Shown: positions 1 to 64,000 of the stretch, in pieces
Layout: each line of letters starts with the position of its first letter
Position numbering within the stretch: the stretch's first letter is position 1
Assembly (NCBI GenBank): GCA_009885805.1
Contig: VFJZ01000006.1
Coordinates: forward strand, 1-64,000
DNA: 64,000 nucleotides
Source: Actinomycetota bacterium
GTDB lineage: Bacteria > Actinomycetota > Thermoleophilia > Gaiellales > F1-60-MAGs149
Reading direction: 5' to 3'
Program-made: the position numbers and the translations under genes
Notes under the pieces: generated by a model
Told to the model about the DNA's origin: nothing
Databases searched by the model: none
The model's input: only the letters and a program-made list of their open reading frames with translations

Positions 1-2
1 GC

Positions 3-1418
3 ATCTCCGAGGTCGTCGACGAGACGTACGCGCTGTTCCTCGACCTCGACGCGCGAGACGACCAGATCGAGTTCCCGATCGTCTACTGCAACGCTCGCGA
101 GGGGCGCGCATCGGTCGAGGGCCCCGACTCGCTGGCGGACAGTCTCGAGCCGCTCTTTCGCACGCTGCTCGACAACATCCCGGCGCCGCTCCACGACCCT
201 GACCACCCGCTCCAGGCGCTGGTGACGAACCTCGACGCGTCGCCGTACGTCGGGCGCCTCGCGGTCGCCCGCGTCCGGCACGGCGAGATCCGCAAGGGGC
301 AGGAGCTCGCCTGGTGCCGCTCCGACGGGACGATCGAGCGCACGCGCGTGACGGAACTGTACGTCACCGAGGCGCTCGCCCGCACCGACGCCGACAGCGC
401 GGGCCCGGGCGAGATCATCGCCGTCGCCGGGCTCCCCGAGGTGACGATCGGCGAGACGCTGGCCGATCCCGACGATCCGCGGCCGCTGCCGTTGATGCGG
501 ATCGACGAGCCGAGCCTCTCGATGACGATCGGCATCAACACCTCGCCGCTGGTCGGCGAGAGGGGGTCGAAGCTCACTGCGCGGATGGTGCGCGGCCGCC
601 TCGAGGCCGAGACCATCGGCAACGTCTCGATCCGCGTGCTCGACACCGAACGGCCCGAGACGTGGGAGGTGCAGGGCCGCGGCGAGCTCCAGCTTGCAGT
701 CCTGGTCGAGACGATGCGGCGGGAGGGGTACGAGCTGACCGTCGGCAAGCCGCAGGTCGTGACGCGGCAGATCGACGGGCGGCTGCACGAGCCGATGGAG
801 CGTCTCGCGATCGATGTCCCGGAGGACTTCTCCGGTGTCGTCATCCAGCTGCTCGGGCTGCGCAAAGGGCGGCTCGCGGCAATGGTGAATCACGGCTCCG
901 GCTGGGTACGGATCGACTATCTCGTCCCCGCGCGGGGACTGATCGGGTTCCGCACCGAGTTCCTCACGGAGACCCGCGGCACCGGCCAGCTCCACCACGT
1001 ATTCGAGGGCTGGGAGCCGTGGCACGGCGAGATCCGGACGCGGACGAACGGCTCCCTGGTGGCCGATCGTCACGGCCCCGTGACGGCGTACGCGATCATG
1101 AACCTGCAGGAGCGCGGCGAGCTGTTCGTCGCGCCCGGGACGGTGGTGTACGAGGGGATGGTGGTCGGCGTGAACGCGCGCGCCGAGGACATGGACGTCA
1201 ACCCCACCAAGGAGAAGCACCTCACCAACCATCGCAAGGCGTACAGCGAGGAGCTCGTGCGGCTCGTGCCGCACCGGGAGCTGTCGCTCGAGCAGGCACT
1301 CGAGTTCATCCGTGAGGACGAGTGCGTCGAGGTGACGCCCTCCGCGGTGCGCCTGCGCAAGACGATCCTGGAGTACAACGCTCGCCGTCAGTCCGAGAAG
1401 CGTCTCTCGGCGCGGTAG
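3..1418 (+). CDS. typA: GTP-binding protein TypA/BipA, 5' truncated by window edge
   Basis: Ribosome-associated translational GTPase of the BipA/TypA family, acting on the 70S/50S ribosome during stress growth. The reading frame is open from base 3, so about 471 codons are visible. The family is about 600-620 residues, so the G1-G3 motifs lie upstream of the window. Visible parts are the end of the G domain, the beta-barrel domain II (SPYVGRLAVARVRHGEIRKG), the EF-G-like domains III and V (GRGELQLAVLVETMRREGYE) and the BipA-specific C-terminal domain (VNPTKEKHLTNHRKAYSEE). The frame ends with TAG and no regulatory signal is visible for it. The molybdopterin gene starts 18 bases later on the same strand. 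Identification is firm; only the N-terminus is missing. Confidence 0.95.
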   Translation: MSEVVDETYALFLDLDARDDQIEFPIVYCNAREGRASVEGPDSLADSLEPLFRTLLDNIPAPLHDPDHPLQALVTNLDASPYVGRLAVARVRHGEIRKGQELAWCRSDGTIERTRVTELYVTEALARTDADSAGPGEIIAVAGLPEVTIGETLADPDDPRPLPLMRIDEPSLSMTIGINTSPLVGERGSKLTARMVRGRLEAETIGNVSIRVLDTERPETWEVQGRGELQLAVLVETMRREGYELTVGKPQVVTRQIDGRLHEPMERLAIDVPEDFSGVVIQLLGLRKGRLAAMVNHGSGWVRIDYLVPARGLIGFRTEFLTETRGTGQLHHVFEGWEPWHGEIRTRTNGSLVADRHGPVTAYAIMNLQERGELFVAPGTVVYEGMVVGVNARAEDMDVNPTKEKHLTNHRKAYSEELVRLVPHRELSLEQALEFIREDECVEVTPSAVRLRKTILEYNARRQSEKRLSAR

Positions 1419-1436
1419 CGCTACGATCGGTGGCAG

Positions 1437-3464
1437 ATGGCCGCCATGGGCGCCTGCCCGCACGACTGCCCCGACACGTGCGCGTTTCGTACGCGCGTCG
1501 AGAACGGCCGCGCCGTCGCCCTCGAGGCCCGCGCCGACCACCCGATCACCGCCGGCTTCCTCTGCGGGAAGGTGTCCGACTACGTGGAGCGCGTGTACGC
1601 GCCTGATCGCCTGCTGCATCCGCTCGTGCGGACTGGCCCGAAGGGCTCCGGCAGCTTCCGTGAGGCGAGCTGGGACGAGGCGCTCGGCATCGCCGCCGCC
1701 GGTATCGCAGGCGCGATCGATCGCCACGGCCCGGAGGCGGTTCTGCCGTACTCGTACCTGGGAACGATGGGCGTCCTGCAGGGCGGCGCGATGGCGGATC
1801 GCGTGATGGACGCGATCGGCGCCTCGCGGCTCGTGCGGACGATCTGTGCCTCGGCGGGTGCTACCGGCGTCGGCCTCGCCACTGGCCCCTCCCCGGAGGT
1901 CGATCCCGAGGAGTGGCCGCACGCGCGACTCGTCGTCTGCTGGGGATGGAACCCGATGTCGACTGCGCCGCACCTGTGGCGGCTGATCCTGCAGGCCCGG
2001 CGCAACGGCGCGCGGCTCGTCGTGATCGACCCGTTCCGGAGCCGGACGGCCCGCGTCGCCGACCTCCACCTGCGACCGTTGCCGGGCACGGATGGCGCCC
2101 TCGCCGCCGGTATCCTTCGCACGCTGCTGGACGAGGGCCTCGCCGACGAGGTCTGGTGTCGCGAGCACACCGTCGGCTTCGAGGCGCTGCCGGCGCAACT
2201 CGCCGACCACGACCTCGAGCGCTGCTCCGCCGAGTGCGACGTTCCGGCCGCCGCGATCCGCGACCTCGCGCGCGACATCGCGCTGATGCAGCCCTCCCTC
2301 GTGCGGCTCGGCGTCGGCGCGCAACGCCACGCCGGGGCGCCGATCGCCTACCGGACGATCGCCTGCATCCCGGCGCTCGCCGGCTCGTGGCGGCACCGCG
2401 GCGGCGGCCTGTCGTACATCCCACGGGCGACGACCAACGCGCTCGATACGTCGCTGCTCGCCCGACCGGGCCTCCTGCGCGGCTCGCCGCGGTCACTGAA
2501 CATGTCCCGGCTCGGCGAGGCGCTGACGGACCCCGATCTCGATCCGCCGGTCGCGGCGCTCGTCGTGTGGAACGCCAACCCTGCTGCGATTGCGCCCGAT
2601 CAGACGGCAGTCCTGCGCGGCCTTCGGCGGGAGGATCTCCACACCGTCGTCCTCGAGCATTTCCTGACCGACACCGCGCGCTATGCCGACGTGGTGCTGC
2701 CCGCGACCATGCAGCTCGAGCACCTCGACGTGCACTGGTCGTGGGGTCACCACTACGTGACGCTGAACGAGCCGGCGATCGAACCGGTCGCCGACTGCCT
2801 GCCGAACAGCGAGATCTTCCGGCGCCTCGCCGCCCGGCTGGGCCACGAAGATCCGGCTCTGCGCGACAGCGATGAGGTGATGCTGGACGAGTTGCTGGCC
2901 GGGCAGCCGTCGAGCATCGACGTGGAAACGCTCCGCCGGGTCGGGTTCGCGAAGGTCGATCTCGGGCAGGGCGCCCGACCGCACGCCGACGGTTCCTTCG
3001 GGACGCCGTCCGGCAAGTTCGAGCTGCGGCCGGACCTGCCGTTCTACGACCCTCCGGCCGAGGTCGCCGACGTCGCGCTCGGCCAGCGGCTGCCACTGAC
3101 GCTCATCACCCCGAAGACGCACCTGTTCCTCAACTCCACCTTCGCCAACGGGCGCCGACAGTCAGCCGCGCAGCCGACGCCCCGCGCCTTCCTGCATCCG
3201 GACGACGCGGCAACCCGTGGCGTCACGGACGGTGACCGTGTCCGCATTGCCAACGACCGCGGCAGCTTCGTCTGTCGGATCACCGTCTCAGACGATGCCA
3301 GGCCAGGTGTCGTCGTCGCGCCCGGCGGCTGGTGGAACGCCGCCTACGAGGACGGGGCGAGCCCCCAGGCGCTGACGTCGCAGCTGCTGACCGAGCTCGG
3401 GGAGGCGCCAACCTTCAACGACTGTCGGGTCGAGGTCCGGCTCGAATCAGCGTCCTCCGAATGA
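1437..3464 (+). CDS. Molybdopterin-dependent oxidoreductase (DMSO reductase superfamily)
   Basis: 675-residue catalytic subunit carrying bis-MGD molybdenum and one iron-sulfur cluster. Residues 7-43 hold a Cys-X3-Cys-X3-Cys-X27-Cys motif (CPHDCPDTC ... C43), as in the 4Fe-4S domain of this superfamily. The molybdopterin domain follows, and the last about 110 residues form the dinucleotide-binding beta-barrel (ANGRRQSAAQPTPRAFLHP, then DGDRVRIANDRGSFVC). There is no twin-arginine signal, so it is probably cytoplasmic. No electron-transfer or membrane subunit is adjacent, so the substrate cannot be inferred. Residues near TICASAGATG lie where the metal ligand is expected, but I cannot fix which residue it is. 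The stop overlaps the next ATG by four bases (ATGA), which implies coupled translation. A second in-frame ATG at 1446 is an alternative start. Confidence 0.88.
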   Translation: MAAMGACPHDCPDTCAFRTRVENGRAVALEARADHPITAGFLCGKVSDYVERVYAPDRLLHPLVRTGPKGSGSFREASWDEALGIAAAGIAGAIDRHGPEAVLPYSYLGTMGVLQGGAMADRVMDAIGASRLVRTICASAGATGVGLATGPSPEVDPEEWPHARLVVCWGWNPMSTAPHLWRLILQARRNGARLVVIDPFRSRTARVADLHLRPLPGTDGALAAGILRTLLDEGLADEVWCREHTVGFEALPAQLADHDLERCSAECDVPAAAIRDLARDIALMQPSLVRLGVGAQRHAGAPIAYRTIACIPALAGSWRHRGGGLSYIPRATTNALDTSLLARPGLLRGSPRSLNMSRLGEALTDPDLDPPVAALVVWNANPAAIAPDQTAVLRGLRREDLHTVVLEHFLTDTARYADVVLPATMQLEHLDVHWSWGHHYVTLNEPAIEPVADCLPNSEIFRRLAARLGHEDPALRDSDEVMLDELLAGQPSSIDVETLRRVGFAKVDLGQGARPHADGSFGTPSGKFELRPDLPFYDPPAEVADVALGQRLPLTLITPKTHLFLNSTFANGRRQSAAQPTPRAFLHPDDAATRGVTDGDRVRIANDRGSFVCRITVSDDARPGVVVAPGGWWNAAYEDGASPQALTSQLLTELGEAPTFNDCRVEVRLESASSE

Positions 3465-4387
3465 GGCTGGGACTGAGACGCTGGTGGGTCAAGGCCGCCT
3501 TGCAGAGCGTCGTTGCCCGTTTGCCCGATCGTCTCGCCCAGCCGGTGAACTCCAGGCTGCAGGCGTTGGGGAGCGGCGGCGCAGCGTTGTCAGAGCGGAC
3601 GGTCGCCGCCCGGCTCGACCAGGCCGCGCACCACTGCGCGATGTGGTCGCGGTTCGGCGACGGCCGCAGCCCGCGGGTTCTCGAGATGGGCACCGGGTGG
3701 TATCCGCTCGTTCCGTTCGCGATGTACCTCGGCGGCGCCGCCACGATCGACAGCTTTGACGTCCTTCCCCTGACGACGCCCGAGCGTGTGCGCCTCGCCG
3801 CGGGAGCCGTGGCCGCAGTGGCCGACCGATCCGCTGATCCCGATCGTGTCGAATTGCTCCGCGCCCTCGCGGCCGGGACGGACGATTCCACACGTGCGAT
3901 CCTCGGCGAGATCGGCATCAGGTTTCGAACGGGCGTCGTCGACAGCGCGTCGGTCGAGCCCGCCACATACGACATCGTCGTCTCCGACAACACGCTCGAA
4001 CACGTCCCGCTACCAGCACTGCGGACGCTCCTGGCGGCTACCCAGCGCGCGCTTCGCCCGGGCGGCGTGGCCGATCACTTCGTCGACGGCTCCGATCATC
4101 TCGCCCATTTCGACCGCGGCATCTCCGAGTACCACTTTCTCCGGTGGGAGCCGCGAGCGTGGGCGCTCATCAACAATCGGCTGCTGTTTCAGAATCGGCT
4201 GCGCGAGGCCGACTATCGCGCGGAGTTCGAGAGGGTTGGGCTCACGGTCGTCGCCAGCGAATGGACCCCGGGACGCGCAGCCGACCTTACCCGCCTGCCG
4301 CTCGCCGCCGAGTTCCGATCCCGCCCGCTGGCCGAGCTTCTCCCGGTTCGTGGCTACGTCTCTGGCCTCCGGCCGGCCCACGGTTAA
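3461..4387 (+). CDS. Class I SAM-dependent methyltransferase
   Basis: 308-residue protein. The start is the ATG that overlaps the upstream stop codon; the open frame extends further upstream, but only inside the oxidoreductase gene. The glycine-rich SAM motif is [13 protein letters not shown] (about residues 69-81), and the acidic post-beta-4 motif is [14 protein letters not shown] followed by LRPGG, the layout of a Rossmann methyltransferase. The basic, Trp-containing N-terminus ([14 protein letters not shown]) could associate with membrane. The substrate is unknown. Coupling to a molybdenum oxidoreductase is seen, but its meaning is not known. A stable hairpin follows the stop within 13 bases. 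Confidence 0.8.
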
Positions 4388-4399
4388 CGGAATCGCAAC

Positions 4400-4417
4400 C
4401 TTCCCGGAACCGGGAAG
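4400..4417 (+). terminator. Perfect hairpin after the methyltransferase gene
   Basis: CTTCCCGG-AA-CCGGGAAG is a perfect 8-base inverted repeat starting 13 bases after the methyltransferase stop codon. In practice it would fold as a 6-bp stem with a six-base loop. There is no U-run, which is common for GC-rich actinobacterial hairpin terminators. It could instead be the first element of the sigma-factor leader. Confidence 0.45.
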
Positions 4418-4446
4418 AAGTACCGGGCGTCGTACGTTTGAAACAT

Positions 4447-4474
4447 CGGCGGACCTCTGGGAGGGGGACCGCCG
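4447..4474 (+). other. Inverted repeat in the leader of the sigma-factor gene
   Basis: CGGCGGACC and GGACCGCCG are complementary except for one A/A mismatch and enclose a 10-base loop. The element lies 110 bases before the sigma-factor ATG, in a 196-base gap that holds no gene. The gap also carries the CTTCCC hairpin. I can see no certain -35/-10 pair. The function is unknown; a structured 5' leader is one possibility. Confidence 0.3.
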
Positions 4475-4583
4475 AGGAAGCGCCGTCCGCCCGATCATGT
4501 ACAACCGGGCTGCGGAAGTCTGCGTATCAACGGGCGAAGCATCCCAGGAACCTCCCGGGTGCCGCCGAAGAAGGTTGCCACGA

Positions 4584-5639
4584 ATGACCGATCAGAATCT
4601 CACCACTGCCGAGCTCGATGCACTGTTGTCCCGCGGGTCGGACGACGGCTTCGTGCGAACCGACGAGCTGCGCGAGCTGACCGAGGCGCTCGAGCTCGAT
4701 GCCCGTGACCTCGAGGAGCTCAATGCGATCCTCGAGTCACACGGGATCGAGATCCGCGACGAGGAGGTCGCCGTACCGGCCGCGGCGCCGGTCCCGGCGG
4801 CCGTCACCGGCGGCGGCGTTCCCGACGACTCGCTCGACCTCTTCCTCCAGCAGATCGGCCGCTACCCCCTGCTCACCGCCCGCGAGGAGATCGAGCTCGC
4901 GAAGCGCATCGAGCGGGGCGACCGTGCCGCCAAGGAGCGGATGATCACCTCGAACCTGCGGCTCGTCGTGTCGATCGCGAAGAAGTACCGCGGTACGCAC
5001 GACCTGTCGTTCCTCGATCTGATCCAGGAGGGCATGCTCGGTCTGATCCGCGCCGTCGAGAAGTTCGACTGGCGCCGCGGCCACAAGTTCTCGACGTACG
5101 CGACCTGGTGGATCCGCCAGGCCGTTGATCGCGGCATCCAGAACCGGTCGCGGGCGATTCGCCTGCCCGTGCACGTGATCGAGCGCGAGCGGCGTGTCAG
5201 CCGCGTCGAGCGCGATCTGACGGGCAAGCTCGGCCGCCTGCCGGACGACGACGAGGTGGCACGCGCCGCCCGTCTGTCGACCGACGAGGTGCGTGCAGTC
5301 CGCGAGGCAGCGCGCACCGTCATGAGCCTCGACCAACCGGTCGGCGACGAGGGCGGCACGGCCGCGCACGAGCTGATCGGGACGGACGAGAACGAGCCCA
5401 CGGACGAGATCTTCGCCGCCAACGCCAAGGATGCCCTGCGCGAGGCGATGGAGACGCTGACCGAGATCGAGCGCACGGTGCTGATCCGCCGCTACGGCCT
5501 CGACGGGGATGACCCGGCGACGCTGAAGGAGATCGGCGAGCAGCTCAGCCTGACCTCGGAACGTGTCCGCCAGATCGAGTCGGGAGCGCTTCGCCGGCTC
5601 GCGCAGCGCCGCGAGCTCGCCGGTCTCACCGCCGCGTAG
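4584..5639 (+). CDS. rpoD: RNA polymerase sigma factor, RpoD/SigA-like (sigma-70 group 1 or 2)
   Basis: 351-residue sigma-70 factor. The ATG at 4584 is preceded by a purine-rich site (AAGAAGG); the frame is open upstream but without family similarity. The N-terminal 50 residues are a short region 1.1-like acidic helix set. They are followed by region 1.2 ([18 protein letters not shown]), region 2 with the core-binding and -10-reading helix ([18 protein letters not shown]), region 3 ([19 protein letters not shown]) and region 4 with the -35-reading helix-turn-helix ([19 protein letters not shown]). All regions are complete, consistent with a primary or primary-like sigma; a group 2 paralog cannot be excluded from this window alone. 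It stands alone, with a convergent gene three bases after its stop. Confidence 0.9.
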
Positions 5640-5642
5640 ACG

Positions 5643-6575
5643 TCAGGGCATGGTGCCGGCCACGAGCCGGCGCCGCCAGATCTCCGAGGCCGCCAACTCG
5701 GCCACCATGGTCTCGACCAGAACCGCCACGAGGGGGTCGTCCGGCACGGCAACGTGCAGGGCGGCCCCCTCCATCGCGGTCCCGACGGCGACGATCCGGG
5801 CCGCTCGCTCTCGCGCCCAGCGCATCACCTCGGCGTCGTAGCGCGAACCCGTGAACAGCAGGGCCGTGTAGCCGGCCTGCTTCGTCAGGTAGAGGTCGAC
5901 GTGCAGCCAGTCGCCGGTCTCGCAGCCATCGGCGGGAAGGCGAGGCGCCTCGCGAAGCATCAGCGCCGACTGCAGTGCCGACGACGACCGCTCGTACGGC
6001 GCGATCGTGTAGATCGGCCCGTCGCCGATCAGGTCGACGAGCGGGCCGAGCCAGGCGTTGCGTTCGGCGATGACCGCACGGGCAGCGGCGACCGCAGGGT
6101 GCAGCCGTTCGACGGAGACGCCGGCCAGGAGATGGAGGATCGCGAGCGTCGCCTGGAACGAACGGCAGGCGATGCCGCCATCCTCGGGTCCCGCCGCGAG
6201 GTCGATGACCGCGTCAGCGCTCGCTGCGATTGGCCCGTCGGGAGCGTTCGTGATGGCGATGGTCTGGCTGATGCCGTGGTGGCGTGCCAGCGCCTCCACC
6301 GTCTCGGCGCTGCCGCCCGAGGCGGAGATGCCGATCGCGACGGTGTCCCGCGACGGCGGGAACGGCGCGGCCGCCGACGCAAGCTCAGCGTGCGCGTCGA
6401 TTCCGCGGCTCCGCAGCAGCGTAGCCACCGACTGGGCGGCGAACTGCGAGCTACCCATGCCGATCAGCAGAACGCGGCCGGCGTCGAGACCGGTGAGACC
6501 GGCGTGGCGGTGGAGAAGTGCCTCGAGCGCGTCGGGTTCCCGCTCGATGTCGGCCTGGAACCCGGGCTGCTGCAC
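5643..6575 (-). CDS. SIS-domain sugar isomerase-like protein (GlmS C-terminal half-like)
   Basis: 310-residue protein with two SIS (sugar isomerase) folds, resembling the isomerase half of glucosamine-6-phosphate synthase/deaminase proteins. The phosphosugar-binding loops are IGMGSSQFAAQSVA (about residues 38-51) and ISASGGSAETVEAL (about 83-96). There is no glutaminase domain, so it cannot be a full GlmS; an aminosugar-phosphate deaminase/isomerase or a ligand-binding role fits better. The start is GTG. It lies 16 bases downstream of a maltokinase/glucosamine-kinase-like gene on the same strand, so the two are probably co-transcribed and act on the same sugar. The substrate is inferred, not shown. 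Confidence 0.78.
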   Translation of the reverse strand: MQQPGFQADIEREPDALEALLHRHAGLTGLDAGRVLLIGMGSSQFAAQSVATLLRSRGIDAHAELASAAAPFPPSRDTVAIGISASGGSAETVEALARHHGISQTIAITNAPDGPIAASADAVIDLAAGPEDGGIACRSFQATLAILHLLAGVSVERLHPAVAAARAVIAERNAWLGPLVDLIGDGPIYTIAPYERSSSALQSALMLREAPRLPADGCETGDWLHVDLYLTKQAGYTALLFTGSRYDAEVMRWARERAARIVAVGTAMEGAALHVAVPDDPLVAVLVETMVAELAASEIWRRRLVAGTMP

Positions 6576-6591
6576 GCGCGGAGCCTACCGG

Positions 6592-7938
6592 TCAGCCATG
6601 CCGGAAGAGCCAGCGCATGCCCAGTCGCGGGGCGTAGAGCCACGACGGCAGGAAGCGTGCTGCATAGACGAACTCGTACGTTTCCTTCTCCAGTTCGAAC
6701 GCGCGCAGGAGTTCGCGGTCGAGGACGATGCCGGAGTCGCCGAGACCGGCCGCATACGCCGCGACGCACCGCTGCTCGGCGCGGGCGATCCAGGCGTCGA
6801 CGTCCATCGCCGGCGAGACACCGTGCGAGCGTAGCTCCGCGGTGCGGGCGACGTGGTCGAGCGAGCGGACCAGGCAGGCCAGGTCGCGCAGCGGACTGGC
6901 CGGCCGGCGTCGCTCCGCCATCGTGCGCGTCGGCTCGCCCTCGAAGTCGACGACGAACACACCGGACGGTGCGCGCAGGAACTGCCCCCAGTGCAGGTCG
7001 CCGTGGGTGCGAGCGAGCAGCGGCGGCGCGGCCGTCTCGAACGCGGCCAGCCCGGCCCTGATCCGCGGCGCGAGCGCCTGCAACTCCTGGCCCGCCTCGC
7101 CGTCCACGACGGCTAGCGCCTGCGTCAGCTGCAGTTCGGCATCCGCTCGCCAGCGCCGCAGGTGGGCGGCGGTGCCGGGCGCGGTGCCAAGTTCGGCGGC
7201 GAGGGCGACGTGCAGGGCGGCCGCGATCGCGCCTGCCTCGGCAACCTCGTCGGTCGACGCCTCGAGGTCGGGCGGGTCGTGACCGGCAATCCGCCGGACG
7301 AGCCGACCGGTGAGTCCCTCCCAGGGGTCCTCGGCGTCGGCGATGAAGCGCTGGACCACCGCGAGCGCCGTGTCGCGACCCTCGTCGTCGATGTGGTGCA
7401 TCGAGCCGCAGAAGGCCGGGGTGTAGGGGAACGCGCCGTCGGCGAGCGCGCGCCCGAGTTCGACCTCCGGATGCTCGCCGGGCTCCAGGCGCCGGTAGAG
7501 CTTCAGGACCTGGCGCTCGCCGAGGATGACCGACGTGTTCGACTGGTCGACACCGAGCGGGCGCTCTCCGGACAGCCCGGTCTCGGCCAGCAGTGCCTCG
7601 GTCGGCCGCATCTCGAACGTCCCGTGCAGACCGGCGATCGTGCTGCCGTCGCGCAGGGCCTCGGTCAGGGCCAGCCAGTAGCCCTCGCCGATCGCCGGTT
7701 CCCACACGTGGCCGGCCGCCGACACGTAGGCCGGCAGCGCGTATCGCTCACCGGCGCCGGCGTCGGCGTAGGAGACGTCCACCACGAGCAGGTAGCCCTC
7801 GCTGAGGCCGGGGACGGGCATCGCGTCGGCGAGCCGGAGCCCGGCGATACCGCGTCCCTTGCCGGCGAACCAGCGGGCGCTCTCGAGCCGCGTGGTGTCC
7901 AGCCCACGCAGCACCCGCGTCAGATCGAGCACGGCCAT
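6592..7938 (-). CDS. Maltokinase-like sugar kinase, possibly a glucosamine kinase
   Basis: 448-residue aminoglycoside-phosphotransferase-fold kinase of the maltokinase (Mak/Pep2) group. Diagnostic segments are DQSNTSVILG (131-140, N-lobe), LKLYRR with the ATP-binding lysine (about 146), the catalytic loop HGDLHWGQ (312-319) and the metal-binding DFEGEP (331-336). The length matches free-standing maltokinases (about 440-450 residues). Actinobacterial glucosamine kinases belong to the same fold family. Here the neighbour is a SIS protein rather than trehalose synthase or GlgE, which favours aminosugar phosphorylation. That preference is inference; maltose remains possible. Start is ATG and the gene follows a glycosyltransferase gene on the same strand by 9 bases. 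Confidence 0.85.
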   Translation of the reverse strand: MAVLDLTRVLRGLDTTRLESARWFAGKGRGIAGLRLADAMPVPGLSEGYLLVVDVSYADAGAGERYALPAYVSAAGHVWEPAIGEGYWLALTEALRDGSTIAGLHGTFEMRPTEALLAETGLSGERPLGVDQSNTSVILGERQVLKLYRRLEPGEHPEVELGRALADGAFPYTPAFCGSMHHIDDEGRDTALAVVQRFIADAEDPWEGLTGRLVRRIAGHDPPDLEASTDEVAEAGAIAAALHVALAAELGTAPGTAAHLRRWRADAELQLTQALAVVDGEAGQELQALAPRIRAGLAAFETAAPPLLARTHGDLHWGQFLRAPSGVFVVDFEGEPTRTMAERRRPASPLRDLACLVRSLDHVARTAELRSHGVSPAMDVDAWIARAEQRCVAAYAAGLGDSGIVLDRELLRAFELEKETYEFVYAARFLPSWLYAPRLGMRWLFRHG

Positions 7939-7947
7939 CTTCTGACT

Positions 7948-9231
7948 CTAGTGCCGGGCGGCACGTTCGATCAGATCGGCGGCGCGAACCCGGCCCGGGT
8001 TGGCCTTCACACGTGCCGAGATCTTCTGCATTCTGTCGCGTAATCTCGTGTCGTCTAGCAGTCGATCCAGTGCGCTCGTGAGATCAGCCGGCCTCCACTC
8101 GTACGTCGGCAGCCGGACGCCGAACCCGAGCTCGTCGACGCGACTCGCGTTGTCGTACTGATCCCAGAACAGCGGCAGCACGACCATCGGCAGACCGTGG
8201 TGGAAGCACTCGGTGGCGGTGTTGTTCCCGCCGTGCGTGATGACGAGGTCGCAGAGTGGCATCAGCAGCGGCTGCGGCAGGTACTCGGCACCCCACTGAT
8301 TCGGGTGGAGGCCGATCTCGTCCGCCTGCGGGCCCTTCGAGACGATGTAGCGGTGCGGCGTGTCGGCCAACGCGTCGCAGAGGCGCTGCATCAGCGCGAC
8401 GTCGGCCGAGCCGAGCGAGCCAAGCGAGAGGTAGATCAGCGACCCGCTGCCGCTGGCGATGTGATCGGGAAGCTCCGTCTCGCCGGAGTCCTCGCGCACG
8501 CACGTGTCGATGCGATGCCATGTCGACCCGAGTGGCCGCTCGCGGGCGTAGTCAGCTTCGGCCGGGTAGAGGTAGAGGTTGAGGTGCGGCGATTCGTGGA
8601 TGAACGCTCGCGGCGGCAGCGGCGGCGCTCCCCGGTCCTGCACGAACGCGTCGAACGCGGACCAGAGCGGACCGAGCTGCGCGTCGTACGCCTCCCAGAA
8701 CGTCGCCCAGCCGGTGCGATCCGCCGTCGGGTAGCCGGAGAAGACCGGCGGGACCGCCGGGTCGGTGATCTCGGCCGGATTGCACGAGACGATCCGGCCC
8801 CAGCGGCGCGCGCGCGCCGGCAATGCCGGGAAGCAGCAGACGTTGTCCTCGATCACGATGTCGGGATCGAGCTCGTCGATGATCGCGCAGAGGCGGTCGT
8901 CGACGTACCTGGCACCGTCGACCAGCGCCTGCATCGTCGGTGCGATGAACGTCTCGAGCTGGTCGATCGTGGGCTTGCGGAACTCCGGGGACGTCGCGGC
9001 GATGAAGTCCTTCCAGAACTGGCCCGGCGCCTCGTCGGTCGCCGGCGGTGGCCCGAGGCGCATCAACCGCTCCTCGAAGCCCTGGGCCTCGAGGCTACCG
9101 GCGAACGACTCCTCGACGATGAACACCACGCGGGCGCCCCGTTCACGCAGCACCTGACCGATGCCGACGCAGTTGTTCGTCGGGCCGTACGCGCCTTCAG
9201 GGAAGAACACCACCGTCGGTTTCGCCGCCAA
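7948..9231 (-). CDS. MGT-family glycosyltransferase (GT1, UDP-glycosyltransferase fold)
   Basis: GT-B-fold glycosyltransferase, 427 residues from the start chosen here. The C-terminal donor-binding signature is clear: THGGNNTATECFHHGLP followed by PLFWDQYDNA, the UDPGT/MGT pattern. The N-terminal strand PTVVFFPEGAYGP begins directly after the chosen start. I prefer TTG at 9231 because CGGAGGT lies five bases upstream; an in-frame ATG at 9264 would add 11 residues with no ribosome site and would leave only 8 bases to the divergent MFS gene. The acceptor (macrolide, phenolic or lipid) is unknown. It heads a three-gene minus-strand unit with the kinase and the SIS protein, so a sugar-related role for the unit is plausible. 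Confidence 0.85.
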   Translation of the reverse strand: MAAKPTVVFFPEGAYGPTNNCVGIGQVLRERGARVVFIVEESFAGSLEAQGFEERLMRLGPPPATDEAPGQFWKDFIAATSPEFRKPTIDQLETFIAPTMQALVDGARYVDDRLCAIIDELDPDIVIEDNVCCFPALPARARRWGRIVSCNPAEITDPAVPPVFSGYPTADRTGWATFWEAYDAQLGPLWSAFDAFVQDRGAPPLPPRAFIHESPHLNLYLYPAEADYARERPLGSTWHRIDTCVREDSGETELPDHIASGSGSLIYLSLGSLGSADVALMQRLCDALADTPHRYIVSKGPQADEIGLHPNQWGAEYLPQPLLMPLCDLVITHGGNNTATECFHHGLPMVVLPLFWDQYDNASRVDELGFGVRLPTYEWRPADLTSALDRLLDDTRLRDRMQKISARVKANPGRVRAADLIERAARH

Positions 9232-9236
9232 GGCCG

Positions 9237-9243
9237 ACCTCCG
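9237..9243 (-). promoter_or_regulatory. Shine-Dalgarno site that decides a TTG start
   Basis: On the minus strand this reads CGGAGGT, five bases before TTG (9231-9229). It is the only strong ribosome site near the glycosyltransferase start, and it argues that the upstream ATG at 9264 is not used. Confidence 0.6.
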
Positions 9244-9272
9244 TTCGCGAGCGACCGCGAACATACCATGCG

Positions 9273-10484
9273 GTGGTGGCCGTCGCCCTTCCCGCCCCGC
9301 TGCGGCTGCCGCTGTTCCGTGCCTGGTGGGCGGCGCTGCAGCTGTCGAACGCGGGCGCCTGGATGCAGCAGGTGGCGGCCGGGTTCGTGATGTACCAGCT
9401 GACCTCGTCGGCGTTCATGGTCGGCGTTCTCGGCCTCGCGCAGCGGGGACCGTCCCTGCTGCTGACGCTGCTCGGCGGCCGCCTCGCCGACCGGCGTGAC
9501 CGGCGACATCTGCTGTCCGTGACTCTCGCGACGCAGGGTCTGTCGGCAGCCGCGCTGACCGTGGTCGCGCTGGCCGGAGCGCTGTCGCCGACCACGCTCA
9601 TCGTCGCCAGTCTTGTCGGCGGCGCCGCTCAGGCGCTCCAGTACCCGGCGCAGCTCGCCACGATCTCGAGTCTGGTCCCCGATGCCAGCGTCCATGCGGC
9701 CGTCTCGCTGAACTCGGCCGGGTTCAATCTCGCCCGCGTCGTCGGCCCAGCGGCGGCGGGCGTCCTCCTGCTCCACGACCACGGCGTGGTCGTCTGTTTC
9801 GCGGCGAACGCCCTGTCGTACCTGCTGCCGGTCGTGGTCGTTCGGCGCCTGCCGCACGTCAGCGCCGGTGCGCTCGCCGGGACCGCGACGGTCCGCGCCG
9901 GCCTCGTCCACGCCTGGCGTTCGCCGCCGCTGCGTCGCCTGATCGGCGGCTGCGCGATCTTCGCGGCATGTGCAGCGCCGCTGACGGTGCTCGCGCCGGC
10001 CTACGCGGCCGCGGTCGGCGGCGGTCCCGGCACCCTCGGCGCGCTGCTCGCAGCGTTCGGCCTCGGCGCAGTCGCCGGAGCGGCGGTCGCCGTCCGCATC
10101 GCCCGCCGCATCGGCAGGCACCGCCTGATCTCGGGCGCGATGCTCCTGTACGCCCTGTTCGGGGGCCTCGCCGCGGTCGCCGGCCCGGTGGCTCTGGCCG
10201 CCGCTCTGTGTGCTGCCGCTGGCGCCTGCTGGGTGGCCGTCTTCGCCTCCACCAACGCCTCGATCCAGCTCCTGGCGCCCGACGCGATTCGCGGCCGGCT
10301 GCTCTCGCTGTATCTCTGGGCGCTGGTCGGTCCGATGGCGCTGTCGGGCCTCGCCGTGGGTGCACTCGCCGGGCCGCTCGGCACGAGGGCGGCGCTCGCG
10401 CTGGCCGTCGTGCCCCTCGCGCTGTTCGCGGTCTACGCGCTCGCGCGTCCGGTACCGGGCATCGATGACGAGGCCCGCGCGTGA
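9273..10484 (+). CDS. MFS transporter, DHA3/EntS-like drug or siderophore exporter
   Basis: 403-residue inner-membrane protein with about 10-12 hydrophobic helices. The major-facilitator loop 2-3 signature is GGRLADRRDRRHLL (about residues 68-81), and the body matches the EntS/DHA3 exporter type that moves hydrophobic small molecules out by proton antiport. The start is GTG, following an ATACC stretch; an ATG at 9268 is in another frame. The stop overlaps the next start by four bases (GTGA), so it is coupled to a VOC protein, a pairing often seen in resistance modules. The transported compound cannot be told. Confidence 0.85.
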   Translation: MVAVALPAPLRLPLFRAWWAALQLSNAGAWMQQVAAGFVMYQLTSSAFMVGVLGLAQRGPSLLLTLLGGRLADRRDRRHLLSVTLATQGLSAAALTVVALAGALSPTTLIVASLVGGAAQALQYPAQLATISSLVPDASVHAAVSLNSAGFNLARVVGPAAAGVLLLHDHGVVVCFAANALSYLLPVVVVRRLPHVSAGALAGTATVRAGLVHAWRSPPLRRLIGGCAIFAACAAPLTVLAPAYAAAVGGGPGTLGALLAAFGLGAVAGAAVAVRIARRIGRHRLISGAMLLYALFGGLAAVAGPVALAAALCAAAGACWVAVFASTNASIQLLAPDAIRGRLLSLYLWALVGPMALSGLAVGALAGPLGTRAALALAVVPLALFAVYALARPVPGIDDEARA

Positions 10485-10837
10485 CGGCCGCTCGGATCCA
10501 GCACGTCTCCGTCCCGTGCCTCGCCGACCAGCTCGACGCCTGCGGGCGCTTCTACGTCACGGCGCTCGGCATGACGTCCGTGCCGAACCTGGCCGGAGTC
10601 GCCTGGTTCGCGTTCGGCGACGGCATGCAGCTGCATCTTCTCGCCGGCGAGGGGTTGGCGGCGACGCGCGCACACTTCGCACTGCAGGTGGACGACCTCG
10701 CGGCGACCCTCGGCCGCTGCCGCGCGCTCGGGTGCGACCCGGTCGAGCAGCCGCGGTACTGGGACGCAGAGCGCTGGTTCGTCCGCGATCCGGCCGGCAA
10801 CCTGATCGAGGTGTTCGAGGTGCCGCCACCGCGGTAG
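10481..10837 (+). CDS. VOC-family (glyoxalase/bleomycin-resistance fold) protein
   Basis: 118-residue single vicinal-oxygen-chelate module. It opens with the first beta-alpha-beta strand (RIQHVSVPCLADQLDACGRF), has the mid-strand ARAHFALQVDDLAATL and ends with the family hallmark VRDPAGNLIEVFE. The candidate metal ligands are a His near residue 8, a His in the middle strand and the terminal Glu. It may be an isomerase, dioxygenase or binding protein for the compound exported by the overlapping MFS gene. Start GTG overlaps the MFS stop. Family assignment is firm and substrate unknown. Confidence 0.85.
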   Translation: MTAARIQHVSVPCLADQLDACGRFYVTALGMTSVPNLAGVAWFAFGDGMQLHLLAGEGLAATRAHFALQVDDLAATLGRCRALGCDPVEQPRYWDAERWFVRDPAGNLIEVFEVPPPR

Positions 10838-10841
10838 ACGC

Positions 10842-11666
10842 TCACCGTGGCGCGGTGGCATGCCAGCGTTCGAAGGCTCGCCCGAACGCCGCCAGCAGCG
10901 CCGCATGCAGATCCTCCGATCCCGCTTCGCGCAGGCGGCGGGCCCAGCGGCGACGCTCGCGAGCGCGATCCAGAAAGACGCCGTCGCCGAGCGCGGTCGC
11001 CTCTGCGAGCCCGGCCTCGGAGCGCGCCTCGATCGCCCGCCGGATCCGATCCGCCTCGGCCGGTCGCCCCTCGAGCCGGCGCAGGTCGACCAGGCAGTCG
11101 GGGCAGGGCCGGACGACCGGTAGGTCGACGGCGGGCCCGGCGCAGAGACCGCAGACGGGACAGCCGTAGGCGGCCAGCCGGACGCGATCGGAGCGGGCAG
11201 CACCGCCACTCGCGAGCAGCACCCAGACCGGCGCGTCGTCGCCATCGGTCTCGGTGCCACGAACGGTTTCGAGTTCGTCGCCGGCGTAGGGCCAGATGCG
11301 GACGAGGTCGCCGGCGCGGAGGCCGGTTCGCGTGCAGAGGCGCGCGACCTGCGGTGGCGCCGGCCGTTCGGGCCATGGTTCCGGCGGGCCCGAGTCGAGG
11401 CGAACGACCTGCGGCCCGCCCGCCGCGTCCGGCCACGGTAGGTCCTGCTCGATCCAGTCGGCGACCGTCTCCTTCGCCTCGTTGAGGGCTCGCGTCAGCG
11501 TCGCGGCGGCCGCCGCCTTGCGCTCGGTTGCGGCGTGGAGGTCCGGATGTGTGCGCGTGACCCGCGCGCGCCAGGCGGCGTTGAGCTCTCGCGCGTCGAC
11601 CGGAGGCGTGAGGCCGAGGAGCCAGAGGGCCCGCGCGCAGGCGCTGGCCGACGGCCGGCGGGACAT
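10842..11666 (-). CDS. J-domain protein with a zinc-ribbon-like cysteine cluster
   Basis: 274-residue protein beginning with a compact J-domain (residues about 12-72). It contains the essential His-Pro-Asp triplet at 40-42 (TRTHPDLH), which in DnaJ proteins stimulates DnaK ATPase. The middle (about 115-165) is a beta-rich module, and residues 169-191 hold Cys169, Cys172, Cys175, Cys188 and Cys191, a probable zinc site. There is no G/F linker or DnaJ-type C-terminal substrate domain, so it is not DnaJ or CbpA but a specialised co-chaperone. Its ATG overlaps the glutamate dehydrogenase stop as TGATG, so it is translated with that very large enzyme. The start was chosen for this overlap and for the J-domain; the frame is open further upstream. 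Confidence 0.75.
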   Translation of the reverse strand: MSRRPSASACARALWLLGLTPPVDARELNAAWRARVTRTHPDLHAATERKAAAAATLTRALNEAKETVADWIEQDLPWPDAAGGPQVVRLDSGPPEPWPERPAPPQVARLCTRTGLRAGDLVRIWPYAGDELETVRGTETDGDDAPVWVLLASGGAARSDRVRLAAYGCPVCGLCAGPAVDLPVVRPCPDCLVDLRRLEGRPAEADRIRRAIEARSEAGLAEATALGDGVFLDRARERRRWARRLREAGSEDLHAALLAAFGRAFERWHATAPR

Positions 11667-14600
11667 CAGCTGACGACGCCGCGGACCTGGCGCAGCGCAA
11701 CGGTCAGCGCAGCGATGCCGACCTCGACGTCCGACTCCAGGCCGGCCAGGAGGCGCGTGAGGCGGTCGTAGGTTTCCGCGCGCGCTGCCAGGTACAGCTC
11801 GACCGCGTCCGTGACCGGCAGCCCGGGCGCTCCGGCGAGCACCTTCTCGGCGACTTCGCGCCGGACCGCCATCAGGTCGTCCTCCATCGCCAGCGCGGCC
11901 CACCGCTCCCAGCGAGTTGCGACACGCAGCGCGAACACCCGCTGTTCGAGCGCGTCCAGGTGCAGGCGCTCGCCGGCCAGGAAGAAGGCGGCCGCCACCT
12001 CTGCCAACGACCGTCCCGTGGCGGTCGCGACGAGCGTGATGTCGGGCGCGTGGCTGAGGTCCGGCTGCCAGGCGTGGCGCCGCGCCACGTCCGCTGGCAC
12101 GCCGCGCGCGACGAGGGCGTCGGCCTGCCGCTCGCGTTCGACGCGCCAGGCTTCCGGCCCGCTGCAGTCGATCACGGCCGACAGCTCGGCGAACGCCGTG
12201 CCGTGCAGGCGCACGAGGTCGTCGAGCCCGCTCGCCTGGAGGTGGAGGAGGTACCAGCGAGCGACGTCGGACACCAGCTGATCGACGCCCACCATCAGCT
12301 CGTTCTGGAGCGCCGGGTCCATCGTCCCGTCGAGCGCCTCGACCGCCGCCCAGCGGGCGACGGCAGCTGTCACCTGGCGGGCGATGTAGTACGCCCGCGA
12401 GACCTCGGCCTGGTCGGCGCCCGTCTCGGAGCAGAGCCGCGAGACGAACGTGATGCCCTGCGAGTTGACGACGTCGTTGGCGATGATCGTCGCGACCAGT
12501 TCGCGTCGCAGCGCGTGCCGACCGAGGAGGTGGCCGTACCGTTCGACGACGGCGGGCGGGAAGTAGCCGGCCAGCTCGCGGTCGAGGTAGGAGTCGTCGA
12601 CGAGGTTCGACTCGAGCAGCGCCTGCTTGAGGCTCCGCTTGGCGTACGCGAGCAGGACGCAGAGCTCGGGCCGCGCCATCCCACGGCCCTGGCGCTGGCG
12701 CTCGGCCATCTCGTCCGGGGTCGGCAGGTACTCGATCGCCCGGTCGAGGAGACCCTCGCCTTCCAGCCGCTGCATGAGATCGTCGTACGCCTCGATCCGC
12801 TCCGCCGAGACGGCGACCTCCTGCGAGAGGATCTGCGCCTGGAGGTAGTTGTCGTACAGGACGTGGCTGCAGACGTCGTCCTCGACGGCCGCGAGCAACT
12901 CGTCGCGTTGTTTGCGTGTGAGGTCGCCCGCCGCCTCGGCGATGCCGAGCAGGATCTTCAGATTGACCTCGTGGTCGGACGAGTCGACGCCGCCGGAGTT
13001 GTCGATCGCGTCGTTGTTGATCCGCCCGCCGGCGTTCGCAAACTCGATGCGCCCGCGCTGCGTGAAGCCGAGGTTGCCGCCCTCCCCGACCACGCGGCAG
13101 CGAAGCTCGCGGCCATCGGCCCGGATCGCGTCGTTGAGTCGATCGCCGGCCTCGGCGTGGGACTCGTCGGATGCCTTGACGAAGGTGCCGATGCCGCCGT
13201 TCCAGAACAGGTCGACGGGAGCGCGCAGTACGGCCGCCTTCAGCTCGGCTGGTGCCAGTGCCGCGACGTCATCCGCGAGGCCGAGCGCTCGCCGCACCTC
13301 CGCGGAGATCGGCACGCTCTTGGCGTCGAGAGCGAACACGCCGCCGCCGGCGCTGATCAGCGACCGGTCGTAGTCGTCCCACGACGAGCCGGTGAGCTCG
13401 AACAGGCGCCGTCGCTCGATGAAACTGGTTGCCGGATCGGGCTCCGGGTCGACGAACAGGTGCCGGTGGTCGAACGCCGCGACCAGCCGGATCTGCTCGG
13501 ACAGGAGCATGCCGTTGCCGAAGACGTCGCCCGACATGTCGCCGACGCCGGTCACCGTGAACGGCCGCGTGGCGACGTCGAAACCGAGTTCGCGGAAATG
13601 GCGCTTGACCGACTCCCAGGCGCCGCGCGCGGTGATGCCGAGCTTCTTGTGGTCGTACCCGGCCGACCCGCCCGACGCGAACGCGTCGCCGAGCCAGAAG
13701 CCGTACGCTTCGGAGATGGCGTTGGCGGTGTCCGACAGGGCGGCCGTGCCCTTGTCCGCCGCGACGACCAGATACGGATCGTCACCGTCGAGGATGCGCA
13801 CGCCCTCCGGGTGCACGACCTCGCCGGCGACGAGGTTGTCGGTGATGTCGAGCAGGCCCGACACCAGCGTGGTGTACTGGCGGACGACGTCCTCGCGGAG
13901 CGCCTGCCGGTCGGCGGGTGGGCGTTTCAGGACGAAGCCGCCCTTCGAGCCGACCGGCACGATCACCGCGTTCTTCACCATCTGCGCCTTCATCAGGCCG
14001 AGGATCTCGGTGCGGTAATCCTCCGGCCGATCCGACCAGCGGATACCGCCCCGGGCGACCCGTCCGCCGCGCAGGTGAATGCCCTCCATCGCCGGCGAGT
14101 AGACGAAGATCTCGTACAGCGGATGCGGTTTCGGCATCAGCGGCACCGCGGACGACGCGAGCTTGAACGACAGGTGCGGCTTGTCTGCGAAGACGTTCGT
14201 CCGCACGGTCGCATCGACGGTGCCGAGGTGGTTGCGGAGAATGCGGTCATCGTCGAGGGACGTGATCGCATCGAGGTCGGCGAGGATCTCGCGTCGCAGC
14301 GCGTCCTCGGCGCCGGGAACGATCGTCTGCAACGGGTCGAATCGCAACTCGAAGTAGCGGACGAGCTTCGCAGCGACCTGCGGATGACGTGCGAACGCCG
14401 CGTTCTGGTACTCGATCGGCAGCGCCGCGCCGACCCGCTGGCGGTACTTGCGGTACGCCCGGACGACGGCCACCTGCCGCCACGTCAGGCCGGCCGAGAT
14501 GACCAGACGGTTGAGGGCGTCGGACTCGGCCCGGTCGGTCCAGACGGCGGCGATGCAGTCGGCGACCCGGTCGCCGCAGTCGGACAGGTCGAGCAGGCGG

Positions 14601-16432
14601 CCGTGCTCGTCGAGGACGCCGAAGTTGTGCAGGAACGTCGCGCCGTCGCCTCCATTCAGACGCGTCGGCACCTCCTCGTCGACCTGCAGCCCGAGGTCCT
14701 CCAGGATCGGCAGGATGTCCGACAGCTGCACCTTGCCGCCCGTCTTGTAGAGCCCGACCCGCGTCAGGTCCTGCGGCCCGCCGCGCTCGTTCTGGAGGGC
14801 GACCGCGAACGGCTCGCCCGCGGTGAGGCGCTCGAACTCGGCGACGTCGACGAGCGCCATCGAGATGTCGGTCGAGTTCTTGTAGTAGTCGGGGAAGCGT
14901 TGCCCGTAGGTGTCGGCGAGGCGCGCACCGCGCTCCTCGCCGTGCAGCGCGACGAGGCGCTCACGGAGGCGGTCGTCCCAGGTCCGCGTCAGCGCGATCA
15001 CCTCGCGCTCGAGATCGGGCGGGGAGACGTCCGGGATCTCGCCGTCGACGTGGACGGTGAAGTGGATGCGGGCCTGCTCGGTCTCCCCGAGCGTCAGGTA
15101 GTAGTCGACCGACGTGCCGCCGAACCGCGTCATGAACAGTTCCTGCAGGCGCTGGCGCAACGCCGCGTTGAAGCGGTCGCGCGGCAGCGCGAGCGTGATC
15201 GCCAGCGAGCGACCCTGCGCGTCGCGGCGCACGAAGAGGCGCACCTGGCGACGCTCCTCGAGATGGAGAAGCCCCATCACCTCGCGGCCGAGGTCGGTCA
15301 CGTCGGCGCCGAACAGGTCGTCCTTCGGGAACGACTCGTAGAGCGCGACGGCGGCCTTGTAGTCGTGGGTGCCGTCGATCAGGTCCTCGGCGACGATGAT
15401 CTGGCGCAGCTTGCGGCGGAGGATCGGGACGCGGCTCGCCGGCTCGCCGTACGCCTTCGACGTGAAGAGGCCGATCAGGCGAAGCTCACCGACGATCTCG
15501 CCGTCGGGCGCGACGCGCTTGACGCTGACGTAGTCCATGCGGACGTGCCGATGGACGGTGGCGAACCGATTCGTCTTCGAGACGAGCAGCAGGTCGCCAC
15601 CGACGATCCGCTCGCGCAGCGTCGGCTCGATCGAGACGAGTGGCATCGGCGTTCGGTAGTGGCTCGTCGAGTCGTCCGCGAGGATCCCGAGGCCGGAAGC
15701 GGGGACGATCGAGACGGTGCCGCCGCCGATCGCGTACTCGCGGTAGCCGAGGAAGATGAAACTCCCGGCTTCGAGCCACTCGAGGAACGCGACGGCCTCG
15801 TCGACCTCGTCGGCCGCGTAGCGGACGCTCCCGGCGCGGGCGACGTCGGCCATCATCGGGACGAGCGCTCGCATCGCGTCGAAGTCGCGGACGGCCGCCT
15901 GCACGTCGCCGAGGACGCCACGGACGCTGTCGGCGAGATCGGCCAACTCGGTGGCGTCGAGCCGCCGCTCGAGCTCGAAATGCATGACCGACTCGCGCGT
16001 CTCGGTGTCACGCGCATGGAGGACGGCGTTGATCCGGCCCGACGCATCGCGCGTAACACCGACGACCGGGTGAATCACCTCGCGCACGCCGAGCCCTCGG
16101 GCCTCGAGCTCCGACGTGACGGAGTCGACGAGGAAGGGCGAATCCGGCGTGCTGGTCTCGAGGACCGAGCCGGCGACGGCGTAGCCGTGCGCCTGCAGTG
16201 TCGGGTTGAACGCCCGGACAGCGAGCGGGGCAGTGCCGCGGGCGTCGGCGAAGTCGAACACTCCCACGATCTCGCCGAACAGCTCCTCGGCGGACATCGC
16301 GGCCAGGGCCTCGTCGGGCAGGCGACGCAGGTAGGCCTCGGCGAAGGCGTGGAGGACCGGCGCGCGCTCGCCGGCCCGCTCGCCGATCCGTGCGCGCAGT
16401 TCGGCGACGACGGGACTGATCGTAGAACTCAC
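11666..16432 (-). CDS. gdhB: NAD-specific glutamate dehydrogenase, large (about 180 kDa) type
   Basis: 1,588-residue catabolic NAD-glutamate dehydrogenase (glutamate to 2-oxoglutarate plus ammonium), of the L-180 class known from Streptomyces and Pseudomonas (about 1,600-1,650 residues). The N-terminal half is regulatory with ACT-like segments. The catalytic core is recognised by GGIRWSDRPEDYRTEILGLM, by MVKNAVIVPVGSKGGFVLK with the substrate lysine region, and by CRVVGEGGNLGFTQRGRIEF of the NAD domain. The start is GTG. It is cytoplasmic and multimeric in the family. The gene is followed by an overlapping J-domain gene and preceded by a universal stress gene. No frameshift is seen over nearly 4.8 kb, in contrast to several broken genes further along. 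Confidence 0.96.
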   Translation of the reverse strand: MSSTISPVVAELRARIGERAGERAPVLHAFAEAYLRRLPDEALAAMSAEELFGEIVGVFDFADARGTAPLAVRAFNPTLQAHGYAVAGSVLETSTPDSPFLVDSVTSELEARGLGVREVIHPVVGVTRDASGRINAVLHARDTETRESVMHFELERRLDATELADLADSVRGVLGDVQAAVRDFDAMRALVPMMADVARAGSVRYAADEVDEAVAFLEWLEAGSFIFLGYREYAIGGGTVSIVPASGLGILADDSTSHYRTPMPLVSIEPTLRERIVGGDLLLVSKTNRFATVHRHVRMDYVSVKRVAPDGEIVGELRLIGLFTSKAYGEPASRVPILRRKLRQIIVAEDLIDGTHDYKAAVALYESFPKDDLFGADVTDLGREVMGLLHLEERRQVRLFVRRDAQGRSLAITLALPRDRFNAALRQRLQELFMTRFGGTSVDYYLTLGETEQARIHFTVHVDGEIPDVSPPDLEREVIALTRTWDDRLRERLVALHGEERGARLADTYGQRFPDYYKNSTDISMALVDVAEFERLTAGEPFAVALQNERGGPQDLTRVGLYKTGGKVQLSDILPILEDLGLQVDEEVPTRLNGGDGATFLHNFGVLDEHGRLLDLSDCGDRVADCIAAVWTDRAESDALNRLVISAGLTWRQVAVVRAYRKYRQRVGAALPIEYQNAAFARHPQVAAKLVRYFELRFDPLQTIVPGAEDALRREILADLDAITSLDDDRILRNHLGTVDATVRTNVFADKPHLSFKLASSAVPLMPKPHPLYEIFVYSPAMEGIHLRGGRVARGGIRWSDRPEDYRTEILGLMKAQMVKNAVIVPVGSKGGFVLKRPPADRQALREDVVRQYTTLVSGLLDITDNLVAGEVVHPEGVRILDGDDPYLVVAADKGTAALSDTANAISEAYGFWLGDAFASGGSAGYDHKKLGITARGAWESVKRHFRELGFDVATRPFTVTGVGDMSGDVFGNGMLLSEQIRLVAAFDHRHLFVDPEPDPATSFIERRRLFELTGSSWDDYDRSLISAGGGVFALDAKSVPISAEVRRALGLADDVAALAPAELKAAVLRAPVDLFWNGGIGTFVKASDESHAEAGDRLNDAIRADGRELRCRVVGEGGNLGFTQRGRIEFANAGGRINNDAIDNSGGVDSSDHEVNLKILLGIAEAAGDLTRKQRDELLAAVEDDVCSHVLYDNYLQAQILSQEVAVSAERIEAYDDLMQRLEGEGLLDRAIEYLPTPDEMAERQRQGRGMARPELCVLLAYAKRSLKQALLESNLVDDSYLDRELAGYFPPAVVERYGHLLGRHALRRELVATIIANDVVNSQGITFVSRLCSETGADQAEVSRAYYIARQVTAAVARWAAVEALDGTMDPALQNELMVGVDQLVSDVARWYLLHLQASGLDDLVRLHGTAFAELSAVIDCSGPEAWRVERERQADALVARGVPADVARRHAWQPDLSHAPDITLVATATGRSLAEVAAAFFLAGERLHLDALEQRVFALRVATRWERWAALAMEDDLMAVRREVAEKVLAGAPGLPVTDAVELYLAARAETYDRLTRLLAGLESDVEVGIAALTVALRQVRGVVS

Positions 16433-16457
16433 ACGGCGAAGGCTACTACTCCGGCGG

Positions 16458-16886
16458 TCAGGCGTTGATGTGCGCAGGCTGCGCCACGACGTGCACGACG
16501 GCGCGGCCGAAGCGGCGGCGCACCTTCTCGACGAGACCGGCCCGGAGCCAGTGCGACCGCGCCTCCGCGTGCGTGGAGATGACGATCAGCGTCGCATCGA
16601 AGTCCATCAGGGCGTCGCCGATCGCGTCGAGCGGCCGGATGTCGCCGATCTGGCCGGTGGCGGTTAGCCCCTCGTGCGCGAGAATCGCGAGCGTCGCCTC
16701 CAGGCGCGCCGCCGCTGCCTCGATCGCCCCCGCCTGCGACCAGAGCACGCCGTGCTGCTGGTGGAGCGGCCGCGCCGGAACGACGACGAGGTACTCCGAC
16801 GTCCGCTCGTCCTCGATCTGCCTGAGCGCACCAAGCAACTCCTCGGCGCCGACGGTCTCGTTCGCGACTACCAGGACCCTGGACAC
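16458..16886 (-). CDS. Universal stress protein (UspA)-like
   Basis: 142-residue single-domain alpha/beta protein. The first strand is SRVLVVANETVGAEELL, and the last part is DATLIVISTHAEARSHWLRA, followed by a basic helix and a final strand VVHVVAQP, the Usp/HUP-fold layout. The ATP-binding G-2X-G-9X-G-S/T pattern is not obvious (STHAEARSHWLR in its place), so it may be a non-ATP-binding member. The start is GTG with GGAGGT six bases upstream. It lies 25 bases before the glutamate dehydrogenase gene on the same strand and may share its transcript. Confidence 0.7.
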   Translation of the reverse strand: MSRVLVVANETVGAEELLGALRQIEDERTSEYLVVVPARPLHQQHGVLWSQAGAIEAAAARLEATLAILAHEGLTATGQIGDIRPLDAIGDALMDFDATLIVISTHAEARSHWLRAGLVEKVRRRFGRAVVHVVAQPAHINA

Positions 16887-16930
16887 GCGCGCACCTCCGC
16901 GGGGTATCGACCTACGTGCGCAATGGTACT

Positions 16931-16970
16931 ACGGTGAAAGAAAGGGATCAGATCCCGCTCTTTCAACGGT
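16931..16970 (-). terminator. Long imperfect hairpin between two minus-strand genes
   Basis: The segment starts ACGGTGAAAG and ends CTTTCAACGGT, which are complementary apart from a bulge. Inside it GGGATC faces GATCCC. It begins immediately after the stop of the 68-codon membrane protein and ends 44 bases before the universal stress gene, so it most likely terminates or processes the first transcript. No U-run is present. Confidence 0.5.
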
Positions 16971-17177
16971 TCAGTGCGCTTGGCGCTTCACGTACTGCGC
17001 CATGCCGATCGCGACCGCGACGAAGACGACGGCGCCGACGATGCCGACCGCGTCGTACGGCATCGCGTCGACGCCCTTGAAGACCAGCACGATGATGCTG
17101 CAGAGCGCGATCGTGAGGGCGATCGTGTACATCACGATCGTGGAGACTGCGGTGTGATTCGTCGGGTCGGCCGGCAC
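16971..17177 (-). CDS. Small two-helix membrane protein, unknown function
   Basis: 68-residue protein, too short for family calls. Two hydrophobic helices are evident: about residues 13-33 (IVMYTIALTIALCSIIVLVF) and 43-59 (AVGIVGAVVFVAVAIGM). The tail YVKRQAH is basic, suggesting an inside C-terminus. The start is GTG because AGGAGGA lies just upstream on the minus strand (17187-17181), although the gap of three bases is short; an internal ATG is the alternative. It is divergent from TrpB2. The function is not recognised. Confidence 0.6.
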   Translation of the reverse strand: MPADPTNHTAVSTIVMYTIALTIALCSIIVLVFKGVDAMPYDAVGIVGAVVFVAVAIGMAQYVKRQAH

Positions 17178-17246
17178 GGGTCCTCCTGGCAGCGACGATA
17201 GCAGGGGGTGTACGCTCCCATCTCCACCCGGACGGAGGAGCAGACG

Positions 17247-18608
17247 GTGACGCAGCGGCGCTACCTGCTCGCGGAGAGCGAGATCCCGACCCACTGGTAC
17301 AACGTGATGGCCGACGTCGGTCCGCCGCCGCCGCCACTGCACCCAGGTACGGGCGAGCCGGTCGGGCCGGACATGCTGGCGCCGCTGTTCCCGATGGCGC
17401 TGATCGGGCAGGAGATGTCGCCCGAGCGCTGGCATGCGATCCCCGACGTCGTCCGCGATATCTACTCGATGTGGCGCCCGACGCCGTTGCATCGCGCGCT
17501 CGGCCTGGAGGCGGCGCTCGGCACCGACTGCCGCATCTTCTACAAGTACGAGGGCGGCTCACCGGCCGGCTCGCACAAGCCGAACACCGCCGTCGCGCAG
17601 GCGTACTACAACCAGCAGGAGGGCGTCACCCGGATCGCGACCGAGACGGGTGCCGGTCAGTGGGGCTCGGCGCTGTCGTTCGCGTGCGCCCGGTTCGGCA
17701 TCGAGGTCAAGGTCTACATGGTGCGCGTCTCGTACGACACGAAGCCGTACCGGCGGGCGATGATGGAGGCCTGGGGCGGCTCCGTCGTCGGCTCGCCGTC
17801 GCGCGACACCAACGCGGGCCGCGCGATCCTCGTCCGCGACCCGCACTCGACCGGTTCCCTCGGGATCGCGATCTCCGAGGCGGTCGAGGACGCCGCCACC
17901 AGGGACGACACGAAGTACGCGCTCGGCTCGGTGCTGAACCACGTCCTGATGCATCAGACCGTGATCGGCCAGGAGGCGCAGAAGCAGATGGCGATGGCTG
18001 AGGCCTACCCGGACGTGGTCGTCGGCTGCGTCGGCGGCGGCTCGAACTTCGCCGGCATCGCCTTCCCGTTCATCGCCGAGAAGGCCGCCGGCAAGGAGAT
18101 CAGGATCGTCGCCGCCGAGCCGTCCAGCTGTCCGTCGCTGACGCGCGGCCACTACGGCTACGACTTCGGCGACACCGCGCAGATGACGCCGCTGCTCGCG
18201 ATGCACACGCTCGGCCACGGCTTCATCCCCGCTCCGATCCACGCTGGTGGCCTCCGCTATCACGGCATGGCGCCGCTCGTCTCGAAGCTCGTCAACGACG
18301 GGCTGGTGGAGGCGGTCGCCTACGCGCAGAACGACTGCTTCGCGTCCGGCGTCCGCTTCGCGAAGGCGGAGGGGATCATCCCTGCGCCGGAGGCGAATCA
18401 TGCGATCCGTGCCGTCGAGGCCGAGGTGGAGGCGGCGCGCGCCGCCGGCGAGAGTCGCACGATCCTCTTCAACCTCTGCGGTCACGGGCACCTCGAGCTC
18501 GGCGCCTACCAGCAGTACCTGAACGGGGAACTGGTCGACTCGGAGCTGCCGCAGAGCGACCTCGACGCGGCCGCAGCCGCCATTGCGGGGATGCCGGCGA
18601 TCGCATGA
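17247..18608 (+). CDS. trpB: Tryptophan synthase beta chain, TrpB2 type
   Basis: 453-residue PLP enzyme. It carries the TrpB2-specific N-terminal extension (RRYLLAESEIPTHWYN) and the longer family length, not the 390-410 residues of TrpB1. The PLP lysine is Lys111 in GSHKPNTAVAQAYYN, and the phosphate loop is GCVGGGSNFAG. TrpB2 enzymes condense serine with indole and often work without TrpA; no trpA or other trp gene is nearby, so salvage of free indole or a serine deaminase side role is plausible. The start is GTG at 17247 with GGAGGAG six bases before it. The stop overlaps the ATG of a secreted delta-60 protein by four bases, an unexpected coupling. Confidence 0.92.
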   Translation: MTQRRYLLAESEIPTHWYNVMADVGPPPPPLHPGTGEPVGPDMLAPLFPMALIGQEMSPERWHAIPDVVRDIYSMWRPTPLHRALGLEAALGTDCRIFYKYEGGSPAGSHKPNTAVAQAYYNQQEGVTRIATETGAGQWGSALSFACARFGIEVKVYMVRVSYDTKPYRRAMMEAWGGSVVGSPSRDTNAGRAILVRDPHSTGSLGIAISEAVEDAATRDDTKYALGSVLNHVLMHQTVIGQEAQKQMAMAEAYPDVVVGCVGGGSNFAGIAFPFIAEKAAGKEIRIVAAEPSSCPSLTRGHYGYDFGDTAQMTPLLAMHTLGHGFIPAPIHAGGLRYHGMAPLVSKLVNDGLVEAVAYAQNDCFASGVRFAKAEGIIPAPEANHAIRAVEAEVEAARAAGESRTILFNLCGHGHLELGAYQQYLNGELVDSELPQSDLDAAAAAIAGMPAIA

Positions 18609-21214
18609 GGGTCCGCCTCGCCCTCGTCGCGCTGCTCGCCCTCGCGGTGGTCCCGTCTGCCGCCTCGGCGCGACCGGGGGATGTCGATCTCACCTACGGC
18701 GCCGCGGGCGCTGCGACGGTTCCGGTCGGCACGGAGCCGCTCGCGGGGAGCGTCGTCGGGGTGCGTCTCCTGGCGGGCGGTCTTCTCTACGCGGTCGGCG
18801 CGGCCGGTGATGGTCGCTACGCGACGGCCCGGCTGGAGCGACGACTGGCGGACGGGTCGGGCGACATCTCCTTCGGCCAGTTCGGCGGCGTCCAGTTGCG
18901 CCTCGACGGTGATGCGTTCCCACTCGGACTGGCGTTGCACCCGACCAGCCTCGAGCCTCACGTCGGCCTGTTCGCGGAGGCCGACGGCGTGCCGCACCTG
19001 GCGGTGGCGCGGCTCTCGACGGCCGGGGTCGCCGACGCGGCCTACGGCGGCGGCGACGGGATCGCGTCCCTGGCGGCTCCCGGGCTGGTCCCGGTCGGGC
19101 TGCTCCCCGAACTCGGCGATGTCGGCTTCGCGGGTCCGGTCGTCCGCTCCGACGGTCGCGCGTACGTCGCCGGACTCTCGCTCGCCGGCACCACGCCCGT
19201 GACGATCGTCGCCGGCTTCACCGATACCGGCGAGCCGGACCCGGGCTTCGGCAGCGGCGGCATCGTCACGATCCCCGATCTGATGGTCACGCGGATGTCG
19301 CTCGCAGCCGATGGCTCCATCTACCTGGCCGGGACCGATCAGTTGTTTTCGAACTCCCAACCGTTCGCGACCGTCCGGCTGACCCTCGCCGGCGCGCTCG
19401 ATCCGGCCTTCGGCGGTGACGGTCGCGTCGAGACGGCCGTCGGCACCGGATCGGCGATGGTCCGCGGCATCGTTCTCGGCCCGTCGACCGTCACGGTCGG
19501 CGGCGGCGCCGAGACGGCCGGCGGCGCCATCGGCGCGCTGGTCCGCTACACGAGCGCGGGCGTGCCCGATGTCACCTTCGACGGTGACGGCATCGCCGTC
19601 TCGCCCCTGCAGGCCGGCTTCGCGCCGCAGGCGCTGATCAACTACGCCTTCGCCGGCGACCTGTGGCTCGTCGGTCACGGCAGCGGTGCTCCCGACCCGC
19701 TCCTCGTTCAGCGGTTCGATACGACCACGGGTGCCTTCATGGACGCGACGACGCTTGCACTCGGCGGCGACGTGTCGATCCGCGACCTTGCGTTCGCCCC
19801 GTTCAGCCTGGCGCCGCCGTACGCGGCCGGATCGCTGAGGTCGGGGACATCGCGGAACGGCGTCGTGCTGAAGCTGACGGGCCCGGCGACGCTCGACGCC
19901 GCCTTCGGGTCGGCCGGGGTCGCGACGCTCGCGCCCGGGAGTCAGCGCGCCCGGGTCTTCGTCACCGAGGCCGCCCGGACCGCTGACGATCGCCTGGTCA
20001 TCGGCGCCGCCGCCGCGAACGGCGGCACGGAGCGCGCGGCCGTGCTGCGCCTGACCAGCACGGGAGCGCTTGACGGCAGCTTCGCAGGCGGCAGCGTGAT
20101 CGTTCCCCAGGGTGTCGGCCAGTCCTACGTCTTCGGCATCGACGTCGACGCCACCGGCAGGATCGGTGCTGTCGGACGCGCCTCCGACGGCGCCAAGGAC
20201 GTCATCGCCTCGCTGCGGTTGAACGGGAACGGCACCGCCGCCGCCGCGTTCCCCCCGTCGCTGACGGCGTTCCCGACGGCGGCTCAGGGCGGAGACGTCC
20301 TGCTCGATGGGAGCGCGCTGATCGCCGCCGGGCAGATCACGGTCGCCGGCGAGCAACGCTTGCTCGTGACGCGCGTGCTCCCGGGCGGCCTGCCCGATCC
20401 GACGTTCGGCACGGCCGGCGCGACCGTGATCGAGGCCGGCTCCGGTCACGCGGGCGCCACCGAGTTGCTCCGGCAACCGGACGGGAAACTCGTCGTCCTG
20501 TTCTTCGCGCAGCAGGGCCTGAACGTCGTTGGCCTGGCACGACTGACGCCAACGGGACAACTCGACCCGACGTTTGCCGGTGGCGCCGGCTTCACGCTGG
20601 CCGCCCCGCCGCTGGTTTCGGCGAGTCCCAGCGACCTGGCGCGGACGCCGACGGGCCAGTTCCTCGTGGTTGCCGGGTCGGAGACGGCGACGCTCGACGG
20701 GTTCACGGTGATGCGATTCCGCGCCGACGGCGTGCTCGACGAGTCGTTCGCGACCGGTGGCTTCTACCGGAACGAGATACCGGCCGGGCTTGGCGTCGGG
20801 CGCGATGTCGGCGGCCTCGATGTCGCTCCTGACGGACGGATCCTGGTCGCCGGGACCGACCGCAGTGGGTTCATCGGGAGTCTGGGCAAGACCTGGCGTC
20901 TGACGGCCGCCGGCGCGCTCGACGCGTCGTTCGGGACCAGTGGCGAGGCCACCCTCGGTTCGGATCTGGCCTCGCCGGTCGCGGTCGTCGTCGCCGCGGA
21001 TGGCCGCCTTCTCGTCGCGAGCAGCGGGTTCCGTGACGTCGTCGTCCATCGCCTGCTGTCGGATCCGCCGCGGCTCACGTCGCGCGCGTTCGATCGACGG
21101 GGCCGGACGTCGATCCGCCTCGCCGGGCGCGTCACGCCGTTTGGTGGCCGGACGACCTGGTGGGTCGAGTACGGCCGCACGAAGACGTACGGCAGCGGAC
21201 GAAGAAGATCGTGA
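18605..21214 (+). CDS. Secreted delta-60 repeat protein, copy 1, C-terminus frameshifted
   Basis: 869 residues as read. An N-terminal signal peptide (MRVRLALVALLALAVVPSAASA) is followed by many about 50-60-residue delta-60 repeats, each marked by a D-x-x-F-G-G-D-G-x-V-like unit (DPAFGGDGRV, DVTFDGDGIA, DPTFGTAGAT, DASFGTSGEA). Such repeats form beta-propeller-like extracellular proteins of unknown function. The copy ends abruptly in TKTYGSGRRRS because one A is missing near 21193 compared with copy 2. The lost tail is intact in the next frame. The ATG overlaps the TrpB2 stop (ATGA). The frameshift may be genuine, programmed or a sequencing error. Confidence 0.85.
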   Translation: MRVRLALVALLALAVVPSAASARPGDVDLTYGAAGAATVPVGTEPLAGSVVGVRLLAGGLLYAVGAAGDGRYATARLERRLADGSGDISFGQFGGVQLRLDGDAFPLGLALHPTSLEPHVGLFAEADGVPHLAVARLSTAGVADAAYGGGDGIASLAAPGLVPVGLLPELGDVGFAGPVVRSDGRAYVAGLSLAGTTPVTIVAGFTDTGEPDPGFGSGGIVTIPDLMVTRMSLAADGSIYLAGTDQLFSNSQPFATVRLTLAGALDPAFGGDGRVETAVGTGSAMVRGIVLGPSTVTVGGGAETAGGAIGALVRYTSAGVPDVTFDGDGIAVSPLQAGFAPQALINYAFAGDLWLVGHGSGAPDPLLVQRFDTTTGAFMDATTLALGGDVSIRDLAFAPFSLAPPYAAGSLRSGTSRNGVVLKLTGPATLDAAFGSAGVATLAPGSQRARVFVTEAARTADDRLVIGAAAANGGTERAAVLRLTSTGALDGSFAGGSVIVPQGVGQSYVFGIDVDATGRIGAVGRASDGAKDVIASLRLNGNGTAAAAFPPSLTAFPTAAQGGDVLLDGSALIAAGQITVAGEQRLLVTRVLPGGLPDPTFGTAGATVIEAGSGHAGATELLRQPDGKLVVLFFAQQGLNVVGLARLTPTGQLDPTFAGGAGFTLAAPPLVSASPSDLARTPTGQFLVVAGSETATLDGFTVMRFRADGVLDESFATGGFYRNEIPAGLGVGRDVGGLDVAPDGRILVAGTDRSGFIGSLGKTWRLTAAGALDASFGTSGEATLGSDLASPVAVVVAADGRLLVASSGFRDVVVHRLLSDPPRLTSRAFDRRGRTSIRLAGRVTPFGGRTTWWVEYGRTKTYGSGRRRS

Positions 21215-21257
21215 TCGGCCCGGCGAGCGCGCGCACCGTGCGGGCCACGCTCCGCTT
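21143..21257 (+). repeat. Homogenised tail block, copy 1 (four-member family)
   Basis: 115 bases identical to 23846-23961 in copy 2 except for one deleted A. Related blocks are at 26646-26700 (copy 3) and 29244-29331 (copy 4). The upstream parts of the four genes are far more diverged, so the block looks like a target of gene conversion or unequal recombination. Confidence 0.75.
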
Positions 21258-21354
21258 CCTCCGGCGCAACAGCGTCTACCACTACCGGTTCGTCGCCGAG
21301 AACGGCTCGGGGCGGACGCTCGGCCGGGACCGTACGTTCCGCACACGTCGCTGA
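21193..21354 (+). pseudogene. Displaced C-terminal tail of delta-60 copy 1
   Basis: In a different frame from the main gene, this stretch encodes TKKIVIGPASARTVRATLRF and ends GRTLGRDRTFRTRR. This is the same fibronectin-III-like tail that closes copies 2-4. It has no start codon or ribosome site of its own, so it is the continuation of copy 1 after a one-base deletion (GGCAAGCGG in copy 2, GGCAGCGG here). Confidence 0.75.
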
Positions 21355-21376
21355 TTCCAGGGAGGAGGGTGCGTTC

Positions 21377-24058
21377 ATGACTGTACGCGCCCCGTTCCTG
21401 ATCTCGCTGGCGCTCCTCGCGGCCCCCTCCGGTGCCTTCGCAGCGCCGGGCGATCTTGACCCCGGCTACGGCGCGGGCGGCGTCGCCACGGCGACGGTCG
21501 CGTCCGACCGGTTCACGAAGGTGGGACTGCCCGTCGACGTCCTGGTCTCGTCCGTCGGCGCCGCCGTCGTCACGGTCGTGAGCGGCAGTGACGGGAGCAA
21601 CATCGTCGCGGTCGTCACGCGTCACAGCGCAGCCGGTGCGGTCGACACCGACTTCTCCGGTGACGGCCGGATCGAGATCGGCGTCGGCGACGGCGACACG
21701 ATCCCGGTCGGGATCGTCGAACAGCCGGACGGCAAACTCGTCGTCGGGCTGGTGACCAGGATCGGGCGCTCTGCCGCGGTCAGCCTCGTACGCCTGACCA
21801 CGAGCGGCGTCTACGACGCGACGTTCGGGGGCGACGGCATCGTCTCCGTGTCGACGCCGGAACTCGACGCCTACGGTCTCATTCAGCTAGTCCCGGGCAA
21901 CGGCATCGTCGGGCCCGTCGTCCACCCAGACGGCCGGCTCTCGATGGTGGGCAGGAGGCCCCGGCCGGACATCGCCGCGACCGCGATCGATCTGGTGCTC
22001 GTCGCGGCACTCGCCGACGGATCGGTGCCGCCGGCGTTCGCCGGCGGGAGTCTGTCCACGACCCGTGCGGTCGGTTTCGTCCCGACGTCGCTCGTCGCCG
22101 ACGGCACGCGCGTTGTGGTCGCGGGTCCGACCGCGACGCAGGGCGCGGAGGCCGTCAGGCTCGATGCCGACGGCGATCCCGACCCGGCGTTCGGCGCCCT
22201 CGGCCAGCTGTCGCTGACCGGTTTCGGGGCCGGGGGCGGCCCGATCCACCTCGCCGCGACGTCGGCCGGTCTCCTCGTGGCCGGCGAGGGGCCCGCCGGT
22301 GCCTGGCTCGTCCGGCGCGTGTCCGCCTCGGGGGCGACGGATCCGGCGTTCGGGACGGGTGGTACGACGACCATTTCCGCGCCCGGCGGGCAGATCAACG
22401 GCATCGGCGTCCGCGGAGCGACCACGGAGGTCATCCTCGGCGGAACCGACCTCGCGGGGAACCGTGTCCTGCGCAAGCTCGACTTCACGACGGGCACCGT
22501 GATCCCCTTCGCGGCGACGGCCGAGGCCGCCGGTCTGACGGGGAGTGCGATCGCCGTCGGGCCGGGGCAGGTGCTGATCGCCGGTCGACCGTTGGGCTCG
22601 ACGCGCGACGGCGGGATCGTCGCCTTCCGATCGCTGTCGGGTGTCGCCGACGGCACGTTCACCCAGGTCGTTATCTCGACCGGGAGCGGCCCGATTCGCG
22701 GCGTCGGGCCGGACCGCGCCATCGTCGCGCCGGACGGATCGGTGTACTCGGCGACACACGTGACGAGCGGTCCCAGTAACCTGATCGCGCTCCACGGCTT
22801 CGCGCCGGGCGGCGTCGCCGGACAGAACGTCGACGTTCCGGGCCTGACCTCGCAGGAGTTCGTGTCGGCCGTCGCGGTCGATGGCGGCGGCCGGGTCTAC
22901 GTGGCGACGGTCGCCTCGTCGCCGAACCGCGTCGTCGTCTCGCGGCACCAGCCGAACGGAACCGGTGACCCGTCGTTCGCGCCGGTCGTCATCCCGACTC
23001 CCAGCTTCGCGTCCATCTCCCGGCTCCTCGCCGATGAGGCCGGCCTGGTCGTCGTTGTGAACGGCCAGCTCGGGGGATCCGTTCGCTGCCGGCTCACGCG
23101 GTATGCGACGAGTGGTGCACCCGATCCGGCCTTCGGTCTCGCCGGCTCGATCGAACTCGGCGTCACCTGCATCGACGTCGTGCCGGTCGGTACCGGCCTC
23201 GCCGTCGGCAGCGAACGCATTTCGGGGGCAGATTCGGCGGCGGAGATCCGGCGTTACGACGCCGCGGGCGACCCGGTGCTGTCGTTCTCGGGCGACGCTG
23301 TCATGACGATCCCGCTCGGGCACGATGAGTCGGGCGTCTTGGGGCTCGCGGCCCGGCCCGGTGGGGCGCTCGCCGCGTTCGTGACCCGGGTAGCCGTCGG
23401 CGGCGGTGGCCGGTCGGCCGACGTTGCGGCCGTCCGCGCCGACGGTGTCCTCGACCCGGCGTTCGGGAACGGTGGCTTCGCCCGCGTCGGGGAGTTCGCG
23501 GCCTCGACGTTCCCGACGGGGCGGCTCGCGTCCGCGCCGGACGGGCGCCTCGTCGTCGCGTTGAACTCGGGCGTGTCCGGCGGCGACGCGATCTCCCTCG
23601 TCCGCGTCACGACGAACGGCGTCGCGCAGCCGCTCGCCGCGGGCGCCCGCGCGGTCGTCCTCGGGCCGCAGGCGCGGCCGGAAGCACTCTCGGTCCTCGT
23701 TGACGGCCGGATCATGCTCGCCGCCGCGGGCGACGCACGGCTCCGTGCGGCGCGGATCCTGTCCGACCGGCCCGTGATCGCCTCACGGCGGTTCGATCGC
23801 CGCGGGCGGAAGTCGGTTCGCGTCGCCGGGCGCGTGTCGCCGCTCGGTGGCCGGACGACCTGGTGGGTCGAGTACGGCCGCACGAAGACGTACGGCAAGC
23901 GGACGAAGAAGATCGTGATCGGCCCGGCGAGCGCGCGCACCGTGCGGGCCACGCTCCGCTTTCTGCGGCGCAACAGCGTCTACCACTACCGGCTCGTGGC
24001 ACAGAACGGGTCGGGGCGGACGATCGGCCGCGACCGCGTGTTCCGAACTCGCCGCTGA
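21377..24058 (+). CDS. Secreted delta-60 repeat protein, copy 2 (intact)
   Basis: 893 residues. It has a signal peptide (MTVRAPFLISLALLAAPSGAFA), then delta-60 repeats (DTDFSGDGRI, DATFGGDGIV, DPAFGALGQL, DPAFGTGGTT, LSFSGDAVMT, DPAFGNGGFA) and a C-terminal fibronectin-III-like domain (about residues 805-893: TTWWVEYGRTKTYGKRTKK, then VYHYRLVAQNGSG). GGAGGAGGG lies seven bases before the ATG. The protein is probably exported and cell-surface or extracellular; no anchor (LPXTG, lipobox or transmembrane helix) is seen. It is the intact reference for the two damaged copies. Its function is unknown; adhesion, binding or structural roles are typical guesses. Confidence 0.88.
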   Translation: MTVRAPFLISLALLAAPSGAFAAPGDLDPGYGAGGVATATVASDRFTKVGLPVDVLVSSVGAAVVTVVSGSDGSNIVAVVTRHSAAGAVDTDFSGDGRIEIGVGDGDTIPVGIVEQPDGKLVVGLVTRIGRSAAVSLVRLTTSGVYDATFGGDGIVSVSTPELDAYGLIQLVPGNGIVGPVVHPDGRLSMVGRRPRPDIAATAIDLVLVAALADGSVPPAFAGGSLSTTRAVGFVPTSLVADGTRVVVAGPTATQGAEAVRLDADGDPDPAFGALGQLSLTGFGAGGGPIHLAATSAGLLVAGEGPAGAWLVRRVSASGATDPAFGTGGTTTISAPGGQINGIGVRGATTEVILGGTDLAGNRVLRKLDFTTGTVIPFAATAEAAGLTGSAIAVGPGQVLIAGRPLGSTRDGGIVAFRSLSGVADGTFTQVVISTGSGPIRGVGPDRAIVAPDGSVYSATHVTSGPSNLIALHGFAPGGVAGQNVDVPGLTSQEFVSAVAVDGGGRVYVATVASSPNRVVVSRHQPNGTGDPSFAPVVIPTPSFASISRLLADEAGLVVVVNGQLGGSVRCRLTRYATSGAPDPAFGLAGSIELGVTCIDVVPVGTGLAVGSERISGADSAAEIRRYDAAGDPVLSFSGDAVMTIPLGHDESGVLGLAARPGGALAAFVTRVAVGGGGRSADVAAVRADGVLDPAFGNGGFARVGEFAASTFPTGRLASAPDGRLVVALNSGVSGGDAISLVRVTTNGVAQPLAAGARAVVLGPQARPEALSVLVDGRIMLAAAGDARLRAARILSDRPVIASRRFDRRGRKSVRVAGRVSPLGGRTTWWVEYGRTKTYGKRTKKIVIGPASARTVRATLRFLRRNSVYHYRLVAQNGSGRTIGRDRVFRTRR
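23846..23961 (+). repeat. Homogenised tail block, copy 2
   Basis: 116 bases matching copy 1 (21143-21257) apart from one base. The identity with copy 4 extends further upstream, from about 23789, covering roughly 100 bases with only a single change. The shared segments are longer than protein conservation alone would require. Confidence 0.75.
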
Positions 24059-24093
24059 CCCGACTCCCGGTCGTTCCGGTGCATGATGGGTGG

Positions 24094-26835
24094 ATGCGAC
24101 TCACGGGATTCGTCCTTGCCCTCCTGTTCGCGCCGGCGGCGGCCGGCGCCGTGCCGGGCGACCTCGATCAATCGTACGGGTCGGGTGGCGTCGCGACGAT
24201 CGTCACCGGCCTCGGCATGCGCTCGTCGCCCGTGATCGGCATCGACTTAGGCGCCGCCAACCTCGTCACCGTCCGCGTCGTCCCCGAGGGCGGCCGTTAC
24301 GTCGCCCGTCTCGAGCGCCTGTTGTTGAATGGCCAGCCTGATCCGGCGTTCGTCCCGGCGAACCTGTTCGCGGGCGACGGCGACCTGATCCCGACGGGCC
24401 TCGACCGCGACTCGTTGGGCCGCATCTACATCGCCGGCTTCGCCCGCGTCGGCAGGGCGTCGGCGTTCGCGGTGGTGCGGACGGACGCCGCCGGCGTGCT
24501 CGACCCGGCCTTCGGCGCCGGGGGACGCGTCCTCGTCCCCTATCCGGCGCTTGCGCCGGACCTCGATCAGACGCTGCGGGCCGCGAACCCGCCGGGCTCG
24601 CCGCCGGTGCTGCTCGCCGACGGCGGGGTTGCCGTTGCGCTGCGTGCGCGTGGCGCGGGCGGCAGCGTGGCCTCGGTCGTGCTGCAGGTCGACGGCGCCG
24701 GCGCGCCGGTCGTCGCCTTCGGCGGCGACGGTATCGCCGACCCGACGCCGGCGACGACGGGCGTCATGCCGGATGCAATCGTCCAGGATGGCGCCGGGCG
24801 GATCCTCCTCACCGGCGACCCGGTCGGGGTGCCGGCACGGCCGCTGATGGTGGTCGCGCTGACACCTGCCGGGGTGCCTGACCCTGCGTACGGCGGCGGC
24901 GATGGAGTCGCGACGACGGCGCTCGGCGGCACGATCGGCGATGCGGCGCTCGTGCGCTTCGGCGCCGTGGTGTTCGCCGCCGGTGTGAACCAGAACCGCG
25001 CGTTCGTGCTCGCGCGGTTCGCCGCAGACGGGCAGCTCGATCCGGCTCTCGACGGCGACGGTGTCGCGATCTCGGCGGACACGAACGTCGCGACGCTCGC
25101 CGGCGCGGTGCTCGGCTCGGCCGGTGGGTTCAACTTTCGCATCGACGTCGCGGGCGCGAGCCTCGCCGGGATCGTCTTCCGGCGCGCGCACCCCGCGACC
25201 GGGTTCGAGGCGGCCGGCGGCACCGTCGCGATCCCGCCCGGCGGCTTCGTCAGCGCACGGGCGCTGGTTCTCGGCACTGGCGGCCCGTACGCCGCCGGTC
25301 TGCTGCGCGAGGACCCGTTGCGACGCCCATACCTGGCGTCGTGGGACTTCGTGGCCGACGCTCCCCGCGCCGCCTTCGGAACCGGCGGACAGGTGATCGG
25401 CGACGTGCCGGCACCGGGCCGCGAGGTCTTCAACGCGACCTCCGGGCTGCTCGCCGCGAGCGGTGGCGTCCGGATTGCCGGAGTCGGCGACACGGACGGC
25501 GTACTCGGTGCACGCGTGGTCGGCTTCACGCCCGCTGGTGCGCCGGACGCCGGCTTCGGCGTCGGCGGCGTCGCGACGACCGGGCTCGGCGGTACGCTCG
25601 ACATCTGGGGGGATGTCGCGCTGCTGGCCGGTGGACGGATCGCGCTCGCCGGCTCGAGCCGGGTCGCCGCCGAGGTCCGCCCGGCCGGGCTCGTCCTCGG
25701 CCCGGCCGGCGTCGTCGACCCCGTCTTTACACCTTTCCGTCTGCCGGGCGCGGCGCCCTTCGCGTCCGGCTCGGCGGTCGTCGGCGACAGTGGCGGCGTC
25801 GTCTACGGCATCACGGAGTTCGCGGTCGGCGCCACGGCGAGCCTGGTGCGTTTCCGCGCGGACGGCGCCCGCGACCTGGGCTTCGGTGGCGGCGACGGAC
25901 ACGTCGACGTCGCGCCGGGGGCCGGCGGCTCCGTCACCGACCTCCTGCGCCAGCCCTCGGGACGCCTCGTCGTCGCGGTGGCGGCCGTCGCCGTCGGCGC
26001 ACCCTCGTTCCTGCGCGCCTACACGTCGGTCGGCGCACCGGATCCCGCTTTCGGCGCCGGCGGTACGGTCGCGCTGCCGCCGGGCGTATACCCGGTGCGG
26101 CTCGGCTCGTTCCCGGACGGCGACATCGTGGTCGGCGGCGCGATCGCAGGCGTCGTGCCGCCCGGCTCCGCGGTCCTCCGCTACTCGCGCAACGGCGCGC
26201 CACGCCCGACCTACGCCGGCGACGGCCGCGCCGAGGTCGGCCACCCGACCGACGGGGCGCGGCTGACGGGACTTGCCCCGCTGCCCGACGGCCGCCTGTA
26301 CGTTGCGCTCGCCCTGACAGCGAGTTCATTCGTCGATGGCTCAGGTTTCCTGCCGTCCGGCAGCCGCATCGTGCGTCTGCGCGGGGACGGCTCCGCAGAC
26401 TCGGCGTTCGGCGGCGACGGCGTCGTCGACCCGCCGCTCGGCCCGGAGGCGAACGCGGCAGGGGTCGCGATCGAGCCTGGCGGCCGTGCGCTCCTCTTCG
26501 GCAGCGACGAGGGCGTCGGCTTCGTCGCGCGGCTGCTCGGCGACCCACCCTCCGCGTCGACACGACGGGCCGATCGCCTGGGTCGGACGTCGGCGCGCGT
26601 GTCCGGCCGCCTCACGCCGCGCGGCGGGCGCACGACGTGGTGGATCGAGTACGGCCGCACGAAGACGTACGGCAAGCGGACGAAGAAGCTCGTGATCGGG
26701 CCGGCGACTGCCCGGACGGTGCGTGCGATCCTGCGCGGGCTGCGTCCCGGGACCGTGTACCACTATCGGTTGGTCGCGCAGAACGGAAGTGGGATCACGC
26801 GGGGACGTGATCGAACCGTACGCACACGTCGCTGA
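24094..26835 (+). CDS. Secreted delta-60 repeat protein, copy 3 (intact)
   Basis: 913 residues from the ATG at 24094, chosen because the signal peptide (MRLTGFVLALLFAPAAAGA) starts there; the open frame upstream is just the antiphase tail of copy 2. Delta-60 units include DPAFGAGGRV, DPAYGGGDGV, DAGFGVGGVA, DLGFGGGDGH and DSAFGGDGVV. It ends in the same fibronectin-III-like tail (TTWWIEYGRTKTYGKRTKK). It is the most diverged of the four copies in the middle, and its tail DNA block is shorter and less identical. It is extracellular by prediction and its role is unknown. Confidence 0.87.
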   Translation: MRLTGFVLALLFAPAAAGAVPGDLDQSYGSGGVATIVTGLGMRSSPVIGIDLGAANLVTVRVVPEGGRYVARLERLLLNGQPDPAFVPANLFAGDGDLIPTGLDRDSLGRIYIAGFARVGRASAFAVVRTDAAGVLDPAFGAGGRVLVPYPALAPDLDQTLRAANPPGSPPVLLADGGVAVALRARGAGGSVASVVLQVDGAGAPVVAFGGDGIADPTPATTGVMPDAIVQDGAGRILLTGDPVGVPARPLMVVALTPAGVPDPAYGGGDGVATTALGGTIGDAALVRFGAVVFAAGVNQNRAFVLARFAADGQLDPALDGDGVAISADTNVATLAGAVLGSAGGFNFRIDVAGASLAGIVFRRAHPATGFEAAGGTVAIPPGGFVSARALVLGTGGPYAAGLLREDPLRRPYLASWDFVADAPRAAFGTGGQVIGDVPAPGREVFNATSGLLAASGGVRIAGVGDTDGVLGARVVGFTPAGAPDAGFGVGGVATTGLGGTLDIWGDVALLAGGRIALAGSSRVAAEVRPAGLVLGPAGVVDPVFTPFRLPGAAPFASGSAVVGDSGGVVYGITEFAVGATASLVRFRADGARDLGFGGGDGHVDVAPGAGGSVTDLLRQPSGRLVVAVAAVAVGAPSFLRAYTSVGAPDPAFGAGGTVALPPGVYPVRLGSFPDGDIVVGGAIAGVVPPGSAVLRYSRNGAPRPTYAGDGRAEVGHPTDGARLTGLAPLPDGRLYVALALTASSFVDGSGFLPSGSRIVRLRGDGSADSAFGGDGVVDPPLGPEANAAGVAIEPGGRALLFGSDEGVGFVARLLGDPPSASTRRADRLGRTSARVSGRLTPRGGRTTWWIEYGRTKTYGKRTKKLVIGPATARTVRAILRGLRPGTVYHYRLVAQNGSGITRGRDRTVRTRR

Positions 26836-26857
26836 TGATCGGGGTAGGGTGTCGACT

Positions 26858-29456
26858 ATGACCGCCCGCTTCTCGTTCCTGATCGCCCTGGCCGTCGTCG
26901 CCGCACCCTCGCCGCGCCCGGCGATCTCGACCCGACCTACGGCGCCGGCGGGATCGCGACCGCGACCGCTTCCTCGGACACGTCGTCCACGGTCGGCCTC
27001 CCGGCCGCGATCGACGTCGCCGCAGACGGCGACACGCTTGCGATCACGACAGGCACGGACGGCGACGATCTGATCGCGATCGTGACGCCGAACTCGGCGC
27101 TCGGCGCGCCCGACACGGGCTTCTCGTCCGATGGCCGCTACGAGGTCGCCGTCGGCGACGGCGACACGATCCCGATCGGCCTCGCCGAGCAGGCCGACGG
27201 GCGGATCTCCTCGGCCTCGTGACGCGTGTCGGACGTCGCGCGGCGCTGACGCTCGTTCGCCTGACCGCCGTCGGCGCGTACGACTCGGCGTACGGCGGCG
27301 GTGATGGGATCGTGACCGTTGTCGTACCAGGGCTTCAGGCCTACGGCCTGACGCCGATATCGCCAGGCATCGGGGTCGTCGGGCCCGTGATCGGCTCGGA
27401 CGGTCGGATCTCGATCGTCGGCTGTTCCGAACGGTAGCCGTCGGACGCTCCGAACGGTGGGCTTCACGCCGACGGCCCTCGCGGCGGATGGGACGGGTGT
27501 CGTCGTGGCCGGCCCGCCGAGAGACTTCGCATCGGGCGCCCAGGCCGTCCGGCTGGACGGGTCGGGTGCGCTCGATGTGACCTTCCGGACGCTTGGCCAG
27601 CAGACGCTCACCGGCTTCGGCGGTGGCGGCCGGGCGGTGCGGCTGAGCCCTTCACTCGGCGGCCTGCTCGTCGCCGGGAGCGATGGCGCCAACTGGCTCG
27701 TCCGTCGGATGACACCTACGGGTGCCACCGATCCGGCTTTCAACGGCGGTACCACGTCGTTTCCGGTTGCGAACGCTGCGTTTCTCGATATCGGCATATC
27801 GGCATCGGCGGCGCGCCGACGCCGACGATCATCATCGGTGGCACCCTCGGCGGCAACCGCGTGCTGCGCAAACTCGATCTCGCGACCGGTGCACCCATGG
27901 CCTTCGCGGGAACGATCGAGGCGACGGGATTTGTCGCGGCGTCGGCGCTCGCTGTCGGCGGCGCGCAGGTGCTGATCGGCGGTCGACCGGCGTCCCCGTC
28001 ACGCGACGGCGGTGTGGTCGCGTTCCGGACCAGCAGCGGGGTCCTGGACGGGACCTACGCGCCGGTCGTGATCGGGACGGGAACGGCGCCGATGCCCGTG
28101 GCGATCGCGACGGCCGCGACCTTCGCGCCGACCGGCGCTCTCCGGTCGGGGTCCTTCATCACGAGCCTCGGACAGGGCCTCGTGGCGCTGCGTGGGTTCG
28201 ATGCCGCCGGGACGCTGGTCACGGGAGGAGACCAGGTGTTCCATCCGAGCCAGAACTCCGTCACTGGAGTCGCAGTCGACGCAACCGGGCGGCTCCTGGT
28301 CGGCGGTAGGACGACATCGCCCGTCGGCGTGTTCGTCGCTCGGGCCCTGCCTGACGGCACGCCGGACCCGGCCCTGACGCCGGTCTCCATCGCGACGCCG
28401 GCGTTCGCCCAGGTCACGGCGATCCTGCCTGGCGCTGATGGGTTCATCGTCGCCGTCGGCGGCGCGCTGGGCGGAAACGTCCTCTGTCGGCTCCTCCGCT
28501 ACGGCAACGCCGGAGCGCCCGATCCCGGGTTCGGGCTGGGTGGCTCGGTCGACCTCGACGTCGTCTGCGGCGCCGTCCGGCGCGTGGGATCGGGGTTCGT
28601 CGTCGCCTCCGCGCGCCAGACCGGTCCGGACGTTGTCATGGAGATCCGCCGCTACGACGTCGCGGGCGATCCGGTCGCGGCGTTCTCGGGAGACGGCCTC
28701 ATGACCGTTCCGCTCGGGCAGGACGGCTCGCAGGTCCACGCGGTGGTCGAGCGTCCTGGCGATCGGCTCGCGGCCCTGGTCGGCCGCGTTCCGGTCAGCG
28801 GTGGCGGTCGGTCGATCGTCGCTGCGGCGATCCGAGCCGACGGCACGCTCGACCCCGCGTTCGGGGCGGGCGGGCTCGCCGCCGTCGGCGACGCGCCGCC
28901 CGGCGTGTTCCCGGCCGGACGCCTGGCGGCGTCGTCTGATGGGCGTCTGGTCGTCGGCCTGACGACGGGCGGTGGAGGCGATGACGAGCTCGAGTTGTTC
29001 CGGCTGTCGGCGGCCGGAACGGTCCAGCCGCTCGCGACGGGTGCAAGAGCGATCGTGCTTGGCCAGAACGCGTTGATCCAGGCGATCGAGGTCCTCGGCG
29101 ACGGTCGGATCATGGTGGCGGCGAACGGCGACCGTCGGCTCCGCGGCCTTCGTGTGCTGTCCGACCGGCCCGGGGTCGTAGCGCGCCGGTTCGATCGCCG
29201 CTGGCGGAAGTCGGTTCGCGTCGCCGGGCGCGTGTCGCCGCTCGGTGGCCGGACGACCTGGTGGGTCGAGTACGGCCGCACGAAGAAGTACGGCAAGCGG
29301 ACGAAGAAGCTCGTGATCGGCCCGGCGAGCGCCAGGACGGTACGGGTGCTGCTCCGCACCCTGCGCCCCGGGACGCGGTACCACTACCGCTTCGTTGCCG
29401 AGAACGGTTCCGGCCGAATCGTCGGCCGCGACCGGGTGGTGCGCACGCGGCGGTAG
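26858..29456 (+). pseudogene. Delta-60 repeat protein, copy 4, degraded
   Basis: The start (MTARFSFLIALAVVAAPS) and the tail (TTWWVEYGRTKKYGKRTKK ... RTRR) match copy 2, but the frame is broken several times. About ten bases are missing near 26911 in the signal peptide. One base is missing near 27207, giving a stop at 27217-27219. About 85 bases are lost around 27430-27456, with a TAG at 27435. An 8-base tandem duplication (ATATCGGC twice) lies at 27788-27803. From about 27804 to the stop the frame is open and well conserved (about 550 codons). Whether the lesions are biological or assembly errors cannot be told from one sequence; their clustering in one copy favours biology. Confidence 0.82.
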
Positions 29457-29471
29457 GACGGGCCGGTCGCG

Positions 29472-29477
29472 TATACT
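29472..29477 (+). promoter_or_regulatory. Likely -10 box of the tRNA-Asp gene
   Basis: TATACT matches TATAAT in five of six positions and ends ten bases before the tRNA 5' end, the expected distance. No convincing -35 hexamer is visible about 17 bases upstream, where the region is the end of the delta-60 pseudogene. Confidence 0.5.
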
Positions 29478-29487
29478 GGGGCTACGC

Positions 29488-29561
<74 letters not shown>

Positions 29562-29647
29562 CCTCGCGGATAGAGGGCTCGCGTCGGTCTCGAAGGCGTG
29601 GCCCATCTTCGTCCCGGAGTTTGCGAACCAAGCCGGGGCTAGCTCGG

Positions 29648-29972
29648 TCACTCGTCGCTCGAGGATTGAGGGACTCGCAGTACGACGTTACCCGCCTTCT
29701 GGCCGGTCTCGACGTAGCGGTTCGCCTCGACGGCGTCGCCGAGCGGATAGGTGCGGTCGATCACGGGCCGGTACGCGCCGGTGTCGACGAGCTCAGAGAT
29801 GTGCTGGAGATCGTCGCCGTGATAGCGGCCGATACCGAGCCTCGCGCGTCGGCTCCCGACGAAGTGCGTGACGAGCGCGATTAGCGGCACGTGGTACATG
29901 AACCCGAGACCGGCCGTGATGTAGATTCCGTCGGGCTTCAGAGAACGGCGGCAGCGTCGGAACGGCGTTGCG
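29648..29972 (-). pseudogene. C-terminal remnant of a zinc-type/MDR alcohol dehydrogenase
   Basis: About 105 codons encoding SLKPDGIYITAGLGFMYHV, then FVGSRRARLGIGRYHGDDL and RYVETGQKAGNVVLRV, the end of the coenzyme domain and the C-terminal catalytic strand of an MDR-type alcohol dehydrogenase/quinone reductase. The first about 220-230 residues, including the GroES-like domain and the GxGxxG NAD loop, are absent. Immediately upstream on this strand the DNA is a GAF-domain gene in another frame. There is no start codon, so it is non-functional. Confidence 0.8.
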
Positions 29973-30432
29973 CTGCTCGGTCTCGTGCAAGAGCCGCTGC
30001 GTCTCGTCGAGCAGCCTCGCGTTCTCGAGCGCCGGCCCGAGCGTGGCGGCGAGCGCCTCGACGAGCCGCACGTCGGCCTCGTCGAACGCCTGCGGCTCCC
30101 CGGCCTCGGCGGCGATCGCACCGCGCCCCTGCCCGCCCCAGCGGATCGGAACCGAGAGGTACGACTGGCTGGCGTCGATCCGCGTACCGGGGATCTGCAC
30201 GATCCCGAGCGCTTCGATCTCGGCCTGCGAGCTCGCGACGACGGTACGGCCCTCCGCCAGGAACGGGTCGAGCCCGGGGGGGCGACCGGAACGGGTCGGG
30301 GTGGCCCCGGACGCCCCCTTCGTACAGGTAGAGGATGTGAATGAGGCCGGGCGCCTCGTCGAGCCAGTCGATCGACACGTCACCGCGCCCGAGGAGCTCG
30401 CGGACGGTGTCGCCGGCGACCTCGACGCGCAC
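29965..30432 (-). pseudogene. Fragment of a GAF-domain sensor protein (frameshifted, truncated)
   Basis: Starting from GTG at 30432 the fragment reads VEVAGDTVRELLGRGDVSID, then LIHILYLYEGGVRGHPDPFR. After a frame change at a run of seven G (30276-30282, plus strand) it continues GLDPFLAEGRTVVASSQAEI, then LGPALENARLLDETQRLL and ETEQRNAV. This matches the N-terminal GAF module common in actinobacterial cyclases and sensor kinases, where a further GAF, cyclase or kinase domain should follow. Instead the sequence runs into the alcohol dehydrogenase remnant. One extra base in the G-run explains the frameshift. Confidence 0.72.
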
Positions 30433-30647
30433 CGGTCACTTGGGCCATGCCCCCTGTTGCCGGCGCCCTGGAGATGTCGACCGGTTCCACGCCGCGCGGG
30501 GGGGGGCGGCCCGGTATAGTCGCACGATGGAGATCGCGAGTTTCGCGGGCAGGCGCCGGCGTTTCGTGCTCGGGTGTACGCCTCCTCCGGTGCGGTCGCG
30601 CCCGCCGGCGCCGCCGATCGCTCCCGTCGATCAGCGGGGGTCACGCG

Positions 30648-32159
30648 ATGCGGGAGACTGACACGCTGGTGATCGGCGGCGGCGCGGCGGGCTGCGCCCT
30701 CGCCGGCCTCCTCGCCGAACGCTCGAACGAGCGGGTGCTCGTGGTCGAGGCGGGTCCCGACTACGGGCCGCTCGCCGCCGGCCGCTGGCCGGCGGAGCTG
30801 CTCGACGCATCGCAGACCCCGCCGTTCACGCACGAGTGGGGCTACGACAGCGGCGACCAGTTCCCCGACCGGGTGCTCACGTTCGACCGGGCGCGCGTCA
30901 TCGGCGGCTGCGGCGCCCACAACGGCTGCCAGGCGATCATCGGCCACCGCGACGACTACGACGCCTGGGCGGCGGCCGGCAACCCGGGCTGGAGCACCGC
31001 CGACCTCGAGCCGCACATCGCCAGCCTGAAGGCCCGGCTCCGGGTGCGGCTCTACGACGACGACGAGATCACCCCGATCCACCGGCTGAACATCGAGGCG
31101 CTGACCGCGTGCGACGTGCCGCGCGTTGTCGACCTGAACGACCTCGACCAGGACCTCGGCGTCGCGCCGAACCCCGTCAACATCGTCGATGGGATCCGCT
31201 TCAACGCCGCGTTCGCCTACCTCGACCCGGTTCGCGATCGCCCGAACCTGACGATCGTCGGCGATGCGCTGTGCGACCGGCTGGTCGTCGAGGGCGGACG
31301 CGTCGTCGGCGCGGTGTTCGTGATCGACGGGCGACCGGAGACGATCCGGGCCGCGCGGGTGGTCCTCGCCGCCGGCGTCTACGGCTCGCCGGCGATCCTC
31401 CTGCGGTCCGGGATCGGCGACCCGGCAGCGCTCGGACGGCTCGGCATCGCCGTGCAGCACGCCCTCCCCGGCGTGGGGTCGAACCTGCACGACCACCCGG
31501 GTGCCGATCTCCACTTCGCCGGCACCGAGGAGCTCGTCGCGCGGTCGCGCGCGTTCGAGGCGGCGCGCTTCCACCCGGAGGAGCAGGTGATCGCGAAGCT
31601 GCGGACGAGCGGCTGCAGCTCCGCCTTCGACCTCCACGTCTACCCGGTCGGCGGCGCCGACCACGCCGACCCGGACCGCTTCACCTGGGTCTACATGGTC
31701 GGCCTGCTGACGTCCAACGCGCGCGGCTCGCTCACGCTCCGCTCGGCCGATCCGACCGCGGCGCCGATCCTCGACCACGCCCTCCTCCGCGACGAGACGG
31801 GCTCCGATCTGGCACGGCTGACCGAGGGCTTCGAGATGCTCGAGCAGGTGCTCGCGTACCCGGAGCTCGCCCGCCTGCTCGGCTCCGAGACGTTCCCCGG
31901 GCCGGCGCTGCGGGCGGCGTACTCGACACGGGAGATCGTCGCGCGCAGCGTCACGCACTGCTACCACCCCGTCGGCACCTGCAAGATGGGGCCGGCCTCC
32001 GACCCGACAGCGGTCGTCGACGCCACCGGGCGCCTCCACGGCCTCGATGGCTGCTTCGTCGCGGACGCCTCGATCATGCCGACGGTCCCGCGCGGGAACA
32101 CCCACCTGCCGGCGGTCCTCGTCGGCGAGCGCGTCGCCGCCTTCCTCGCCCCGGTGTGA
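30648..32159 (+). CDS. GMC-family FAD oxidoreductase (choline dehydrogenase-like)
   Basis: 503-residue flavoprotein. The N-terminal FAD dinucleotide-binding motif is TLVIGGGAAGCALAGLLAE (residues about 5-23), ending in the ribose-binding VVEAG. The second GMC signature region (GVYGSPAILLRSGIGD) and the C-terminal catalytic signature (HCYHPVGTCKMG, then RGNTHLPAVLVGER) are present, with the expected catalytic His and Asn. It oxidises an alcohol such as choline, a sugar or a polyethylene glycol; the substrate cannot be read off. The start ATG at 30648 fits the FAD motif; the frame is open further upstream but lacks similarity. It is intact although flanked by debris on both sides. Confidence 0.9.
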   Translation: MRETDTLVIGGGAAGCALAGLLAERSNERVLVVEAGPDYGPLAAGRWPAELLDASQTPPFTHEWGYDSGDQFPDRVLTFDRARVIGGCGAHNGCQAIIGHRDDYDAWAAAGNPGWSTADLEPHIASLKARLRVRLYDDDEITPIHRLNIEALTACDVPRVVDLNDLDQDLGVAPNPVNIVDGIRFNAAFAYLDPVRDRPNLTIVGDALCDRLVVEGGRVVGAVFVIDGRPETIRAARVVLAAGVYGSPAILLRSGIGDPAALGRLGIAVQHALPGVGSNLHDHPGADLHFAGTEELVARSRAFEAARFHPEEQVIAKLRTSGCSSAFDLHVYPVGGADHADPDRFTWVYMVGLLTSNARGSLTLRSADPTAAPILDHALLRDETGSDLARLTEGFEMLEQVLAYPELARLLGSETFPGPALRAAYSTREIVARSVTHCYHPVGTCKMGPASDPTAVVDATGRLHGLDGCFVADASIMPTVPRGNTHLPAVLVGERVAAFLAPV

Positions 32160-32192
32160 CGCCGTTGGCGAAGGCTGCCGCGACCGTCCACG

Positions 32193-32618
32193 ATGGCGCC
32201 GATACCCGCAGCCCCGCTTCCGCCCGAGCTCGCCAACTACCTCGCCGCGCCGAGGTTCGCCGTCGTCGCGACGCTGCGCTACGGCGGCGCTCCCGTGACG
32301 GTGGCGACGTGGTACGGGCTCGAGGGTGACCGGCTGCTGCTCTCGATGGACGAGACCCGTGTCCGGCTCGCGCACCTGCGTCGCGACCCGCACGTCGCGC
32401 TCACGGTGCTCGACGACGAGTGGTCGCGGCACCTGTCGCTGCTCGGCACCGTCGAGACCCTCCGCGAGGATCGCGGCCTCGCCGACATCGACGCCATCAC
32501 GCGGCGCCACACGGGAGAGCCGTGGCCCGACCGGGGCGACCGGCGCTTGACCGCCGTCGTGCGCGTCGGCCGGTGGCCCACGTGGGGCGGGCCCGTCGAG
32601 ATGAGCGGCGACGGCTGA
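32193..32618 (+). CDS. PPOX-class (probably F420-dependent) split-barrel protein
   Basis: 141-residue flavin/deazaflavin-binding split beta-barrel protein of the pyridoxamine-phosphate-oxidase-like superfamily. Characteristic strands are RFAVVATLRYGGAPVTVATW, RLLLSMDETRVRLAHLRRDP and HVALTVLD; these small actinobacterial forms usually bind F420 or FMN. It starts with ATG 33 bases after the GMC gene and is probably co-transcribed with it. The substrate is unknown. It is complete, with no frameshift. Confidence 0.82.
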   Translation: MAPIPAAPLPPELANYLAAPRFAVVATLRYGGAPVTVATWYGLEGDRLLLSMDETRVRLAHLRRDPHVALTVLDDEWSRHLSLLGTVETLREDRGLADIDAITRRHTGEPWPDRGDRRLTAVVRVGRWPTWGGPVEMSGDG

Positions 32619-32675
32619 CCGGACAGCGCCGACCTCGGGCCGCGAGGGAAGGCCGGGCGCCGGGAGCGGCGTCAG

Positions 32676-33308
32676 CTACCCGAGGTGCGGCATCACGCGG
32701 TCGTGGATCAGCTGGAGCTGGTCCTTCATGTGCGGCACGCCGTCGTAGTCGCTTTTGCGTCCGAGCCAGTGGCCGACGAGCGTGGGGTCGCAGAGCGAGA
32801 GGATCACGTGGTTCATCCCGGTCGGCACGACGTTCGTACGGATCTGCTCGACGACGTCCTCCGGCGTGCCGGAGAACGACAGCTTCTCGACGAGGTCGCG
32901 TCGTGAGCTCGATCGCGCGCTCGACGTCACCGCTCGCGAAAGCGTCGAAGATCGGCCGGGTCTGCTCGACCGGCATCGCCGGGATGTAGAAGGCGACGAG
33001 CACGCGCACGCACTCGCGAGCGGCGCCGATGCGCACGTGGTCGGCGGCGTACTCGATCGCCTCGCGGGAGTACGCGAGCGCCTGGTGCATGCCGTCCGTC
33101 ACCTCGCCGGCGAACTTGAACGACTTCGGGCCTCGCATCGCGCCGATCTTGATCGGCATCCGCTCCTGCACCGGCCGGGCGGAGGTGAACATGCCGGTGC
33201 AGGTGTAGAACTCGCCCTCGTGGTCGAGCACGCCCTCGTCGAGGAACGTGCGCATCATCGTGTACGCCTCCCGCATCCGCGTGAGCGGCCGGCGCGCGGC
33301 GTCCTGGA
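32676..33308 (-). pseudogene. Broken LLM-class F420-dependent oxidoreductase
   Basis: A luciferase-like monooxygenase fragment. The first frame reads TRMREAYTMMRTFLDEGVLD, HEGEFYTCTGMFTSARPVQE and MPIKIGAMRGPKSFKFAGEV, and reaches DVERAIELTT near 32905. The sequence then continues one frame over as RDLVEKLSFSGTPEDVVEQI and ends GRKSDYDGVPHMKDQLQLIH. About the first third of the protein, including the F420-binding N-terminal barrel strands, is missing and is replaced by an IS66-type remnant. The region around AADHVRIGAARECV also looks shortened. At least one frameshift plus truncation makes it non-functional. Confidence 0.75.
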
Positions 33309-33490
33309 GCGTAGCGGCTGGTGGTGGTAGGCGGCGGTGAGGGCGTCGCGGAGCCAGGCGCGGACGTCGTGGTGTTGCTGGCGGAGGGTCTGGATGACGC
33401 TTTGGAGTGTCTCGTAGACGTTGCTGCCGTGGTCGGTTTGGGTGCCGTAGCTGGTCTTGCGGTGGATCACGATCGGCCGCAGCGCCCGAT
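33309..33490 (-). mobile_element. Remnant of an IS66-type transposase (C-terminal end)
   Basis: The minus strand encodes RALRPIVIHRKTSYGTQTDH, then GSNVYETLQSVIQTLRQQHH and DVRAWLRDALTAAYHHQPL. This has the pattern of the C-terminal end of IS66-family DDE transposases (ERALRP..IxRKxSxGxxSxxGxxxxETxxSVxxTxRQQG). Only about 60 codons remain; no catalytic DDE part, inverted repeats or target duplication are visible. It abuts the truncated LLM gene, so an insertion followed by deletion is a reasonable history. Confidence 0.65.
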
Positions 33491-33610
33491 CTCGGCATAA
33501 TCCAGACCTCGGGATAATTCGTCGGCTCGACGGCCCTGGCGCACCCAATTCCTCGCCGCAATCGAACGCCTCCGAGCGCTATCCAGCCTCACGTAACTCC
33601 GGATTGAGGT

Positions 33611-33694
33611 GTCTGCATCGGGTATCTCCGCGCGAAGCTCGGCGGCGATGTCATCGAGACGGTGCGCGGCGTCGGCTACCGGTTGCGACGGTGA
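33611..33694 (+). pseudogene. Last 27 codons of an OmpR-type response regulator
   Basis: Reads VCIGYLRAKLGGDVIETVRG followed by VGYRLRR and a stop. This is the recognition-helix end and wing of an OmpR/PhoB winged helix, whose hallmark is IETVRGVGYRL. The receiver domain and most of the DNA-binding domain are missing. The stop overlaps GTG of a histidine-kinase N-terminus (GTGA at 33691), the usual two-component operon layout. Confidence 0.7.
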
Positions 33695-33927
33695 CGCGCG
33701 TCGCCCCGCGGCTCCGGCTCGCACTCGGGTCCACGGTGGCGCTCGCCGTCGTCCTCGACGCCGACGTCAGGTTCCGCAGCGCCGCCGACCGCCGGGCGTT
33801 CACCGAGGAGTTGGTCGACGCCGTTCTGTCAATCGTGCAGCGATACCACACCGCCGATGGTCCGGGTCGGTCGTTCCGGCTGATCGTGGGCGCCCATCCG
33901 TCTCCACCGAAGAGGGAGCGATCATGA
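33691..33927 (+). pseudogene. Histidine-kinase N-terminus joined in frame to the tail of another regulator
   Basis: 78 codons. The first about 22 (VTRVAPRLRLALGSTVALAV) look like the cytoplasmic start and first transmembrane helix of a two-component sensor kinase. From about 33757 the frame continues as DADVRFRSAADRRAFTEELV, then SIVQRYHTADGPGRSFRLIV. This resembles the C-terminal part of small helix-turn-helix regulators that are usually coupled to an SRPBCC gene. Indeed the stop overlaps the ATG of an SRPBCC gene (ATGA). The chimera lacks any complete domain, so a working product is unlikely, though the frame is open. Confidence 0.55.
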
Positions 33928-34678
33928 CCGACGAGCCAACCGCTGCCCCGGGGACCCGCTCGATCCGTCTCGAGGTCCACGTCGATGCGACGGTCGAGGA
34001 GGTGTGGGCGGCGCCATCACGCAGAACTACGGACCGGGCATGGAGATCGAGGGCGAGGTGAGGGCGTTCGAGCCCGGCCGACGGTTCGTCTTCGCCGCAG
34101 CCGGCGGCGGCCCCGGTCTGGCCTTCGAGTTCCTCGTCGAGGCGGCCACGGGTGGCGGGACGATCGTCCGCCTGATCAACAGCGGCTTCCTCAGCGACGG
34201 CGAGTGGGACGGCGAGTGGGACGGCGAGTACGACTCCATGACCGAGGGCTGGAAGGCATTCCTCGTCGTCCTGAAGACCTACCTCGAACGATCCGCCGGG
34301 CTTCCGGCGGAGTCGGTTCAGACTGGCGGCCACACGGCCGATCCCGTCGCGGCGTGGCGCCTCCTGCTCGGCCCGGAAGGTCTCGGCGCCGGCGACGCGG
34401 CGGACATCACACCCGCCGAACGCCTCTCACTCGCGCCGGCGTCAGGGCCACCGCTCGCGGGTGTCGTCGAGCACTTCACGGGCGGGCCCGACCGGCCCGG
34501 CATCCTCGTGCTCCGCCTCGAGGGCGACCTCGCTCCCGCCACGCTCCTCGCCGCGGTCGAGGGTCCGTCGGTCAGCGTCTGGTTCTGCCTGTACGGCGAC
34601 GCGGCGGGACGAGCCCACGATCTGCGCGAGGCCTGGGGCGCGTGGATGGCGGACCACCTGCCACCGCCGGCGCCGTGA
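33924..34678 (+). pseudogene. SRPBCC (AHSA1-like) protein with internal deletion
   Basis: The N-terminal part, RSIRLEVHVDATVEEVWAA, is in one frame up to about 34012. The remainder, from GGAITQNYGPGMEIEGEVRA and YDSMTEGWKAFLVVLKTYLE to HDLREAWGAWMADHLPP, is in another frame from 34004. The missing piece is the roughly 20 residues that normally carry the W-F motif between strand 1 and strand 2 of the AHSA1 fold. The two sides share GTGGGCGGCG-like sequence, consistent with a deletion between short direct repeats. The 3' two thirds remain open (about 224 codons) and could be translated from GTG 34004. Confidence 0.68.
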
Positions 34679-34681
34679 GAC

Positions 34682-35371
34682 TCAGGCGGCTGGCCGCACG
34701 TAGAGCCCGGCGGCGGCCTTCTCCGAGATGCCGCGCGCGTCGCCATCGAGGAGCACCTTGAACTCACCCGCGGAGGGGTGGCGGGCCTCCATCACGACCT
34801 GGATTCCAGGCGCAAACCCCTCGTCGTAGAACCAGTGCAGGAGATCGCCATCGTGCTCGGCGAGGCGGACGATCTCGGCGGAGCCGCCCGTGGGCAGATC
34901 GGCGAGGGACACGAGGCCGACGTTCTCGGCGTGCTCGTCCTCGGGCTCGACCGGCCAGCCGTGCGGGCACCGGTGCGGCTTGCCGAGACGCAGGTTGATC
35001 CGCTCGATCATCTCGTCGGTGAACGTGTCGCCCATCAGATCGGCCTGGACGTGCGCCTCGGACGGCGTGTAGCCCATGAAGTCGGTCAGGAAGCACTCGA
35101 TGATGCGGTGCTTGCGCACGACCCGCTCGGCCCGCTCGATGCCGGCGACGGTCAGGATCGCCTCCTTCGCCTCCCCGCGTTCGACCAGGCCCTCGGTCTC
35201 CAGCCGTCGCAGCATCTCACCGGCCGAGGCACGCGACACCCCGAGCATCTCGGCGACGCGCGAGGCGATCGCGTTCGCGCCCGTCGCGGGGCGGTACTCG
35301 CCGATCGGGAAGGCGAGGAAGTAGATCGTCTCCAGGTACTCGTCGATCGAGTGTCCGTGTCCCTGCGCCAC
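34682..35371 (-). CDS. DtxR/MntR-family metal-dependent regulator with FeoA-like domain
   Basis: 229 residues. Residues about 7-75 are the winged helix (SIDEYLETIYFLAF, ASRVAEMLGVSRASAGEMLR), about 76-135 the dimerisation/metal domain, and about 150-228 a FeoA/SH3-like domain. His88, Glu92 and His107 line up with DtxR ancillary ligands His79, Glu83 and His98. By hand alignment the primary-site positions (Cys102, Glu105, His106 in DtxR) are Asp111, Gly114 and Asp115, which is unusual. It is the last gene of an iron ABC operon (9 bases after the permease stop, GTG start) and is the natural candidate to bind the palindromes on the two operon start codons. Confidence 0.88.
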   Translation of the reverse strand: MAQGHGHSIDEYLETIYFLAFPIGEYRPATGANAIASRVAEMLGVSRASAGEMLRRLETEGLVERGEAKEAILTVAGIERAERVVRKHRIIECFLTDFMGYTPSEAHVQADLMGDTFTDEMIERINLRLGKPHRCPHGWPVEPEDEHAENVGLVSLADLPTGGSAEIVRLAEHDGDLLHWFYDEGFAPGIQVVMEARHPSAGEFKVLLDGDARGISEKAAAGLYVRPAA

Positions 35372-35380
35372 AGGAGGAGT

Positions 35381-36955
35381 CTACCCCTCTGGCGAGCTCG
35401 TCAGCCGGGCGTCGCGCGCGACGAGCCACAGCACCGGAGCGGAGAGGCCGATCAGGAGCAGCGCTGGCACCGAGGCGCGGGAGTACGCCGCCACCTGGGT
35501 CTGCTTCCAGATCTCCGTCGCGAGCGTGTCGAACCCGATCGGCCGCAGGAGGAGTGTCGCTGGCAACTCCTTCATCGCGCTCAGAAAGACGAGCGCGCCG
35601 CCGGCGACGAGCCCCGGCCGGGCGAGGGGGACCGTCACCCGCCGGAGCGTCTCGAACCCGCTCCGGCCGAGACCGCGCGATGCCTCCTCGAGTCGCGGAT
35701 CGACCTGCGCGATCGCCGACTCGGCGCCCGCAAGTGCCTGTGGCAGGAACCGGACGACGTAGGCGAACACGAGCACCGCGAGCGTCTGGTACAACGCCGG
35801 CAGATAGTTGGCGGCGAAGAACACGAGCGACAGCGCGATCGCGATGCCCGGCAGCGCGTTCCCCAGGTAGGCCGTGCGCTGGAGGACGGCCGCCGGCCGC
35901 GAGGGATACCGGTTCGCGAGGAACGCGATCGGTAGTGCGGCGAGGACGGCGACCACGGCGGCGAGGCCGGAGGCGGTGAGCGAGTCGGCGGCCTCCGACC
36001 AGGGAATCGCGATCGTGCGGTCGTTCAAGACACCGCGAACGAGCCACACGACGAGCGCCGCGAGCGGCATCACGCAGAATGCGCCCGCCACCGTCGCACA
36101 CCACGCGATCGCCGGGATGCGCCACCGTCCGAGGGGGATGACGGGCGCCTGGCGCTGTACTCCCGGGCCCGAGCGGCTCAGCCGGCCGCGGCCGCGCAGC
36201 CGCTGCTCGGCGACGACGGCGATCACTGTCAACCCGACGAGGACGAGACCGAGGACGGCGGCCGGCGTCCGGTCGAACAGCGATCGGTACTGGAGGAAGA
36301 TCGCCTGCGTCAGCGTGTCGTACCGCATCAGCGAGACGACGCCGAAGTCCGACAGGACGTAGAGCGCGACGAGCAGCGAGCCGAGCCCCGCGGCCGGCCG
36401 GATCGCCGGGAAGGTCACGCGCAGGAACCGGCGGTACGGGCCGACGCCGAGGCCCCGTGCCGCCTCCGCGAGCGACGGGTCGATCCCGCGAAACGCCGCG
36501 GCGGTCAGCAGATACACGTACGGGTGCGTGGACAGCGTCAGCGCGATCAGTGCGCCGGTGTAGCCGGTGATGTCGGGCAGGCGGTCCGTGCCGAGCGCGT
36601 CGGCGAGGATGCCGCGCTCTCCGGCCATGCCGAGCAGCGCGAGGGCCGCGACGTAACTCGGGATCACGAGCGGCAGGCCGGCGGCCGCCCCCCAGATCCG
36701 CCGTCCGGGCAGGTCGGTGCGCGTGACGAGGAACGCCGTCGGGACCGCCACGGCGAGCGACGCGAGCACCACCCCGAGCGCGAGGAGGACGGTGTTCGCA
36801 ACGAGCCGCCACGTTCGCGCCTCCGTGACGATGTCGACGAACCGGTCGTCGGCGGCGCGGAGGACGAGGTAGACGATCGGCAGTAGCGCGAGCGCGACGA
36901 CGACGGCGGCCGCCGCGGCGAGTGCGACCGGCGGGCGGCGAGCGCGCGCGCTCAC
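35381..36955 (-). CDS. Iron(III) ABC transporter permease, two fused permease domains
   Basis: 524-residue inner-membrane protein of the SfuB/FbpB type, about 12 transmembrane helices in two homologous halves. Each half carries an EAA loop that contacts the ATPase: EAARGLGVGPYRRFLRVTFP in the first half and EASRGLGRSGFETLRRVTVP in the second. The length matches the family (about 520-550). The start is GTG, overlapping the binding-protein stop by four bases (GTGA). It passes ferric iron delivered by the adjacent lipoprotein, driven by the upstream ATPase. Thiamine-type permeases share the architecture, but the binding protein points to iron. Confidence 0.9.
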   Translation of the reverse strand: MSARARRPPVALAAAAAVVVALALLPIVYLVLRAADDRFVDIVTEARTWRLVANTVLLALGVVLASLAVAVPTAFLVTRTDLPGRRIWGAAAGLPLVIPSYVAALALLGMAGERGILADALGTDRLPDITGYTGALIALTLSTHPYVYLLTAAAFRGIDPSLAEAARGLGVGPYRRFLRVTFPAIRPAAGLGSLLVALYVLSDFGVVSLMRYDTLTQAIFLQYRSLFDRTPAAVLGLVLVGLTVIAVVAEQRLRGRGRLSRSGPGVQRQAPVIPLGRWRIPAIAWCATVAGAFCVMPLAALVVWLVRGVLNDRTIAIPWSEAADSLTASGLAAVVAVLAALPIAFLANRYPSRPAAVLQRTAYLGNALPGIAIALSLVFFAANYLPALYQTLAVLVFAYVVRFLPQALAGAESAIAQVDPRLEEASRGLGRSGFETLRRVTVPLARPGLVAGGALVFLSAMKELPATLLLRPIGFDTLATEIWKQTQVAAYSRASVPALLLIGLSAPVLWLVARDARLTSSPEG

Positions 36956-37962
36956 GTCAGGAATCCGGTCTCCCGCAGCAGTTCGACCGTGCGTGACAGT
37001 TCCGGACCGAAGCTCGTCAGGTCGACGGCGGGGCCCCGCATCTCGGCGAGCGGCCTGAGGCCGGCCTTCGCGGGGATGCCGGCGACCAGCGGATACTCGG
37101 TCTCCGCGGCCTCGTCGACGTAGAAGCGCTGCCCCTCGTCCGACAGGAGCCACCCGACGAACGCCGTCGCGTCCTCCGCCTGGCCGCTCGTCGCGAGCAC
37201 GCCGGCGCCTGCGACCGAGACGAGCGCACCGGGATCGCCCGCGCGCAGAAAGCGGTTCGCGATCGGCGCGTCCGGCTGCTCCGCCTTGACGAGCGGCACG
37301 TAGTAATGGTTCACGAGACCGATGTCGATCTCGCCGGCTGCGACGGCCTCGACGATCGGCGCGTTCTTCTCGTACGTCTTCACGCCGTTCGCGCGCAGCG
37401 CCGTCAGCCAGGCGCGCGCCGCCGCATCGCCGAGCGCGAGCCGCATGCCGGTGACGAACGCCTGAAACGATGCGTTCGTCGGCGCGACGCCGACCCGGCC
37501 CTTCCAGGCGGGGTCGGTCAGCGCCGCGACGGTGTCGGGGACGTCCGCCTCCTGGAGCCGGTCGGTGTTGTAGACGATCACGCGTGCGCGCCCGGACGTG
37601 CCGACCCAGCGGCCCTCCGCGTCGCGAAACCCGGCGTCGATGCGGTCGAGCGTCGCCGGTGGCAACGGGGCGAGGAGGTTGCGGACGGCGCCGAGCGATC
37701 CCGGATCCTGCGCGAAGAAGACGTCGGCGGGCGAGTTCTCACCCTCCTCAGCGATCGACGCGGCGAGCTCCGCGGAATCGCCGTACCGCACCTGCACCTC
37801 GATACCGGTCGCCGCCGTGAACTTCGCGAAGAGCGGCGCGACGATCTCCTCCTCGCGGCCCGAGTAGATCGTCAGGGCCTGCTTGTCGCCGCCGCCGCAG
37901 GCGCCGAGCAGCGCGGCGGCGGCCACGGCTACCATCGATGTAAGGGATGCCAATCTGTTCAT
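36952..37962 (-). CDS. Iron(III)-binding lipoprotein of ABC transporter (FbpA-like)
   Basis: 336-residue periplasm-side/extracytoplasmic binding lipoprotein. The signal ends in a lipobox, LLGAC, with Cys22 as the lipidated residue. The mature part follows the FbpA/FutA fold (LTIYSGREEEIVAPLFAKF), and the twin tyrosines Tyr220-Tyr221 in GLVNHYYVPL match the iron ligands of class C ferric-binding proteins. The ATG coincides with the first base of an 18-bp palindrome and no Shine-Dalgarno is present, suggesting leaderless or near-leaderless translation. It lies 29 bases downstream of the ATPase gene and overlaps the permease. Confidence 0.92.
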   Translation of the reverse strand: MNRLASLTSMVAVAAAALLGACGGGDKQALTIYSGREEEIVAPLFAKFTAATGIEVQVRYGDSAELAASIAEEGENSPADVFFAQDPGSLGAVRNLLAPLPPATLDRIDAGFRDAEGRWVGTSGRARVIVYNTDRLQEADVPDTVAALTDPAWKGRVGVAPTNASFQAFVTGMRLALGDAAARAWLTALRANGVKTYEKNAPIVEAVAAGEIDIGLVNHYYVPLVKAEQPDAPIANRFLRAGDPGALVSVAGAGVLATSGQAEDATAFVGWLLSDEGQRFYVDEAAETEYPLVAGIPAKAGLRPLAEMRGPAVDLTSFGPELSRTVELLRETGFLT

Positions 37963-37979
37963 GTAAGGGACACCTTACA
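37962..37979 (-). promoter_or_regulatory. Palindromic operator candidate on the iron-binding lipoprotein start codon
   Basis: TGTAAGGGACACCTTACA on the plus strand, that is TGTAAGG-N4-CCTTACA, a perfect 7-bp inverted repeat. Read on the coding strand it is TGTAAGGTGTCCCTTACATG, so the palindrome ends in the ATG itself. It contains TAAGGT, a TANNNT-type -10 box ten bases before the A of ATG. A lone half-site TGTAAGG also occurs 23 bases into the gene (37939-37945). The same arrangement occurs at the ATPase gene. Confidence 0.7.
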
Positions 37980-37991
37980 CGAACGCGGTGA

Positions 37992-39011
37992 TCAGTGGAA
38001 GATCGGCACGCGGCCGTCGTGCAGCCTGATCGCAACCCGCGCGCCGAGCTCGACGACCTCGTTCGACGGACGCTGCGAGATCAGCTCGAGGTCAGCGAGC
38101 CGGACGCGGTAGAAGACGTCATGGCCGCGGAACTCGCGGCCGACGACCTCGGCGGCGCCGGCCGGGTCGGGGGCCAGTTCGAGCAGCTCCGGGCGAATCA
38201 GAACCTCGACCGCGTCCGCGCCGCTCGCGCCGTTCGCAGGGAAGGAGCCGACCGCGGTGTGGACGAGGCCGCCGCTGACAGCACCCGAAATCACGTTGCA
38301 CCCGCCGACGAACTCGGCCGACCAGCGGCAGGCCGGCGCGTAGTACAGGTCTTCGGGCGGCGCAACCTGGACGATCGCGCCGTCGCGGACGAGTGCGATC
38401 CGGTCGGCGAGCGAAAAGGCCTCCTCCCGGTCGTGCGTGACGAGGACGACGGTGACGCCGAGCGGCCGCAGAATCGAGGTGACCTCGTCGCGCAGTTCCT
38501 CGCGCAACAGGGGATCGGCGTTCGACCACGGCTCGTCGAGCAGCATGATCGACGGCTCCGGCGCGAGCGCGCGCGCAAGCGCGACACGCTGTTGCTGGCC
38601 GCCCGACAGCTCGTGCGGGTAGCGGCCGCCGAGCCCGGCGAGGCCGACCCGGGTGAGGAGTTCGCCGGCGCGCGCGGCGCGCTCGCTCCGCGGCAGCCCG
38701 AAGCCGACGTTCTCGGCCACCGTCAGGTGGGGGAAGAGCGCGTAGTCCTGGAAGACCATGCCGATGTTGCGGCGCTCGGGCGCAACGAACACGCGCGGTG
38801 CGGCGACGACGGCGCCCTCGACGCTGACCGTGCCCGCGTCGGGCCGCTCGAAGCCAGCCATCAGACGGAGCATCGTCGTCTTGCCGCACCCGGAGGGCCC
38901 GAGGAGCGCCAGCACCTCGCCGCGGCGCACCTCCAGCGAGGCTCGGTCGACGGCGACCGTCGCGCCGTAACGCTTCGTGACACCATCGAGGCGGATCGTC
39001 TGCCCGTCCAT
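37992..39011 (-). CDS. Iron(III) ABC transporter ATP-binding protein (FbpC-like)
   Basis: 339-residue cytoplasmic ATPase. Walker A GPSGCGKT (about 39-46), Q-loop VFQDYALFPHLTV, signature LSGGQQQRVALARAL, Walker B IMLLDEP and the H-loop VTHDREEA are all intact. A C-terminal TOBE/OB regulatory region follows (about 230-339), as in FbpC/CysA-type ATPases. It energises the fused permease encoded two genes downstream. It is the first gene of the minus-strand operon. The ATG shares its first base with a TGTAAGG/CCTTACA palindrome, and there is no ribosome-binding site upstream. Confidence 0.92.
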   Translation of the reverse strand: MDGQTIRLDGVTKRYGATVAVDRASLEVRRGEVLALLGPSGCGKTTMLRLMAGFERPDAGTVSVEGAVVAAPRVFVAPERRNIGMVFQDYALFPHLTVAENVGFGLPRSERAARAGELLTRVGLAGLGGRYPHELSGGQQQRVALARALAPEPSIMLLDEPWSNADPLLREELRDEVTSILRPLGVTVVLVTHDREEAFSLADRIALVRDGAIVQVAPPEDLYYAPACRWSAEFVGGCNVISGAVSGGLVHTAVGSFPANGASGADAVEVLIRPELLELAPDPAGAAEVVGREFRGHDVFYRVRLADLELISQRPSNEVVELGARVAIRLHDGRVPIFH

Positions 39012-39028
39012 GTAAGGGGTACCTTACA
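39011..39028 (-). promoter_or_regulatory. Palindromic operator candidate on the ABC ATPase start codon
   Basis: TGTAAGGGGTACCTTACA on the plus strand, again TGTAAGG-N4-CCTTACA. On the coding strand it reads TGTAAGGTACCCCTTACATG and ends in the ATG exactly as at the lipoprotein gene. The two copies share 16 of 18 positions and the same distance to the start. Likely bound by the DtxR-family product of the operon; this is inference. Confidence 0.7.
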
Positions 39029-39062
39029 CCCGTTGCGAGGGTATGCGCATCACCCTTGCGGG

Positions 39063-40394
39063 TTACGCGCAGAGGCGCAGGCCCGCGACCGCGATTCCCT
39101 GGGCGCAGCGCACGAGGTCGTCGATCGGCACGTACTCGCCGACGGTGTGTGCCCAGTCGATGTGACTGGGGCCGTACATCACCGCCGGCGTGCCGGCCTC
39201 GAGGGCGTAGGTGGCGCCGTCGTACCACGAGCCGAGGCCACCCAGCCTCAGCGGGAGACCGAGCGCCGCGTTCGCGCCGAGCAGGGCGCGGACGCCGGGG
39301 GTGTCGACGGGTGTCTCCGACGGGTTGACCTCGGTGTGCCAGTGGAACGTCGGCGGGTGCTCGGCGAGCCACGGGTCGCCGTCACACCAGCGGCGCAGGT
39401 AGCTCTCGACTTCGGCCCGGACGTTCGACGTCCAGCCGTCGTCGTCGGCCTGCGTCGGGAGGAGGAGCACGGCGAGCGTCAGCGTCGCGCGGTTCGGGAT
39501 CGTCACGTACCAGCCACCGTCGGCGATCAACCGCGTGCAGAGGACGTCGGGCGGATCGAGCAGCGGGTGACGGGACGAGGCGCGCGAGCGCCACTCGGTG
39601 CGGAGCCGCTCGACGCCGGCGAGCAGGTGCTGCGACTTCGCGATCGCGTTCACCGCGCCGCCGTCCCGGAAGTGCGCGTGCTCCTGCTCGGCGTGGCCCG
39701 AGCGGCCCGGCACGGTGACGGTGCAGTAGACGCTGCCACGGCAGGCCGGCCAGACCTCGAGGCCGGTCGGCTCCGGCACGATCGCGAAGTCGGCGGCGAC
39801 GCCGTGCCGGGCGCAGGCGAGACCACCGACGCCGCTCGACTCCTCGTCGGTGTTCGTGCAGACGATCACGTCACCGCGCAGGACGCCGGTCGCGGCGAGT
39901 GCCTCGGCCGCGGCGACCATCGCCGCGATTCCGCCCTTCATGTCGCAGGCGCCGCGGCCGGAGATGCGGCCGCCACCGACCTGCGGCACGAACGGGTCGT
40001 GTGCCCACCCGTCCTCGACCCGTGCCGTGACGACGTCGATGTGTCCGTTCAGCAGCAGCGACGAGCCGCCACCGGTGCCCGGGAAGCGCGCCGCGAGTTG
40101 CGGCCGGCCGGCGAAGCCGATGCCGCCGTGCGGTGTCAGCGGATGCCCGGCGACGTCCGCTGCGGTCGGCTCCCAGACCTCGACCGCGGCGCCCGCGCCA
40201 TGCAGACGCTCACCCAGGAACGACTGCAGCGCCGCCTCCTGCCGCGGCGGCGCGGCGGGCCGCTCGCGGCTCTGGGTGTCGAAGCCGATCAGCGCGCAGG
40301 CGAGGTCGACGATCTCGTCGCGGCGCGCCTCGATCCCGTCTACGAGCGCTCGCTCGGTAGGGGTCAGATCGGATGACTCGAACGCGGTGGCCAT
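39063..40394 (-). CDS. M20-family metallopeptidase/deacylase (ArgE/DapE-like), first copy
   Basis: 443 residues. Zinc-site motifs of the M20 family are present: LLLNGHIDVV (first His-x-Asp), GRGACDMKGGIAAMV (bridging Asp), TNTDEESSGVGG (catalytic Glu-Glu), and a late His near GPSHIDWAHTVGEYV. The insert between about 230 and 350 is the dimerisation lid. The family hydrolyses N-acyl amino acids, dipeptides or carbamoyl compounds; the substrate is not determined. It starts with ATG and is separated from the iron operon by 34 bases, with its own orientation to the operator region. A second, distinct M20 gene lies 2.1 kb away. Confidence 0.88.
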   Translation of the reverse strand: MATAFESSDLTPTERALVDGIEARRDEIVDLACALIGFDTQSRERPAAPPRQEAALQSFLGERLHGAGAAVEVWEPTAADVAGHPLTPHGGIGFAGRPQLAARFPGTGGGSSLLLNGHIDVVTARVEDGWAHDPFVPQVGGGRISGRGACDMKGGIAAMVAAAEALAATGVLRGDVIVCTNTDEESSGVGGLACARHGVAADFAIVPEPTGLEVWPACRGSVYCTVTVPGRSGHAEQEHAHFRDGGAVNAIAKSQHLLAGVERLRTEWRSRASSRHPLLDPPDVLCTRLIADGGWYVTIPNRATLTLAVLLLPTQADDDGWTSNVRAEVESYLRRWCDGDPWLAEHPPTFHWHTEVNPSETPVDTPGVRALLGANAALGLPLRLGGLGSWYDGATYALEAGTPAVMYGPSHIDWAHTVGEYVPIDDLVRCAQGIAVAGLRLCA

Positions 40395-40859
40395 GCGAGC
40401 GGGACGCTACCCCATTTGGGTGAGTTGATGGACAGGAAACGGTTCTCGTACGCGTACGTGGTCATCGGTGGCGCGACGCGTTAGCAGCCGTCACTGAACA
40501 ACGCGTCTGAAGGTGAAGAAGGGCACGCTCGGCACCGACCGGCTCGTCGGGCTCGACCGCACCCGCCGCCCTGCTCCTCGCCTCGGGGGGCACGGGGGGG
40601 CGGCACGCGGCGTCAACGACGGCCAAGCCGGGACCGAGGCCGGCGCTCAGGCACCCGTCCTCCCGGGACACCGCTCATCGCGCGTGATCGGACCCGTGAC
40701 CACGTCCGTGTAGCGTCCCGGGGACGACCATCGTCAAGCTGACCGGCGGCCAGAGGATCGCCTACCGATCGGTCGCGACGGCAGGCTCAGCCGTTGTGCA
40801 GGTAGGCATGTCGATGCGCGTCGTCTTCTAACCCGCACCGAACTCTGCGGACTTCGCCG
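40395..40859 (+). other. Gene-free stretch
   Basis: 465 bases without a credible gene. Short open frames on both strands lack protein-like composition or similarity. It contains a 12-bp palindrome, CGTACGCGTACG (40447-40458), between the divergent M20 and FNT genes, and a short run of G at about 40585-40600. Promoters for both flanking genes must lie here, but I see no strong hexamer pair. Confidence 0.6.
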
Positions 40860-40897
40860 ATGCCGGCAGGGTCGGGCTGCACCGATCCTGCCGGCAT
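40860..40897 (+). promoter_or_regulatory. Inverted repeat enclosing the FNT start region
   Basis: ATGCCGGCAGG (40860-40870) and CCTGCCGGCAT (40887-40897) are perfect complements with a 16-base loop. Each arm contains one of the two possible start codons (ATG 40860; ATG 40896 shares its AT with the right arm). In RNA the hairpin would bury both starts. No Shine-Dalgarno precedes either. Confidence 0.5.
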
Positions 40898-41690
40898 GGC
40901 GATCGACGCCCTGACGCCGCCCGAGATGGCGCGGCGCGCCGAAACCGTCGGCGTCACGAAGGCCGGGCTGTCCGTGCTCGACACGCTCGCGCTCGCGGTC
41001 CTCGCCGGTGCGTTCATCGCGCTCGGCGCGCTGTTCTCCACGACCTTCGTCACCGGCTCCGCCGAGCTGCCGCACGGCGTCGCCCGTCTGCTGGCGGGAC
41101 TCGCGTTCTCGCTCGGGCTGATCCTCGTCGTGACGGCCGGCGCCGAACTGTTCACCGGCAACAACCTGATCGTGATGGCGTGGGCGTCGCGGAAGGTGTC
41201 GACGGCAGCCCTCGCCCGCAACTGGCTCCTCGTCTACGTCGGCAACCTCGCCGGCGCCGTCGCGACGGCGGTCCTCGTGCACGTGAGCGGCTGGGGATCG
41301 TCCTCGGACGGCGTCGCGGGCGACCTCGCCACGTCGATCGCGACGGCCAAGACCTCGATCCCGTTCGGCGAGGCCGTCGCCCGCGGCATCCTCTGCAACG
41401 CCCTCGTCTGCCTCGCGGTCTGGCTGAGCTACTCGGCGCGCACGACGACGGACCGGATCCTCGCGGTCGTCCCGCCGATCACGGCCTTCGTCGCGGCCGG
41501 ATTCGAGCATTCGATCGCGAACATGTACTTCGTGCCGCTCGGGATCCTCGAAGCCGGCGACGCAGCGCCGTCGTGGGCGAGCTTCGCCAAGAGCCTCGTG
41601 CCGGTGACGATCGGCAACGTGATCGGCGGTGCGGTGCTCGTCGCGGCCGTCTACTGGCTGATCTACCTGCGGCCGCGGCCGTCGAGCTAG
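40860..41690 (+). CDS. Formate/nitrite transporter (FNT/FocA/NirC family)
   Basis: 276 residues from ATG 40860, or 264 from ATG 40896 (MAIDALTPPEMARRAETVG), which matches the usual family N-terminus better. Six hydrophobic helices are evident. FNT landmarks include AFIALGALFSTTF, the re-entrant region LVVTAGAELFTGNNLIV and NWLLVYVGNLAGA, with FEHSIANMYFVPLGI near helix 5. The pentameric channel moves formate, nitrite or related monovalent anions. No formate or nitrite enzyme is adjacent, so the substrate is open. Its stop overlaps the convergent TIM-barrel stop in the four bases CTAG. Confidence 0.88.
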   Translation: MPAGSGCTDPAGMAIDALTPPEMARRAETVGVTKAGLSVLDTLALAVLAGAFIALGALFSTTFVTGSAELPHGVARLLAGLAFSLGLILVVTAGAELFTGNNLIVMAWASRKVSTAALARNWLLVYVGNLAGAVATAVLVHVSGWGSSSDGVAGDLATSIATAKTSIPFGEAVARGILCNALVCLAVWLSYSARTTTDRILAVVPPITAFVAAGFEHSIANMYFVPLGILEAGDAAPSWASFAKSLVPVTIGNVIGGAVLVAAVYWLIYLRPRPSS

Positions 41691-42490
41691 ATCCCGAGCC
41701 CGTCCCAGTACGCCTTGGAGCGGATCGCCTCCCGTACCGTCTCCTCATACGAGGGCCAGGTGTAGTCGGTGAACTCGATCTCCATCGATACCGGGCCGGC
41801 GTAGCCGGCACCCTGCAGCGTCCGCAGGATGCGCGGGATGTCGATGTCGCCGTCGCCGAGCGGCGGGAAGTCGGTCTTGCCCTTGCCGCCGCGCTGATCC
41901 TTCAGGTGGACGTGGCCGAGGTGGGGCAGGGCGAGGACGATGTCCTCCTCCGGGACGGCACCGGTGTAGTAGATGACGTTGCCGGGGTCGTAGTTGATCC
42001 CGACGTTCTCGTGCCCGATCTCGGCGAGGATCTTCGCCCCGATCGCCGCCGTCGGCAGGAGGTTCGAGTCGGTCTCGATACAGAGGCGGATGCCGGCGTC
42101 GGCAGCCTCGTCCGCGATCGCGCGGACGTTGGTCTTGAACGCCTCGATCTCCGCCGGCGTCGAGGCGTCGCCGGTGAACGTGTTCAGGACCTGGATGCCG
42201 AGTTCCTTGCCGGCCCGGAGCACGTTCGTCAGCCGCCGCCGCCCGATCTCGAGGTGCAGTGGCGCGTGGCCGCTCATCGACACGCAGGTCAGGCCGTGCT
42301 GGTCGAGGAGCGCCTGGCAACCCGCGACCTCGGTCGGACCGAGGTTGTCCGGGTCGAGGTGCTCGAGGAAGTCCTTGACGGCCCCGATCTCGACGTTCAC
42401 GAACCCGGCTTCCGCCAGCCCGGCGAGCGCCTGCTCGAGCGTGAACGGCAGGAAGATGATCGACGATCCGGTCTCGATCCAGTCGCCCAT
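41687..42490 (-). CDS. Sugar phosphate isomerase/epimerase (xylose isomerase-like TIM barrel)
   Basis: 267-residue AP-endonuclease-2/xylose-isomerase-like TIM barrel. Metal-ligand segments expected in the fold are visible: the Glu in IRLCIETDSN, the Asp in INYDPGN, the His in HVHLKDQ and the Glu in VSMEIEFTDY. This set resembles inosose dehydratase, tagatose epimerase or hydroxypyruvate isomerase-like enzymes. The length is normal for the family. It starts with ATG two bases after the stop of an M20 peptidase gene on the same strand, so the two are an operon. The precise reaction is unknown. Confidence 0.85.
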   Translation of the reverse strand: MGDWIETGSSIIFLPFTLEQALAGLAEAGFVNVEIGAVKDFLEHLDPDNLGPTEVAGCQALLDQHGLTCVSMSGHAPLHLEIGRRRLTNVLRAGKELGIQVLNTFTGDASTPAEIEAFKTNVRAIADEAADAGIRLCIETDSNLLPTAAIGAKILAEIGHENVGINYDPGNVIYYTGAVPEEDIVLALPHLGHVHLKDQRGGKGKTDFPPLGDGDIDIPRILRTLQGAGYAGPVSMEIEFTDYTWPSYEETVREAIRSKAYWDGLGI

Positions 42491-42492
42491 GG

Positions 42493-43812
42493 TCAGGCCT
42501 CCTCGCACCAGTCGAGGGCGGCGAGGGCCAGAACCTTCGCCGCCGCGGTGATCTCCGGCACGAGCACGTGCTCGTCCCGGCAGTGGGCGATCTTGAGATC
42601 GCCCGGTCCGTACGCGATCGCCGGGATCCCGGCGAGTTGGTAGAACGTCGCGTCGCAGGCGGCGCCGAAGTTGGCGGGCGTCTGCGGCGAGGGCGGCGGC
42701 ACCGGCGCGCCCGCGACGGTGGCGTGCGCCTGCGCCATCGTCTGGCAGAGCGGATGTTCCCAGGCCGTCTCGTACGGCAGCCAGTTCAGCAGCCATTCGC
42801 AGAGCGGCGGGTGGGCGCGCAGCCACGGGTCGAGTTGCGCGACGGCCGCCACCTGCGCCTCGATCTCCGCCTTCACCTGCTCCGGTGTCTCGCGCGGCTG
42901 GTACCAGACGACGTACTCGACCAACGCGCGATCGGGGAAGTAGGCGGGGAACGGCAGGCCCGCGTCGGCGTGCAACACGTTCGGCCCGATCGTGAAGAAT
43001 CCCGGCGCGAAGTACGGGTGGACCTTCGTCATCCCCCACTGCGCCTCCAGTTCCTGCAGCGCGTGGACGATCGGCAGCAGTCGTTCGAGTGCGTTCACGC
43101 CGATCGTCGAGCCGGGTCCGCCCGGCCTGATCGCAAGCGGCCGGTTGCCGGCGTGCGTGGCGATGCCGGTGACGCTGACGCGGAGGATCAGGACGCCCGG
43201 CGCGACCACGTTCACGGATAGGGGGCGCGGGTACGACGTCGGCTCGGTGACGATCGCCGCGTCGGTGCGGAAGCCGGCCTCGATCACCGCACTCGTGCCG
43301 ACCGCGTGCTCCATCATCTCCTCGCCGACGACGGAGTGCAGGTGCAGGTCGCCGCGAAGGCGCACGCCGCAATCCTCGAGCGCCTGCGCGACCGTCCACA
43401 TCGCCGCGCCCGACGCCTTCATGTCCGTCGAGCCGAGGCCGTAGAGGCGATCGCCCCGGATCTCGGCGTTCCACGGGCTGCCGGTGCACCACCCGTCGCG
43501 GTCGACCGGCGCGACCGTGTCGACGTGGCCGTTCAGTGCCAGCGAGCGACCGCCACCGGAGCCCCGGCGGACGCCGACGAGGTTCCGCCGTGCCTCGTTC
43601 GGTGCGACCCAGGAGGTGCTCAGTCCTGCCCGTCGGTAGTACGGCTCGAGCGTCTCGTTGACACGCGTCTCGCCGCCGAGGACGGTGGCCGGATCGATCC
43701 CCGGCAGGCTCGGGTTGGTCGAGTCGATCCGGACGAGCGTCTGCGTCAGCTCCACCGTTGCAGGTTGCAGCTCTTCGATCCGCGCGAGCACCCGATCGGC
43801 CGTGTCGGTCAC
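42493..43812 (-). CDS. M20-family metallopeptidase/deacylase, second copy
   Basis: 439 residues from GTG 43812 (VTDTADRVLARIEELQ); the frame stays open to an ATG at 43890 but those residues look non-coding. M20 zinc motifs are SLALNGHVDTV, GLGSTDMKASGAAM, HSVVGEEMMEHAVG and a late His near LKIAHCRDEHVLVP. It is distinct from the first M20 gene (different insert and lid), so not a recent duplicate. It is coupled to the TIM-barrel gene downstream by a two-base gap. Probable role: release of an amino acid or amine from an N-acyl substrate brought in by nearby transporters. Substrate unknown. Confidence 0.88.
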   Translation of the reverse strand: MTDTADRVLARIEELQPATVELTQTLVRIDSTNPSLPGIDPATVLGGETRVNETLEPYYRRAGLSTSWVAPNEARRNLVGVRRGSGGGRSLALNGHVDTVAPVDRDGWCTGSPWNAEIRGDRLYGLGSTDMKASGAAMWTVAQALEDCGVRLRGDLHLHSVVGEEMMEHAVGTSAVIEAGFRTDAAIVTEPTSYPRPLSVNVVAPGVLILRVSVTGIATHAGNRPLAIRPGGPGSTIGVNALERLLPIVHALQELEAQWGMTKVHPYFAPGFFTIGPNVLHADAGLPFPAYFPDRALVEYVVWYQPRETPEQVKAEIEAQVAAVAQLDPWLRAHPPLCEWLLNWLPYETAWEHPLCQTMAQAHATVAGAPVPPPSPQTPANFGAACDATFYQLAGIPAIAYGPGDLKIAHCRDEHVLVPEITAAAKVLALAALDWCEEA

Positions 43813-43877
43813 GGTCGCGAGACTAGCAACGTGCCGGCCCGCTTGCCCCTCGCCGCGACGGGCGCGATCATCTGCGG

Positions 43878-44061
43878 ATGGCGGCTGCAATGGAAGACGC
43901 GATCGCAGTCGGCGCGCGAGCCCTGGAACGCGGCGACTGGGCGGCGGCCGCGCGACGCGTTCGGCTCGGTCCTCGACGACGGATCTCCCGAGGCGCTCGA
44001 CGGCTATGGGCAGGCGCTGTGGTTCGTCGGCGAGCCCGACGCCGGGACCGAGTACCGGTAA
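43878..44061 (+). pseudogene. N-terminal fragment of a TPR-like/LuxR-type regulator
   Basis: Reads MAAAMEDAIAVGARALERGD then WAAA in one frame and, after an indel near 43945-43955, RDAFGSVLDDGSPEALDGYG then QALWFVGEPDAGTEYR in another. This matches the TPR-like opening of actinobacterial LuxR-family regulators (ALERGDWxxAxxAFxxAL). About 60 codons remain. It is followed by a tandem 10-base repeat (ACGCCGGTCA twice, 44061-44080). Confidence 0.6.
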
Positions 44062-44095
44062 CGCCGGTCAACGCCGGTCAACGCAGCGCGACGGC

Positions 44096-44215
44096 GACGT
44101 GCTCGCGGCTGCTCTCGGCCGCTACCTGCCGCCGGCGCCGGCGCCGGCGTTCGCGAGCCCGCCGCCGTTATGGGGAGACGAGGCGCACGTCCGTCAACTG
44201 TTCACCGCCGCCGGC
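44096..44215 (+). pseudogene. Short fragment of a SAM-dependent methyltransferase
   Basis: About 40 codons reading DVLAAALGRYLPPAPAPAFA, then SPPPLWGDEAHVRQLFTAAG. The LWGDExHVRxLF motif belongs to the C-terminal cap of methyltransferase-11-type enzymes common in Actinobacteria. No SAM-binding part remains. It lies directly after the LuxR-type fragment and before the convergent amidase gene. Confidence 0.5.
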
Positions 44216-44250
44216 GGCGCCGACCCCGGCTGCCGGCGGTGGCGAGGCTC

Positions 44251-45681
44251 CTATTGCATCGGCCGCCGCGCGGGCGCGTCGAGCCACGGACGAACCTGCT
44301 CCAGCGCCGCTCCGGCGCGGAACGGGGTGACGTCGTCGTAGCGGCGGCCGACGATCTGGATCCCGGTCGGGACGCCGTTCGACGCGAACCCGGACGGCAC
44401 CGCGAGCACGGGGTTGCGGCTGCAGATGTTGAAGGGGATCGTCATGCACGCCCACAGGTAGAGCGGTGTGTCGACGCCGCCGATCTGAAGCCCGTGGCCG
44501 ACGTAGTCGTCGCCGGCGATGAGCCCGCGAGAGGCGTTCGTCGGCCACACGAGGACGTCGTAGGTGGCGTGGATCCGCTCCAGGTCGGCGTGCATGGCCG
44601 ACTCCGCAACGAGGCCGGCGTAGTAGCTCGACCGCCCGGCGGCGCGCGCGGTCTGCTCGACCAGTTCGATCACGTACGGGGACAGCTGATCGCGATACTC
44701 CATCGCCTCGGCCATCGCCGCCGTCATGATCTGGGCAAAGTGGATCTCGCCGGTCGACCACGTCTCCTCCGGCCCCCAACCCGGCATCTCGATCTCCTCG
44801 ACGATGGCGCCGGCCTCGGCCAGGGCCGCCGCGGCGGCGCGTGTGTTCGCGGCGACGTCCTCGTCCACGGGCCAACCGCCGGGATTGACGCAGAGCGCGA
44901 CGCGGAGACCGTCGATCGCGTCGAATGCGGCCGGTAGCTCGTAGCGCGGGGCGAGCGCGACGGCGTCGACGGGGTGCGGCCCGGCGACGACGTTCTCGAA
45001 CAAAGCGCAGTCGGCGACGGTGCGCGCCATCGGGCCGTTGTGGCAGTAGTGGTCGAGGTTCCACGGCGGCATCTGCGGCACCCGCCCGTACGGCGGCTTG
45101 AAGCCGACGACGCCGTTCCACCCGGCGGGGATCCGGACCGAGCCGCCGATGTCGGAGCCGGTCGCGAGCGTCGAGGTGCCGCAGGCGAGCGACGCCCCGG
45201 ATCCGCCGGACGACCCGCCGACGCCGAACTCGGGATTCCACGCGTTGCGGGTCACGCCCCAGAGTCGGCTGTGCGTGAACCCGGCGCAGGAGAACTCCGG
45301 CGCGGTCGTACGGGCGTGGGGGATGGCGCCGGCCTCGAGGAGCCGTTCGCCCATCGGATCGGTCTCCGTCGCGATCACGTCCTTCGCGAGCAACGACGCC
45401 CCTGCGCACGGATGGCCGGCGATCGGCATCTCGTCCTTGATCCCGACGCAGATGCCCTCGAGTGCCCGCGGCGCGTCGCCGCGGCCCATGTAGCGCGCCT
45501 CCGCCGCCCGCGCCTCGTTGAGCGCCTCCTCGTACCGCGTGACGCAGAGGGCGTTCACGGTCGGCTCGACGGCGGCTGCGCGGTCGATCAGCGCCTGCGT
45601 CAGTTCGACGGGGGAGAGGGAGCGATCACGGAAGCGGGCGAGTACCTCGGTCGCCGAGAGGTAGGCCAGATCTGAGTCCAT
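44251..45681 (-). CDS. Amidase-signature family hydrolase
   Basis: 476-residue amidase. The Ser-cisSer-Lys triad is visible: Lys82 in GICVGIKDEMP, the cis-Ser in GVGGSSGGSGAS (157/158) and the nucleophile Ser181 in GSDIGGSVRIPA. Length and order match free-standing amidases (for example 6-aminohexanoate or aryl-amide types). It is not GatA: no GatB/C genes are near, and the C-terminal half (HATYDVLVWPTNASRGLIAG) is of the scavenging type. It is divergent from the peptide ABC operon, with a 74-base shared promoter region, suggesting joint regulation. It releases ammonia or an amine from an amide; the substrate is unknown. Confidence 0.9.
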   Translation of the reverse strand: MDSDLAYLSATEVLARFRDRSLSPVELTQALIDRAAAVEPTVNALCVTRYEEALNEARAAEARYMGRGDAPRALEGICVGIKDEMPIAGHPCAGASLLAKDVIATETDPMGERLLEAGAIPHARTTAPEFSCAGFTHSRLWGVTRNAWNPEFGVGGSSGGSGASLACGTSTLATGSDIGGSVRIPAGWNGVVGFKPPYGRVPQMPPWNLDHYCHNGPMARTVADCALFENVVAGPHPVDAVALAPRYELPAAFDAIDGLRVALCVNPGGWPVDEDVAANTRAAAAALAEAGAIVEEIEMPGWGPEETWSTGEIHFAQIMTAAMAEAMEYRDQLSPYVIELVEQTARAAGRSSYYAGLVAESAMHADLERIHATYDVLVWPTNASRGLIAGDDYVGHGLQIGGVDTPLYLWACMTIPFNICSRNPVLAVPSGFASNGVPTGIQIVGRRYDDVTPFRAGAALEQVRPWLDAPARRPMQ

Positions 45682-45692
45682 GGGTTGCGATC

Positions 45693-45698
45693 TTGACG
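45693..45698 (+). promoter_or_regulatory. Possible -35 box for the peptide ABC operon
   Basis: TTGACG lies in the 74-base gap between the divergent amidase and transporter genes, 58 bases before the transporter ATG. The hexamer 17 bases further on, CAAGGT, is a poor -10 match, so this is only a candidate. A strong ribosome site (GAGGAGGGA) precedes the ATG at 45756. Confidence 0.25.
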
Positions 45699-45755
45699 TA
45701 GCGACCCTGCGCCCACAAGGTACCGTCGCTCGAGGAGATCGAGGAGGGACTCCGG

Positions 45756-47432
45756 ATGCGCAAGTTGACCGTCGTTGTGCTGGCCGTGACCGTCGCAGTT
45801 GTCGCCGCCGCTTGCGGCAAGTCCGCGGACGAGGCCGCCGCCCCGGTCACCGACACGGCCGGCGGCGCGACCGCCACCGAGACGACCGCACCGCCGGCGC
45901 CGACGAACCAGCGCGAGGTCACCTCGCCCGCCGCCGTCGGCGACTTCACCGAGCCGATCGTCTGGGGCGTCTATCGCGAGACGAACTCGCTCGACCCGAT
46001 TTTCGCATTCGACTATCCGGAGAACACCGTCCTGTTCACGATGTGCGAGGCGGTGCTCCGCCAGCAGCCGGACGGCTCGATCGCGCCGGGCCTCGGCGAC
46101 GTCGCGAGCCCCGATCCGACCACCTTCGTGATCACCCTGAAGGAGGGCATCACGTTCTGGGACGGCACGCCGCTGACGGCCGACGATGTCGTCTTCAGCC
46201 TCGAACGCGCCCGCAATCCCGAGCTCGGCGGCTTCTACGGCCAGGTCTTCACCCGCGTCGAGTCGATCACGGCGACGGGGCCGCTCGAGGTCACGGTGAA
46301 GCTGACGCAGCCCGACTTCTGGTTCCGCGGCGAGCTCTCCGGCCCTCCCGGTGTCGTGGTCAACAAGGCGTTCGTCGAGGCGGCCGGCGACAAGTTCGGC
46401 ACCGTCGACGGCGGCACGATGTGCACCGGCCCGTTCAAGCTCGACTCGTGGCAGACCGGCGAGGGCGTCACCGTCGCGAAGAACGACACCTACTGGGACA
46501 CGACGCTGACGCCGAAGCTCTCGAAGGTCACGTTCAAGGGCTTCCCGGATGACGCCGCGCTCACGTCCGCCTTCCTCACCGGCGAGCTCGACGGCTACTA
46601 CCCGCTGCAGCTGACCACGCTGGACCAGCTCAAGGCCGCACCGGAGGTGAAGGTCCACCAGGGCCCGGCCGGCGTCTCGGACGCACTCGTCGTCTCCAGC
46701 CTCGAGGGCACCCTCGGTGACGTTCGCGTGCGTCGCGCGCTGTCGCTGGCGATCGACCGTCAGGGCATCATCGACCAGGTCTACAAGGGCTCCGCGCAGA
46801 TCCCGCACGCGCTCTCCAATCCGGGCACGTGGGGCTACGCGCCCGAGGTCTTCGCTGCCGCCTGGGACGCGCTGCCGGCGATGGATCAGGACCTCGAGGC
46901 CGCGAAGGCGCTGATCGCCGAGGCCGGCGCCGAGGGCAAGACGATCACGCTCGGCACCTCGTCCGAGATCCCCGCGCTCAACACCGAGGCTCAGTCGGTG
47001 CAGTCGGCGGCGAACTCGATCGGGCTCAAGGCCGAGTTGGAGTCGGTGTCGGCCGCGAACTACATCAACTTCTTCATCGACCCCGAGGCGCGCAAGACGG
47101 TCGACGGCTTCTTCACGGGCAACTACGGCGACTACGCCGACCCGGCGGCGCTGCTGTCCACGATCGTGCTGAAGGAGGGCTCGCAGAACTTCTCCGGGTA
47201 CGAGAACGCGGAGATCCTGGCGGCGATGGAGGCGGCGCGGGCCGAGCCGGATGACGCGGCTCGCGCGGCGCACGTCGTCGAGGCGCAGCGGTTGATCACC
47301 GAGGATCTCGTCTGGATCCCGGTGACGGTGCCGGACACGGTGCTGATCATGAACGCGAAGATCACCGGCGCTCCGGTCTCGTTCCAGTACATGTTCGGCC
47401 CCTGGCTCGCCTCGGTCGGAGCCTCCGGCTAA
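45756..47432 (+). CDS. Peptide/nickel-type ABC transporter substrate-binding lipoprotein (family 5)
   Basis: 558-residue extracytoplasmic lipoprotein. The signal peptide has lipobox VVAAAC (Cys20), followed by an Ala/Thr/Pro-rich linker (about 25-50). The SBP-family-5 fold follows: PGLGDVASPDPTTFVITLKE, FWDGTPLTADDVVFSLERAR and DVRVRRALSLAIDRQGIIDQ. It captures peptides, opines, glycosides or similar solutes for the permeases encoded next. GAGGAGGGA precedes the ATG. It opens a five-gene operon (binding protein, two permeases, two ATPases). The amidase divergent from it suggests an amide- or peptide-containing nutrient. Confidence 0.92.
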   Translation: MRKLTVVVLAVTVAVVAAACGKSADEAAAPVTDTAGGATATETTAPPAPTNQREVTSPAAVGDFTEPIVWGVYRETNSLDPIFAFDYPENTVLFTMCEAVLRQQPDGSIAPGLGDVASPDPTTFVITLKEGITFWDGTPLTADDVVFSLERARNPELGGFYGQVFTRVESITATGPLEVTVKLTQPDFWFRGELSGPPGVVVNKAFVEAAGDKFGTVDGGTMCTGPFKLDSWQTGEGVTVAKNDTYWDTTLTPKLSKVTFKGFPDDAALTSAFLTGELDGYYPLQLTTLDQLKAAPEVKVHQGPAGVSDALVVSSLEGTLGDVRVRRALSLAIDRQGIIDQVYKGSAQIPHALSNPGTWGYAPEVFAAAWDALPAMDQDLEAAKALIAEAGAEGKTITLGTSSEIPALNTEAQSVQSAANSIGLKAELESVSAANYINFFIDPEARKTVDGFFTGNYGDYADPAALLSTIVLKEGSQNFSGYENAEILAAMEAARAEPDDAARAAHVVEAQRLITEDLVWIPVTVPDTVLIMNAKITGAPVSFQYMFGPWLASVGASG

Positions 47433-47451
47433 CGGCCGGAGGCCCGGGCGC

Positions 47452-48399
47452 GTGCTGAGGTTCCTGCTCCGTCGACTGGCGATGCTCGTCGCGACCCTGC
47501 TCGTGTCGAGCTTCGTCATCTACGGCTCGCTGTACCTCGCGCCCGGCAACCCGATCGCGGCCCTGACCGGCGGGCGCACACCCTCGCCGGAGGCGATCGC
47601 CATCCTCGAGGCCCGCTACAACCTGGACGAGCCGTTCCTCGTTCGCTACGGGCTGTGGCTGAAGGGGGCGGTGACCGGCGACCTCGGCGTCTCGATCCCG
47701 CTCCGCCAGGAGGTGTCGGACCTGATCACGCAGCGGGCGGGCGTGACGGCGGCGCTGGTGTTGTACGCGTCGTTGATCATCCTCGTGGTCGGTATCGGCC
47801 TCGGGTTGCTCGCCGGTCTGCGCGCCGGGGCGGTCGATACCACCGTGGTCGTCGTGACGACGATCTCGGCCGCGTTCCCGGCGTTCGTGGCGGCGATCGT
47901 CCTCCTGCTCGTCTTCGCCGTCAACCTCGGCTGGTTCCCGGCTACCGGCGAGGGCGATGGGTTCGTCGACACGATCCGCCACATGACGCTGCCGGCGGTC
48001 GCGCTCGGCTTCACGTCGATGGCGCTCGTCGCGCGGGTGACGCGCTCCTCGGTGCGCGAGGAACTCGGCCGCGAGCACGTGCAGACGGCCCGCAGCCGCG
48101 GCATTCCCTTCCGGCTGATTGTCCGCCGACACGTGCTGCGCAACGCCGCGATCCCGATCACGACGATCGCCGGCCTGACGATCGCGTCGCTGATCGCGGT
48201 CGCCGCCGTGGTCGAGCGGGCGTTCGCGATGAACGGCCTCGGCGCCTACCTCGTCACCGCCGCGTCGAACAAGGACTTCGCGGTCGTGCAGGGCATCGCG
48301 CTCGTGCTGGTCGCGGCGTTCGTCATCATGAACACCGTCGTCGACCTGCTGTACGCACTGCTCGATCCACGCGTCAAGGTCGGGAGCCGCGCCCAGTGA
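47452..48399 (+). CDS. ABC transporter permease, DppB type
   Basis: 315-residue inner-membrane protein with about six helices. It has the N-terminal DppB segment (MLRFLLRRLAMLVATLLVSS), GNPIAALTGGRTPSPEAI and an EAA loop (TARSRGIPFRLIVRRHVLRN). The start is GTG with GGAGG about ten bases upstream. It forms the transmembrane pore with the next gene product, and the stop overlaps that gene's GTG by four bases. Confidence 0.92.
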   Translation: MLRFLLRRLAMLVATLLVSSFVIYGSLYLAPGNPIAALTGGRTPSPEAIAILEARYNLDEPFLVRYGLWLKGAVTGDLGVSIPLRQEVSDLITQRAGVTAALVLYASLIILVVGIGLGLLAGLRAGAVDTTVVVVTTISAAFPAFVAAIVLLLVFAVNLGWFPATGEGDGFVDTIRHMTLPAVALGFTSMALVARVTRSSVREELGREHVQTARSRGIPFRLIVRRHVLRNAAIPITTIAGLTIASLIAVAAVVERAFAMNGLGAYLVTAASNKDFAVVQGIALVLVAAFVIMNTVVDLLYALLDPRVKVGSRAQ

Positions 48400-49223
48400 G
48401 CGTCCCGGGCCTCCGTGGTACCGGCCTGCTCGGCCATGTCTGCGCCGCCGTCATCGTCCTCGCTCTGATCGTCGGTGCGGTTGGCGCCTGGATCGCGCCG
48501 CACGACCCCGACTTCGTCGACCTCGATCTCGCCTACGTCGGTCCGTTCGCCGACCACCTGATCGGGTTCGACGGGCGCGGCCGCGACCTGCTCTCCCGCC
48601 TGCTCGCCGGTGCTCGTACGTCCCTGCTCGGCCCCGTCGCCGTCGTCGCCGTGGCGGTGACGGTCGGAACGCTCCTGGCGGTCGCGGCGGCCTGGTTCGG
48701 CGGGATGTTCGACACCATCGTCAGCGCCGCCCTCGACGTCCTGTTCGCGTTTCCTGGCATCCTCATCGCGATCGTCGTCGCGGCCGTCTTCGGGCCCAGC
48801 CTGCGATCGGCGGTGCTGGCGCTGGCCGTCGCCTACACGCCCTACATCGCCCGGGTCCTGCGCGGCTCGGCGTTGCGCGAGCGCGCGCAGTTGTACATCG
48901 CCGCGCTCGAGGTGCAGGGGCTCGCGGCCGTCGCCATCTGCGTCCGCCACCTGATCCCGAACATCCTCGGGCTGATCGTGGCGCAGGGCGCCGTCCTGTT
49001 CGGCTACGCAATGGTCGATCTGGCGGCGATCTCCTTTCTCGGCCTCGGCGTGCAGACGCCGCAGGCCGACTGGGGTGTGATGGTCTCCGAGGGACGAAAC
49101 GGCGTCCTGCAGGGGTATCCGCTGGAGTCGCTGGCCGCGGGCCTCTGCATCGTGGTGGTCGTCGTCGCGGTCAACCTGCTCGGTGAGCGGCTCACGGATC
49201 GTGCGCAGCGGGGCGCGCGATGA
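48396..49223 (+). CDS. ABC transporter permease, DppC type
   Basis: 275 residues from GTG 48396. The typical DppC opening is APHDPDFVDLDLAYVGPFAD then HLIGFDGRGRDLLSRLLAGA, followed by five to six helices and an EAA loop (LEVQGLAAVAICVRHLIPN). The conserved SFLGLGVQTPQADWG segment precedes the last helix. The frame is open for 740 bases upstream, but that part is antiphase to DppB and not used. It overlaps both neighbours by four bases. Confidence 0.92.
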   Translation: MSVPGLRGTGLLGHVCAAVIVLALIVGAVGAWIAPHDPDFVDLDLAYVGPFADHLIGFDGRGRDLLSRLLAGARTSLLGPVAVVAVAVTVGTLLAVAAAWFGGMFDTIVSAALDVLFAFPGILIAIVVAAVFGPSLRSAVLALAVAYTPYIARVLRGSALRERAQLYIAALEVQGLAAVAICVRHLIPNILGLIVAQGAVLFGYAMVDLAAISFLGLGVQTPQADWGVMVSEGRNGVLQGYPLESLAAGLCIVVVVVAVNLLGERLTDRAQRGAR

Positions 49224-50188
49224 CGCCCCTGCTGTCGATCGATGACCTCACCGTGCAGTTGTCCGTGGAGGGCGACCTGCGCACGGTGCTGCACGGCGTC
49301 TCGCTCGAGATCAGCGCTGGCGAGGCGGTCGGCCTCGTCGGTGAGAGCGGCTCGGGAAAGTCGATGACGGCGCGAGCGGTGTCGCGGATCCTGCCGTCCG
49401 GTGCGGTGACGTTCGGGTCGATCAGTTTCGACGGGCGCGACGTGAGCGCCCTCCGCGGGGGGGCGTTGCGGCAGTACCGCGGCGAGGTGGCGATGATCTT
49501 CCAGGATCCGCGCGCCCACACGAATCCGGTGCGGACGATCGGCGACTTCATGACGGAGGCACTGCGGACGAATCGCGGCGTGCCGGGCGTGGAGGCGCGG
49601 CGGCGCGCGGCCGCGTTGCTGGAGGAGGTCGGCATCACGGAGGGTGACCGGCGGCTCCGACAGCATCCACACGAACTGTCCAGCGGGATGCTGCAGCGCG
49701 TCATGATCGCGACGGCGCTGCTGACCGAGCCGCGCCTGCTGCTCGCCGACGAGCCGACGACCGCGCTCGACGTGACGACCCAGGCCGAAGTGATGGCGAT
49801 TCTCGACGACCTCCGCCGTGAGCGTGGGCTGGCGCTGCTGTTCATCACGCACGACCTCGAACTGGCGGGCGCGGTGTGCGATCGCACGGCCGTGATGTAC
49901 GCCGGCCAGATCGTCGAGGTGCAGGCCGCCGGCACCCTCCACGACCGGCCCCGCCACCCGTACACCGCCGCGCTGGTGGCGGCGCGGCCGCGCATCGACG
50001 CGATGGCGACGAGGCTGGCAGCGATCCCCGGCCGTCCCCTGTCGGCGTTCGAGGCGCCCGCTGGCTGCGCCTTCGCGACCCGTTGCCTGCACGTGCAGGA
50101 CCGCTGCCGCGAGGCGCGGCCGGCGCTGCGCCCGCTCGGCGACGGCGTCGTCCGGTGTATCCGAGCGGAGGAGCTCGTCGGTGTCTGA
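49220..50188 (+). CDS. ABC transporter ATP-binding protein, DppD type
   Basis: 322-residue ATPase: Walker A GESGSGKS (about 41-48), Q-loop AMIFQDPRAHTNPV, signature LSSGMLQRVMIATAL, Walker B LLLADEPTTALDV and the H-loop FITHDLELAG. The C-terminal oligopeptide-type extension carries a cysteine cluster (CAFATRCLHVQDRC), known in this family. The signature reads LSSGM rather than LSGGM, a tolerated variant. It pairs with the DppF-type subunit encoded next. Confidence 0.92.
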   Translation: MTPLLSIDDLTVQLSVEGDLRTVLHGVSLEISAGEAVGLVGESGSGKSMTARAVSRILPSGAVTFGSISFDGRDVSALRGGALRQYRGEVAMIFQDPRAHTNPVRTIGDFMTEALRTNRGVPGVEARRRAAALLEEVGITEGDRRLRQHPHELSSGMLQRVMIATALLTEPRLLLADEPTTALDVTTQAEVMAILDDLRRERGLALLFITHDLELAGAVCDRTAVMYAGQIVEVQAAGTLHDRPRHPYTAALVAARPRIDAMATRLAAIPGRPLSAFEAPAGCAFATRCLHVQDRCREARPALRPLGDGVVRCIRAEELVGV

Positions 50189-50954
50189 GGCCGTCCTCGT
50201 GGTGACGGATCTCCGCAAGGAGTACGGGACGCTCGTCGCCGTCGACGACGTCTCGTTCCGCGTCGAGTCGGGCCGGTCGCTCGCGATCGTCGGGGAATCC
50301 GGCTCGGGTAAGACGACGGTCGCACGGATGATCATCGGCCTCGAACGGGCGACGGCGGGGACGATCCGCGCGCTCGGCCGCGACCGCTCCACGCCGGCGC
50401 GCGCGGGCGGCGAGCGCCGGCGGCGCGGCGCCGAGGTACAGATCGTCTTCCAGGATCCGTACTCGAGCCTCGATCCGCGGCAGACGATTGCTGACGCGAT
50501 CTCGGAGGTGCTGCGGCTGCACGGCGGGCAGCAGACCGTCGGGGAGCTATGCGAGCTTGTCGGGCTCGACGAGCGGCAGTCGCGGGCGCTGCCGCGGAAC
50601 CTGTCGGGCGGTCAGCGCCAGCGCGTCGCGATCGCGCGCGCACTCGCCGCCGAGCCGCGCGTGCTGATCCTCGACGAGTCGGTGGCCGCCCTCGACGTCT
50701 CGATCCAGGCGCAGGTGCTGAACCTGCTCGCCGACATCCGCGCGGAGACCGGCGTCTCCTACGTCCTCATCTCTCACGACCTCGCCGTCGTCCGCCAACT
50801 GACGGACGACTGCGTGGTGATGCAGCACGGGCGGATCGTCGAGCGCGGGCCGACCGGGCAGGTGCTCGACCACCCCGCGGAGGCCTACACGCAGCTGCTG
50901 CGCGCGAGCGTGCCGGGACCGGGCTGGAAGCCGGTGCGTCGCGTACGGGTGTGA
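50181..50954 (+). CDS. ABC transporter ATP-binding protein, DppF type
   Basis: 257-residue ATPase: Walker A GESGSGKTTVARM, Q-loop VFQDPYSSLDPRQTI, signature NLSGGQRQRVAIARAL, Walker B VLILDESVAALDVS and the H-loop LISHDLAVV. Walker B has DES where DEP is usual, and the protein lacks the roughly 60-residue cysteine-containing C-terminal extension found in many DppF proteins, so it is a short form. The start is GTG, overlapping DppD by eight bases. It is the last gene of the operon; the next gene is convergent. Confidence 0.9.
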   Translation: MSEAVLVVTDLRKEYGTLVAVDDVSFRVESGRSLAIVGESGSGKTTVARMIIGLERATAGTIRALGRDRSTPARAGGERRRRGAEVQIVFQDPYSSLDPRQTIADAISEVLRLHGGQQTVGELCELVGLDERQSRALPRNLSGGQRQRVAIARALAAEPRVLILDESVAALDVSIQAQVLNLLADIRAETGVSYVLISHDLAVVRQLTDDCVVMQHGRIVERGPTGQVLDHPAEAYTQLLRASVPGPGWKPVRRVRV

Positions 50955-50982
50955 CGCTGTCGGCGGTTGACCGTCCGCGGCT

Positions 50983-51303
50983 CTACCGCCGCACGAGCGC
51001 GTGCGCGTCAACGAGGAGGTCGTCGAGCAGCGCGTCGGGGACGGTGCCGTCGAGCGTCACGGTGATCCAGTGGCGCTTACTCATGTGGTAGCCGGGCGTG
51101 ATCGCGGCGTGGTCGGCGCACAGTTGTTCGACGAGCTCCGGCGGCGCCTTGAGCGTCAGGCCGCGCTCCTGCGAGAACATCGCGAACATCTTGCCGCCGA
51201 CTCGGTAGACCGCCGTCGCAGGGCCGAACGGGTAGTCGAACGTGGCGCCGCCAAGCTCGCCCGCCAGGGTCCGGAGCCGCGTCGTGAGGGCGTCGTCTAT
51301 CAG
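50983..51303 (-). CDS. MmcQ/YjbR-family protein with unusual start codon
   Basis: About 106 residues of the MmcQ/YjbR (CyaY-like) fold, a small DNA-binding-like domain of unknown cellular role. Diagnostic segments are GGATFDYPFGPATAVYRVGG then KMFAMFS, and SKRHWITVTLDGTVPDALL. No ATG, GTG or TTG lies in frame near the expected start. CTG at 51303, inside the TGA region of the upstream SDR gene, or ATA at 51300 is the only choice that keeps the conserved start, so it is probably translated by re-initiation after the SDR. The end is a normal TAG. Confidence 0.72.
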   Translation of the reverse strand: MIDDALTTRLRTLAGELGGATFDYPFGPATAVYRVGGKMFAMFSQERGLTLKAPPELVEQLCADHAAITPGYHMSKRHWITVTLDGTVPDALLDDLLVDAHALVRR

Positions 51304-52055
51304 GCGTAGAGCGGGGACTCGGGGAGGATCTGCCCGCCGTCGACGACGATCGTCTGGCCTGTGATGTAGCTCGCCTCCGATGAGGCCAGGAACAGGTGCG
51401 CGTGCGCGATGTCGATCGGCTCGGCGAGGCGCCGCATCGGGATCTGCGCCGTGACGCTCTCGAGGTCGCCGGGCGCGAGCTGCGCGCGCACGCCCTCGGT
51501 CAGCACCGTCCCCGGCTCGACGCCGTTCACCGTGATGCCGTCGCCGACGACCTCCAGCGCGGCCGAGCGGATGAAGCCGTTCAGCGCCGCCTTCGACGCG
51601 GCGTAGTGCGTCAGCCCCGGGTAGCCGACGCGGGGGCCGGTGATCGACGTCGTGATCGTGATCCGGCCGCCGTCCGACCGCCGCAGGTGCGGCAGGCACG
51701 CCTGGACGGTGTAGAGCGCGCTGCGGGTGTTGACGTCGAAGACGAGGTTCCAGTCGTCGTCCGTCATGTCGGCGAGCGCGACGGACGGGTAGATGCCGGC
51801 GTTCTGGGTGAGGATGTCGATGCCGCCGAACGCCGCGACGGCCGCGTCGGCCATCGCCGCCATGTCCGCGCGCGACGTGATGTCGGCCGTGCACGCGACA
51901 CCACCGACGGCGGCCGCGGTCTGCGCAGCGCTCGCGCCGTCGCGGTCGACGGCGAGGACCCGCGCGCCCTCCCGCGCGTAGACCTCGGCGATGGCGCGGC
52001 CGATGCCGCGCCCGGCGCCGGTGACGACGGCCGCGCGCCCCTCGAGACGTCTCAC
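51300..52055 (-). CDS. Short-chain dehydrogenase/reductase
   Basis: 251-residue classical SDR. NAD(P)-binding TGAGRGIG (about 13-20), NAG motif (TQNAGIYPS), catalytic Ser in TITTSITG and YAASKAALNG with catalytic Tyr and Lys. The C-terminal VDGGQILPESP is a typical end. The start is GTG at 52055, overlapping the upstream decarboxylase stop by four bases (GTGA), so it belongs to the decarboxylase-SDR-MmcQ operon. It oxidises or reduces a hydroxyl compound, probably derived from the decarboxylase substrate; unknown. Confidence 0.9.
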   Translation of the reverse strand: MRRLEGRAAVVTGAGRGIGRAIAEVYAREGARVLAVDRDGASAAQTAAAVGGVACTADITSRADMAAMADAAVAAFGGIDILTQNAGIYPSVALADMTDDDWNLVFDVNTRSALYTVQACLPHLRRSDGGRITITTSITGPRVGYPGLTHYAASKAALNGFIRSAALEVVGDGITVNGVEPGTVLTEGVRAQLAPGDLESVTAQIPMRRLAEPIDIAHAHLFLASSEASYITGQTIVVDGGQILPESPLYA

Positions 52056-53482
52056 GGCGTGCGCCAGTCGAGCGCCGGCCCGGCGTGGCGGGCGACGACG
52101 TCCATCACCGTCTCGTGCCGCTTCGCGAGCGCGGCGCGGCCGTCGCGCACGACGACGGTCGCCGGCCGCGGCATCGCGTTGAAGTTCGAGCCGCTCGTGT
52201 CGCAGTAGGCGCCGTGGCCGGTGTGGACGAGGAGGTCGCCGACCGCCACGTCTGGCAAATAGACGTCTTCGGCCGAGGAGTCGTACGCGCACGTCTGCCC
52301 GACGACGTCCGCCAGCACACCGTTCGGCGTATCGTCCGCCCGTGTGCAGTGCACGACCTGGTGGGCGACCTTCTGCATCCCCTTGGCGGTGAACTGCTGC
52401 ATCGAGGAGTCGCAGGTGATGAACCGGCGCGGCGGGCTCGAGTGGCCGTCCTTGACGTCGGTGACCGCCGTCAGCAGCACGACGTCCTTCGCCACCTGGT
52501 AGCGGCCGGTCTCGAACTGGAGGATCGGCAGCCGGTCGGCCGCGAACGCCGCCCGCACCGGTCCCGTGACCGCCTCGATGTACTGCTCGATCGCTGGCAG
52601 CGGATGGAGCGTGCCGTCGCCGGCGTTGCCGGGCGAGACCATGAAGATGCCGTCGCCGGAGGCGAAGCCACCGCCGCAGTCGATCCGTTCGACGCGGACG
52701 CCGAGCGTGCGCTCGATGTCGCGCGCGTACCGGCACAGCTCGGTCATGACGTCGCGGTGATGCCCGGTCTCGATCTCGATCGTGTAGTCGCCGGCGACGC
52801 CAGCGAACGCGAGGTGGTGGTGCAGGCCGCGGAAGGTGAGGCCGGGAGCGTCGCGGACGTAGGCGATGACGCGGTCGGCCTCGCCGCCCGGCACGTTGAC
52901 GCCGAACTTGCCCTCCCAGATCGTCAGCGTCGAGGAGTAGCTCGCGTCGTGCGCGATCAGGTCCTCGTAGCCGAGCTGGACGCGCACGGTGCAGTCCACG
53001 ACCGAGCCGGCGGCCACCGCGGCCGCGTTCAGCCGCTCGGCCTCGCCGATCGAGTCGAGGTTGATCTGCCGCACGCCGCGCTCGGCCGCGAGCCGCAGCA
53101 TCGCCGGACTCTTGCCGTTGCCGTTGATGACGCAGCGGCGCGGGTCGGCGCCGCACATCAGCGCGATCTCGAATTCCGCCTCGCCGGTGCAGTCGAAGCG
53201 GCCGCCCGCCTGCTGGAGCGTCCGGACGATCTCGAGCGTGTGGTTCGCCTTGATCGAGTAGTGGCACTCGATCGCCGGGTAGCGAGCCTCCCAGCCGTCG
53301 ACGAAGCGGCGGTAGTTGTGCTCGATACCGCGCAGCGACGCGACCCAGCACGGCGTGCCGAACGTCTGCGCGACGCGCTCGAGATCGCAGCCGTCCAGAT
53401 GGAGCCGACCCTCCCGCGACTCCATCAGCTCCGGCCAGTCCGCCGCTCGCGCCATGGTTGGCTGCCCCTGTCCGACCGCCAC
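52052..53482 (-). CDS. PLP-dependent decarboxylase, diaminopimelate/ornithine decarboxylase fold III
   Basis: 476 residues. The PLP-binding lysine is Lys78 in CHYSIKANHTLE. The phosphate site is IDCGGGFASGDG, and the C-terminal beta-domain has VVGQTCAYDSSAEDVYLPDV with the catalytic Cys and CDTSGSNFNAMPRPATV. The substrate could be a basic amino acid or meso-diaminopimelate-like compound; the Cys-x3-Ser spacing differs from the Cys-Glu-Ser-x-Asp of LysA, so classic LysA is unlikely. The start is GTG at 53482 with AGAGGAG about eight bases upstream (ATG 53455 is an alternative). It is divergent from an amino-acid permease, which fits uptake followed by decarboxylation. Confidence 0.87.
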   Translation of the reverse strand: MAVGQGQPTMARAADWPELMESREGRLHLDGCDLERVAQTFGTPCWVASLRGIEHNYRRFVDGWEARYPAIECHYSIKANHTLEIVRTLQQAGGRFDCTGEAEFEIALMCGADPRRCVINGNGKSPAMLRLAAERGVRQINLDSIGEAERLNAAAVAAGSVVDCTVRVQLGYEDLIAHDASYSSTLTIWEGKFGVNVPGGEADRVIAYVRDAPGLTFRGLHHHLAFAGVAGDYTIEIETGHHRDVMTELCRYARDIERTLGVRVERIDCGGGFASGDGIFMVSPGNAGDGTLHPLPAIEQYIEAVTGPVRAAFAADRLPILQFETGRYQVAKDVVLLTAVTDVKDGHSSPPRRFITCDSSMQQFTAKGMQKVAHQVVHCTRADDTPNGVLADVVGQTCAYDSSAEDVYLPDVAVGDLLVHTGHGAYCDTSGSNFNAMPRPATVVVRDGRAALAKRHETVMDVVARHAGPALDWRTP

Positions 53483-53625
53483 GATCTCAACTCCTCTCGG
53501 GGAACGCTGGCGACCGTATCAGCTGCTCGGCGCGCTCGCAATCTCCCCGCAGCGCGCGTATGATCGCGCCCGGGAAGAGGGCGCACGGCGGTCGTGCGCC
53601 TGTAACTAGGGAGGTGGTGGTTCCG

Positions 53626-55176
53626 GTGTCTACCGATTTGGGTAGCGATCCTCCGGTCGCGACGGATGAACGCCCGGGCGAGAGCACGAAACTCGCGTCG
53701 AACGCCCTGTCGATGTACGGGGTGATCTTCTGCTGCCTGGCGGGCTCGGCGCCGCTCGCAGCCGTCATATTCAACGTGCCGTACGCCGTCGGCTGGGGTG
53801 GTTCGGCCGGCGCGTCGGCATTCCTGGTCGCGACGATCTGCCTGACGATCTTCACCGTCGGCTACGTCGAGATGGCGAAGCGCGTCACCGCCGCCGGCGG
53901 CTTCTACTCGTTCATCTCGCACGGCTTCGGGCAGGTGGTCGGCCTCGGCGCGGCGTTCACGATCACCGCCGCCTACATCGTCTTCGCGGCGGCGCAGGTC
54001 GGCGTCTTCACGTTCTTCCTGAGCGTGCTGACGGACGATCTCTGGGGCGGCACCCTGCCAGTGCTGCCGGTGATGCTCGGCGTGCTCGCGCTCGTCTTCA
54101 CGCTCGCCTTCTTCGACGTGAAGTTGACGGCGAAGGTGCTCGGCGTCGCGATGATCACCGAGGTGCTCTGCATCGTCATCCTGATCGTGGCCGTGTTCGT
54201 GCAGGGTGGCGGCCCCGAGGGCTTCGCCTTCGGCGAGACGTTGAACCCGTTCGACCTGCAGGACAACGCGGCGGCGAACCTCGCCGGACCGCTCACGGGT
54301 GGCTTCGTCGCGGCCTCGATCGGCGTCGCCTTCTTCGGTGCGTTCTGGTCGTGGGTCGGCTTCGAGATGGCGCCGAACTACGCCGAGGAGACGAAGGACC
54401 CGAAGAAGGTGATGGCGCCGGCCATGTACACGATGGTGATCGGCCTCGGCGTGTTCTACACGCTCGCAGCCTGGGCGATCACGTCGGGCACCGGGCCGAG
54501 CCAGATCGGCCTCGCGCAGGCGGCGGCCTTCAACGGCGAGATCCCGAACATCATCTACCCGGTCTCCGACGAGTTCGTCGGCGGCTGGCTGTCGTTCCTG
54601 ATCAAGCTGCTCGCGGTGACCGGGGACTTCGCCTGCTTCGCGGCGTTCTTCAACACCTCCGCTCGCTACCTGTTCTCGATGGGCCGCGAGGGGATCCTGC
54701 CGCGGGCGCTGTCGCGCACGCACCCGGTGCACAAGAGCCCGTACGTCGCCTCGATCGTCGTCGGCATCCTGATCCTGGCGTGGTCGATGGCCTTCTACGC
54801 CTACGACTCGACCCTGCTCGGCCAGCTGTTCAAGCTCGGCACGTTCGGGCCGATCCTGTTCGTCTTCGGCATCCTCGGCATCCAGGCGCTGTGCTCGTTC
54901 GCGATCATCGCCTACTTCTGGCGCAAGGATCGCGAGGGCTGGCACTGGTGGAAGACGGGCCTCGCGCCGCTGATCGGCGGCGTCGTGCAAATCCCGGTCA
55001 TGTACATCGTCAACCACGAGTCGGGCACGCTCGGCGGCTCGGCGCCGATCCTCACCTACATGGTCTACATCGTCGCCGCCGTCTTCCTGTCCGGCGTCCT
55101 CCTGGCCCTGTACTTCAAGAGCGCGCAGCCCGAGAAGTACGCCGCCATCGGCCGTTTCGTACACGACGAGGCATAG
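53626..55176 (+). CDS. APC-family amino acid permease
   Basis: 516-residue membrane protein with about 12 helices in the APC/LeuT-like fold. The opening helix region is NALSMYGVIFCCLAGSAPLA, followed by the unwound-helix segment YVEMAKRVTAAGGFYSF. Then come FVAASIGVAFFGAFWSWVGF, EMAPNYAEETKDPKK and NTSARYLFSMGREGILPRAL, all family landmarks. The start is GTG at 53626 with GGAGGTGG upstream; the frame is open earlier without similarity. It is divergent from a PLP decarboxylase across 143 bases, suggesting shared control, and convergent with an SDR operon. It imports an amino acid or amine, unspecified. Confidence 0.9.
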   Translation: MSTDLGSDPPVATDERPGESTKLASNALSMYGVIFCCLAGSAPLAAVIFNVPYAVGWGGSAGASAFLVATICLTIFTVGYVEMAKRVTAAGGFYSFISHGFGQVVGLGAAFTITAAYIVFAAAQVGVFTFFLSVLTDDLWGGTLPVLPVMLGVLALVFTLAFFDVKLTAKVLGVAMITEVLCIVILIVAVFVQGGGPEGFAFGETLNPFDLQDNAAANLAGPLTGGFVAASIGVAFFGAFWSWVGFEMAPNYAEETKDPKKVMAPAMYTMVIGLGVFYTLAAWAITSGTGPSQIGLAQAAAFNGEIPNIIYPVSDEFVGGWLSFLIKLLAVTGDFACFAAFFNTSARYLFSMGREGILPRALSRTHPVHKSPYVASIVVGILILAWSMAFYAYDSTLLGQLFKLGTFGPILFVFGILGIQALCSFAIIAYFWRKDREGWHWWKTGLAPLIGGVVQIPVMYIVNHESGTLGGSAPILTYMVYIVAAVFLSGVLLALYFKSAQPEKYAAIGRFVHDEA

Positions 55177-55181
55177 CCCGG

Positions 55182-55934
55182 TCAGTCCATGAAGGCGCCG
55201 CCGTTGACGGCGAGCGCCTCGCCCGTGATGAAACCCGCGTCGTCGCCGCAGAGGAAGGCGACGGCGCGGGCCACGTCCTCGGGTGTCTCCATCCGGCCCA
55301 TCGGCGTATCGGCGATCCACAGCGCCGCGACTGCCTCGGGTGTCGAGCCGCGCAGGCCGGCCTCCCAGACGAGTTCGCGGTCCTGCATCGGTGTCGCGAC
55401 GTAGCCGGGGCAGACGCAGTTGACGCGGATGTTGGCCGGCGCCAGCTCGAACGCCATCGCCTGGGTCAGCCCGACGACCCCGAACTTCGACGCCACGTAG
55501 TCGGCGAGGAAGGGCACGCGGCCCTGCTTGCCGGCCATCGAGGCGGTGTTGACGATCACGCCACCCGTGCCGAGCCGGATCATCGTGCGCGCCGCCGCCT
55601 GGCCGCAGAGGAAGACGCCCTTGAGGTTGACCGCCATCGTGCGGTCGTAGTCGGCCTCGCTGCAGTCGACGAAGCGGAGCATCTTCGAGATACCCGCGTT
55701 CGAGCACCAGATGTCGAGCCGGCCGTGGCGCGCTGCGACGTCGTCGGCCAGCGCCTGGGCGGCAGCGGCGTCGGTGACGTCGAGCGCCGCCGCCTCGGCG
55801 ACGGCGGTCGCGCGCGCGCTCGCCTCGTCGATGTCCGCCGCGACGACGGTCGCGCCGCGCGCAGCGAGCTCCCGCGCGATCGCGCGCCCGATTCCGGAGC
55901 CGGCGCCGGTGACGACGGCGACGCGCCCGTTCAT
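55182..55934 (-). CDS. Short-chain dehydrogenase/reductase (second)
   Basis: 250-residue classical SDR: TGAGSGIG (about 9-16), the acidic NAD-selecting Asp in VVAADIDEAS, CSNAGISK, VIVNTASMAG and YVASKFGVVG with Tyr/Lys, and a C-terminal ITGEALAVNGGAFMD. It is probably NAD-dependent. Its ATG overlaps the stop of the sugar-kinase gene (ATGA), and it closes the BtpA-kinase-SDR operon. It is likely a polyol or sugar dehydrogenase feeding or draining the kinase substrate. It is unrelated in detail to the SDR at 51.3-52.1 kb. Confidence 0.9.
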   Translation of the reverse strand: MNGRVAVVTGAGSGIGRAIARELAARGATVVAADIDEASARATAVAEAAALDVTDAAAAQALADDVAARHGRLDIWCSNAGISKMLRFVDCSEADYDRTMAVNLKGVFLCGQAAARTMIRLGTGGVIVNTASMAGKQGRVPFLADYVASKFGVVGLTQAMAFELAPANIRVNCVCPGYVATPMQDRELVWEAGLRGSTPEAVAALWIADTPMGRMETPEDVARAVAFLCGDDAGFITGEALAVNGGAFMD

Positions 55935-57415
55935 GCCCGGCTCCTCGCCGCGAGCGCGTGCAGGGTTGGCCGCATTTCAGCGGCGAGCGAGCGGTACATG
56001 GCGTAGCCCTCCTCGTAGGTCTGGTCGGTCGCGCGCGGCTCGATCGGCGAGCCGAGTCGGACGTAGCGGTGGATCGCGTTCCAGTCGGCGTAGGTGCCGA
56101 CGCCGACGCCGGCGGCGACCGCCGCCCCGAGTGCTGCGCCGGGGTGGTCGACGACCGGGGCGAGGGGCACGCCGACGACATCCGCAATGATCTGCTTCCA
56201 GAGCGTCGAGCGGCTGCCGCCGTTCGTGACGCGCGCGGGCCCGAGCTGCAGTCCCAGTTCGCGCAGGATCTCGACGTGGTGGCGAAAGCCGTAGGCGACG
56301 GCCTCGAGGCACGCGCGGTGCAGGTGCTCCGGCCCGTGCCCGAGGTGGAGGCCGAGGAAGGCGCCGCGCAGGTCGGGGTCGTGGAGCGGCGACTTCTCGC
56401 CGAGGAACCAGGGCAGGCAGGCGACGCCGCCCGCGCCCGGCCCGACCGCGTCGGCGGCGGCGTCGAGGAGCGCGAGGTCGGTGCCGCCGAGCAACGTCTG
56501 CAGCCAGCGAAGGAGCGAGCCGCTCGTCGCCATGCAGCCGTTCGGCAACCAGCGCCCGGGCGCCGGGTGGGCGTCCAGGTAGAGGCGGGCGTCGAGGACC
56601 GGCTCGGCGCTGACGGCGAGGATGTCGCCGGACGAGCCGAGCTTGACGAGCCAGTCGCCCGGCTCGGCGAGGCCGGCGGCGTAGGCGGACGAGACGTGGT
56701 CGGCGCCGCCGACGACGATCGGCGTCCCCGGCGCGAGCCCGGTCTCGGCGGCGGCGCTCGTCGACACCTCGCCGAGCCGCTGGCCCGGGTGGACCGGCGG
56801 CGGCAGCAGGTCGGGCGGGCAGCCGGCAGCGGCGGCGATGTCGTGTGCTACCCGGCCGTCGATCTCGTACAGCCCGGATTCGAGGGCCCAGTTGCGCTCG
56901 ACGTGCGGCGGTGCGCCGAGCCGGCGGGCGAGCCACTCGTACGAGCCGCACACCGCCCGCGTCGCGTTCCACACTTCCGGCTCGTGGCGTCGCAGCCACA
57001 GCAGCGTGGGACCGACCGACTGTTGCGTGAGTCCCGAGCCGGTGCGGCGCACGAAGTCGACGCCGGGGAGCGCCGCGCGCAGCTCGTCGATCTCGATGCC
57101 GGCGCGGGCGTCGTTGTACATGATCGCGCGCCGCAGCGGCCGCCCGTCGGCGTCGCAGCAGATGACGGCCGGGACGAGCCCGACAACGGCGACGGCGTCG
57201 ATATCGGCCGCCGACGCCCCCGCCGTCGCCAGCAACTCGGGAACGAGCGCGCAGGTCGCCGCCCACCAGTCGGCCGGGTCGGCCTCCGCGTGCGCGGGGC
57301 CGGGCGCGTGGAGCGGCGTGTCGCGCTGCGCGACGGCGACGAGGCCGGTGTCAGGATCGAGCAGCACCGCCTTCGTCCCGGACGAGCCGATGTCGATGCC
57401 GCAGAGGAGGGCCAT
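55931..57415 (-). CDS. FGGY-family carbohydrate kinase
   Basis: 494-residue sugar kinase: N-terminal phosphate-1 motif CGIDIGSSGTKAVLLD (5-20), GGADHVSS with the catalytic Asp, the phosphate-2 region KLGSSGDILAV and the C-terminal FGGY end (RVTNGGSRSTLWKQIIADV). It phosphorylates a pentose, pentulose or polyol (xylulokinase-like length). Its ATG overlaps the BtpA-like stop as TGATG and its stop overlaps the SDR, so translation of all three is coupled. The exact sugar is unknown. Confidence 0.9.
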   Translation of the reverse strand: MALLCGIDIGSSGTKAVLLDPDTGLVAVAQRDTPLHAPGPAHAEADPADWWAATCALVPELLATAGASAADIDAVAVVGLVPAVICCDADGRPLRRAIMYNDARAGIEIDELRAALPGVDFVRRTGSGLTQQSVGPTLLWLRRHEPEVWNATRAVCGSYEWLARRLGAPPHVERNWALESGLYEIDGRVAHDIAAAAGCPPDLLPPPVHPGQRLGEVSTSAAAETGLAPGTPIVVGGADHVSSAYAAGLAEPGDWLVKLGSSGDILAVSAEPVLDARLYLDAHPAPGRWLPNGCMATSGSLLRWLQTLLGGTDLALLDAAADAVGPGAGGVACLPWFLGEKSPLHDPDLRGAFLGLHLGHGPEHLHRACLEAVAYGFRHHVEILRELGLQLGPARVTNGGSRSTLWKQIIADVVGVPLAPVVDHPGAALGAAVAAGVGVGTYADWNAIHRYVRLGSPIEPRATDQTYEEGYAMYRSLAAEMRPTLHALAARSRA

Positions 57416-58218
57416 CAGGCCGAGCGGGCGGCGTCGACGAAGCGGCGCGCGCGCTCCGGGTCGACCGGGTTCCACGTGCCGCCATCGACCTTGAGGTCGG
57501 AGCCGACGATGCAGCCGTCGCACGAGCCCAGGTAGCGCGCGATCGTCGCCGCCTTGGCGCCGGTGTTGAGCAGCACCGGCACGTCGGCCGGCGTTGCCTC
57601 GCGCACGAGCGCGACCGTCTCGACGTCGGGCTCGGCGCCGGCCATCGGGCCTGAGACGAGGATCGCGTCGGCGAGGCTCGAGACGACCGCCGAGCGTGCC
57701 GCCTCCGCCGGGCTCCGCCGCCCGATCGGGCTCGCGAACTCCGGCGTGATGTTCATGAAGACGGCAAGGTCGCCCCGGTCGAGGCGGCGCCGCTCGCGCA
57801 GTACCCAGGCCGCGTCGGGCTGCCACAGGCCCATGTCCGACTCCCAGGCGCCGGTCACCACCTCACGCATGAAGGCGGCGTCGCTCGCGCAGGCCACCGA
57901 CAGCGCGCAGCGCGCGTCCCAGAGCACGTCGACTCCGAACGGCCGGTCGAGTTGCGGCCGGCACTCGGCGACGACGCGCGCCATCACGGCGGCGGTCGTC
58001 TGGTCGGTCTGCAGCTGGTACGGGCGGTCGCCCTCGTTGCAGAACATCACGGCGTCGAAGCCGGCGGCCTGGAGGTGTTCGAGGTCACGCTTGACGGCGT
58101 CGATCATCGCCGGCACGCCGCCGCTGGCGTCGTAGAGCGGCGTCCCCGGAAGCGGCGGCACGTGCGCCATCGCGATCAGTGGGCGCCCGGCGGGGAAGAT
58201 GGTGCGGAAGCGCGACAC
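57415..58218 (-). CDS. BtpA/SgcQ-family TIM-barrel protein
   Basis: 267 residues from GTG 58218. The BtpA/SgcQ family is recognised by PLIAMAHVPPLPGTPLY, AAGFDAVMFCNEGDRPYQ, AILVSGPMAGAEPD, PVLLNTGAKAATIARYL and CDGCIVGSDLKVDGG. Members occur in photosystem biogenesis in cyanobacteria and, more often, in bacterial carbohydrate operons, where they have no agreed enzymatic role. Here the coupling to a FGGY kinase and an SDR supports the sugar context. The frame is open upstream to 58515, but that part is antisense to the creatinase start and not similar to the family. Confidence 0.85.
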   Translation of the reverse strand: MSRFRTIFPAGRPLIAMAHVPPLPGTPLYDASGGVPAMIDAVKRDLEHLQAAGFDAVMFCNEGDRPYQLQTDQTTAAVMARVVAECRPQLDRPFGVDVLWDARCALSVACASDAAFMREVVTGAWESDMGLWQPDAAWVLRERRRLDRGDLAVFMNITPEFASPIGRRSPAEAARSAVVSSLADAILVSGPMAGAEPDVETVALVREATPADVPVLLNTGAKAATIARYLGSCDGCIVGSDLKVDGGTWNPVDPERARRFVDAARSA

Positions 58219-58403
58219 GGTGCGCAACGATACCGGTTCGCTACCGCCGCCGGCTCGAAGCCTCGCTGCCCGCGGAGGAGTCGGTGCTCGCGAGGGACTT
58301 CGGCATCGACCCGGACACCGGCGACACGACATTGCGGGAAGGGTCGATCCTGCGCATGGTGGGTGGAGCGGAGACGTTCTTCCGGACATGGGCGCTGCCG
58401 TAG
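58179..58403 (+). CDS. Small hypothetical ORF before creatinase
   Basis: 74 codons. The C-terminal 50 residues (YRRRLEASLPAEESVLARDF, then GIDPDTGDTTLREGSILRM) have gene-like composition, and almost all codons end in G or C. It stops ten bases before the creatinase ATG, the spacing of a co-transcribed gene. The GTG start at 58179 would overlap the divergent BtpA gene by 40 bases; a later start is possible but none is obvious. No family is recognised. It may be a leader protein, or the segment may be untranslated. Confidence 0.35.
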   Translation: MGARRGRWCGSATRCATIPVRYRRRLEASLPAEESVLARDFGIDPDTGDTTLREGSILRMVGGAETFFRTWALP

Positions 58404-58412
58404 CATCCGACC

Positions 58413-59636
58413 ATGTCCCGGACCTCCGATCGACCGTCCCTCCTCGACCTGCCGAACGGCGACCGTGTACCGCGCACCTTCTCGGACGCCGAGTTCGACC
58501 GACGGCTGACGGCACTACGCGGCCTGATGCGTGAGCAGGACCTCGATGCCGCGCTGTTCACGTCGATCCACAACGTCGCCTACTACTCCGACTTTCTCTA
58601 CACGTCCTTCGGGCGCCCGTATGGCCTGGTCGTCACGCATGACCGCCAGACGACGATCTCGGCGAACATCGACTATGGCCAGCCGTGGCGGCGGACGTAC
58701 GGGGAGAACGTCGTCTACACCGACTGGCAGCGGGACACCTACTGGCGCGCGGTCGCGTCGCTCCTCCCCGCCGCGGCGCGGCTCGGTATCGAGCACGATC
58801 ACCTGTCCCTGCAGGGGCTGGAGAAGCTGCGGGGTGCCGCGCCGGGCGTGCAGACCGCCGACATCGCGCCGGGCGCGATGCGGCTGCGGCTCGTCAAGTC
58901 TGCCGAGGAGATCGCGCTGATCCGCGAGGGCGCGCGGATCGCCGACGTCGGCGGCGCGGCGGTTGTCGCCGCCATCGCGGAGGGCGTCGCCGAGCACGAG
59001 GTCGCCCTCGCCGCCACCGATGCGATGGTGCGGGAGATCGCCCGCGCTCATCCGCACAGCGAGATCCGCGACACGTGGGTCTGGTTCCAGTCCGGCGTCA
59101 ACACCGACGGCGCGCACAACCCGGTCACCACGCGTCGGCTGCAGCGCGGCGACATCCTGTCGCTGAACTGTTTCCCGATGATCGCGGGGTACTACACGGC
59201 GCTGGAGCGGACGCTGTTTCTCGGCCACGTCCCGAGCGAACGGCACCTCGAGTTGTGGGAGGCGAACGTCGCCGTCCACCGCCGTGGACTGGCGCTGATC
59301 CGCCCCGGTGCCCGCTGCTGCGACATCGTCGCCGAGCTGAACGAGATGTTCGCCGAGCGTGGTCTGCTCGACCTTCGCACATTCGGGTACGGTCACTCGT
59401 TCGGCGTGCTCAGCCACTACTACGGGCGCGAGGCCGGGCTCGAGTTGCGCGAGGACATCGAGACCGTCCTCGAACCGGGGATGGTGGTGTCGATGGAGCC
59501 GATGATCACCGTTCCCGAGGGTCAGCCGGGCGCGGGCGGGTACCGCGAGCACGACATCCTGGTCGTGGATGCGGACGGCGCGCAGAACATCACCGGCTTC
59601 CCGTTCGGTCCCGAGCACAACATCATCGGCGCGTAG
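58413..59636 (+). CDS. Creatinase (creatine amidinohydrolase), M24 fold
   Basis: 407 residues, the length of creatinase (about 403-411). Long blocks match the Pseudomonas putida enzyme as I remember it: SISANID-type NIDYGQPWRRT, VYTDWQRD, WFQSGVNTDGAHNPVTT, LSLNCFPMIAGYYTALERT, FGYGHSFGVLSHYYGREAGL and LEPGMVVSMEPMITVPEG. Catalytic His235 corresponds to His232 of that enzyme; Glu265 and Glu362 also align with active-site residues. The M24 metal ligands of aminopeptidases are not kept as a set, as expected for creatinase. It hydrolyses creatine to sarcosine and urea in the cytoplasm. No sarcosine oxidase or urease is in the window, so the rest of the pathway is elsewhere. Confidence 0.9.
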   Translation: MSRTSDRPSLLDLPNGDRVPRTFSDAEFDRRLTALRGLMREQDLDAALFTSIHNVAYYSDFLYTSFGRPYGLVVTHDRQTTISANIDYGQPWRRTYGENVVYTDWQRDTYWRAVASLLPAAARLGIEHDHLSLQGLEKLRGAAPGVQTADIAPGAMRLRLVKSAEEIALIREGARIADVGGAAVVAAIAEGVAEHEVALAATDAMVREIARAHPHSEIRDTWVWFQSGVNTDGAHNPVTTRRLQRGDILSLNCFPMIAGYYTALERTLFLGHVPSERHLELWEANVAVHRRGLALIRPGARCCDIVAELNEMFAERGLLDLRTFGYGHSFGVLSHYYGREAGLELREDIETVLEPGMVVSMEPMITVPEGQPGAGGYREHDILVVDADGAQNITGFPFGPEHNIIGA

Positions 59637-59648
59637 CCGCGGCGGCTT

Positions 59649-60049
59649 TCAGCAGGCGATCGGGCCCCTGATCTGCTCGATGCCGGCCGACGTCGCGGCG
59701 CTCGCGTTGTCGTTCAGCGATGAGATGTCGCCCAGGCTGGAGCAGGTCTGGTCGGCCAACTTGCGCACCTCGTCGGCCACGACCGCGAACCCACGGCCGG
59801 GCTCGCCGGCGCGCGCAGCCTCGATCGCCGCGTTCATCTCCAGCAGGTTGGTCTGGTCGGCGATCGTGCCGATCGTGCCGACCAACTGCTCGATCTCGCG
59901 CGTCTGCGCGGCCGGTTCCGCGACCTGGCGCCGGATCTCGTCGACCGCGGTGCTCGTCTCGGCGACCGCGCGCGAGACCTCAGCGACACCCGAAACGCCC
60001 GTGTCGGTCGCGGTGCGCGTCTCCTCGGCCGAGACCAGGCCCGTGACAT
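59649..60049 (-). pseudogene. Fragment of a methyl-accepting chemotaxis protein
   Basis: About 130 codons covering only the signalling hairpin: [20 protein letters not shown], then the tip [40 protein letters not shown] and [12 protein letters not shown]. Sensor, transmembrane and HAMP parts are absent and the downstream coiled coil is cut after [11 protein letters not shown]. There is no start codon; the fragment begins just beyond the EamA stop. The hairpin tip shows the usual conserved residues except LLEMNA for LLALNA. It is a fossil, not a working receptor. Confidence 0.75.
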
Positions 60050-60061
60050 GACCCCGGGGTG

Positions 60062-60937
60062 TCAAGTACCGGCTGTCGCGCCGGACCGCTTCGGCCGGCG
60101 CTGCGCGACGAGCGCGCCTGCCAGGATGATCGCGCCGCCGAGCGCCTGCTGCGGCGTGACGACGCTGCCGAGCGCGATGGCCGCGACGGCGGCTGTGGCG
60201 ACCGGCTCGACCGTCATCGCGATCGAGGCCCGCGTCGCGCCGAGCAGGCGCACGCCGGCCAGGAAGGCGCCGTGCGGGAGGGCGGTGGAGACGATCGCGA
60301 GCGCGCCGAGGAGGATCGCGCCGCGCGTCGAGATGTCCGTTGTCAGCTGGCCGGTCGCCGCTCCCGCGCCGCCGAGCGCAATCGCCGCGCCGGCGCAGAC
60401 GAGCGCGGCGAGCTGGAGGGGAGCCAGGCGGCGCATGATGCCGTCCGCGGCGAGCACGTAGGCGGCGTACCCACCGGCGGCACCGAGGGCGAGCGCGAGG
60501 CCGACCATGTCGAGGCTGGCCGCACCGGCACCGATCGCGACGACGATCCCGGTCAGGGCGAGGGCGACGGCGACCAGCGTGCGCGGCCGGCAGCGGTCGC
60601 GGCGCAGCGCGATCGCACCGACTGCGACGAGCGCGGGATAGGTGGCGAGGACCAGCCCGGCGAGGGGCGCCTCGATCCGCTGCACGGCGCCGAGGAAGAG
60701 CGCGGCCTGGAGGCCGAACAGGCCCGCGCCGAGGAGCACGGCGCGGAGCACGTCCAGCGGCGCGGGGGCGTCCGACCGCGCCGCGAGCGGCCACAGCACG
60801 ATCGCCGCCAGCGCGAACCGGACCGGAAGCAGCGTCAGCAGCGGCACGCCCTCGTGCGCCGCGAGCGTGGCGAACGTCGAGAGGCCGCCAAACGCCGCGG
60901 CGGCGATCAGGCACCAGAGCAGACCCGCGTGTCGCAT
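60062..60937 (-). CDS. EamA/DMT-family transporter
   Basis: 291-residue protein with ten predicted helices in two EamA repeats (first [20 protein letters not shown], second [20 protein letters not shown]). Members export amino acids or metabolites such as cysteine, threonine or drugs. The ATG lies 70 bases from the divergent LysR gene, the typical arrangement for regulator and target. The C-terminus is basic (RRPKRSGA), consistent with an inside tail. The substrate is unknown. Confidence 0.87.
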
Positions 60938-60960
60938 GCCCTCAGGATCGGCGGTGCTGA

Positions 60961-60979
60961 ATCACTGGCGTACACTGAT
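60961..60979. promoter_or_regulatory. Possible LysR-type operator between EamA and LysR genes
   Basis: ATCA-N11-TGAT, a 4-bp interrupted palindrome with T-N11-A-like spacing, lies midway between the two divergent starts. LysR regulators usually bind such sites near their own gene. With only eight specified bases it may be chance. Confidence 0.35.
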
Positions 60980-60988
60980 CGATCTAGA

Positions 60989-61002
60989 CTTCCTCAAGGA
61001 AG
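60989..61002 (+). promoter_or_regulatory. Small hairpin covering the LysR ribosome site
   Basis: CTTCC-TCAA-GGAAG is a perfect 5-bp stem whose right arm contains AAGGAAG, the only Shine-Dalgarno-like sequence before the LysR ATG (five bases further on). It could damp translation of the regulator. Confidence 0.35.
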
Positions 61003-61007
61003 AACCT

Positions 61008-61913
61008 ATGACCCTGCAGCAGCTCCGCTACCTCGTCGCCACCGCCGATCACGGTTCGTTCAGCGGTGCGGCCAGCCATCTCCTGCTCGCGCAGCCATCG
61101 GTCTCCGAGCAGGTGCGCGCGCTCGAGGGGGAGCTCGGTGTCGCGCTGTTCGTCCGCGCCGGGCGCCGTCTGCAGCCGACCGAGGCCGGCCGGACGATGC
61201 TCCGCCACGCCCGCCGCGTGCTCGCCGCCGTCGACGACGCGCAACGCGCCGTGGCCGAGGTTCGCGAGGTCTTGACCGGCACGGTCAGCCTCGGCATCTT
61301 CGGGACGGCCTCGTACTACCTGCTCGCCGACGTCATCGAGCAGTTCCGGCGGCGCTATCCGGGCGTTCGCGTTCGGCTCGTCGGTGAGAACTCGGCGCAG
61401 GTTGCCGATGACGTCCGCGCCGGCCGCATCGAGGCCGGACTCGTGTTCCTGCCGATCGACGACGACGGCCTCACGGTGCGGCCGATCCGCCAGGACCAGG
61501 CGCTGTACGCGAGCACGCGGCTCGCCCGGGTGCGGGAACCTGCGACCATCGAGCGGCTCGTCGAGGTGCCGCTCGTCCTCGCCTTCGCCACGCACGGGTC
61601 CCGCGACCCGACCCGGCGCCAGCTCGCCGAGCGAGCGCAGCGCGCGGGGCTCGTCCTGGCACCAACGATCGAGGTCGAGGAGCTCGACGCGGCGCTCGAC
61701 ATCGCCGCGCGCGGTCTTGCCGATACCGTCGTCAGCGCGACCGTCGCCGCCCTGCCCTGGTTCCCGAAGGGGCTCGGCACCGTCGCGTTCGCCGACCCTC
61801 TGTACGAGACGTTCGCGATCGTCACCCGGCGCGAGACGGTCCCGTCTCCGGCCGTCGCGGCGCTGCTGCGGATCGCCGAACGGACGCTCGCCGGAGGATC
61901 CACAGCAGGCTGA
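61008..61913 (+). CDS. LysR-family transcriptional regulator
   Basis: 301 residues. Residues 1-60 are the LysR winged helix (MTLQQLRYLVATADHGSFSG, then SVSEQVRALEGELGVALFVR), followed by the linker helix and the periplasmic-binding-protein-like effector domain (from about 90, LTGTVSLGIFGTASYYLLAD). The effector domain is of the CysB/CbbR type and the ligand is unknown. Divergent EamA is the likely target. Its last 92 bases overlap the convergent DoxX gene. The frame is open upstream but ATG 61008 is where the DNA-binding domain begins. Confidence 0.92.
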   Translation: MTLQQLRYLVATADHGSFSGAASHLLLAQPSVSEQVRALEGELGVALFVRAGRRLQPTEAGRTMLRHARRVLAAVDDAQRAVAEVREVLTGTVSLGIFGTASYYLLADVIEQFRRRYPGVRVRLVGENSAQVADDVRAGRIEAGLVFLPIDDDGLTVRPIRQDQALYASTRLARVREPATIERLVEVPLVLAFATHGSRDPTRRQLAERAQRAGLVLAPTIEVEELDAALDIAARGLADTVVSATVAALPWFPKGLGTVAFADPLYETFAIVTRRETVPSPAVAALLRIAERTLAGGSTAG

Positions 61914-62208
61914 CGAGCAGCACCGGCGCGAGGCCGAGGTGGATGATGTCGCCCTCGATCCGGCCGGCCGTCACGATCGCCCCGACCATGTTGCAGGCGA
62001 GCATCGCGGCGAACGGCACGATGAGGATGCCGGTGACGAGCGCGAGGCCGCCGACCAGTTCCAGCACGCCGACGGCGTACGTCGTCAGATCCGGGAAGGG
62101 CAGGCCGTAGCGGTCGAACGCGGCCGACTCGGCGTCGTGCCGGGTGAACTTCCCGACCGAGAAGGCGACGAACACGACACCGACGACGATGCGGATGAGG
62201 CGCTCCAT
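61822..62208 (-). CDS. DoxX-family membrane protein
   Basis: 128 residues with four hydrophobic helices (MERLIRIVVGVVFVAFSVGK, FTRHDAESAAFDRYGLPFP, LELVGGLALVTGILIVPF, LACNMVGAIVTAGRIEGD). The DoxX signature region is FSVGKFTRH ... FPDLTTYAVGVLELVGG. DoxX relatives act in quinone or thiol redox balance in the membrane. It starts 30 bases after the Rieske gene on the same strand and probably forms an operon with it. Its 3' end overlaps the LysR gene by 92 bases, so a shorter C-terminus cannot be ruled out, although no earlier stop exists. Confidence 0.82.
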   Translation of the reverse strand: MERLIRIVVGVVFVAFSVGKFTRHDAESAAFDRYGLPFPDLTTYAVGVLELVGGLALVTGILIVPFAAMLACNMVGAIVTAGRIEGDIIHLGLAPVLLVSLLWILRRASVRRSAAAPRRPETGPSRAG

Positions 62209-62237
62209 GCCGATCAGTCGTCGGCCGGCGACGGACG

Positions 62238-63233
62238 TTACGTCGCGAACCCGCAGTCGCGCATCGCCCGGCGGTACGCGACCGCAACCGCGTCGAACCG
62301 CAGGTGCATCTCGTCGGCGAGGTCGAACGGCACCATCTCCGGACGCTGCGACTCGACGATGCGCTGATCCTGGCCGAAGATCGTCTCCTCGAACCCGACG
62401 AGGACGTCGTCTGGCTGGTCGAAGTTGTAGTTGCGGCTGACGATGAGGTAGCCGGCGGAGCGATCGGCCGAGACCGGCTGCGAGACGAAGAAGTAGACCA
62501 TCCCCTCCGCGCCACCCCAGCCGAGGCGCAGGACGATCGTGTACGGCAGGTGCAGCTCGTAGCGGCTGCGGCGCTCGGGCACCGTCAGCGCCTCGTTCGC
62601 GAACACCGGGAAGTCGTCGCTGTTCTCGGCCTCCGGTCGGACGACGTCGTAGTGCAGGACGCGGCCGACGGTTCGGACGGTGTGCTCGGGGACGATCGGG
62701 CGGCTCGGATCGCCGAGCAGACCGGGATGCACCCAGGGGAAGTGTCCGAAGTCGGTGAAGTTCTCGACCTGCCGCGAGGCATCGCTCGCCCAGTGGTACG
62801 GCCCGCACTCGACGGCCCGCCAGGACGGATCCGCGAGCTCCGGGATCTCCGGCAGCGGAACGTCGGGCGCCTCGAGCGCGACCCAGACGAGGCCGTACCG
62901 CTCGCACGCCTGATACGGCGTGACGCGGGCCTTCGCCGGAATGCGCGTCGGGTCGGCGAGCTGCGGGATCCGCGTGCAGCGACCGTCGGTGCCGTACGTC
63001 CAGCCGTGGTACGGGCAGACGATCTGATCGCCGTCGACCCAGCCGAGCGACAACGCCGTGCCGCGGTGGATGCAGAGGTCGCGGAGGGCGTGGACGGCGC
63101 CGTCGGTGTCGCGCCAGACGACCACCGCCTCCCCGAGCAGCGTCGCGCCGTGCGGCCTGGTGCCGAGATCGCGCGACCATCCCACGGGGTGCCAGCAGGC
63201 GGCGAGGGACGGCATTCCGGTAGGATCGCGCAT
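62238..63233 (-). CDS. Rieske non-heme iron oxygenase, first
   Basis: 331 residues from ATG 63233 (ATG 63215, MPSLAACWHPVGW, is an alternative). The Rieske 2Fe-2S ligands are Cys54-x-His56 (CIHRG) and Cys73-x2-His76 (CPYHGWTY). The mononuclear iron site is FTDFGHFPWVHPG with His164 and His169. The C-terminal half resembles the phthalate/vanillate demethylase group (VanA-like), which removes methyl groups or hydroxylates aromatic rings and N-methyl compounds. No reductase gene is visible. It is divergent from the second Rieske gene, with only three bases between ATG codons. Confidence 0.87.
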   Translation of the reverse strand: MRDPTGMPSLAACWHPVGWSRDLGTRPHGATLLGEAVVVWRDTDGAVHALRDLCIHRGTALSLGWVDGDQIVCPYHGWTYGTDGRCTRIPQLADPTRIPAKARVTPYQACERYGLVWVALEAPDVPLPEIPELADPSWRAVECGPYHWASDASRQVENFTDFGHFPWVHPGLLGDPSRPIVPEHTVRTVGRVLHYDVVRPEAENSDDFPVFANEALTVPERRSRYELHLPYTIVLRLGWGGAEGMVYFFVSQPVSADRSAGYLIVSRNYNFDQPDDVLVGFEETIFGQDQRIVESQRPEMVPFDLADEMHLRFDAVAVAYRRAMRDCGFAT

Positions 63234-63236
63234 CGT

Positions 63237-64000
63237 ATGCTCGACCGCGACGCTCTCGCCGCTGCCACGGCCCCCCTCAGCCGCGCCCGCTCGATGCCGG
63301 CCGGCTTCTACACCGACCCGGCCGTGTTCGCCGCCGAGCGCGAGCACATCCTCCTGAAGCAGTGGTTCTTCACCTGCCGGGAGGAGATGCTCCCGAACGC
63401 CGGTGACTACCGCGCCTTCGACACGCCCGGCGGCCCGATCCTGCTCCTGCGCGGCGCCGACGGGGTGCTGCGTGCCTTCGCCAACTTCTGTCGTCATCGC
63501 GGCTCGCTGCTGGTCGAGGGCGAGGGCTGTACGAAGCGGCTGATCTGTCCGTACCACGCCTGGAGCTACATGCTCGACGGCTCCCTATGGGGCTGTCCGG
63601 ACATGAAGGACGCCGAGGGCTTCGATCGGATCGAGAATGGTCTCGTGCCGGTGCGGATGGAGACGTGGAACGGCTTCGTCTTCTGCACCTTCGCGGACGA
63701 CTCGCCGCCGCTGATCGAGCATCTCGGCGACCTGCCGGAGCGGCTCGGCTCCCATCGCCTGGGCGAGATGCGCTGCACCTGGCGGATCACGCTGCAGCCG
63801 AACTGCAACTGGAAGCTGATCCTCGAGAACGCGATGGAGACGTACCACACCGGGATCGTCCACAAGGACACGGTCGGCAAGCAGTCGTCGCGGACGCTCG
63901 ACACGCGGGGCGAGTGGCTGTGCATCCAGGTCATCGCGGGCCGCTCGATCGCGACGCTGCCCGGCACCGCGCCGCCGTTCGCGCCGATCGACGGCCTCGA
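63237..64000 (+). CDS. Rieske non-heme iron oxygenase, second, 3' truncated by window edge
   Basis: 254 codons visible. Rieske ligands are Cys85-x-His87 (CRHRG) and Cys104-x2-His107 (CPYHAWSY). The iron site is ENAMETYHTGIVHKD with His204 and His209. The layout resembles the glycine-betaine/carnitine/choline monooxygenase group, which oxidatively demethylates or hydroxylates quaternary amines. The proximity to a creatinase and the absence of aromatic genes fit an N-methylated amine substrate, but that is inference. The C-terminal half lies outside the window. Confidence 0.85.
   Translation, partial: MLDRDALAAATAPLSRARSMPAGFYTDPAVFAAEREHILLKQWFFTCREEMLPNAGDYRAFDTPGGPILLLRGADGVLRAFANFCRHRGSLLVEGEGCTKRLICPYHAWSYMLDGSLWGCPDMKDAEGFDRIENGLVPVRMETWNGFVFCTFADDSPPLIEHLGDLPERLGSHRLGEMRCTWRITLQPNCNWKLILENAMETYHTGIVHKDTVGKQSSRTLDTRGEWLCIQVIAGRSIATLPGTAPPFAPIDGL

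Follow-up and report, generated by a model that had tools for sequence, protein, structure and literature searches.

A glycosyltransferase, sugar kinase and SIS protein gene cluster with a hybrid kinase pocket in an order of Actinomycetota

Results

The window, i.e. the whole stretch of 64,000 nucleotides analysed here, encodes on its minus strand, in the order of transcription, a GT1-type glycosyltransferase, a maltokinase-fold kinase and a SIS protein, as read from the open reading frames and their translations. We consider it fairly probable that the last two form a sugar kinase-isomerase pair serving the glycosyltransferase in a three-gene operon of the SjGlcNK-cluster kind, the kinase substrate being a monosaccharide. 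The kinase-SIS-glycosyltransferase unit is not new, since a 2019 paper reports the same unit (PMC6520443). What is new here is a third pocket fingerprint among the kinases of the window's order, and the presence of Pot-type ABC transporters beside the glycosyltransferase in several genomes.

That paper gives the following precedent. Manso et al. 2019 described a maltokinase paralogue in Actinobacteria that is tightly linked to genes for SIS (COG2222) and GT1 proteins, and found that glucosamine, unlike maltose, is phosphorylated by SjGlcNK and MsGlcNK (PMC6520443). They proposed a glucosamine kinase signature in helix 12, Q-x(2)-RE-x(2)-YA-x(3)-LP-x-W, and put it forward as an annotation rule for such enzymes. 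Gln405 of SjGlcNK contacts the amino group of glucosamine, and its replacement by Ala largely reduced the activity on glucosamine and left that on glucose unchanged, glucose being used only weakly by the wild-type enzyme (Km >100 mM). In maltokinase the second glucose of maltose is held by Tyr370 and Arg438 (PMC6520443). We found no later follow-up papers on the cluster among the open-licence literature, which is weak evidence of absence.

The three genes are tightly packed. The glycosyltransferase, of GT1/MGT type with UDPGT and EryCIII-like C matches by Pfam and a place beside the kinase gene that is conserved in all 15 trio genomes of the order, lies at 7948..9264 (-), so the upstream glycosyltransferase named in the initial annotation does exist; by eye, a TTG at about 9231, preceded by GGAGG, looks a better start codon than the ATG of the frame list. 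The kinase (448 aa) lies at 6592..7938 (-) and the SIS protein (310 aa, GTG start) at 5643..6575 (-), and both assignments draw on the reading frame, Pfam, alignment and fold. Because all three genes are on one strand with gaps of only 9 bases (7939..7947, -) and 16 bases (6576..6591, -), they are predicted to form a probable three-gene operon. The initial annotation was also right that the SIS gene follows the kinase after 16 bases and that the kinase carries DQSNTS, HGDLH (at residue 312) and DFEGEP (at residue 331).

Several neighbours were read by eye from their translations. The trio is followed downstream by a convergent gene for a sigma-70-type factor. On the upstream side an MFS transporter gene (9273-10484) diverges from the glycosyltransferase gene, with the two starts about 40 bases apart if the latter begins at 9231, and the same MFS gene cluster is also near the glycosyltransferase at three other loci (L147, L123 and L124). 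A 1588-aa frame at 11666-16432 reads as a large NAD-type glutamate dehydrogenase.

The kinase pocket combines features of both known enzymes. We applied the pocket residue equivalences given in PMC6520443 to our own kinase alignment, and the pocket of the window kinase reads W206, D314, H316, H362, K418, Y421, E422, Y425, A426, L430, P431 and W433. The residues common to the two known enzymes (W195, D300, H302, E409, Y412 and W420 in SjGlcNK numbers) are all kept, so that the D-x-H of the catalytic loop and the four further positions expected of a glucosamine kinase are present as D314, H316, W206, E422, Y425 and W433. The maltokinase contacts to the second glucose are replaced as in SjGlcNK, Tyr370 by His362 and Arg438 by Leu430. 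The helix-12 motif EKETYEFVYAARFLPSW (residues 417-433; 6640..6690, -), aligned with the published signature, departs from it and reads K-x2-YE-x2-YA-x3-LP-x-W, with Lys (K418) in place of Gln405 and Tyr (Y421) in place of Arg408. The initial annotation suggested checking the active-site residues against those of characterised glucosamine kinases, and this check therefore gives a mismatch at the key position.

The likeness to each characterised system is accordingly partial. The SjGlcNK cluster of Streptacidiphilus jiangxiensis (PDB 6HWJ/6HWK/6HWL), described in PMC6520443, has in common with the window the gene trio, the kinase fold, the shared sugar-site residues and the His and Leu that replace the maltose contacts, but it has Gln405, Arg408 and a DFD loop where the window kinase has Lys, Tyr and DFE. 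Unlike that cluster, the window has no PGM/UDPGP gene that we could see beside the trio, and its order is not recognisable among those listed in that paper. With the maltokinases Mak/Pep2 (PDB 4O7O, 4U94 and 5JY7) the window kinase shares the fold, the Mak_N_cap domain, Lys405, Tyr408 and the DFE loop, but it lacks the Tyr370 and Arg438 contacts and has Ala instead of Glu at position 413, and TreS and GlgE, the partners of Mak/Pep2 in its pathway, were not found in the window's genome.

Family scores and fold leave the kinase between the two groups. Pfam finds Mak_N_cap and APH domains. The NCBIfam model for glucosamine kinases (GlcN_kinase, NF041273) scores 190.5 bits against a cut-off of 550, and the maltokinase model (TreS_Cterm) scores slightly higher, 214 against a cut-off of 375; in phmmer the M. 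smegmatis maltokinase likewise ranks slightly above the glucosamine kinase. The predicted structure is confident (pLDDT 91) and its best Foldseek match in the PDB is the glucosamine kinase 6hwl (E 1.3e-27), with the maltokinase 4u94 nearly as good (E 3.3e-25). Since Foldseek scores the two enzymes alike, the fold does not settle the substrate.

We surveyed 129 genomes of the window's order and 396 genomes sampled from the phylum, counting identical places once (L004 = L030, L005 = L031 and L016 = L049). A kinase of this type is encoded in 15 of the 129 genomes, and in all 15 it adjoins genes for both SIS (COG2222) and GT1 proteins, the genomic link described for glucosamine kinases; the initial annotation had held that the kinase-SIS pairing would fall if it did not recur in other genomes, and it does recur. 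The trios have two layouts, with the glycosyltransferase gene colinear or divergent, and their kinases are about 36-59% identical, so the linkage has outlasted rearrangement. Weaker kinase matches in the order, ~30% identical, carry the TreS-type motif, and neither SIS nor glycosyltransferase genes were found beside them at the loci whose surroundings were read. Three genomes (G016, G019 and G054) hold both kinds of kinase.

The trio is conserved but not obligate. The glycosyltransferase occurs in 31 genomes of the order, of which 15 hold the trio, one has a locus truncated by the end of its contig and 15 lack both the kinase and the SIS gene, and one further genome of the order (G479) has a partial SIS gene near a contig end. 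The SIS protein was found in 13 of the 396 genomes of the phylum sample, with the kinase motif adjacent in 11. In two genomes outside the order (G176 and G302, loci L165 and L166) the SIS gene adjoins the glycosyltransferase gene with no kinase between, so the SIS protein may be tied to the glycosyltransferase rather than to the kinase. G144 has kinase and glycosyltransferase genes and no SIS match in the stretch examined. At L005 (5370-6106; the same as L031) the SIS gene is broken, residues 5-135 and 200-302 matching in different frames, which is either decay or an assembly error.

The order and the clusters outside it differ in the residue facing the amine. At position 405, 14 of the order's 15 trios have Lys and the fifteenth has Arg, all ten readable clusters outside the order (G082 being the tenth) have Gln, and 17 of 18 TreS-type rows have Lys, the remaining row being trimmed short of the position. 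Position 408 is Tyr in 12 of the 15 trios and Arg or His in three. Among the ten Gln-bearing kinases it is His in seven, Arg in two and Ala in one, and because only two carry Arg the published R408 is not general. A column comparison of the order with the outside clusters gave three separating columns in the kinase (14 versus 9 rows), namely the Glu/Asp of the DFE/DFD loop, the Lys/Gln at 418 and one near the C terminus. At the same threshold no SIS column separates the groups (14 versus 7 rows), and at the set threshold none changes together with the kinase Lys/Gln. A misaligned kinase row with an apparent frame break (L146, G037) was left out of this comparison and of the tree, its motif being taken from L084; the broken-frame SIS row L148 (same place as L031/L005) was left out of the comparison and kept in the 22-row alignment count given below. 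These differences are lineage patterns, and as one single change could account for each, the genome counts are not event counts. A maximum-likelihood tree of 41 rows sets the TreS-type kinases apart by one branch (100/100) and the Gln-bearing kinases by another (100/99), with the Lys/Arg kinases placed between them. If the root is assumed to be on the maltokinase side, Lys would be the older state and the trio would predate Gln.

The SIS protein resembles the isomerase half of GlmS. The initial annotation described two SIS domains; by sequence there is one Pfam match (residues 31-151, 60 bits), and the second domain holds by fold only, because matches to GlmS/GFAT isomerase domains run the length of the AlphaFold model. 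Lower matches are SIS-type deaminases, among them the GlcN-6-P deaminases of P. furiosus and S. maltophilia. The model has a pLDDT of 72 and falls below 50 in the active-site stretch 191-233, and because of this weakness what we say of the active-site residues is taken from the alignment only. In an alignment with the genome's own GlmS, Glu209 and His225 fall on the Glu and His that we take to be the catalytic pair of the GlmS isomerase site, and both are invariant in 22 of 22 rows, so that the protein has the SIS fold with the isomerase-site Glu and His expected of a SIS isomerase or deaminase. The GlmS C-terminal tail carries the Schiff-base lysine, and the same alignment shows this Lys-bearing tail to be absent from the 310-aa protein, which also has no glutaminase domain and is thus not a GlmS. 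Since Glu and His are kept and the tail is missing, chemistry on a sugar-6-phosphate is likely, and amination by glutamine is unlikely. Nor does the protein qualify as NagB-II/GlmD, as the NCBIfam model NagB_SO3506 scores 32.4 bits against a cut-off of 430. With GlmS/GFAT and the NagB-II type deaminases it has in common the fold and the Glu/His pair, but it lies far below the NCBIfam cut-offs and its family has an invariant motif of its own, RExPR...ETGDWxHVDxYL.

The metabolic setting leaves a place for such an enzyme. The window's genome (G000) is 3.56 Mb long and 95% complete. The initial annotation noted that no trehalose synthase or GlgE gene is near, and this extends to the whole genome at that completeness: the best TreS match reaches 22.5 bits (cut-off 678) and belongs to a frame that reads by eye as a glycogen-branching enzyme, and no GlgE domain was matched, an absence that at 95% completeness is not absolute. 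GlmS is encoded on another contig (714 bits), and a protein scoring 240.8 bits (cut-off 225.65) is a candidate NagA. A single protein matches PF01182; considered as a classical NagB, it is instead a 6-phosphogluconolactonase (166 bits, cut-off 124). As no classical NagB was found while NagA and GlmS are present, a SIS-type enzyme could serve as the GlcN-6-P deaminase, a point in favour of glucosamine salvage. Two further uncharacterised SIS proteins of the genome (L119 and L120, on contigs C51 and C32) could instead fill that role.

Pot-type transporters occur near the glycosyltransferase at some loci. A PotD-like (spermidine/putrescine-type) binding protein, mostly with permeases, is encoded within about 4 kb of it at 4 of the 11 trio loci of the order examined with wide flanks (L138, L141, L142 and L148), at 4 of the 15 loci with the glycosyltransferase only (L123, L124, L125 and L127) and at 1 of 9 loci outside the order (L155), where the calls for L124 and L148 come from clustering only, L148 is at a contig end, and several of the genomes share one genus. 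Four of the binding proteins, when scanned, gave 150-180 bits to PotD against a cut-off of 582. No Pot-type transporter lies beside the trio in the window, and we regard the association as a lead and not as a result. Five other loci with the glycosyltransferase only (L128, L130, L134, L135 and L136) have a second kind of ABC transporter, with a binding protein that reads by eye as sulfate/molybdate-like; the one at L128 matches SBP_bac_11 in Pfam.

Discussion

We suggest the following working scheme for the trio. The kinase would move a phosphate from ATP to a monosaccharide bound in a pocket that is without the contacts for the second glucose of maltose. The SIS protein would then convert the sugar phosphate through acid-base chemistry of the GlmS-type Glu/His pair, an aldose-ketose isomerisation that would also release ammonia if the sugar is GlcN-6-P, and the GT1 enzyme would attach a related activated sugar to an acceptor. 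We infer the monosaccharide specificity, the direction of the pathway and the link to the glycosyltransferase product from these features taken together. The substrate of the kinase is most likely glucosamine or glucose. With Lys or Arg where SjGlcNK has the Gln that recognises the amine, the kinases of this order should select for glucosamine less strongly than SjGlcNK does, or not at all. The initial annotation proposed phosphorylation of glucosamine followed by isomerisation or deamination; the route has a precedent in SjGlcNK and MsGlcNK as described in PMC6520443, but the residues at the Gln405 and Arg408 positions (Lys and Tyr) do not back it. With the signature Gln being Lys or Arg in 15 of 15 trios, the proposal loses its main residue-level support, and glucosamine stays a plausible substrate.

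Straight glucosamine salvage, with a true glucosamine kinase despite Lys405 and a NagB-II-like SIS deaminase yielding fructose-6-phosphate and ammonia, is a real possibility to which we give somewhat less than even chances. The precedent in PMC6520443 speaks for it, but the same paper records a large drop in glucosamine activity with unchanged glucose activity in the Gln405Ala mutant, and a Lys or Arg facing the protonated amine should be worse. Glu422, the equivalent of Glu409, is kept and would alone bind the amine, against which stands the Lys or Arg of all 15 trios. The vacancy for a deaminase beside NagA and GlmS, and the two GlcN-6-P deaminases among the fold matches, also favour salvage, although the deaminase could be one of the two other SIS proteins. 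The charged residue in all 15 trios and the missing maltose contacts fit a kinase specific for another monosaccharide, e.g. glucose or a neutral hexose, that feeds the glycosyltransferase, with the SIS protein acting as an aldose-ketose 6-phosphate isomerase. Two of the three separating kinase columns are the Lys/Gln and Glu/Asp differences and the SIS protein has none, and wild-type SjGlcNK already accepts glucose, if weakly (PMC6520443). Against it, the SIS family does not differ between the groups, as would be expected if both handled one and the same downstream sugar, and we rate this possibility as rather less likely than not.

Two further readings are far less probable. An ordinary maltokinase (Pep2/Mak) sitting by chance beside SIS and glycosyltransferase genes would explain Lys405, Tyr408, the DFE loop and the TreS_Cterm score of 214, but His and Leu stand at the positions of Tyr370 and Arg438, neither TreS nor GlgE was found in the 95% complete genome, and the order's TreS-type kinases group on a branch of their own (100/100), with no SIS or glycosyltransferase neighbours, while three genomes hold both kinds of kinase. 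We rejected the maltokinase identity on the pocket residues, the missing partners and the separate branch, and rate this reading very unlikely. A chance neighbourhood, or the remains of an operon whose genes have no joint function, would fit the 15 genomes with the glycosyltransferase alone, the two SIS-glycosyltransferase pairs with no kinase between and the broken or mis-assembled SIS gene at L005/L031; it is barely credible when all 15 kinases of the order adjoin both partners, in two layouts and at about 36-59% identity.

The reading that we favour, a kinase-isomerase pair serving the glycosyltransferase, has its own difficulties: the kinase misses the glucosamine signature at Gln405 and Arg408 and scores 190.5 against 550 bits with the GlcN_kinase model, the trio is not obligate (15 genomes with the glycosyltransferase only and two pairs with no kinase), and the SIS model has its low-confidence stretch just where the active site lies.

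We also speculate, tentatively and with rather more doubt than belief, that the kinase of this order has a third specificity, determined by the Lys or Arg: not for maltose and not for glucosamine, but for some other monosaccharide. Since maltokinases also carry Lys at this position, the partnership with the SIS protein and the glycosyltransferase may predate the Gln-based specificity for glucosamine. If so, other lineages would have acquired the Gln-based specificity afterwards. Across the order the clusters have the same partners but Lys or Arg, so that the gene context and the published fingerprint disagree; therefore either the annotation rule is too narrow or the substrate is different.
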